From a virus, in IMG/VR virus record IMGVR_UViG_3300027974_000154, positions 1 through 24,320 of that record: a stretch of 24,320 nucleotides of DNA; one strand, written 5' to 3'. Position 1 is the first letter of the stretch. Every line of letters starts with the position of its first letter. The position numbers and the translations under genes were made by a program. The notes beneath the pieces are model-generated. The model saw only the letters and a list, made by a program, of their open reading frames with translations. It did no database searches and was not told the origin of the DNA. Below, one piece after another: positions 1 through 24,320 of the stretch.

Positions 1-1
1 G

Positions 2-160
2 CTGATTGCCGAGAACGGAGGGCTGCGGAAGGATGCGGAGAGGTATCGGTGGCTGCGTGACAAAGTTGACCCAATCGCATATTACGAAATTGGCGTTTAT
101 CTTGGAGCAATGACCGGTATAGACGCAGCAATCGACAACGCAATCGCGGGGAGAAAGTGA
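2..160 (+). CDS. 3' end of a small phage hypothetical protein (partial)
   Basis: The reading frame is open from the window edge to TGA at 158-160 and gives 52 residues without a visible start, so the gene begins upstream. The peptide contains the pattern DAERYRWLRD and ends in a DAAIDNAIAG segment. This combination is common at the C-terminus of short early-region phage proteins of unknown function; the family resemblance is from memory. The stop codon overlaps the ATG of the next gene (TGATG), which fits translational coupling. No catalytic motif is visible and I assign no function. Confidence 0.6.
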   Translation: MIAENGGLRKDAERYRWLRDKVDPIAYYEIGVYLGAMTGIDAAIDNAIAGRK

Positions 161-288
161 TGGAAGGAAGATGGATAGCTGCTGCATTTTCGTTTTTCTG
201 TATAGCCGTTGCGGTTATTAACTCTGTAGATTCATACGGTAAGCATCAAGTCGAAATCGCCAAAATACAGCAGGAGAAATGCAAATGA
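160..288 (+). CDS. Small single-pass membrane protein (42 aa)
   Basis: A 42-residue ORF starts at ATG 160, overlapping the previous stop. It has a purine-rich Shine-Dalgarno sequence (GGGGAGA, about 148-154) at suitable distance. Residues about 5-24 form one hydrophobic segment (IAAAFSFFCIAVAVI), followed by a polar, Lys/Gln-rich tail. This suggests a short inner-membrane protein with a small soluble tail. Its stop overlaps the next start as ATGA at 285. Small membrane proteins of this sort are frequent in early phage regions and may affect the host envelope or superinfection, but nothing here shows which. Coding support is position, RBS and coupling only. Confidence 0.6.
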   Translation: MEGRWIAAAFSFFCIAVAVINSVDSYGKHQVEIAKIQQEKCK

Positions 289-641
289 CCGCCGCAAAAC
301 TGAAAGAACTGGTAGCGAAGGCGACGGAAGGGCCATGGGTTGAATCCGGTGGTAACGTAAAAACGAAAGCGCATTTTTCCAAGTGGGGTAAGTCATACCT
401 CGAAGAAGGAATGGTTAGCAAATTGGTATGTGTGCAACCACACGATGCCGAGCTAATCGCCTACCTCCGCAACCACTGCTCAGACTTCATCCGGCTGATG
501 GAGGCGGCGGAAGAAGCTGCCATTGCGCTAAACATGGGATTAGGTCAGCAAGAAGCAAAATACGAGCAGGCGGTAACGCAAGCAGTCAAGTCCAGAGACA
601 TGCTTACGGAAGCCCTCGCCGCGTTCAAGGAGAAATCGTGA
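285..641 (+). CDS. Hypothetical phage protein with N-terminal ATEGPW motif
   Basis: This 118-residue protein begins MTAAKLKELVAKATEGPW. The KATxGPW opening recurs in small accessory proteins of many phages (from memory), where its role is unknown. I chose ATG 285 over the in-frame ATG 279 because 285 forms an ATGA overlap with the preceding stop and sits about 8 nt after AGGAG (272-276), while 279 is too close to it. A middle segment (HDAELIAYLRNHCSDFIRLMEAAEEA) and a helical C-terminus (to KEKS) suggest a mostly alpha-helical soluble protein. It ends in a GTGA overlap with the next gene. No enzymatic motif is seen. Confidence 0.75.
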   Translation: MTAAKLKELVAKATEGPWVESGGNVKTKAHFSKWGKSYLEEGMVSKLVCVQPHDAELIAYLRNHCSDFIRLMEAAEEAAIALNMGLGQQEAKYEQAVTQAVKSRDMLTEALAAFKEKS

Positions 642-757
642 GCATTTTCGGATTTGTTGCGGGGCTGTTCACCCTATTGGTGTGGCTGGAGTACGACGGA
701 TCGCTCGTCGATGATCTGGCCCGGTGGTTGGAAAAGCATTTGAAAGTTAGTAAATGA
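638..757 (+). CDS. Small membrane-anchored protein (39 aa, GTG start)
   Basis: This ORF starts at GTG 638, overlapping the previous TGA (GTGA) and preceded by AAGGAGA at about 627-633. The 39-residue product has one hydrophobic stretch at residues about 3-17 (FGFVAGLFTLLVWL) followed by an amphipathic C-terminus (DDLARWLEKHLKV). It looks like a short membrane-anchored peptide. The stop overlaps the ATG of the VRR-NUC gene (ATGA at 754-757), so the two are probably translated together. An in-frame upstream extension to 428 exists but runs antiphase through the preceding gene and is not credible. No known family is recognised. Confidence 0.6.
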   Translation: MSIFGFVAGLFTLLVWLEYDGSLVDDLARWLEKHLKVSK

Positions 758-1053
758 CACCTGAAGCCAAGGTCAAGAAAAAAGTTGTTGACATACTGAA
801 GAAACACGGGGCATACTATTTTTTCCCGGTGGCATCAGGTTACGCCCGCGCTGGTATCCCAGACATCATCGTATGTATTGGTGGTAGGTTTATAGCTATT
901 GAATGCAAGGCTGGTAATGGGAAGACGACCGCGTTGCAGGATAAGGAGATAGAGAAAATACACGCGGCGGGTGGTGTGGCGTTCGTTGTTAATGAGACAA
1001 ATATCGATCTGGTGGATAGCTTGCTGTCCGGTGGTTACAAAGCCTTTTTCTGA
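754..1053 (+). CDS. VRR-NUC domain nuclease (PD-(D/E)XK superfamily)
   Basis: A 99-residue protein that is essentially one VRR-NUC domain, the usual size for stand-alone phage versions. The PD-(D/E)XK signature is visible: GIPDII with Asp37, AIECKAG with Glu50 and Lys52, then Gln62 in the following helix. VRR-NUC proteins are Mg-dependent nucleases related to Holliday-junction resolvases and to the FAN1 nuclease domain. In phages they are thought to process branched or recombining DNA, so this may resolve replication or packaging intermediates. It begins with an ATGA overlap. Domain and catalytic residues are read directly; junction specificity is inference from the family. Confidence 0.88.
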   Translation: MTPEAKVKKKVVDILKKHGAYYFFPVASGYARAGIPDIIVCIGGRFIAIECKAGNGKTTALQDKEIEKIHAAGGVAFVVNETNIDLVDSLLSGGYKAFF

Positions 1054-1070
1054 TTCCTAGCCCTCTCTCC

Positions 1071-1092
1071 AACCGCAAACACGGAGGCGGTT
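1071..1092 (+). other. Short inverted repeat in the 1054-1189 gap
   Basis: AACCGC (1071-1076) and GCGGTT (1087-1092) form a 6-bp stem with a 10-nt loop, soon after the VRR-NUC stop. No T-tract follows, so it is not a convincing terminator. The rest of the 136-nt gap up to the RBS at about 1180-1187 has no ORF or clear -35/-10 promoter that I can support. It could be an mRNA-stabilising hairpin or chance. Confidence 0.25.
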
Positions 1093-1189
1093 ACCAGTTT
1101 GGCTGACATATACCCGAGGGCGTGCTGCTCATGATGGAGGGTAAAGCCAGACACCGTGTACCCCTTAATTAAACGACAGGAGAAGTAAA

Positions 1190-1540
1190 ATGAAAACCAA
1201 GAAACGTAAAACGACTAAAGCGCTGGTGGAAATGATGATTGAACAAGGTCTCAACAACAAAGAGATCACGGCGAAGCTGAAACACCGCAATACCAGTTAC
1301 GCCTATGTAGCAGTTATCCGTTCCCAGTACCGTGCGCGTTTGGCGGAGGAGACACAGAAAGTAATAAAAGACGCGCTCCAATTCGCGCCCAAGCAACCTG
1401 AAGTGCCCGAAGTACCTGAAGTACCTGAAGTACCGAGACCGGGGCAACTGAGCCACTGGGAGCCCGTCGTATTTACCCCGCAACCCCCGCAGAAAACAGG
1501 GTTCTTTGAGTCCATCAAGCGCTTCTTCCAGTTTGCGTAA
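1190..1540 (+). CDS. Helix-turn-helix-like protein with PEV tandem repeat
   Basis: A 116-residue protein. The strong Shine-Dalgarno ACAGGAGAAG sets ATG 1190. Residues about 10-50 look like a helix-turn-helix (KALVEMMIEQG, NNKEITAKL, then a basic helix ending IRSQYRAR), so DNA binding is plausible. Residues about 70-81 are four Pro-Glu-Val units encoded by near-perfect 9-nt DNA repeats, forming a rigid, acidic, Pro-rich linker. The short aromatic/basic C-terminus (FFESIKRFFQFA) is amphipathic. It stands alone after a 136-nt gap, so it may head its own transcription unit. It could be a small transcription regulator; no named family is recognised. Confidence 0.72.
   Translation: MKTKKRKTTKALVEMMIEQGLNNKEITAKLKHRNTSYAYVAVIRSQYRARLAEETQKVIKDALQFAPKQPEVPEVPEVPEVPRPGQLSHWEPVVFTPQPPQKTGFFESIKRFFQFA
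1397..1432 (+). repeat. Four tandem 9-nt repeats encoding Pro-Glu-Val
   Basis: Four consecutive units of CCYGAAGTR lie at 1397-1405, 1406-1414, 1415-1423 and 1424-1432; the last two are identical. They encode PEVPEVPEVPEV in the preceding CDS. In-frame 9-nt units can change in number by slippage without breaking the frame, so linker length may vary between relatives. Confidence 0.9.
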
Positions 1541-1546
1541 CCCATA

Positions 1547-1568
1547 CGGAGCTTCGGCCCCGGTTTTT
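1547..1568 (+). terminator. Possible intrinsic terminator with UUCG loop
   Basis: Just after the stop of the PEV-repeat gene, CGGAGC (1547-1552) pairs with GCCCCG (1557-1562) with one A-C mismatch around a TTCG tetraloop closed by C-G. GTTTTT follows (T run 1564-1568). The mismatch weakens it. The T-run merges with the RBS region (TGGAGG) of the next small gene. Confidence 0.42.
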
Positions 1569-1577
1569 GGAGGCGAC

Positions 1578-1670
1578 ATGCTTTTATTCATTGCGTTTGT
1601 TTTATGCCTGATGGAAGAACCGGGCTGGGCGGCGCTGTTTCTGTTTGTTTACTGGTTGGTGGGCGATTAA
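1578..1670 (+). CDS. Very small hydrophobic protein (30 aa)
   Basis: The 30-residue ORF starts at ATG 1578 with TTGGAGG (about 1567-1573) five bases upstream, and stops just before the next gene's RBS. Two hydrophobic patches (LLFIAFVLCL and WAALFLFVYWLV) flank an acidic-proline turn (MEEPG), which would suit a membrane hairpin or one peripheral plus one spanning segment. The good RBS, fit between two genes and strong hydrophobic bias support coding. Length precludes family assignment. Confidence 0.5.
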   Translation: MLLFIAFVLCLMEEPGWAALFLFVYWLVGD

Positions 1671-1680
1671 AGGAGAAGTG

Positions 1681-1944
1681 ATGATCAAAAAAATCTGCAA
1701 GCACTGCAGGCAACCGATGGACCCGACAAACAACATGCATCATTGCAAGACTGCGCAACGGGTTATCTTCGGCGGTAACGACCGGGATTGGGACATCGTG
1801 TCCAGACCCAACTACACCATTGAGAATGCCCCTATCCCAACGCCTTCGTACGAACCCACACCCTCATATGACCCACCCGCAATTGAATCGGGCGGTGGGG
1901 ACAGCGGCGGTGGTGGGGCCAGTGGTTCTTTTGGGAGTGATTGA
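1681..1944 (+). CDS. Zinc-knuckle protein with Pro-rich and Gly-rich tail
   Basis: 87 residues from ATG 1681, directly preceded by AAGGAGAAGTG; an upstream in-frame TTG at 1645 would overlap the previous gene and lacks a comparable RBS. The N-terminus has a compact metal-site pattern: Cys6, Cys9, His20/His21 and Cys22 (KKICKHC ... HHCK), likely a single zinc ribbon or knuckle. A middle portion repeats PTPSYxP twice, and the C-terminus is Gly/Ser-rich ending in acidic FGSD, probably disordered. It may bind nucleic acid or a host protein through the knuckle; no specific role is visible. Confidence 0.68.
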   Translation: MIKKICKHCRQPMDPTNNMHHCKTAQRVIFGGNDRDWDIVSRPNYTIENAPIPTPSYEPTPSYDPPAIESGGGDSGGGGASGSFGSD

Positions 1945-1945
1945 G

Positions 1946-2221
1946 ATGACAAAGCAATTCATGAAAGACGTAATGGAAACGCCACAAAAACCCCCTAAGC
2001 TGACGAGACATCAAGCTGCGGTTATCGGTGCCTATACCGGCGTACTCTGCGGCCCGGAGCGGGACATGCTGCACTACATCAGCCAGATCATGGGGCGTGA
2101 CATCCACCCAATCGAACTGACCGTGAAGGAAATCGCATGGCAAGTAATGCAGAAAGCCAAGGAAGACTTTTTTGCGCTGGCGGCGAGGGATACAGATAAG
2201 GAGAATGGAGATGGTAACTGA
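1946..2221 (+). CDS. Conserved small phage protein (QAAVIGAYTG type)
   Basis: 91 residues from ATG 1946, one base after the preceding stop. I chose this start because upstream in-frame codons run through the neighbouring gene antiphase. The central stretch LTRHQAAVIGAYTGVLCGP followed by a helical IMGRDIHPIEL segment matches my memory of a widespread small protein family in early regions of diverse phages (possibly DUF7736), whose function is unknown. The C-terminus is charged (KEDFFALAARDTDKE) and overlaps the next gene by 11 nt. It appears soluble and compact with no catalytic motif. Confidence 0.68.
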   Translation: MTKQFMKDVMETPQKPPKLTRHQAAVIGAYTGVLCGPERDMLHYISQIMGRDIHPIELTVKEIAWQVMQKAKEDFFALAARDTDKENGDGN

Positions 2222-2444
2222 AGAGAAAGCGCTGGACGTGCAAGTGGGTGGCGACCACTACAAGAAGTTTAAAATTCAGCCGGTGGAGTTCATCCACGCC
2301 AACAACCTCCCCTACATTGAGGGTGCTATAATCAAGTACGCCTGCCGGTGGCGCAACAAGAACGGGGTCCAAGACTTGAACAAAATCAAGCACTTCGTGG
2401 ACCTTCTGATCGAACTTGAAGGAAGAAACACGCCGCCAAAATGA
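2211..2444 (+). CDS. DUF3310 family protein
   Basis: 77 residues carrying the DUF3310 pattern almost end to end: VGGDHYKKFKIQPVEFI (about 12-28), then EGAIIKYACRWRNKNGVQDL (about 37-56) and a closing helix KHFVDLLIEL. In databases such proteins are sometimes labelled nucleotide kinase, but the biochemical role is unproven; the conserved GGDHY and KY..R..KNG segments suggest nucleotide or nucleic-acid binding. ATG 2211 is preferred over ATG 2205 because AAGGAG (2197-2202) lies 8 nt from 2211 and only 2 nt from 2205. It is coupled to the acetyltransferase by ATGA. Confidence 0.88.
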   Translation: MVTEEKALDVQVGGDHYKKFKIQPVEFIHANNLPYIEGAIIKYACRWRNKNGVQDLNKIKHFVDLLIELEGRNTPPK

Positions 2445-2881
2445 CTCGCTACGTCACACGGAAAGTCGACATCGAAGACCGCCTAGTTCTGGAAACACTT
2501 GCGGCGATGAATCGTGAGTGCTTCAGTCGGGCGGAGTGGTGTGGGCGAATTCGTCCTGATCGTGGTGATTGGTGGATCGTGACATGCGATGGTAAGGAAG
2601 CCGCATATGCGGGGATGGTGCCTTCAGTCCGGTTTCATCGGGCGGGGTATCTGATCGCGGCGGCTGTCTTGCCAGCGTATAGGGGGCATGGGTTACATAA
2701 GCGGCTGGTCAAAGCGCGTATCAAGCAGGCTAGGGCGTATGGGTGGACGCAGCTTTTTACGGAAACCATCAATGATAACGCCCATTCTGCAAACAATCTC
2801 ATTGAGTGCGGGTTCCGGCAATTCAAACCTGACACGCCTTGGGGCTCACCATATGCAGTTTACTGGAGACTGAAGTTATGA
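2441..2881 (+). CDS. GNAT-family N-acetyltransferase
   Basis: 146 residues, normal for a single GNAT domain. The acetyl-CoA pyrophosphate-binding motif RGHGLHKRL (81-89) follows the beta strand YLIAAAVLPAY, and the later NDNAHSANNLIECGF segment (111-125) is the usual motif B region with the conserved N..A..L...GF layout. GNAT enzymes transfer an acyl group from CoA to amines or protein lysines/N-termini. Phage copies may modify host proteins, modified DNA bases or antibiotic-like molecules; the substrate here is not evident. ATGA overlaps at both ends place it in the middle of a coupled early operon. Confidence 0.85.
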   Translation: MTRYVTRKVDIEDRLVLETLAAMNRECFSRAEWCGRIRPDRGDWWIVTCDGKEAAYAGMVPSVRFHRAGYLIAAAVLPAYRGHGLHKRLVKARIKQARAYGWTQLFTETINDNAHSANNLIECGFRQFKPDTPWGSPYAVYWRLKL

Positions 2882-3072
2882 CAACGCACGGAGAGAAGCT
2901 GGAAGCCGCTGTCGCATACCTGCGCAGTAGGAACAAGTACATTACCGATGAGAACTGCGATTTCGTCCCGACCAACCGCGCCAGCACCGACGTCGCTGAC
3001 ACCATACGCGACTACAAGATCGAGATGGAAGGCGGGAGCCGGATGAAGCTGGTAGGTAGGGGGAAGAAGTGA
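2878..3072 (+). CDS. Hypothetical protein (64 aa)
   Basis: Starts at ATG 2878, overlapping the acetyltransferase stop (ATGA), and ends in a GTGA overlap with the next gene. The product begins MTTHGEKLEAAVAYLRSRNK and is rich in charged residues, ending in a basic GRGKK tail. It is predicted soluble with an N-terminal helix. No recognisable family or active-site motif. Support comes from its exact fit between two coupled genes. Confidence 0.58.
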   Translation: MTTHGEKLEAAVAYLRSRNKYITDENCDFVPTNRASTDVADTIRDYKIEMEGGSRMKLVGRGKK

Positions 3073-3269
3073 AACACAAACCCCAAGATCGCTATGCCCT
3101 GCTTCGGGCGATAGAATACAAGCACAAACCAAAAGCACAGAGTGACTTCCACGACCGGTACTACAAATCGTTTGGCAGATGTTTGCTGCAGGAGTATTGG
3201 TTCACGGCGGAGGATGCGATGGCATTTGGTGAGGGCGGAGGATATGGGATGACCGATGAACGACATTGA
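3069..3269 (+). CDS. Hypothetical protein (66 aa, GTG start)
   Basis: Starts at GTG 3069 in a GTGA overlap, with GGGGAAGAA just upstream. The protein is basic at the N-terminus (KHKPQDRYALLRAIEYKHKPK), has an aromatic middle (HDRYYKSFGRCLLQEYWF) and a Gly-rich end (GEGGGYGM). No family is recognised. It overlaps the following small membrane gene by 14 nt. Confidence 0.55.
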   Translation: MKHKPQDRYALLRAIEYKHKPKAQSDFHDRYYKSFGRCLLQEYWFTAEDAMAFGEGGGYGMTDERH

Positions 3270-3408
3270 ATGGGCCGCTTTGATTGTAGCTGCCTGCGCG
3301 ACATCGTACGTGTTGGGTTTATGTGCGGGCAGTCAAGAATGTAGATCGGGCCCACTACCGGACCTGTCTTTTATACAACGTCACTTTGGACTAATGAGGA
3401 ATCTGTAA
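3256..3408 (+). CDS. Small membrane protein (50 aa)
   Basis: A 50-residue ORF from ATG 3256 to TAA 3408. Residues about 6-25 (WAALIVAACATSYVLGLCAG) form one transmembrane segment with small residues; the tail is polar and contains Cys and Arg. It fills what would otherwise be a 138-nt gap, begins inside the preceding gene and ends in a TAATG overlap with the next, all consistent with a coupled operon. The RBS is weak (a GGCGGAGGA about 12 nt upstream), so confidence is moderate. Confidence 0.55.
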   Translation: MNDIEWAALIVAACATSYVLGLCAGSQECRSGPLPDLSFIQRHFGLMRNL

Positions 3409-3656
3409 TGAGCGCAAAAAGCAGTGCATGGTTAAACGAAGAAATGTATCGTATCAACGGCGTGCACTTGGTTTACAGAACTATCACGCTGGGCGATATC
3501 CCCCACCACGAAATCCGAATGCCCGGTATTGGCTGGATGCCCGGAGTTGACGAACGTAAAGTCGCCCGTGGTATTATGGCTGATCATCTCAAACGTCGCT
3601 GCCACGAACTGGGCTGGGAATTTGTACCCCCCTCCAAGAAACGCCTCGCAGCATAA
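3408..3656 (+). CDS. Hypothetical protein (82 aa)
   Basis: 82 residues starting at ATG 3408 (TAATG overlap; AGGA about 8 nt upstream). Features are a Gly/Pro/Trp motif MPGIGWMPGVDE in the middle and a basic helical C-terminus (ADHLKRRCHELGWEF...KKRLAA). The alternation of beta-like (VHLVYRTITLGD) and helical parts suggests a small alpha/beta fold. No family is recognised. Confidence 0.6.
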   Translation: MSAKSSAWLNEEMYRINGVHLVYRTITLGDIPHHEIRMPGIGWMPGVDERKVARGIMADHLKRRCHELGWEFVPPSKKRLAA

Positions 3657-3662
3657 CTCCCC

Positions 3663-3839
3663 ATGAAACACCGCACGAAGAAGCACGCGCAGCCTGAATT
3701 TAAAAACAATAGAGAGCAAATGAAGCTCAATATGGCCGCGCGGAAACGCCTTGAAGAAATACGAGACGAGGAAGACGAAGATGAAATCGAACAAGCTGCA
3801 AGGCGATACGAGCGAGACCCAGACCCCGGCGGAGATTAA
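3663..3839 (+). CDS. Small highly charged protein (58 aa)
   Basis: 58 residues from ATG 3663 to TAA 3839. The first third is strongly basic (MKHRTKKHAQ), the middle is a helix turning into an acidic block (RDEEDEDEIEQ), and the end is polar. It starts six bases after the preceding stop without a clear RBS, so re-initiation is likely. Its 3' 59 nt overlap the next gene in another frame. The charged composition suggests a soluble helical peptide; function unknown. Confidence 0.5.
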   Translation: MKHRTKKHAQPEFKNNREQMKLNMAARKRLEEIRDEEDEDEIEQAARRYERDPDPGGD

Positions 3840-4056
3840 AGCCCTCTTGAAGCTGAGTGGGGTGGAAGTGGTTGAAACTCTGTTTGAAGCATATGGCGGC
3901 GAACACGACAAGTCACTCCACGATAACTACGGGCCGACCTATTGGCGGGTGATGGTGAGGCCATACAGTGGTGGTAAAGCCTTCCGATCCGCCCAACGGG
4001 ACACCGCATGGCAACAGGTATGGGAGTGGTACAAACGTGGAGAGGATTTAAAATGA
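3781..4056 (+). CDS. Hypothetical protein, possible paralogue of the next gene (91 aa)
   Basis: 91 residues from ATG 3781, which has GAGGAA seven bases upstream; the in-frame TTG 3751 lies deeper in the previous gene and is less likely. After a polar N-terminus the core reads EIKALLKLSGVEVVETLF, then a YWRVMV strand, then a helix AWQQVWEWYKRG. The same order (LKALLLVEGFEL, LWMVDF, AVQQAVGYYKLG) occurs in the next gene, suggesting tandem duplication. Small alpha/beta protein of unknown role. ATGA overlap with its neighbour. Confidence 0.65.
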   Translation: MKSNKLQGDTSETQTPAEIKALLKLSGVEVVETLFEAYGGEHDKSLHDNYGPTYWRVMVRPYSGGKAFRSAQRDTAWQQVWEWYKRGEDLK

Positions 4057-4262
4057 CCGAAGAAGAATTGAAGGCCCTGTTGTTGGTGGAGGGGTTTGAG
4101 CTACATGTATACCCAACAGCTACAGACCCGGACGCGTTGTGGATGGTTGATTTTAATGACATGCACGGTCGCCGCAAAATCCCGGCGAACTCCACAAACA
4201 ACACACGCGAAGAAGCCGTGCAGCAGGCGGTTGGTTACTACAAACTGGGCCCCCTACGATGA
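4053..4262 (+). CDS. Hypothetical protein, possible paralogue of the previous gene (69 aa)
   Basis: 69 residues from ATG 4053, in an ATGA overlap and preceded by GGAGAGGA (about 4040-4047). The order of elements (an acidic start, ELKALLLVEGFEL, a Trp-containing strand LWMVDF, then the helix EEAVQQAVGYYKLG) parallels the upstream gene. It ends in an ATGA overlap with the DNA polymerase gene, so its translation probably feeds ribosomes into the polymerase. No known family. Confidence 0.66.
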   Translation: MTEEELKALLLVEGFELHVYPTATDPDALWMVDFNDMHGRRKIPANSTNNTREEAVQQAVGYYKLGPLR

Positions 4263-6130
4263 AAAAAAGACAACTGGTGACGCTGGATTTTGAAACTTTT
4301 TACGACAAAGAGTATTCGCTGCGCAAGCTGACGATGGAGGACTATATTCGTCACGACTTGTTTGAAGTTATCGGGGTGTCGGTAAAAATCGATGATGGCC
4401 CAACACAATGGTTTTCAGGAGGCCACAATGCCACACAGACTTTTCTCGACCAATTTGATTGGTCTAATTCTATGCTTCTCGCCCACAATACCGCCTTTGA
4501 TGGGGCTATTCTTAACTGGCGGTTCGGCATCCGACCGTACGCTCTGGCTGACACTATGTCTATGGCTAATGCTGTCGGTGATGGTGCTGGGTCTGTTAGC
4601 TTGGCGGCGTTATCGGAGAAGTATCAGCTAGGCACCAAGGGCACTGAAGTACTGAATGCGTTGGGTAAACGTCGTTTGGATTTTACGCCGGACGAGTTGG
4701 CAGCGTACGGAGAGTATTGCAGCAACGACGTCGATCTGTGCTACCTGCTGTTCCAGCTTATGCTGGCGAGAGGGTTCCCCACCCAAGAACTAAAGCTGGT
4801 CGATTTGACTCTGCGGATGTTTACGGAGCCGGTGCTGGAACTGGACCTGTCACTGCTGGAGGGCCATCTGGAAGACCTGCGCATCAAGAAGCAGGAACTG
4901 CTGAATAACATCTCGTGCAGCAAAGAAGACTTGATGTCCAACCCCAAATTTGCGGAAGTTTTGCGTAGTATGGGTATCGACCCCCCGATGAAGATCAGCC
5001 CAGCTACGGGCCGGGAGACCTACGCCTTCGCTAAGACCGATGAGGCATTCAAGGCCCTGCCAGAGCAGTACCCCGAAGACACACCCATGCGGTTTGTTGT
5101 TGAGGCCCTTGTTGCTGCCCGGACGGGGTTGAAGTCGACACTGGAGGAGACCCGCACTGAACGCTTTATCGCCATAGCCAAGCGCGGCAAACTGTCGGTG
5201 CCAATTAAGTATAGCGGTACCAAGACCAAGCGTTGGTCGGGTGAGGGCGGAGGTATCAACATGCAAAACCTGCCCAAGAAGTCCCCCCTAAAGAAAGCCA
5301 TACGCGCCCCCAAGGATCACTATGTTATCGGTGCTGACCTGTCAAATATCGAACTGCGCGTGGGGTTGTGGTTTGGTGGTATGGCGAACAAGCTGAAACT
5401 GATCGCTGGCGGTGTCGATCTATACCGCGACTTCATTGCCCCCGTGTTCGATGTCCCCTACGCCCAAGTAAACCCAGACCAACGATTTATCGGCAAGACC
5501 TCACAACTCAGTCTGATCTACGGTGTTGGGGCCAAGAAACTCCGGCAGGCGATCATTACCGGCTCCATGATGTACCTCCAGAAGAAGATTGACATTGGCG
5601 ATGCCGAAGCGGACCGCATCGTGAAACTGTATCGCAACGAGTATCACGGTATTGTCGACGCGTGGTATGAAGGTGACCGGGTTCTGGAAGCCATACTGAA
5701 CGACCGATACATGGAATATGGCCCGGGGGGTGTGGTGCAAGTGCATGGCAGCAAAGGCATTCTCCTGCCATCTGGTCTGTATATGTCATACCCGGGGCTC
5801 CACAAAATGCAGGCGGACGGCAGGACACAATGGCGCTACAAGAGCCGTAAAGGATGGGAATACATCTATGGTGCAAAGGTCTTCCAACAAACCATTCAGG
5901 CCCTAGCCCGCTGCATTATGGGTGATGGTATGCTGCGTATCCGGAAAGTACTTCCCGAGTGCCCAATTGCGTTGACGGTGCATGACGCGGCCTACCCGAT
6001 AGCTCACAAAACGCGGGCGCAGGAGGTACTGGACACGGTGATCCGGCTGTTGTGTGTCCCACCGGACTGGGGCCGAGATATCCCGCTGGCTGCAGAGGGT
6101 GGGTTTGGTGAAACTTTGAAAGATTGCTGA
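4259..6130 (+). CDS. Family A DNA polymerase with 3'-5' exonuclease
   Basis: 623 residues: exonuclease plus polymerase domains, no 5'-nuclease domain, as in many phage replicases. Exo I is LDFETF (Asp10, Glu12), Exo II is HNTAFDG (Asn77, Asp81) and Exo III is YCSNDVDL (Tyr153, Asp157), so proofreading looks intact. Polymerase motif A is GADLSNIELRV (Asp360). Motif B is FIGKTSQLSLIYG (Lys413, Tyr421). Motif C is LTVHDAAYP (His575, Asp576). Both metal-binding carboxylates, Asp360 and Asp576, are present. Two departures from Escherichia coli Pol I stand out: Leu417 aligns with Phe762, and Ala577 replaces the Glu of HDE. It begins with an ATGA overlap and is the presumed phage replicase acting with the downstream helicase/primase. 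Confidence 0.96.
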   Translation: MKKRQLVTLDFETFYDKEYSLRKLTMEDYIRHDLFEVIGVSVKIDDGPTQWFSGGHNATQTFLDQFDWSNSMLLAHNTAFDGAILNWRFGIRPYALADTMSMANAVGDGAGSVSLAALSEKYQLGTKGTEVLNALGKRRLDFTPDELAAYGEYCSNDVDLCYLLFQLMLARGFPTQELKLVDLTLRMFTEPVLELDLSLLEGHLEDLRIKKQELLNNISCSKEDLMSNPKFAEVLRSMGIDPPMKISPATGRETYAFAKTDEAFKALPEQYPEDTPMRFVVEALVAARTGLKSTLEETRTERFIAIAKRGKLSVPIKYSGTKTKRWSGEGGGINMQNLPKKSPLKKAIRAPKDHYVIGADLSNIELRVGLWFGGMANKLKLIAGGVDLYRDFIAPVFDVPYAQVNPDQRFIGKTSQLSLIYGVGAKKLRQAIITGSMMYLQKKIDIGDAEADRIVKLYRNEYHGIVDAWYEGDRVLEAILNDRYMEYGPGGVVQVHGSKGILLPSGLYMSYPGLHKMQADGRTQWRYKSRKGWEYIYGAKVFQQTIQALARCIMGDGMLRIRKVLPECPIALTVHDAAYPIAHKTRAQEVLDTVIRLLCVPPDWGRDIPLAAEGGFGETLKDC

Positions 6131-6132
6131 AC

Positions 6133-6444
6133 ATGGATTATTCGGAATTGTGGCTACGCAGCAAAACGGCGTTACGGGCTATGGATGACGCCATCCTCAC
6201 GGGAGAGTATGATCGCGCTGAGAAGATCGCTGATGAACTTGTGGTTGAAATCAGACTCTTACGAAACGCTGTCATTCTTGAACGAGAGAGGAAATGCCCC
6301 GATGAGCATAAAATGGTCGTACAGCAGTCTGTCTCTGTTCCAGCAGTGCCCGAAGAAATACCACCGGTTGCGAGTGGTGAAGGACATCAAGGAGCCCCCG
6401 TCGGAGCAGATGCGGTACGGTTTGGACGCCCACAAAGCGGCTGA
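6133..6444 (+). CDS. Small helical hypothetical protein overlapping the nuclease gene
   Basis: An ORF from ATG 6133, three bases after the polymerase stop. The first about 55 residues (MDYSELWLRSKTALRAMDDA, later DRAEKIADELVVE and RLLRNAVILERER) look like genuine two-helix coding sequence. The last about 50 residues overlap the 5' part of the Cas4-like nuclease in another frame and are Pro/Gly/Val-rich and featureless, as expected where the frame is constrained by the other gene. The true product may therefore be mostly the N-terminal helices. The RBS is weak; coupling to the polymerase stop is likely. No family recognised. Confidence 0.5.
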   Translation: MDYSELWLRSKTALRAMDDAILTGEYDRAEKIADELVVEIRLLRNAVILERERKCPDEHKMVVQQSVSVPAVPEEIPPVASGEGHQGAPVGADAVRFGRPQSG

Positions 6445-6964
6445 AGAATATGTACGTGACGGCACTCCACTACCCGCTGGGTTTGCATTTTTACAACCGG
6501 TATTAGACAAACTGAAGGCCCTGCCGGGAGAGAAATTGTGCGAGTTCAAGCTGGGGTTGACTGAGGAGTTGGAGCCGTGTGACTTTTTTGCCGAGAACGT
6601 ATGGTGGCGCGGCATCGCAGACTTGTTGATTATCGATGGGGATACGGCCCGGGTGTTGGACTACAAAACGGGCAAAGACAAGTATGCGGACAAGAAGCAG
6701 TTGGAGTTGCTGTCGTTGGCGGTGTTCAAGCACTTCCCGCATGTGAAGAAGGTAAAGGCGGGTCTATTGTTTGTGATCCACACCAACTTCATCAAAGAAG
6801 ATTACCCACGCGAAAAAGAAGCAGCGATGTGGGCGAAGTGGTTGCCGGAGACAGATCGACTGGAGACGGCGTATGAGGATGATGTGTGGAACCCGAAGCC
6901 AAACTTTACTTGTCGGGCGTGGTGCCCGGTGATGGACTGCCCACATAACGGGAAAACGAGATAG
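6302..6964 (+). CDS. Cas4/AddB-like PD-(D/E)XK nuclease with putative Fe-S cysteines
   Basis: 220 residues from ATG 6302 (GAGAGGAAA about 9 nt upstream). The N-terminus WSYSSLSLFQQCPKKY is the typical start of RecB/Cas4-like nucleases. Nuclease residues are His44, Asp107 (GIADLL), Asp120 and Lys122 (VLDYKTGK), then Gln133 (KKQLELL). Cys16 at the N-terminus and Cys204, Cys208 and Cys213 at the C-terminus match the one-plus-three layout of the Fe-S cluster in AddB/Cas4 enzymes. Expected activity is metal-dependent single-strand or end-processing nuclease in recombination or host DNA degradation. It sits between polymerase and SNF2 helicase. An in-frame upstream start at 6185 is unlikely because the conserved N-terminus starts at 6302. 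Confidence 0.9.
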   Translation: MSIKWSYSSLSLFQQCPKKYHRLRVVKDIKEPPSEQMRYGLDAHKAAEEYVRDGTPLPAGFAFLQPVLDKLKALPGEKLCEFKLGLTEELEPCDFFAENVWWRGIADLLIIDGDTARVLDYKTGKDKYADKKQLELLSLAVFKHFPHVKKVKAGLLFVIHTNFIKEDYPREKEAAMWAKWLPETDRLETAYEDDVWNPKPNFTCRAWCPVMDCPHNGKTR

Positions 6965-6972
6965 GAGTTGAC

Positions 6973-7260
6973 ATGCCCTACGTAAACAAAAAACGCCCTT
7001 ATGGGCGGGAATACGCCCAATATCAAGGCACTCCTGAGCAGATCAGAAACCGCGCCAAGCGCAACAAGGCCCGTGCTGAGATGATGAAAAAAGGCAAGGT
7101 GCACAAGGGTGATGGCATGGACGTTGATCATACAGTGCCAATCAGCAAAGGCGGCGGGAACTCTTCCAGCAATCTGCGTGTCAGAACAGACAATGAGAAC
7201 CGCAGCTTTAGCCGCAACAGTGATCGGTCAGTGAAGCGGAACTCCCCGAAGAAAAAGTAA
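6973..7260 (+). CDS. Small HNH endonuclease
   Basis: 95 residues from ATG 6973, with ATAGGAG just upstream (it includes the previous stop). A basic N-terminal helical part (RNRAKRNKARAEMMKKGK) precedes the HNH core MDVDHTVPISKGG (Asp52, His53), GNSSSNLRV (Asn63, Asn67) and a closing NENRSFSRN. There are no zinc-knuckle cysteines, as in several minimal phage HNH proteins. Such proteins nick or cut DNA and can act in homing, packaging or host DNA breakdown; being far from any terminase in this window, a replication/recombination or homing role is more likely than packaging. The HNH assignment is from motifs; the role is inference. Confidence 0.83.
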   Translation: MPYVNKKRPYGREYAQYQGTPEQIRNRAKRNKARAEMMKKGKVHKGDGMDVDHTVPISKGGGNSSSNLRVRTDNENRSFSRNSDRSVKRNSPKKK

Positions 7261-7271
7261 CCGAATGATTG

Positions 7272-7290
7272 ACCCCGGACGGGCCGGGGT
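7272..7290 (+). other. GC-rich stem-loop between HNH and SNF2 genes
   Basis: ACCCCGG (7272-7278) and CCGGGGT (7284-7290) form a perfect 7-bp stem with a 5-nt loop ACGGG, 12 nt after the HNH stop. No T-run follows, so it is not a standard intrinsic terminator; it could be an mRNA processing or stability element. The rest of the 96-nt gap (7261-7356) contains only the RBS of the helicase gene. Confidence 0.45.
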
Positions 7291-7356
7291 GTAGGATGGT
7301 GGAAATAACGGGTGGGCGCAAAAGACGCTTTCACCCGATAACCTTTTGGAGAGACG

Positions 7357-8913
7357 GTGGAAATAGTCGGCAACAAGGCACTTCGTATCCGTGTCCGCAA
7401 CCCGAAGCGGATCACAAATGTCATCCCGAAAAGCGCGATGATCGACGACCACGAAGTGCTAGTGAAGTGGGGGCTGGACGAATGTCAGGTGTTGAAAAAC
7501 CTTGGCGTCAAGAACATCCCGTCACCAATCACCAAAGACTATAAATGGCCGGGGCTGTTTCAACCGTTTGACCACCAGCGCACTACCGCTGAATTCCTGA
7601 CACTCAACCGCCGTGGGTTTTGTTTCAACGAGCAAGGCACTGGTAAAACCGCCAGCGTGATCTGGGCGGCTGACTACCTCATGAACATCGGGAAAGTGCG
7701 CAGGGTGCTGGTGCTGTGCCCGCTGTCGATCATGGGCTCTGCGTGGCAGAATGATCTGTTCAGGTTTGCAATGCACAGAACCACAGCCATTGCCCACAAC
7801 CGTGACGGACGCAAGCGTAAGGAAGTTATCGACAGTGATGCTGAGTTTGTGATCATCAACTACGATGGGTTGGAGATTGTGTCCCCGGACGTGATCGCGG
7901 ACGGTCGGTTTGACCTCATTGTTGTTGATGAAGCCAACGCATACAAGAACCCGACTACCAAGCGTTGGAAGACCCTGAACAAGATCATCCGGCCCGATAC
8001 ATGGCTGTGGATGCTTACAGGAACCCCGGCGTCACAGGCCCCCACCGATGCGTATGGTCTGGCGAAGCTGGTCAACCCCGGGGGTGTACCGAAGTTTGCG
8101 GGGGCGTTCCGTGATCTGGTGATGAACAAGATTACGCAGTTCAAGTGGACTCCCAAGATGGACGCTGTGGAGACCGTGCACAGGGTGCTGCAGCCTGCGA
8201 TACGCTTTACAAAAGAGCAGTGTTTGGACTTGCCCGACATGATGTATGTGATGCGGGATGTGCCCCTGTCAAAGCAGCAGGAAAAGTATTATAAACAAAT
8301 GCGCACGGAGATGTTGACGGTGGCGGCGGGTGAAGAGATCAGCGCCGTGAATGCCGCAGCAAAGTTGACTAAATTACTACAGATATCATGTGGTGCGGTA
8401 TACGCCGACAGTAAAGAGATTGTGGACTTCGACTGCAAAGGCCGCATGGATGTTTTGAAAGAAATCATTGACGAGTCGAGTCATAAGGTTTTAATATTCG
8501 CTCCATACCGCCATAGCATCTACGCAATTGCAGCAGAACTAAAGCACTGCGGTTACACACTGGATGTGATCGACGGCGGTGTGCCCCCGAATAGACGCAC
8601 TGAAATATTCAACAAGTTTCAGACAACCGATGAACCACGCATTCTGGTGATTCAACCACAGGCAGCTTCGCATGGCGTTACGCTGCACGCAGCAAACACA
8701 GTTGTGTATTGGTCGCCAGTTATGTCCGTAGAAACGTATCTTCAAGCGAACGCCCGGGTGCATCGGGCGGGCCAGAAAAATAAAGTCACCATCATGCACC
8801 TGCAGGGAAGTCCTGTTGAACGCAAGCTGTATAAAATGTTGAGTGGCAAAGTGGACATCCACGAAAAATTAGTTGATCTATATAAAGAGGAATTAGGAGA
8901 AAGCAATGACTGA
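7357..8913 (+). CDS. SNF2-type superfamily 2 DNA helicase/translocase
   Basis: 518 residues starting at GTG 7357, with TTGGAGAG just upstream. Helicase motifs are Walker A NEQGTGKTA (91-99), DEAN in VVDEANAYKN (191-194) as motif II, MLTGTP (219-224) as motif III and ARVHRAGQ (466-473) as motif VI. The DEAN box and HRAGQ finger are typical of phage SNF2-like proteins. These ATPases move on duplex DNA and remodel DNA-protein complexes; in phages they accompany polymerase and recombination nucleases, possibly for fork restart or removal of host proteins. No nuclease or extra domain is fused. The gene lies between the HNH and a small helical gene that overlaps its end by 8 nt. Confidence 0.93.
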   Translation: MEIVGNKALRIRVRNPKRITNVIPKSAMIDDHEVLVKWGLDECQVLKNLGVKNIPSPITKDYKWPGLFQPFDHQRTTAEFLTLNRRGFCFNEQGTGKTASVIWAADYLMNIGKVRRVLVLCPLSIMGSAWQNDLFRFAMHRTTAIAHNRDGRKRKEVIDSDAEFVIINYDGLEIVSPDVIADGRFDLIVVDEANAYKNPTTKRWKTLNKIIRPDTWLWMLTGTPASQAPTDAYGLAKLVNPGGVPKFAGAFRDLVMNKITQFKWTPKMDAVETVHRVLQPAIRFTKEQCLDLPDMMYVMRDVPLSKQQEKYYKQMRTEMLTVAAGEEISAVNAAAKLTKLLQISCGAVYADSKEIVDFDCKGRMDVLKEIIDESSHKVLIFAPYRHSIYAIAAELKHCGYTLDVIDGGVPPNRRTEIFNKFQTTDEPRILVIQPQAASHGVTLHAANTVVYWSPVMSVETYLQANARVHRAGQKNKVTIMHLQGSPVERKLYKMLSGKVDIHEKLVDLYKEELGESND

Positions 8914-9328
8914 TGCAGTAACACAAGCACGGGAGCCTTCTGTCCCCGTGGACAAACTGATGAAGATTTTTATCAAAATTCGTGACTCAAGGGAGGCGCT
9001 ATCGCGTAAATACGAGGAAGATGATGGGTTGCTGAAAGACCAGCAGGAAGTGATCAAGACACAGATTCTGGAAGTATGTAAGGAGTTGAATCTGGATAGC
9101 CTCAAGACCACCGCAGGCACCGCTACCCGCTCGGTCAAAACACGCTACTGGTCTTCGGACTGGGGCGCGTTGCATGAGTTTGTCAAGGAGCATGACGCGA
9201 TGGACCTGATGGAACGGCGCGTGCACCAGACGAATATGAAGCAGTTTCTGGCGGAGAACCCTGATGTCCGTATCCCGGGCCTCAACTCTGACAGCTACTA
9301 CGACATTACTGTTCGACGCAGCAAATAA
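8906..9328 (+). CDS. Conserved phage protein with coiled-coil N-terminus
   Basis: 140 residues from ATG 8906, after TTAGGAGAAA and overlapping the helicase stop by 8 nt. The N-terminal half is a long charged helix (about 18-70, including DSREALSRKYEEDDG) and the C-terminal half has a conserved-looking block: SLKTTAGTATRSVKTRYW, SDWGALHEFV, then QTNMKQFLAENPD and a final YYDITVRRSK strand. I remember this block from many phages next to helicase or ssDNA-binding genes. The helix-plus-domain layout recalls Gam-like host-nuclease inhibitors, but I cannot confirm that. Likely a DNA-metabolism accessory factor; exact role unknown. Confidence 0.72.
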   Translation: MTDAVTQAREPSVPVDKLMKIFIKIRDSREALSRKYEEDDGLLKDQQEVIKTQILEVCKELNLDSLKTTAGTATRSVKTRYWSSDWGALHEFVKEHDAMDLMERRVHQTNMKQFLAENPDVRIPGLNSDSYYDITVRRSK

Positions 9329-9342
9329 ACAAGGAGAAGTGA

Positions 9343-10242
9343 ATGACTACTGAAATGACGCTGTTTAAAGATGGTGCGGTTCCCTCGTATTTGAAGGGCC
9401 GTGAAATGGACGCGGTGACCAAAGCCCTGATGGGTGGCGGCGCTACGACCAAACGTATCTCGATCAAAGGTGGTGTATGGCGGCTGATGTCTGGCGGCAA
9501 AGAGATCGCGGTGAACGAAGACCGGGCCATGAATGTGGTTGTGGTTGAAGCCGCTGCGAAAGTCTCGCGCGCGTTCTATGAAGGCACCTACGATCCGGAC
9601 GCGGAGAAAGCCCCCTCCCCCACCTGCTGGTCTGCTGATGGTGATCGCCCGGATAAGTCGGTAGAGACCCCGCAAGGTGCGTCGTGCGCAGACTGCCCCA
9701 AGAACGTCAAGGGTTCCGGTCAAGGTGAGTCGCGTGCATGTCGCTTCTCGCGTCGTCTGGCGGTGGTGCTGGAGAACGATCTGAGTGGTGACGTGTATCA
9801 ACTCACGCTGCCGTCGCAATCGATCTTCGGCAAGACCGAGAATGGCAAGATGCCGCTCAACGCCTACGCACAGTATCTGGCGGGCTTCAATGTGCCAATC
9901 ACTGCGGTGGTTACGGAGATGCGGTTCGACACCAACAGCGCTACGCCGAAGCTGACGTTCAAAGCCGTGCGCCCGTTGACGGAAGCCGAGTTCCACCAGT
10001 GTGAAGCCCAAGGCAAGACCCCCGCAGCCAAGAGCGCGATCACTATGACTGTCGCGCAAGCGGATGGTGTGCAGAAGCTGGAGAACAAGACCGAAGCCCC
10101 GAAGGTGGCGGATGTGGTAGATAAGCAGCAGGAAGCCGCTGCACCCGGAGAAGAAGCCCCAAAGAAACGCGAGTCCACAAAGGCCGCTCCTCCGGAGCCG
10201 AAGAAGAGCCTGCAGTCTGTTATTGATCAGTGGGACGACTAA
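9343..10242 (+). CDS. Putative ssDNA-binding/replication accessory protein with Cys cluster and acidic tail
   Basis: 299 residues from ATG 9343, after AAGGAGAAGTGA. A compact N-terminal beta-rich domain (KRISIKGGVWRLMSGGKEI at about 37-55) is followed by a cysteine set Cys95, Cys115, Cys118 and Cys133, likely one zinc site, and a beta-rich region to about 210. The C-terminal 60 residues are Ala/Glu/Lys/Pro-rich linker ending IDQWDD. A disordered linker with an acidic aromatic tip is the design of SSB and T7 gp2.5 tails that recruit replication proteins. Location between helicase and primase agrees. No OB-fold was verified, so the ssDNA-binding call is inference. Confidence 0.62.
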   Translation: MTTEMTLFKDGAVPSYLKGREMDAVTKALMGGGATTKRISIKGGVWRLMSGGKEIAVNEDRAMNVVVVEAAAKVSRAFYEGTYDPDAEKAPSPTCWSADGDRPDKSVETPQGASCADCPKNVKGSGQGESRACRFSRRLAVVLENDLSGDVYQLTLPSQSIFGKTENGKMPLNAYAQYLAGFNVPITAVVTEMRFDTNSATPKLTFKAVRPLTEAEFHQCEAQGKTPAAKSAITMTVAQADGVQKLENKTEAPKVADVVDKQQEAAAPGEEAPKKRESTKAAPPEPKKSLQSVIDQWDD

Positions 10243-10257
10243 GTTCGGTGGTGGTTC

Positions 10258-10283
10258 GGGCGGGGTCGCTCCCCGCCCTTTTT
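10258..10283 (+). terminator. Intrinsic terminator after the putative ssDNA-binding gene
   Basis: GGGCGGGG (10258-10265) and CCCCGCCC (10271-10278) make a perfect 8-bp GC stem with loop TCGCT, followed immediately by TTTTT. This is a textbook rho-independent terminator for rightward transcription, 15 nt after the preceding stop and upstream of the primase gene on the same strand, so it must be partial, or the primase has another promoter. Confidence 0.88.
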
Positions 10284-10296
10284 CTTTGGAGGTATC

Positions 10297-10353
10297 ATGC
10301 AAGACCCCACGAATGAAGGCATAACCCAATGTCCACACGAAACGAGTTCCTGA
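10297..10353 (+). CDS. Possible 18-codon leader ORF overlapping the primase start
   Basis: ATG 10297 follows TTTGGAGG (about 10285-10292) at ideal spacing and encodes MQDPTNEGITQCPHETSS, then TGA. This is the strongest RBS in the intergenic region, yet the ORF is only 18 codons and its last 25 nt overlap the primase gene in a different frame. The primase ATG 10329 has its own weaker AAGG (10316-10319). It could be a leader that tunes primase translation, or a remnant. Coding status is uncertain. Confidence 0.35.
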   Translation: MQDPTNEGITQCPHETSS

Positions 10354-13172
10354 ATGCGGTGCTGCCGCCTGATGGTGTCTACGTTGCGGTGTCTATCGAC
10401 GACAATAAAAAAGTATCGCAGACATTTCACAATTCGGTCGCTGAACTTAATGAGCAACTGGAAACTATCACGCAGCAAAACAAGAACGCATTTTTCGCAA
10501 CAGCCGCATACAACATCGAGACCACACGCACCAATGACAATGTAAAACATATCCGCTCGTTCTTCATGGACCTTGACTGCGATCCGGAAGACGACACCAA
10601 ATTCCCCGACCAGAATACTGCTCTGGCGGAACTGAAAGCGTTTGTTCAAGACCTGCGCCTACCGAAACCCACTGTGGTTAACTCGGGACGCGGGATACAC
10701 GCATACTGGCCGTTGCTGGAGCCGGTGGACCGCGTGAAGTGGAAGCCCGTTGCGGAGAAGCTGAAGCAGACCTGCATGTTCAAGGGCTTCCGTATTGACC
10801 CGGCGGTCACCGCCGATGCTGCGCGTATTTTGAGGGCACCCGGCACCCGCAACCATAAAGACCCGTCCAACCCGCTTGATGTGGAAGTGATGCGGGTGGG
10901 GGAGCCGGTTGCGTTCGACGATATGCGCAAGTTGTTGGGCGTGTCGGAGTTTGATCTGTTACCGGCAACAAAGCGCCCGATGGACGAGGTATCCAAGAAG
11001 CTGTTGGCGAACCGTCCGTCTGTATTCAAGAACATCCTGCAGAAAAGCGCGGCGGGGGAAGGCTGCGCCCACATTCTATACGCGGTTACACATCAAGCGG
11101 ATATATCAGAACCCCATTGGCGGGCGGTGCTGTCGATTGCGGCCCACTGTGCGGACAAAGACAAGGCCATACACAAGGTCTCCAGTGCCCACCCGGACTA
11201 CAACCCCGCAGATACAGAGCGTAAGGCTGGGTCGATCCGTGGTCCATATACCTGCGCCACCTTCCAAAACATCGACGCCACGCTTTGCGAGGGGTGCCCG
11301 CACTTTGGTAAAATAGCATCACCAATAGCCTTGGGCGCTGGTCGCGTACTGGAAGCCACGAAGGAAGATAACGTGGTCGAAGTGCCCGCAGTCGGTGATG
11401 AACCTGCGGTGGTGTATGAGATTCCGGAGTATCCGTTCCCGTTTTTCAGGGGCAAGAACGGCGGGGTGTATGTCCGGGACAAGCGGGAAGACAAGAGCGG
11501 TAACACGGTCGAAGAAGACAAGCTGATCTACGAGTATGACTTCTATGCCGTGAACCTGATCGAAGACCCGTATCTGGGCATGACGGCTCTGTTCCGAGTG
11601 CATTTCCCACAGGATGGGGTCAAGGAGTTCTGCGTGCCAGTGAAGGACATGCTGGCTAAAGACCGCTATCGGGATGTGTTGGGGATGAAGGGTATTTGCC
11701 CGTCAAATAGTCAATTGGAGAACATAATGGCGTATTCGAACCATTGGGTTCGGCACCATCAGAAGTTGCGCAAGGCTAGTTTAGGGCGCGTCCAATTTGG
11801 GTGGGCCGACAGCAACTCCTGCTTTATTGTGGGGGATCGGGAAATCTCGTCCGCTGGCATCACCTACAGCCCACCCACGGCCAATACCGTAGACATCATC
11901 CCCAAGTTTCGCAAGGCCGGGACGCTCGACGCGTGGAAGCAAGTCACCAAGTTCTATGCCAGACCGGGGCAGGAACTGCCCCTGTTCGCGCTGTTTGCGG
12001 GCTTCGCTGCTCCCCTGATGCCATTCACCGGTACGCGTGGTGGTGTGATCAGCCTGTATTCGAATAAGGGCGGCACCGGCAAGACGACCACCCTGCAGGC
12101 CATCAACAGCATATTCGGACACCCAGATGAGGCGATGCTGATCAAGACCGACACCGTAAACTCCCGGGTCAACCGGGTAGGCACCATGAACAATATCGCG
12201 GCTACAACTGACGAGATCACCAACGAGACCCCAGAAGCCCTGTCAGAATACATCTACTCTATGCTGCATGGCCGTGGCAAGAACCGACTGATGGGTAGCC
12301 AGAACATAGAGCGCATCAACAAGACGACGTGGAACACGATCAGCATCGTTACCGGCAACTCAACCATTTCGGACAAGTTGTATACCATTAAATCACTACC
12401 GGACGGTGAGTTGCGTCGACTGATGGAGTTCCCGTTCCCCACACAGGTCAACATCTCCAAGGGTGAGTCGGACGCCATTTTCCGGCCCCTGCAGGACAAC
12501 TACGGCCACGCTGGAGAGGTGTATATACAATACATCCTGAACAACATGGGGCGGGTGGGCGACCTGCTGCTCAAGGTGCAGGGGAAAATCGACAAGGCTG
12601 CGGAACTCACCCAGCGAGAGCAATACTGGTCAGCGACTACAGCGGCGTGTATCTCGGGGGGTATTCTGGCGAAAGAGTCCGGGGCGCTGGACATCACCGA
12701 CGACGACATCAAGCGGGTGTATGACTGGATTATCAATCAACTGAAGGTCATGCGTGGGCATGTGGCGATTGCGAATATCGAACCGGATGAAGTGCTGGGT
12801 ATGTTTCTGTCCGAACACATCAACGATATGCTGATCATCAACGCCAGCGTGAAAGGCGGACTAAATGAGGGCCCGATCCGCGAGCCGAAAGGGAAGTTGT
12901 TGATCCGCTACGAGCCCGACACCAAAGACTTGATGATCAGTGTAGCGAAGTTTCGGGAATTTTGCACTAAGCGCCAGATGTCCTACAGCCACACCATCAA
13001 GGCACTACAGGCTGCGGGCGCACTGCATGGTGAGACGCGGAAGCGGTTGGGTAAGGGCACCCACATTTCGGTCAATGAACGGGTGTTGGTGTTTCGGAAC
13101 GTAAACGAGAAATTTGTTTTGGGAGAGGTCGATGTGGACGCATGGTTTGCGAGTCAGGATAAACTGGCATGA
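10329..13172 (+). CDS. AEP-type primase fused to DUF927-like helicase
   Basis: 947 residues. The N-terminal third is an archaeo-eukaryotic-type primase domain: FFMDLDCD supplies the DxD metal pair Asp81/Asp83, SGRGIHAYW (119-127) is the sxH nucleotide motif with His124, and ADAARILRAPGTRNHK (162-177) is the matching basic motif. A helical linker and a cysteine/His knuckle (Cys309, Cys320, Cys323, His325) follow. The C-terminal half is a P-loop ATPase resembling DUF927 helicases: Walker A SNKGGTGKT (578-586), Walker B with Asp628/Glu629 (ATTDEI), and a sensor IVTGN (673-677). It should synthesise primers and unwind DNA in one polypeptide for the family A polymerase. Start 10329 leaves the primase domain intact. 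Confidence 0.88.
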   Translation: MSTRNEFLNAVLPPDGVYVAVSIDDNKKVSQTFHNSVAELNEQLETITQQNKNAFFATAAYNIETTRTNDNVKHIRSFFMDLDCDPEDDTKFPDQNTALAELKAFVQDLRLPKPTVVNSGRGIHAYWPLLEPVDRVKWKPVAEKLKQTCMFKGFRIDPAVTADAARILRAPGTRNHKDPSNPLDVEVMRVGEPVAFDDMRKLLGVSEFDLLPATKRPMDEVSKKLLANRPSVFKNILQKSAAGEGCAHILYAVTHQADISEPHWRAVLSIAAHCADKDKAIHKVSSAHPDYNPADTERKAGSIRGPYTCATFQNIDATLCEGCPHFGKIASPIALGAGRVLEATKEDNVVEVPAVGDEPAVVYEIPEYPFPFFRGKNGGVYVRDKREDKSGNTVEEDKLIYEYDFYAVNLIEDPYLGMTALFRVHFPQDGVKEFCVPVKDMLAKDRYRDVLGMKGICPSNSQLENIMAYSNHWVRHHQKLRKASLGRVQFGWADSNSCFIVGDREISSAGITYSPPTANTVDIIPKFRKAGTLDAWKQVTKFYARPGQELPLFALFAGFAAPLMPFTGTRGGVISLYSNKGGTGKTTTLQAINSIFGHPDEAMLIKTDTVNSRVNRVGTMNNIAATTDEITNETPEALSEYIYSMLHGRGKNRLMGSQNIERINKTTWNTISIVTGNSTISDKLYTIKSLPDGELRRLMEFPFPTQVNISKGESDAIFRPLQDNYGHAGEVYIQYILNNMGRVGDLLLKVQGKIDKAAELTQREQYWSATTAACISGGILAKESGALDITDDDIKRVYDWIINQLKVMRGHVAIANIEPDEVLGMFLSEHINDMLIINASVKGGLNEGPIREPKGKLLIRYEPDTKDLMISVAKFREFCTKRQMSYSHTIKALQAAGALHGETRKRLGKGTHISVNERVLVFRNVNEKFVLGEVDVDAWFASQDKLA

Positions 13173-13329
13173 TTTCCCCGTCAGTGCGTCCGCGTTTGTG
13201 CCGGGGGTCGAGACGCGGTTGCTGCGCAACGATATTCAGAAGGAAGCCGACGCACTAGGTGTTGTGGTGTTGCTGGAAGAGGTCGCGGAGTTCGGGTATA
13301 TGGGTGTCCGTGTTTGGCGAATTGGATAA
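13132..13329 (+). CDS. Small conserved phage protein (65 aa)
   Basis: 65 residues from ATG 13132, with GGGAGAGG five bases upstream; it overlaps the primase 3' end by 41 nt. The opening RINWHDFPVSASAFVPG resembles a small phage protein type with WHDF.VGAS.F.P that I recall downstream of replication genes. The middle is a helix (DIQKEADALG) and the end a basic beta hairpin (GYMGVRVWRIG). Probably a tiny alpha/beta protein that works with nucleic acid or a larger partner; unproven. The good RBS and the sharp composition change from the primase frame support the gene. Confidence 0.66.
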   Translation: MWTHGLRVRINWHDFPVSASAFVPGVETRLLRNDIQKEADALGVVVLLEEVAEFGYMGVRVWRIG

Positions 13330-13340
13330 AGGAAAAAGAA

Positions 13341-13652
13341 ATGAATGACTTGGAAATGATTAAGAAGTGCGCGGAGAAGATGGGTTTTGTTCTGACGTTA
13401 CTACCCCCTGATATGCGCCGTACTGACGGAGTGGTTGAGTTGGCGATAGCCACAGAAACTGCTTGGGGTATGAATCACACGATCTACAATCCCTTCTGTG
13501 ACGACGCGCAAGCAATGGCGCTGGTGAAGAAGTTTAAGCTGACAATTTCAACTGGTCTGGATGGTTGGAGTGCAAACTATGCCGCGACAGGATGGGTTTC
13601 AAACCAAGACCTAAACCGCGCCATCTGCGAATGTGTGGCGAAACTACCCTGA
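13341..13652 (+). CDS. Phage ABA-sandwich/DUF2591-like protein
   Basis: 103 residues from ATG 13341, with AAAGG about 8 nt upstream. It has the layout I associate with phage ABA-sandwich or DUF2591 proteins: an N-terminal helix (MIKKCAEKMGF), a W/YNPxxDDAQAMALVKKF motif (YNPFCDDAQAMALVKKF, about 53-69) and a final helix LNRAICECVAK. Function of this family is unknown. It is the last rightward gene; the stop is 83 nt before the terminator. The family call is from memory. Confidence 0.6.
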   Translation: MNDLEMIKKCAEKMGFVLTLLPPDMRRTDGVVELAIATETAWGMNHTIYNPFCDDAQAMALVKKFKLTISTGLDGWSANYAATGWVSNQDLNRAICECVAKLP

Positions 13653-13762
13653 CCCCTTGCACCACCCGTTTTTCTGTGCCACTATCCGCCCGACGCTGGA
13701 CTCTCTCCCCAGTCGTCGCTTCTCCTCCTCGTTTACCCCCGGCTTCGGCTGGGGGTTTTTTC
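13653..13762. other. Convergent intergenic region with additional stem-loop
   Basis: The 110-nt gap between convergent transcription units holds, besides the terminator at 13735-13761, a second stem: CGACGCTGG (13691-13699) pairs with CCAG-T-CGTCG (13709-13718) with one bulged base and a 9-nt loop. It has no T-run on either side, so it may be structural, for example protecting RNA 3' ends. No ORF is supported here. Confidence 0.4.
13735..13761 (+). terminator. Intrinsic terminator, C(UUCG)G tetraloop
   Basis: ACCCCCGGC (13735-13743), loop TTCG, GCTGGGGGT (13748-13756; one G-T wobble) followed by a T-run to 13761. The UUCG tetraloop closed by C-G is unusually stable. The T-run lies only on the + side; on the - strand the hairpin is preceded by A6 and followed by TAAAC, so it should end rightward but not leftward transcripts efficiently. 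Confidence 0.9.
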
Positions 13763-16700
13763 TTACTCTTCCCCTTCAGCAGCCTTACGCACCCGCTCTT
13801 TGAGTTTCGGGTCGATCTGTACCCCATAGATAGCCTGCTGCTCCCTGCGATCACGTCCTTTGACTGAAGCAATGATGTCCTTGGGTTTGATCGCCACCTC
13901 GGGGAACGCCATATTGAACGCTGCAATGCGCTCCTGCACACCCATCAGGGCATCCACATCCCCAGCATCCGCTGCGGTCTCATACTGATCAAACAGGCGG
14001 CGTTTACGGTCACGCACGAACGTCTCCATCTCCTTCATGTAACCGCGTTTCTCGTAAATCTCAGTCAGCTTGGTCGGCGCAAACCCACCCAACTGGAACA
14101 TTGCGTTCATGATATTGATGTCGTCCGTGATTGGATCACCCTTCAAAGTCGTGGCACCCTCCACCCCAAACCGCATGGCCTTCAAACCGTTACGCAGTGC
14201 GGCGGGAGCACCGGCTTCAATCCCACGATACCAATACCCGTCGTCGATCATCTGCGCAGCCCGGTTCATGTTGGTCAGGATGCTGAACGGTGCCCCCAAG
14301 AATATCTGCTCGATGTAGTAGCGCAGTGCCCCAAGTTCGGCTTTACTGCGGGAGTCGTCCCGGATCAGCAGGTCACCAAAACCCGTACGTTGTGCGACCT
14401 CAAGACCGGTTAGGTAGTTGGTCGGGCCCTTGAACGTGAACTCACCCAGCGCGTTGCGCATGGTGTTGCGGAAGTCCGGATACTCATCGTCATCCCCGAA
14501 CGCCGACTGAAACACGTTGTAGAGGAACTCCCCCACCCCCACGAACGGCAGGCCCTGTGCACCGGCAAACGCAAACGTCATGGCATACGTCCCCAGCAAC
14601 TGCTTCCGGGCGATGTTCTTGGCTAACTCCCGTTCTTGCGGTGACAGACTGCTATCCCCTTTGATCGCTACATACGCCATACGCGCAGTACGGAACATCA
14701 TCAGTTGAGCGAAGCGTTTGAAGATCAACACAACACGACCCAGTGGGTGCTGGAATATCGGCCCCGCAGTCTCCATCATGCCGCTGCCGTGGGACTTGGT
14801 GATCATGTCGACGGCTTCATTCACGGCTTCGGTCTCAGACAAACCTTTTTGTTTTGCCAGCGTGTAGGCGGCGATTGCGGTGATCTCACGGTTTGCCATC
14901 TCTGAATGCTGGTAGGCGAACGTCATGGCGATACTGGCGGCGCGTTTGACCTTGCTGTCCGGAGACGACGGCTGTGACCGCATGTCCAGAATCTCCTGCG
15001 AGATCGAGATGTTGATCTGACCACGGCGCTGCAGTTCGTCATACAGGCCACGCAACGGGCTGTCTTTTGGCAGGGTGTTCAGAGGTGACAGGTAACCAAA
15101 TTTCTTGAAGTTGTCCCCGGCGTTTTTATATACTGATTTGCCATACGCCTTGTATGCACCCATCAGGGCCGCAGTCGCTTTACCCGCGCCATACTTACTT
15201 GCCATCATGGGGTAGGCGATCATCGGGGTCTGCGTCAAGTTGATCAGAGCGGTGGATACGTTGGCCCCGAGGAAGTACGAGAACGTCAGCCAGTTGATGT
15301 TCGACGCCAGCTTGTTGATCGTCGGATTCAGCATTGTGGTGAGGCGCGACCCCGGCTCCGCCGAAATTTGTGTGGCTACTTCGTCGGCTAGTGGGTCAAA
15401 CCCACGCGGGTCTTTGCTGGATATGTCCGCCAACTCATTACGGCCCAGCGCAGCGGTCTCTTCAATCCGACGGTTATACAGACGTGATGCCGTCTGTGAA
15501 ATGAGCTTCGGGGCGGTAGCAGTGTAGCTACGCAGCACGTCTTTCTCAAAACCAGCACGACCTTCCCGCTTGATCATATTCATGATTGCCGACTGCTGCG
15601 GATTCAACCGAAGCAGGGCTTTATATACATCGTTCACCACATCATCAGCCACACCGTTGTCGCGCATAGCCCGCAGAGTACGTTGGATCATGGGGTCAGA
15701 CGGCGGGGTGCGGCCAGCGATAACCTCATCCAGATTCTTGTATTGCTTGAAATCCTTGCTGTTACGGTCGATCTTGTTCTCAGCGATAAACCGATTGCGC
15801 TGCTCCGGGGTTTCAAACGCCATAACAATCTGCTCACCGTTCTTCTCAAACCGCATCCAGTAATCGCCAAACCGCATCAGCGGGAAGTAGGGCTTGATCT
15901 TGCTCTCGATACCTGCCTTGATCTCATCGATCTCATTCTTGGGCAGCACGGCCAAGTCTTTCTCCAGCGCGGCGATGTAGTCCTTGTACAGCTTCTCGTA
16001 GTGCTCCTTGATCTCGGTGTAGGACTTCTTCAGGTCATCCGGCAGCGCCTTATAACGCGCCAACAGGTCCGGGCCTTGTTTGGCGGCGGGGTTACCACTG
16101 TTCTTCGGGTCGGCGGGATCAAACCGGGCCAACGTAGCGTCGTACACCACTTCGGTGAACTTGTCGTATTCTTTTTTGAGCGCCGTCGTCTGGCTGTATT
16201 TGTTCACCACTCGCTGCAATGACTTGGCGGTCTGACCTGCGCGGTCGATCTGGGTGTTCTCATAACCCCGGCGTTCGTTGAGTAGGTCTACAACCCCCCG
16301 CAGTGCAGGTGCCCGGTTGCCATAAATCTCCACCAGATGATTCAGGTCCAACGTCTTCACCGCAGCACCCAGCACGCCACGGCTCATCTTGCCAACGACG
16401 TCGCTCCATGCTCCGGAAAACTTAGGTAGGTTTGTGGAACTATCACCCATCGTGTTGAGCATGTTTCTGTAGGCGGCGGAAGCACCCGATACATCAGCAT
16501 TGAGAAACAGAATGTCCCCGGGCGTTTTGGGGATCGTCTTACCAGCACGGATAATCTTGCCAATAATCTCGTCGATACGGTCCAACGCGGTGTTCGAACT
16601 GCGCGGCGACATACCAAAGAACTTACGCACAGCGTTCACAAACCAGTCATACGCGGTCTTCAACGCACCTTGCGGAATGCGAATGCTGCGCAGCATCTGT

Positions 16701-19700
16701 TGGAACTCAGAGTTGGACTGGGCTTCTGCGGCGAACTCCTGCAAGCTGGTCGCGCCATACTGCCCCTCTATACGCGGACGTATCCGGGTGAACAACTCAT
16801 TCAGTTGACGAGTCAGCGGGTGCATCCGGCTACGCAGAACATGGGAGATCGCGGCATGGGTAGTTTCATGCAGGATGGTGTGTTCGTGCAGTGAGTCCGG
16901 GCTGATCGTGATGGTGTCGGTGGTTGGGTCGTACTGGCCTGCGCCTTCCACCATGCCTACCTTGATTCGTGTGTTGCCGATACGAGCGAGCAGCCGCTGT
17001 GCCACCTGTTTCAACAACGGATTGTTGGTGGACTGAATAATGCCCCGCAGCGTCTTCCGCAGATCACCCGCCTGAACTGCCGCAGCTACATCATCCTGCA
17101 CTTTCACACCGACGGGTTTAGACGGCAGTAGCAGATCATCTTCCGCGTTCTCGTCATCTACTTGCTGCTGTACAGCGCGAGCGTTTTTCCGGTTGGCTTC
17201 ATAGCGTTCTTGGATCGCAGCGGATGCAGCGAGTTTCTGTTTGGCGGCGTCGATATCCTGTTGGGGGACTTCATTGCGCTCCAGAATGCTTCGGGCAGTC
17301 GACACCACGGCCTTGTTCTGATCCCGCATACTGTCCACCAGATACAGGACCGCACTGTTGTATTTGGAGGTCACTTTGGTGGTCTGGATCAACCGTTCGG
17401 CTTCCTGCAGTTCGAAAAGTTCTTCCGCGAAGTTCGTGCGCTCACCGCGCTTGGGTTTCTGTGACGGCGGGGTTAGTGGAGAAGACTGTTGCGTCGTTGC
17501 TCCATCACTTCGTCCAGCATCTCTTTGATCGCCATCCACGTCGGCAGGTCGAGTAACGTCAGCGGCCCCTCCTCCGGTGGTTCGTCCTTGTACAGGCACA
17601 GCCATGCCTGCGCTATCAGCTTCTCGTCCAGCATTGGGTGTCCCTTCAAAGTCAAATGCTCCTTGTACCCGTGGCATTGATTTACGTGGACGGCCACGGA
17701 GCACGGGTTCTGCGGCAGGTTCTTGGGTGGGCTCAGGTTGCACGGCGGGCGCTTGCGTCCCACGACGGCGTTTTTCACGGCCCTGCTGAATAGCCAGAGT
17801 CAGTCCCGGTGTCTTGCGTTCCTGCGCCTGCGCTACCTCCAGTTCGGCGGTCGTCTGCGGTTGTTGCTGCTTGAGCAGGTATTCTTGGCGCGGGGTCAGC
17901 GGCATCCCGGCATCCCGACGTTGCTTGGCGAACTCCAGTTCCTGAACGTCCGTATTTTGGGCGGCGGGCGTCTCACCCAGCACCTGTCCTTGGGTCATGC
18001 GGCCCTTGGTGGCGATCTGTTGCTCACGCGCTTTGTCAATCAGGTTCGACGCTACTTCAGGGTTGAACTTTACGCGACCGCTAATGTCACCCAGCACCCC
18101 TTCAAACTTGTTGAGATCATCGGCTCTGGTCAGGTCGAGCCCACGCAAGGTGTCTCTGGCTTTCTTCGAAGTGCGACTGAACCCAAGACCTGTCAATACG
18201 TCGTCGGTGATCTGCATCCCGACCGGTGTAGGTACTTCGGGAGCAGCGGGATATTGCAGCGGCTCTGGGGTGGGCGCGGGGCGTTCTTGTAGTTGCGGTT
18301 GTACCTCAGCCATCTGCTTCATGGACTGGCGACGGGTCGGCTCTTTCTCTGGATTCGTCGGGTTGATTTGTTTATTGAGTGTATTTATCTGCGCACGAGT
18401 GCTGGCTATGGCGCTCTTGATCTGCTCCTGCTGCTCAATGAACTTTACTTTTTCGCCCGGGGTCTTAGCACGTTGGACTTCCCGATCCAGAATATCCAAT
18501 ACCCGGCGTTGCTCCTCCAACTGGGTTTGCAGGGCCGTAATTTCTTCCGTTGGGTCTTGGTTGAACCTTTCAGCGGTTAGCTTGTCACCACCGGGTGTAT
18601 ATGCAAACAGATCAGGTACGGCGTCCGGTGGCGGGGCCTGTTCACGATCCATCATCTCCTGTTGCGCAGTATTGGGTACGGGCTTACCTTCCGGTCCCAT
18701 ACCGGTGAATACTTCTGACCGGGGGGCGTTCTCCGCCTCCGCCAACAACTGCTTGCGCTGCGTATCTTCTATAGCCGCCCGACGACCCAGTTCCTCTTGC
18801 GCATTACCACGACCTGCACGGGCCGCGCCCACTTGACCCACTGCACCCAACGGACCACCCAGCATCAAGGCACCAGCAGCGGCTTCAGCGTATTCTTTGG
18901 CGGCTTCAGGGTCGTCATAGGGGTTCGTCGCCAGACCCGCCTGCCAACGCTCCAGCACTTGCTGCGACACCTCCTGCGGGATTTCAAAGGCGATACCCTT
19001 CATCACCCCCTTGGCGATCTCCTGCTTATATTTGACCGGGTTGGCAGCGGCGAGCGCGAGTTCTTTCACGGTCTGGTCGGCAACGGCCTTACCCTCAATA
19101 CCCAGCAGCTTACCCAATCCCAAAAACTTGCCGCCCAATAGGTCGAGCGCGGCCTGACCACCACCCGCTACCGTAGCAGGGAGTCGATCTACCGGCTTAC
19201 CTTTATTCTCTTCGACTTGGCGACCGAGGTTGCTGGCGATGTACTGCCCCAGCAAAGTCAACCCATACGCACCCGTGCCGATCAACGCAGCCGGGGCACC
19301 TGCAACCGCAGCGGCACCTGCACCCAACAGACCGGCGGCAGCGGCTGGGGCTTGGAAACCAATCGATTCACCCGACAGTTCACGGAACTTATCCCACGTA
19401 GCGCCTAACGCCCCGCCGATATCCCCAGCCTTCGCACGGGCTCCGATGTCACTGAACTGCGTGCGGCGATAGGCGTCCTGTGCCTCTTTCTGAACTTGCT
19501 GCATCTGCTGCGCAGCTTGCTCATCTCCCGGGTTTACCATGAGTTTGGCAGCGGGGGCCAAGGACTTGAGTGTCGACGACGCACCGGTACCCAGCGCTTT
19601 AAAGAAACCCGGCTCTTCCGGGATAGGGTCGAACTTCGGCTCGGCGGCGTATTTCTGGTATCGGCGGATAAGTTCCGATTGTGTAATATCGTCCGGCACC

Positions 19701-19738
19701 CCGGAGATGACGGTACCATCTGGCATTCTTACATCCAT
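13763..19738 (-). CDS. Giant polyvalent virion protein with HETTH metallopeptidase motif and LPD38-like C-terminus
   Basis: 1,991 residues from ATG 19738 (CTAGGAG just upstream). The N-terminus MPDGTVISGVPDDITQSEL is a segment common on phage internal/ejected proteins. A small-residue hydrophobic stretch (about 127-170) follows, then long Gln/Glu/Arg coiled-coil and Pro-rich linkers. HETTH (957-961; LHETTHAAISHV) with downstream Glu in EFAAEAQSN (about 1001-1005) is a gluzincin-like zinc peptidase site. The C-terminal region around NREITAIAAYTLAKQKG (about 1616) resembles LPD38 of large polyvalent proteins. Such proteins are packaged and enter the host with DNA, where the peptidase could cut host or virion proteins. 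No lysozyme or transglycosylase motif seen. An out-of-frame ORF is nested at residues about 702-755. Confidence 0.88.
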   Translation of the reverse strand: MDVRMPDGTVISGVPDDITQSELIRRYQKYAAEPKFDPIPEEPGFFKALGTGASSTLKSLAPAAKLMVNPGDEQAAQQMQQVQKEAQDAYRRTQFSDIGARAKAGDIGGALGATWDKFRELSGESIGFQAPAAAAGLLGAGAAAVAGAPAALIGTGAYGLTLLGQYIASNLGRQVEENKGKPVDRLPATVAGGGQAALDLLGGKFLGLGKLLGIEGKAVADQTVKELALAAANPVKYKQEIAKGVMKGIAFEIPQEVSQQVLERWQAGLATNPYDDPEAAKEYAEAAAGALMLGGPLGAVGQVGAARAGRGNAQEELGRRAAIEDTQRKQLLAEAENAPRSEVFTGMGPEGKPVPNTAQQEMMDREQAPPPDAVPDLFAYTPGGDKLTAERFNQDPTEEITALQTQLEEQRRVLDILDREVQRAKTPGEKVKFIEQQEQIKSAIASTRAQINTLNKQINPTNPEKEPTRRQSMKQMAEVQPQLQERPAPTPEPLQYPAAPEVPTPVGMQITDDVLTGLGFSRTSKKARDTLRGLDLTRADDLNKFEGVLGDISGRVKFNPEVASNLIDKAREQQIATKGRMTQGQVLGETPAAQNTDVQELEFAKQRRDAGMPLTPRQEYLLKQQQPQTTAELEVAQAQERKTPGLTLAIQQGREKRRRGTQAPAVQPEPTQEPAAEPVLRGRPRKSMPRVQGAFDFEGTPNAGREADSAGMAVPVQGRTTGGGAADVTRPADVDGDQRDAGRSDGATTQQSSPLTPPSQKPKRGERTNFAEELFELQEAERLIQTTKVTSKYNSAVLYLVDSMRDQNKAVVSTARSILERNEVPQQDIDAAKQKLAASAAIQERYEANRKNARAVQQQVDDENAEDDLLLPSKPVGVKVQDDVAAAVQAGDLRKTLRGIIQSTNNPLLKQVAQRLLARIGNTRIKVGMVEGAGQYDPTTDTITISPDSLHEHTILHETTHAAISHVLRSRMHPLTRQLNELFTRIRPRIEGQYGATSLQEFAAEAQSNSEFQQMLRSIRIPQGALKTAYDWFVNAVRKFFGMSPRSSNTALDRIDEIIGKIIRAGKTIPKTPGDILFLNADVSGASAAYRNMLNTMGDSSTNLPKFSGAWSDVVGKMSRGVLGAAVKTLDLNHLVEIYGNRAPALRGVVDLLNERRGYENTQIDRAGQTAKSLQRVVNKYSQTTALKKEYDKFTEVVYDATLARFDPADPKNSGNPAAKQGPDLLARYKALPDDLKKSYTEIKEHYEKLYKDYIAALEKDLAVLPKNEIDEIKAGIESKIKPYFPLMRFGDYWMRFEKNGEQIVMAFETPEQRNRFIAENKIDRNSKDFKQYKNLDEVIAGRTPPSDPMIQRTLRAMRDNGVADDVVNDVYKALLRLNPQQSAIMNMIKREGRAGFEKDVLRSYTATAPKLISQTASRLYNRRIEETAALGRNELADISSKDPRGFDPLADEVATQISAEPGSRLTTMLNPTINKLASNINWLTFSYFLGANVSTALINLTQTPMIAYPMMASKYGAGKATAALMGAYKAYGKSVYKNAGDNFKKFGYLSPLNTLPKDSPLRGLYDELQRRGQINISISQEILDMRSQPSSPDSKVKRAASIAMTFAYQHSEMANREITAIAAYTLAKQKGLSETEAVNEAVDMITKSHGSGMMETAGPIFQHPLGRVVLIFKRFAQLMMFRTARMAYVAIKGDSSLSPQERELAKNIARKQLLGTYAMTFAFAGAQGLPFVGVGEFLYNVFQSAFGDDDEYPDFRNTMRNALGEFTFKGPTNYLTGLEVAQRTGFGDLLIRDDSRSKAELGALRYYIEQIFLGAPFSILTNMNRAAQMIDDGYWYRGIEAGAPAALRNGLKAMRFGVEGATTLKGDPITDDINIMNAMFQLGGFAPTKLTEIYEKRGYMKEMETFVRDRKRRLFDQYETAADAGDVDALMGVQERIAAFNMAFPEVAIKPKDIIASVKGRDRREQQAIYGVQIDPKLKERVRKAAEGEE
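17473..17634 (-). CDS. Candidate overlapping gene nested in the polyvalent protein (53 aa)
   Basis: ATG 17634 to TAA 17473, one frame off the polyvalent gene and on the same strand. The peptide begins MLDEKLIAQAWLCLYKDEPP, has an LDLPTWMAIKEMLDE helix and ends in a polar, partly basic tail (QRRNSLLH). This is protein-like, with aromatic and aliphatic residues, where the host frame is Gly/Asp/Arg/Thr-rich linker. GAAGGG sits 8 nt upstream of the ATG. By hand count 42 of 53 codons end in G or C (79%), against 17 of 55 (31%) in the overlapped host frame; the gene's first 66 codons give about 64%. So codon bias follows the nested frame here. Two helices are likely; function unknown. Confidence 0.6.
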   Translation of the reverse strand: MLDEKLIAQAWLCLYKDEPPEEGPLTLLDLPTWMAIKEMLDEVMEQRRNSLLH

Positions 19739-19746
19739 CAGAACTC

Positions 19747-22122
19747 CTAGTTGGGTAGATCAGCGAAATTTACCACGTCTGTTTTCCCGCCGGTGTCACC
19801 CGAAGGTACCGCACCCGCCATTGCTTTGGCGGTTTCTGACTGGATCAGTTTACCGATATTATCCAACTGTACCTGTTCTTCAGGTTTGATTTTACCAGCA
19901 GCGGCCTTTTGTTGCAGCGCCGTATACATTGGGTACCGATCACGTACTTTGTCTTGGATCGCAGCCAGAACCCGGGCGCGTTTGGTATCAGCATCCTGCT
20001 GGCGCACGTAGTTCAGTGAATCGCGTTGGGTTCTATTACCTTCTGCCACGGCAGCGGTGCGACGATCTTCAGCGCCGATCTTAGCCACGGTCTCAAAGCG
20101 CTTCTCACCCAGTTCAGCAACCTTGAGTTCAGTGGTAGCGATGGCTTTGTTGTAGGCGTCACGGGCGGTACGAACACGATCCCCCGCAGCGATAGCGTCC
20201 TTCTCAATACCCATGCGCTCTGCACGATCCAGACGTTTCTCTGCCAGCACCAGCTTATTGCGCTCACGTTCCGCGTTGCGGAAATCTTTATTGATTGAGC
20301 CCAGTTCCTTCGTCGTGAGGCCGAGACCTTCCGCAAAGTTCTTCAGCATGTATGGAGAAGTGCCCGCAGCCGCCGCGAACCCACCCATAGCCACGGCCAG
20401 CCAGCGGTCTTTATCACGATCTTGCACGGCGGTCTTGGCTTCTTCTTTGAACATGTCGAGCCGCTCTTTGATATCGTCCGGGATTTCTTTGCGCAATGCG
20501 TCCCTACGGGCAGTGGTTGCGTCTTCGGCGGTACCCAGATTATCTCGCTCAGTTTGCAGGGACTTGGTGATGCTGGACAGATCGGGGCCTTTGGCACTTA
20601 GTTGGGGTGCTCTTACTGTGCTAGCAGCTTGTGCTGTGGGTGCGGGTTGTGGGGTTGGCGCGATTTGCGGCGTCGTTGGCTTGGCATAAACAGTCGGTTC
20701 CGGTTCGTTGGCTGAGAATGCCGCGATGCCGCCCGGAGCTACCGGCGCTTGTTGTGCTTGCGCACGTTGTTCTGCGATGGCCTGTAGACGTTTAGCGCGT
20801 TCCTCTTCCGCTGGCGTGGCGTAAGTGCGAGGACGGTTGTATGCGTCCTTAAAGAACTTGGCAATACCACCCAACATACCTACACCACCACCATCATCAA
20901 ACGCGACGATCCCACCACCTGCGTAGTCGGCGCTTTCCATAACACCAGTGTCCATACCGGCGATACCACCCAGCACAGTACCTTGGGGCTCACCGGCTTG
21001 CAGGGCTTGGTAGTTCTGGCTGCTCTGGCGCATCTGTTGCACCTTCTGCGTAGCCATCATTTTCTCAAGCGGTGTGGCATTGGCCTGCGAGATAACCTGC
21101 TGCGGGTTCGGGCTGGACAGCGCCACTTTGATCAGCTTTGACACATTCGATGCCAGACCACCCTCACTACCGACTTCACCGCCGATAGCAAACTTCTTGA
21201 CCGCGCCACCCTCTTTAAATGCTTTTGACAGACCCAGTGCACCGAGACCTAAACCGCCGATTTGAGACGCGATGTTTGGCTGCTGCTGGTAGGAGTACAT
21301 GGTCTGATTGGGGGACACTACAGAGCCGCGCAAGAGGGAACTCAGGTTCTGCAATTGCGTCCACGGATATTGCTGCTGGCGCATGAACTCTTCGTACTTC
21401 TGATCGATACCTTGTTGCGCCTGCGCTTGTTGAATACCGCCAGCCTGCTGCTGCGCTTGATTGATACCCATCTGTTGGTTGTATGAACTCTGACCCAGTT
21501 GGCCCAACGTGCCAGCAGCTTGACCTGCCGTCTGGAGACCCTGAAGCCCCGCCGTGGTACCGAACTGCAACGACTTCTGTGCTTGGTCAAATGCGTTCTG
21601 AGTGCCGGTTGCTTGGATACCCGCCAGTTGGTTCTGCAGGTTACGGTTGGCTTCCGATTCTACGAGCGCATGGCGAGTGCCACCAAACGCACCGGCCTTT
21701 GACGCACCAGCGCCAATACTCGGGAGCCCACGGTTGTAGTCCTGAACCGCTTGGTTTTTCTGCCAGTCGACCACGTTCTGCATATACGGCGACATGTATG
21801 ACTGCATGGCTTGCGGTGAGGTGGCTTGTTGCATGTAGTTGTTGCCAGCATTGAGCCCGCCGATGCCAGCCATACCCGCCATACCAGCACCCTGCCCCAT
21901 TAGGGGTGACACGCCCATGTTACCAACATTTTCAAATGCCTGATTCTGCAAGCCGGTAAAATCCGCAACGCGCTGACCGGTGTAGGGTTGGTACGAAGTT
22001 TGAGACGCGGCTTGACCGCGATTCATTATGTCTTCGAAATATGGCCGAGCGTATTCAGGAATGTTTGAGGTCGTTTGCTGTACAGTGCTAGGCTGTTGTG
22101 GTGCGCTTGATCCCTTACCCAT
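19747..22122 (-). CDS. Gln-rich and coiled-coil virion protein
   Basis: 791 residues from ATG 22122 (MGKGSSAPQQ), chosen over ATG 22152 because GAAGAGGTG lies just upstream and it abuts, rather than overlaps by 28 nt, the HNH stop. Residues about 15-60 carry IPEYARPYFEDIMNRG and PYTGQRVADFTGLQ, seen at the start of tail or internal proteins of several phages (from memory). Residues about 60-300 are Gln/Gly/Ala-rich, followed by Gly motifs (FAIGGEVG, YAGGGIVAFDDGG), a Pro/Ala linker (about 480-510) and a charged coiled coil to the end. Likely a structural or ejected protein between the HNH and the polyvalent protein; its stop overlaps the latter's RBS. No enzymatic motif seen. Confidence 0.78.
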   Translation of the reverse strand: MGKGSSAPQQPSTVQQTTSNIPEYARPYFEDIMNRGQAASQTSYQPYTGQRVADFTGLQNQAFENVGNMGVSPLMGQGAGMAGMAGIGGLNAGNNYMQQATSPQAMQSYMSPYMQNVVDWQKNQAVQDYNRGLPSIGAGASKAGAFGGTRHALVESEANRNLQNQLAGIQATGTQNAFDQAQKSLQFGTTAGLQGLQTAGQAAGTLGQLGQSSYNQQMGINQAQQQAGGIQQAQAQQGIDQKYEEFMRQQQYPWTQLQNLSSLLRGSVVSPNQTMYSYQQQPNIASQIGGLGLGALGLSKAFKEGGAVKKFAIGGEVGSEGGLASNVSKLIKVALSSPNPQQVISQANATPLEKMMATQKVQQMRQSSQNYQALQAGEPQGTVLGGIAGMDTGVMESADYAGGGIVAFDDGGGVGMLGGIAKFFKDAYNRPRTYATPAEEERAKRLQAIAEQRAQAQQAPVAPGGIAAFSANEPEPTVYAKPTTPQIAPTPQPAPTAQAASTVRAPQLSAKGPDLSSITKSLQTERDNLGTAEDATTARRDALRKEIPDDIKERLDMFKEEAKTAVQDRDKDRWLAVAMGGFAAAAGTSPYMLKNFAEGLGLTTKELGSINKDFRNAERERNKLVLAEKRLDRAERMGIEKDAIAAGDRVRTARDAYNKAIATTELKVAELGEKRFETVAKIGAEDRRTAAVAEGNRTQRDSLNYVRQQDADTKRARVLAAIQDKVRDRYPMYTALQQKAAAGKIKPEEQVQLDNIGKLIQSETAKAMAGAVPSGDTGGKTDVVNFADLPN

Positions 22123-22124
22123 AG

Positions 22125-22727
22125 TTACACCTCTTCCGGCATATCGGGCCATGCCCGGTTTAATTTGCGAATATTCTCAGAACCTACGAGTAACTGCATA
22201 TTAGCATGAACATGCAACCCACACACGAGAGGGCTGGTGATCGGCACTACGTGGTCCACATGCCATAACACCCCCGTGGCTCTGGATAATTCGCGGGCTT
22301 TTTTATACAGCAGCCGAATACCTGTTATATCTGCCCACTTTGGGGTTGCCTGTTTTTTGTTCACCTGATAACGCCGACATTTTTCTGCCCCCTGCACTTT
22401 CATTTGTTCGCTTGTGGCATACCGCTCACGTTCATATGCGTTATGGCTTGCTAGGTTAGCGCTGCGCCATTTTTTGCACGCGGCCTTGTGTTTGCCCATA
22501 TTCGCATTGCGCCACGCATATATTTTTTCTCGGGACGTGATTTTATTCTCTTTGTACCGTTGGTTAGTTTGTGCACGGATATGGACTCGATTGGCTTTGT
22601 ACCGCGCAGCCGTATATGCACTAGCGCACTCGCGGCATTTATTTGTGCGGCCATTTGCGGACCTTGAGTGTTTTTGGAACATCTCAAGCGTTTTCTCCAC
22701 CCCGCAATATTTGCACGTCTTAATCAC
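22125..22727 (-). CDS. HNH endonuclease, likely homing/inserted gene
   Basis: 200 residues starting at GTG 22727 (GTGA overlap with the upstream gene; AGAAGGAA upstream). An N-terminal zinc ribbon is formed by Cys5, Cys8, Cys31 and Cys34. A long basic helical region (Tyr/Arg/Lys/Asn-rich) follows, and the C-terminal HNH core is WHVDHVVPI (His156, Asp158, His159), GLHVHANMQ (His172, Asn176) and SENIRKLNRAW (Asn185). This is the usual architecture of free-standing phage homing-type HNH enzymes that cut DNA at or near the locus they occupy. It sits inside the late gene row, exactly fitted between two virion-type genes, and looks more AT-rich than them. Its last codons (PEEV) supply the RBS of the next gene. 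Confidence 0.9.
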   Translation of the reverse strand: MIKTCKYCGVEKTLEMFQKHSRSANGRTNKCRECASAYTAARYKANRVHIRAQTNQRYKENKITSREKIYAWRNANMGKHKAACKKWRSANLASHNAYERERYATSEQMKVQGAEKCRRYQVNKKQATPKWADITGIRLLYKKARELSRATGVLWHVDHVVPITSPLVCGLHVHANMQLLVGSENIRKLNRAWPDMPEEV

Positions 22728-23146
22728 ACATATTCCTTCTCAAATAGCCGGTAGGTTTCCTTCAGGCCGTGCTTCTCCAGCACTTTACCCCAACCCTTGC
22801 GACCGGTGAACTCCATACCATCCAGTTTACTGTCAACCGCCCAGCGGTCAATCAGTGCCATCATTTCATCTTGCCATTCATCCAATTTGTCGCCAGCGCA
22901 GAAGGTCATATCAACCATCCGTTTGCACGGGTATGTTTTTACCGTGGTGATCACAATCCCATAAATCTTGCCCGCTTCGTTTTCGTCATAGGCCACCCAC
23001 AGATTAGACGCCCCCGAGAACAGCATGTTGAACACATCATCAACCCCCATACGACCATTAGTCCGATCCACTGCGCGGGCCACATATTCGATTACCGACC
23101 CAAACACATTACTTATGTGCCCATGTGGGATTGCTGAACATTTCAT
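22724..23146 (-). CDS. GNAT-like small virion-region protein
   Basis: 140 residues from ATG 23146 (ATGA overlap). The fold order suggests a GNAT-type alpha/beta protein: helix, SNLWVAYDENEAGKIYGIVI strands, TVKTYPCKRMVDMTFCAG, then a helix DEWQDEMMALIDRWA and GRKGWGKVLEKHGLKE near the end in place of the usual CoA motif. The LEFTGRxGW..VL..HGF-like ending is a signature I remember from short proteins in podovirus structural regions, sometimes annotated as internal virion protein or acyltransferase; T7 gp13 has a comparable layout. The acetyl-CoA loop is not clear, so it may be structural. Overlaps both neighbours. Confidence 0.72.
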   Translation of the reverse strand: MKCSAIPHGHISNVFGSVIEYVARAVDRTNGRMGVDDVFNMLFSGASNLWVAYDENEAGKIYGIVITTVKTYPCKRMVDMTFCAGDKLDEWQDEMMALIDRWAVDSKLDGMEFTGRKGWGKVLEKHGLKETYRLFEKEYV

Positions 23147-24204
23147 ACGGGGAGCAGCCTATCAGGATTCGTGTCTACTGCGATTTTGTCCTTGCCAACC
23201 GTCTTACTTCGGGCTTTCTGCACGCGCTCCATCATCTCATAAAGCCTACGCGCCCCGGCTTTTGTGGAGCCATTACCCAGTTCCGACACAATTCGGGCCG
23301 GTATAACAAATTCTCCGTCTGCCAGTGCAGCACGCTGGGGCTCTTCGCCATTGATTACAGCCGGGATAGAGTCAGATACACCGTCACCCGGGCCGTCCAG
23401 CAGCTTACCGCCGGCGGCATAGTCACCGATACCCCCACCCGCCGCGTAGTTGGGCTGCAGATGCCCCTTGTCGGTGAAGTAGTAACCCCCCGGTGCGGAC
23501 TCATCATACGGTCGTGTAAACGGTTTGGAGAGTTGTGCGTTAACCCCGCTACCCTCCGGGGAACCCACTGGACTGAACTGCGGTTGTTCGAACCCACCCA
23601 TCGCCCCGAGCGCCCCTACCCCCAACGCACCGGCAGCGTATTTATTGTCCTTCAAAAACGCCATCGGATCACTGGCTGCGGACTGGATACCAGCACCGGC
23701 CTTGTCCATAAAACTCATCGACTGCATGGGTGCCAAATCCGCCACCTGCCCCGGAAGACCCCCCAATCCAGCCGCCGCATCAGCCGCGTTTTGCGCAGCC
23801 AGCCAATTTTGTGCCCCAGCCTGTTCACCAGCCTGTAGCACGCTACCCATATTCTCACCAGCAGCCGAACCGGGGCCAAACAACGCAGCCCCGCCTCCAG
23901 CCAGCAGCCCGCTCATCAGAGCGCTGCCCGCATCTTTTCCAGTAGCTAGAGAGGCCAAGCCAGAACCTAGCCCAACGCCCCATGCGGGAACGCCCATCAT
24001 GGTCAGACCAATGCCAGCTACGGCGGGGAGGATATCTTGAAGAAACCCGGCTTCCGGGAGTCCAGTTTGTGGGTGTATGGTCAATGATCCACCAGCGGCT
24101 TTCGCCAATGCCTGCAACCCACCGACTTCCCGTGGGCTCATGTGCACCAGCAGTGAATCCCCATCCCGGCCAAGCGAGGCCAGCCCCGCAGCGACATCTT
24201 TCAT
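23143..24204 (-). CDS. Gly/Ala-rich virion structural protein
   Basis: 353 residues from ATG 24204, preceded by GGGGGTTCT. The N-terminus is soluble (LLVHMSPREVGGLQALAKAA), then residues about 54-120 are Gly/Ala-rich and hydrophobic (ILPAVAGIGLTMMGVPAWG), reminiscent of membrane-active ejection or tape-measure proteins. The C-terminus has DGVSDSIPAVINGEE, a LADGEFVIPARIVSELG stretch and AGARRLYEMMERVQ, a combination I recall from many podovirus and siphovirus structural loci. YAAGGG repeats at about 255-270 echo motifs in the neighbouring Gln-rich protein. Likely part of the tail/internal core that helps DNA ejection; no enzymatic motif seen. Confidence 0.78.
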   Translation of the reverse strand: MKDVAAGLASLGRDGDSLLVHMSPREVGGLQALAKAAGGSLTIHPQTGLPEAGFLQDILPAVAGIGLTMMGVPAWGVGLGSGLASLATGKDAGSALMSGLLAGGGAALFGPGSAAGENMGSVLQAGEQAGAQNWLAAQNAADAAAGLGGLPGQVADLAPMQSMSFMDKAGAGIQSAASDPMAFLKDNKYAAGALGVGALGAMGGFEQPQFSPVGSPEGSGVNAQLSKPFTRPYDESAPGGYYFTDKGHLQPNYAAGGGIGDYAAGGKLLDGPGDGVSDSIPAVINGEEPQRAALADGEFVIPARIVSELGNGSTKAGARRLYEMMERVQKARSKTVGKDKIAVDTNPDRLLPV

Positions 24205-24237
24205 AGAACCCCCAGAATTTGTTGGGATATTACCATC

Positions 24238-24320
24238 TTACGTATGTGCCGTGTATAGGTAGTATCGGACGTTCCAAACCACATTATTGCCTACCGCCCC
24301 GGTTACCCGAAGCAGGGCAT
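24238..24320 (-). CDS. C-terminal end of an upstream late gene (partial)
   Basis: On the - strand one frame is open from the window edge to TAA at 24240-24238. It encodes the last 26 residues of a protein (contains ALLRVTGAVGNNVVW and ends YLYTAHT). Alternating hydrophobic beta residues suggest the end of a beta-rich structural protein. The other two - frames stop within 36 nt. The next late gene starts 33 nt downstream with its own RBS. Too short to classify. Confidence 0.55.
   Translation of the reverse strand, partial: ALLRVTGAVGNNVVWNVRYYLYTAHT

Follow-up and report, generated by a model that had tools for sequence, protein, structure and literature searches.

Metagenomic studies guess whether an unknown virus is lytic or temperate from a single residue of its DNA polymerase, position 762 in Klenow numbering. 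What does a leucine at this position tell us about the phage that carries it? The question is raised by a stretch of viral DNA of 24,320 nucleotides (IMG/VR record IMGVR_UViG_3300027974_000154; hereafter the window), which encodes a family A DNA polymerase (PolA) of 623 residues (4259–6130, + strand) with a 3′–5′ exonuclease and a polymerase domain. A sequence-only reading of the window had put Leu417 of this enzyme at position 762, and had connected it with a distinct, possibly temperate or slow-replicating class of phages. A link between Leu762 and a distinct, putatively temperate class is indeed in print (PMC6302109 and PMC9069017, in the parts of these sources available).

The placement of Leu417 held. 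Residues 409–422 of the polymerase, which form motif B (the O helix; 5483–5524, + strand), read RFIGKTSQLSLIYG, with Lys413 at 5495–5497, Leu417 at 5507–5509 (codon CTC) and Tyr421 at 5519–5521; the 5504–5524 span encodes QLSLIYG. Motif B aligned without a gap with Klenow RRSAKAINFGLIYG in phmmer, and with E. coli PolA and T7 gp5 in MAFFT. Lys413 and Tyr421 are thus the equivalents of Klenow Lys758 and Tyr766, as proposed, and Leu417 is the equivalent of Phe762; neither alignment brought an aromatic residue to this position. Fold comparison gave no residue-level mapping, so the register depends on the gapless motif.

The enzyme shows the sequence features and predicted fold of a family A polymerase. 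It matched the Pfam families DNA_pol_A (1.3e-17; 64.3 bits against a cut-off of 34.3) and DNA_pol_A_exo1 (9.5e-6), as well as phrog_17 (5.7e-67), and no 5′ nuclease domain was found among the Pfam matches of the 623-residue protein. The exonuclease motif DFET lies at 4286–4297. Motif A (D360LSNIE365LR, 5336–5359) retains the equivalents of Asp705 and Glu710, and the alignment showed that those of Arg754, Lys758, Tyr766 and Asp882 are also kept (R409, K413 and Y421 in the O helix, D576 in motif C). In contrast, motif C (5981–5989) reads His575-Asp576-Ala577, that is, HDA instead of HDE, with Ala577 (5987–5989) at Klenow Glu883; this Glu is common in family A polymerases but not defining. Lys345 (5291–5293) is the equivalent of Klenow Arg690, at the same distance ahead of the Asp of motif A (15 residues) as in E. 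coli. All of these motifs are on the + strand. In an AlphaFold2 model (mean pLDDT 93.6), residues 406–419 form a helix, and the best PDB matches of the model were the Pol I folds of Klenow, Bst and Taq. E. coli Klenow and T7 gp5 share with the window enzyme the fold and the six kept residues, but differ at 762, which is Phe in E. coli and Tyr in T7, and both have Arg690 and Glu883. Among the matches listed, relatives aligned over nearly the full length of the polymerase at 45–54% identity.

Leu417 is not a chance variant, since it was conserved without exception in two alignments (14 and 45 relatives) and across larger sets of loci. All 81 loci of an earlier set had leucine at 762 (three of these being copies of the window's own polymerase), as did all 179 loci that reach the position in a set of 183 relatives, which includes near-copies and some contigs met twice. 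Named records with Leu762 are Rollin, RHph_TM3_14A, KPP25, phiA008, LWP01, MW202496, YeP5, Delta and BO1, together with the chi-like phages Suzuki and SAP012, Kagunavirus XY1, MJing1 and CN2, and CRPAP1904, whose polymerase motif reads RHVGKTSILGLGYG.

The PolA tree that the sequence-only reading had called for was built with FastTree from 133 rows. Three copies of the window polymerase (L001, L002, L081), a locus with a stop in its reading (L180), two with inserts (L186, L188) and one with an odd alignment (L193) were left out of the tree and covariation rows, and the remainder was dereplicated by k-mers. The two inserts, of about 450 and 150 residues, lie inside motif B (L186:1227–4454 and L188:9977–12280); they begin at a Cys after K758-T759 and end in His-Asn before a Cys. 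We take these termini to be intein-like; Pfam found no intein domain in either insert. The window fell, with support of 100, in a single clade of 89 rows that all have Leu762, and which contains KPP25, the chi-like, Kagunavirus and Delta phages and the LWP01-like records. A second Leu762 group (CN2 and eight viral contigs) sits inside the Phe762 phages and a third consists of PSA28 and K298, such that Leu762 requires three changes on this tree. This agrees with the discussion in PMC13228545, in the part available, of two leucine clades that are monophyletic and nearly fully conserved. The window enzyme belongs to the Leu762 PolA class, and Leu762, fixed and inherited throughout a deep clade of phage PolAs, tracks ancestry.

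What of lifestyle? All 24,320 bases of the window recur, at 100% identity, at positions 4749–29068 of a longer contig, IMGVR_UViG_3300009152_000004 (69,057 bases). The absence of an integrase, noted earlier for the window, extends to this whole contig, where neither the tyrosine (PF00589) nor the serine (PF00239) recombinase family had a match, other integration routes being possible. A search for CI-like repressors with the HTH_3 family gave no match at E ≤ 0.001 in the contig, and ribonucleotide reductase (RNR; PF02867) was absent both from it and from all 29 records of the window's lineage. PHROG scans of 20 of the 65 open reading frames outside the window turned up no lysogeny gene; they gave genes for terminase, portal, major head protein, tail fibre and nuclease, and seven of the 20 frames matched nothing. 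As the ends of the contig are unproven (it is 'linear' in IMG/VR) and 20 of 65 outside frames were scanned, a hidden lysogeny system could be overlooked. A GIY-YIG-type homing endonuclease gene (L083:1918–2574) lies upstream of the window in the same contig. Across the 29 lineage records (25–70 kb, 11 of them at least 58 kb), no recombinase exceeded the cut-off, one record having a 13.9-bit match below it; HTH_3 gave short matches in 11, two of them over the cut-off. The window phage is most likely lytic, judging from its gene content; lytic growth is inferred here because the records include no cultured member of the window's own lineage.

The polymerase is encoded within a replication module, all on the + strand. 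This comprises a Hjc-like nuclease (754–1053; Pfam Hjc 5.1e-7, phrog_93 endonuclease 9.5e-21), a PD-(D/E)XK exonuclease of the RecB/Cas4 type (6185–6964; PDDEXK_1 2.6e-15, phrog_69 1.9e-22), a SNF2-type helicase, a usual neighbour of Leu762 PolA (7357–8913; SNF2-rel_dom 8.4e-26, phrog_62 5.1e-106), and a 947-residue fusion of an AEP primase with a DUF927 helicase (10329–13172; DUF927 1.6e-20). No RecB-like or UvrD-like helicase, another neighbour expected for the Leu762 class, was seen among the frames scanned. The 947-residue protein matched the solved structures of SaPIBov1 Rep (8tch, 7.9e-28) and SCCmec Cch (5dgk, 1.9e-24) by profile, and its model, which is of moderate confidence (pLDDT 84, pTM 0.44), matched 5dgk (4.6e-18), 8tch (2.8e-16) and the PrimPol 6zp9 (1.5e-7) in Foldseek. 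Both Cch and Rep correspond to the DUF927 half, which in the window is fused behind the AEP domain and is found in a phage. The protein is of the Cch/Rep type by its DUF927 match over the cut-off and its match to these structures; the NCBIfam Cch1 model gave only 28.8 bits against a cut-off of 700. Residues D81, D83, G120, G122 and H124 are invariant, and presumably represent the AEP primase motifs. DUF927 was found in 28 of the 29 lineage records, the exception being a contig of 31.6 kb, and in Rollin and RHph_TM3_14A, while other Leu762 records had VapE-like matches.

Cch has been counted among hexamer-forming helicases (PMC7581432, in the part available), and by analogy the 947-residue protein may be a ring-type helicase. 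Leu762 phages have been argued to possess non-ring helicases, in keeping with a temperate life (available part of PMC6302109); given the AEP primase–DUF927 helicase, this argument from a slow, non-ring helicase is weak for the window phage. Three further genes were observed in the window. A small gene inside the module (8906–9325) is labelled 'minor head protein' by PHROG, which looks doubtful, and KPP25 has the same label near its polymerase. Further along, a 1991-residue protein with LPD39 and DarB-like matches (13763–19738, – strand) adjoins a gene for a DNA ejection-like protein (19747–22152).

It is improbable that Leu762 marks the window phage as temperate or slow-replicating, its polymerase trading speed for an accuracy that suits lysogeny. 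The published association cited above favours this idea, as do the SNF2 helicase and the missing RNR, both of which have been described for Leu762 groups, and a recombinase was indeed present in 14 of the 21 LWP01-like sister records examined (from 80 such loci). Nevertheless, no record of the window's own lineage has a recombinase over the cut-off, 28 of 29 have a helicase of the Cch/Rep family, and CN2 and Delta combine Leu762 with an RNR. Moreover, each residue at 762 is found both in records that have a recombinase and in records that lack one: of the named records whose genome was searched (a survey that left out K298, PSA28, Me-ZS1 and CRPAP1904), a recombinase was present in 4 of 14 with Leu762, 2 of 7 with Phe762 (Turbido and phiC31) and 1 of 3 with Tyr762 (HTVC201P; one of these three is an IMG/VR contig). 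HTVC201P (MH598802.1) has a tyrosine integrase as well as a Tyr762 polymerase, contrary to the rule that Tyr762 phages are virulent. Leu762 phages described as lytic also exist. In the available parts of the literature, CRPAP1904 is described as lytic with a latency of 40 min and a burst of 109, B. elkanii phages are described as lytic by authors who leave lysogeny open, and a 2025 paper already records Leu762 in virulent phages. The 'putative integrase' of RHph_TM3_14A (L088:22616–25699, 1027 residues) matched only DUF927 in Pfam (E ≤ 0.01); it is probably misannotated and is no evidence for lysogeny. Temperate members probably do exist on more distant Leu762 branches, since of the 23 loci found in bacterial assemblies, one of the more distant kin, in Motiliproteus coralliicola (L191), has a tyrosine integrase 12.8 kb away from polA, on a contig of 1.5 Mb. 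Two further relatives lie in a chromosome (L180) and a 304-kb contig (L188) from metagenome-assembled genomes, the distance to the nearest integrase being about 0.3 Mb and about 49 kb, respectively. The Leu762 class is one already described, and as a predictor of lifestyle the residue fails for it, being clade-fixed and found in recombinase carriers as well as in phages described as lytic.

The palm of the window polymerase shows a second pattern. Position 883 is Ala or Ser in most of the relatives (161 of the 178 that are readable there), as it is in some Phe762 phages, among them T5-like ones. Within the window's clade and its close kin, all 31 rows with Ala or Ser at 883 had Lys690, and all 13 with Glu883 had Arg690. 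The 690/883 pairs over the 133 rows were R/E 95, K/A 26, K/S 9 and R/A 3. An added scan of the PSA28/K298 group, in which 6 of 39 new loci (<500 residues) were left out, split cleanly at these positions and raised the total to 166 rows (R/E 112, K/A 26, K/S 25, R/A 3, K/E 0); 195 undereplicated rows gave K/S 88, K/A 74, R/E 27 and R/C 1, with five having a gap. Misalignment at 690 is unlikely for most rows, since its spacing to motif A is a constant 15 residues in 148 of the 166, the window among them. Searches of an open-access library gave no report of the Lys690/Ala883 pair.

Do these two residues act together? On a tree built without both sites, 690 and 883 each require five changes, and the normalised mutual information of 690 with 883 was 0.78, compared to 0.15 for the next of 484 columns, a measure that ignores ancestry. 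One explanation is that the covariation reflects only the shared ancestry of a few clades, with no physical or functional coupling, and this we regard as a real possibility, if somewhat the less likely one. There are only four to five independent contrasts, and four well-supported ones gave on average 3.6 in the same direction, 0 opposite and 0.4 with no difference (median p 0.125), too few for a sign test to reach 0.05. Exceptions also occur, with Arg690/Ala883 in Margaret, RHph_Y1_11 and L463, and Arg690/Cys883 in L193. The T5-like OSYSP (Lys690/Ser883) groups with Margaret and RHph (support 87), so in its line the two changes may have come at different times, with Glu883 perhaps lost before Lys690 arose. 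Against shared ancestry as the whole explanation, Lys690/Glu883 occurs in none of the 166 rows, no independent contrast runs in the opposite direction, and two loci nested beside the window's group (L011 and L141) have both Arg690 and Glu883. These patterns suggest that residues 690 and 883 may act together. A different explanation, that Lys690/Ala883 (and Leu762) reflect relaxed selection on a PolA that is vestigial or used in repair while another polymerase copies the genome, is highly improbable. The motif C Glu is missing, as this would predict, and the AEP domain of the 947-residue protein could itself polymerise DNA. However, the equivalents of Asp705, Glu710, Arg754, Lys758, Tyr766 and Asp882 are all kept, the exonuclease motif is present, the relatives described above match over nearly the full length, and OSYSP, whose PolA is remote in sequence and has Phe762, carries Lys690/Ser883. 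Furthermore, five of eight purified native Leu762 PolAs extended primers (PMC9069017, in the part available), their state at 883 not being known here. The palm of phage family A polymerases may have two alternative states, Arg690/Glu883 as in Pol I or Lys690/Ala-Ser883, swapped in several lineages (the window's clade and T5-like, c9N-like and K298-like phages) under both Leu762 and Phe762. We give even chances to this idea of a switchable module by the catalytic Asp882, which may control how metal or nucleotide is bound, independently of 762.

Position 762 itself shows no tie to 690 like that of 883; across the 762 contrasts (three starred), 690 differed in the same direction in 1.2 and not at all in 1.8. 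Whether Leu762 has a compensatory partner is an open question in PMC13228545 (in the part available). With the two PSA28/K298 rows set aside, 762 was the only column that separated the Leu lineages of 89 and of 9 rows alike from the Phe/Tyr rows, the next-best score being 0.40 at position 738. Position 845 was a candidate: it is Asn in 33 of 33 Phe/Tyr rows, while the 89 rows of the large Leu clade have Glu (77), Gln (10) or Asn (2). However, Asn is retained in 9 of 9 rows of the CN2 Leu lineage, so the change is not required. Loss of Glu883 was likewise rejected as a companion, as the Phe762 phages Margaret, OSYSP, RHph_Y1_11 and c9N also lack this Glu. Leucine is not neutral in every background, since a T7 phage with Y526L is unable to complete its cycle (PMC13228545, in the part available).

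The closest known systems are the Leu I and Leu II clades of viral PolA (Nasko 2018; Keown 2022), which have in common with the window Leu762, a SNF2 helicase beside polA, no RNR, and 3′–5′ exonuclease and polymerase domains. The window, which is placed by our own tree only, differs in its Lys690/Ala883 palm and in its AEP primase–DUF927 helicase, of which the available parts of the published descriptions make no mention. Its cultured kin include the Kochitakasuvirus KPP25 and CRPAP1904, whose Leu762 PolAs share 29% identity over 98% of the query and have a putative helicase and a RecB-like nuclease nearby, as in the window. However, they have Arg690/Glu883 and a weak, sub-cut-off VapE match instead of DUF927, whereas Rollin (33%) and RHph_TM3_14A (31%) are closer and do have DUF927. 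Further literature was drawn on in part (PMC12656738, PMC13340246, PMC5862659, PMC11122685).

Our preferred reading, which we consider very likely, is that the window polymerase belongs to a deep Leu762 clade and replicates the genome of a tailed phage, at least about 69 kb in length. It would copy the phage genome with its O helix working as in Pol I, Arg409, Lys413 and Tyr421 being kept, and Leu417 would pack where Phe or Tyr contacts the incoming sugar, over a palm in which Lys690/Ala883 would replace Arg690/Glu883. Leu762 would be an inherited state of the clade rather than a tuning for lysogeny. Lytic growth is most likely, given a full module (AEP primase–DUF927 helicase, SNF2 helicase, nucleases and PolA) in a contig in which no integrase-family recombinase or HTH_3 match was found.

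For the window and its relatives, then, residue 762 follows ancestry: a single Leu762 clade contains both carriers of a recombinase and phages that have been described as lytic. The DUF927 helicase of the window's lineage is easily missed, and undercuts the view of Leu762 phages as lacking ring-type helicases. The coupled state of 690 and 883 might be the part that a polymerase specialist would not expect: the change from Arg690/Glu883 to Lys690/Ala-Ser883 is a double substitution made by nature next to the metal site, which polymerase biochemists could test.

What the first reader, a model, noticed from the sequence alone, without database searches (positions are those of the whole stretch)
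17473..17634. Overprinted gene hidden in the linker of the polyvalent protein
A 53-codon ORF lies one frame off the 1,991-aa gene on the same strand, with a good Shine-Dalgarno sequence (GAAGGG, 8 nt). Its translation is protein-like (LIAQAWLCLY, LPTWMAIKEML), while the host frame there is Gly/Asp/Arg/Thr linker. Third-position G+C by my count is 42/53 in the nested frame versus 17/55 in the host frame, and about 64% in the host gene's start. The codon bias therefore switches frame locally, as expected if selection acts on the nested protein. I do not know of a described nested gene in this family.
Basis: partly seen in the sequence, partly recalled or inferred. Interest (0 to 1): 0.8.

Follow-up and report, generated by a model that had tools for sequence, protein, structure and literature searches.

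The report
Overprinted phage gene inside polyvalent gene
A real, previously unannotated small phage protein appears to be encoded in a shifted reading frame inside the flexible linker of a giant phage protein; the same hidden gene occurs in dozens of uncultivated phages, where selection protects the hidden protein and hardly the linker it is written over.

Summary
The 53-codon ORF (17634-17473, minus strand) lies one frame off the 1,991-aa polyvalent gene. I found homologues in IMG/VR phage contigs: 52 complete distinct sequences. All lie inside a giant ORF in the same +1 relative frame, none stands alone, and all end in [LVI][HQ] plus stop. Host position 3 is the least variable and host position 1 the most variable, the reverse of the upstream flank. 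Frame-aware omega is 0.13-0.26 (nested) and 1.5-1.7 (host). Nested identity exceeds host identity in 25/25 independent pairs, against 1.4% of 1,059 control windows. A ribosome-binding site is present in 38/39 loci. In six relatives a stop directly precedes the nested start, which excludes a frameshift tail. AlphaFold predicts a helical hairpin. No PHROG, Pfam, PDB, sequenced-phage or bacterial-genome match was found. In relatives the same linker carries further overprinted mini-ORFs (n2, n3) with the same selection signature. Presence is patchy: 35 of 61 module-bearing loci found independently of n1. Function is not shown; my best guess is a partner or regulator of the polyvalent protein. Translation has not been measured.

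The parts
17473..17634 (-). nested gene n1, 53 aa, +1 frame relative to the host gene (ATG to TAA, stop included)
   Evidence: homologues; selection
17642..17647 (-). Shine-Dalgarno-like GAAGGG, 7 nt before ATG 17634
17647..17664 (-). alternative start region: AAGGAG (17664-17659), 9-nt spacer, TTG 17649-17647
   Evidence: AAGGAG at the same place is the RBS of many relatives and encodes the host's Gln-Gly-Ala there
13763..19738 (-). host gene: 1,991-aa polyvalent protein
   Evidence: PHROG DarB-like antirestriction E=1e-70, Pfam LPD39 E=7e-12
17135..17812 (-). unconserved linker of the host protein (about residues 643-868) that holds n1
   Evidence: tblastn of the host against L013/L014 breaks off here and resumes at residue 869
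16856..16870 (-). HExxH (HETTH) metallopeptidase-like motif of the host, downstream of n1; not present in all n1 hosts
15953..16375 (-). LPD39 domain of the host protein

Best explanation
n1 is a genuine protein-coding gene overprinted on the linker of a phage polyvalent (probably virion-associated, DarB-like) gene. Ribosomes that start at its own Shine-Dalgarno site on the polyvalent mRNA make a separate 53-68-aa acidic helical-hairpin protein. That it is a conserved protein under selection in its own frame is shown by comparison; that it starts internally is inferred from conserved RBS/start sites and from stops directly before the start. Function is inferred only. The most likely reading (about 0.4) is a small partner or regulator made together with the polyvalent protein, because over great divergence it has never been found outside that gene. 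The linker is the tolerant place where it could be written; the host frame there only has to stay open and flexible.
For: 52 complete distinct homologues, all within a host ORF (about 1,600-3,000 aa) in the same +1 frame, host frame open through the whole overlap, none stand-alone. Exactly one copy per record in 20 records searched whole. Differences at nested positions 1/2/3 in 18 disjoint pairs: 171/87/271, i.e. host position 3 lowest and host position 1 highest; upstream host flank at host positions 1/2/3: 238/163/514 (chi-square p about 4e-48). Enlarged set: 287/181/399 in 25 pairs, 25/25 in the same sense. Omega nested 0.13-0.26, omega host 1.5-1.7. Signal confined to codons 0-60 of n1, apart from n2/n3 downstream in relatives. 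Nested identity above host identity in 25/25 pairs, against 1.4% of 1,059 control windows where +1-frame 'shadow' identity beats host identity. RBS of 4 or more matching bases in 38/39 loci against 26% of control positions; 5 or more in 26/39 against 6%. Stop codon directly before the start in six relatives. AF2 helical hairpin, pLDDT 78 (window) and 84.5 (L105).
Against: No expression data. The window has no close relative: its nearest are about 57-60% identical in DNA over n1, so no omega can be measured for its own branch; window vs L141 is nearly tied (nested 0.36, host 0.34). Of 61 module-bearing loci found by host homology, 26 lack n1, so it is dispensable or replaceable, which weakens an obligate-partner role. 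C-terminal modules of the host differ widely, so a partner role for those enzymes is unlikely.
Confidence: 0.9

Rival explanations
1. Real nested gene, but an independent accessory protein (host takeover, anti-defence or lysis timing) that only uses the disordered linker as free space; the linker is an accessory slot.
For: Patchy presence (35 of 61 module-bearing loci); other overprinted mini-ORFs (n2, n3) share the slot in some lineages; host C-terminal modules swap while n1 stays.
Against: Never found as a stand-alone gene in viral contigs, phage records or prokaryote genomes, which is odd for a freely useful accessory gene.
Confidence: 0.4
2. Chance ORF whose codon bias merely mirrors the composition of a Gly/Ala/Asp/Arg linker.
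For: Linker composition does raise G+C at host positions 1 and 2; off-frame peptides of conserved host regions look conserved too.
Against: Reversed substitution pattern, omega and the shadow control; conserved start, RBS and C-terminus across highly divergent hosts.
Confidence: 0.02
3. The conserved frame is a programmed-frameshift tail of the polyvalent protein rather than a separately initiated protein.
For: Same strand, fixed +1 offset; in some relatives the nested frame is open far upstream (158-229 codons).
Against: Stop directly before the start in six relatives; the conserved block begins at a start codon with RBS; no shared slippery site was noticed, though none was searched for systematically.
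Confidence: 0.04
4. n1 is the older gene and the host frame was later extended through it when flanking modules fused, so the linker is the overprinted newcomer.
For: In the window lineage n1 has native codon usage and the host frame does not; the host frame there shows no purifying selection.
Against: No locus with split flanking genes and a free n1 was found; many module-bearing hosts lack n1; codon usage is not decisive outside the window lineage (22 of 39).
Confidence: 0.3

Closest known systems
Embedded spanin gene Rz1 in Rz (phage lambda; PMC6139136)
   Same: Small gene wholly inside a larger phage gene, same strand, +1 frame, commonly missed by gene callers
   Different: Rz1 is an outer-membrane lipoprotein with signal peptide and lipobox; n1 has neither and lies in a polyvalent gene, not a lysis gene. 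The window's phage has a separate endolysin gene
Intragenic antitoxins RpnS in Rpn nucleases (PMC10327210)
   Same: Separate small product from an internal start within a conflict-related gene
   Different: RpnS is in frame and equals the C-terminus of the large protein; n1 is out of frame and unrelated in sequence
Polyvalent proteins of phages (Iyer et al. 2017, PMC5512222)
   Same: The host gene belongs to this class: giant, multidomain, LPD39, DarB-like, beside late genes
   Different: A search of that paper's text found no word beginning 'overlap', and 'nested' only for a protein hairpin; no nested gene is described
De novo embedded lysis genes of ssRNA phages (PMC7693330)
   Same: Small overprinted phage genes that annotation misses
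   Different: Those are lysis genes in 3-4-gene RNA genomes; n1 is an acidic helical hairpin in a dsDNA phage

Membership tests
Overprinted (same-strand nested) gene | ORF wholly inside another gene in a different frame, both frames open | tested here: met
Overprinted (same-strand nested) gene | Purifying selection on the nested frame beyond what the host frame explains | tested here: met
   (family-wide; on the window's own branch not measurable)
Overprinted (same-strand nested) gene | Own start codon and ribosome-binding site | tested here: met
   38/39 loci
Overprinted (same-strand nested) gene | Translated product detected | not testable with these tools
   no ribosome profiling or proteomics for these uncultivated phages
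Embedded o-spanin (Rz1-like) | Signal peptide with lipobox cysteine | tested here: not met
   sequence inspection of n1 alignments: no hydrophobic N-terminus, no conserved cysteine
In-frame intragenic product (RpnS-like) | Small product is in frame with the large one | tested here: not met
   offset +1 in every locus
Polyvalent protein (host gene) | Very large multidomain phage protein with known polyvalent domains | tested here: met
   LPD39, DarB-like PHROG, HExxH motif
Polyvalent protein (host gene) | Packaged in the virion and delivered to the cell | not testable with these tools
   lies next to a PHROG 'DNA ejection protein' gene; inference only
Known phage small-protein family | Match to a PHROG, Pfam or PDB family | tested here: not met
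   no significant fold match

The most novel reading that the evidence does not exclude
The linker of this polyvalent gene family is a hidden gene slot: it carries an overprinted mini-operon (n1, with n2 or n3 in some lineages), each with its own start, all in the same +1 frame, whose products work with or alongside the injected polyvalent protein.
Probability: 0.55. Interest if true: 0.85.

Novelty: new variant of a known kind. Interest (0 to 1): 0.74.

Why it matters
It is a new protein family, absent from the annotated families searched, conserved across a wide group of uncultivated phages and recognisable only by frame-specific selection. The host frame over it is nearly free of amino-acid constraint, so a giant virion protein's 'disordered linker' is there to be written over. 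If giant phage genes commonly hide such genes, phage gene catalogues are incomplete in a systematic way that can now be tested by the same codon-position scan.

Tried and rejected
tblastn of n1 (window, L013, L081, L016 and L105 versions) against 50,697 phage records: nothing credible. The host gene itself by blastn: none; by tblastn only relatives below 60% identity; the five of these read in full or part (L006-L010) gave no n1. Genome scan (84,980 species) with the L081-type profile: no relative. Off-frame blastp between hosts was rejected as evidence, since conserved host regions cast equally 'conserved' shadows in other frames; replaced by the shadow control. The idea that n1 protects against the host's metallopeptidase was dropped, because several n1 hosts lack HExxH. 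An early impression that n1 always accompanies the N-terminal module (69/70) was a retrieval artefact: with host-found loci it is 35/61. Foldseek found nothing significant. An alignment of all n1 was too diverse to scan with; the n2 peptide was too short to scan. Synonymous-codon usage did not decide which frame is older outside the window lineage.

Full report
WHAT IS THERE. The ORF reported is real: ATG 17634 to TAA 17473, minus strand, 53 aa, one base out of frame with the 1,991-aa gene 19738-13763 and starting at its codon 702. Its RBS GAAGGG is 7 nt upstream; an AAGGAG with a TTG start 15 nt further upstream is an alternative. The base composition claim is right: 0.65/0.30/0.78 G+C by position in the nested frame and 0.76/0.66/0.31 in the host frame, which is the lowest host GC3 anywhere in the gene. 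Composition alone would not prove much, since a Gly/Ala/Asp/Arg linker forces G+C at host positions 1 and 2. Synonymous-codon scores point the same way (nested +0.07, host -0.39 against +0.16 elsewhere).

WHERE IT SITS. The window is part of a 69-kb phage contig in IMG/VR with terminase, portal, major head protein, tail fibre and endolysin genes. The host gene is a polyvalent protein: DarB-like PHROG, LPD39, an HExxH motif. It lies beside a gene matching a PHROG named 'DNA ejection protein'. Known phages carry only distant relatives (below 30% identity).

RELATIVES. An alignment of the host C-terminus with database phages found 80 IMG/VR loci, two of them (besides the window's own contig) about 60% identical to the host. 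In these the host linker cannot be aligned, yet the nested peptide is 43% and 37% identical over its whole length. Scans with nested and host profiles raised the set to 53 distinct sequences, 52 of them complete. In every one the nested ORF is inside a giant ORF, the relative frame is the same, and the host frame stays open across it. All 52 end in Leu/Val/Ile-His/Gln-stop. A profile made without the window finds the window ORF at E = 7e-11; one without the window's lineage at E = 0.001, still ranked first.

SELECTION. In 18 disjoint pairs the differences fall 171/87/271 on nested positions 1/2/3. In host terms position 3 is the most conserved and position 1 the least, the opposite of the same genes upstream (238/163/514 for host positions 1/2/3). 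Counting each change by its effect in both frames gives omega 0.13-0.26 for the nested protein and 1.5-1.7 for the host frame. The effect is confined to codons 0-60 of n1 apart from the second signals described below. With the enlarged set, 25 of 25 pairs show it. As a control for the 'shadow' that a conserved host casts on other frames, 1,059 windows elsewhere in the same genes were compared: the +1 frame beats the host frame in 1.4%. An RBS is present in 38 of 39 loci (control 26%; at five or more bases 26 of 39 against 6%). In six relatives a nested-frame stop directly precedes the start, so there the product is not a frameshift tail.

LIMITS. The window's nearest relatives are only about 57-60% identical in DNA over n1; the window's own case therefore rests on membership of the family. 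Nested versus host identity is 0.42/0.24, 0.35/0.25 and 0.36/0.34 against L013, L014 and L141. No expression data exist. The loci are uncultivated virus contigs. Pair counts are not full phylogenetic likelihoods.

WHAT THE PROTEIN IS. It is acidic (mean net charge about -5) with invariant or nearly invariant Ala, Leu and Trp positions. AlphaFold gives two helices joined by a proline-containing loop, pLDDT 78 for the window and 84.5 for a relative. No PHROG, Pfam, PDB sequence or fold match is significant, no database phage has it, and the one bacterial-genome scan found none.

A SECOND AND THIRD NESTED ORF IN RELATIVES. After n1, 15 distinct sequences carry a 20-30-aa lysine-rich ORF (n2, [M/V/L]-[A/S]-L-[K/R]-P-L-K-P-S-K-Q...) in the same +1 frame, starting with GTG, ATG or TTG, mostly behind a GGA-type RBS, at variable distance (a few to about 180 codons) from n1. 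Its substitutions again peak at nested position 3 (23/21/51 in seven disjoint pairs). The L105 group instead has a 49-aa Leu-rich ORF (n3), nested identity 36/49 against host 20/49 between L105 and its most distant member L115. Neither was found in the window. The linker thus looks like a slot for overprinted small genes.

HOW IT MOST LIKELY WORKS. Inferred: internal initiation on the polyvalent mRNA makes n1 along with the giant protein. Because n1 was never found outside this gene despite wide divergence, and is present once per record, I favour a partner or regulator of the polyvalent protein (about 0.4). Against that, the enzymatic C-termini differ, and n1 is missing from 26 of 61 module-bearing hosts found independently, which suits an optional accessory protein about equally well.

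COMPARISON. It works like other overprinted phage genes such as Rz1 within Rz (PMC6139136) but is not a spanin: no signal, no lipobox. It resembles the in-frame intragenic RpnS products (PMC10327210) only in being a gene within a gene. The polyvalent-protein survey (PMC5512222) does not mention nested genes. The kind, overprinting, is known; the family, its host gene and the multi-ORF slot appear to be new.

Noticed in passing
L081 (n2 start about 105 codons after the n1 stop), L092, L103, L096, L116, L119, L088, L205 and others: Second overprinted mini-ORF n2 (20-30 aa, Lys-rich, e.g. MALKPLKPSKQKRKNKKHPPPQ in L103), same +1 frame, mostly with a GGA-type RBS; nested position 3 most variable.
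   Followed up: partly
L105, L106, L108, L113, L115, just after n1 (69 codons after in L108): Third overprinted ORF n3, 49 aa, Leu-rich N-terminus with basic tail (MRLLLLPLLLILLLLLYLLRDERLLLSRLLKLPLPKRWKHRILLRLIKL); nested frame better conserved than the host frame.
   Followed up: partly
hosts of n1, residues after the linker: C-terminal modules of the polyvalent gene are swapped between lineages (different or no HExxH peptidase) while n1 stays.
   Followed up: partly
L171, L158, L157, L169, L177, L160, L162, L164, L199 and others: Hosts with the same N-terminal module but no n1 anywhere in the record; what fills the linker there, and whether n1 was lost or gained, is open.
   Followed up: partly
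window 17659-17664: The AAGGAG Shine-Dalgarno sequence of the nested gene seems to fix the host residues Gln-Gly-Ala, a host 'motif' seen in several lineages just before n1.
   Followed up: no
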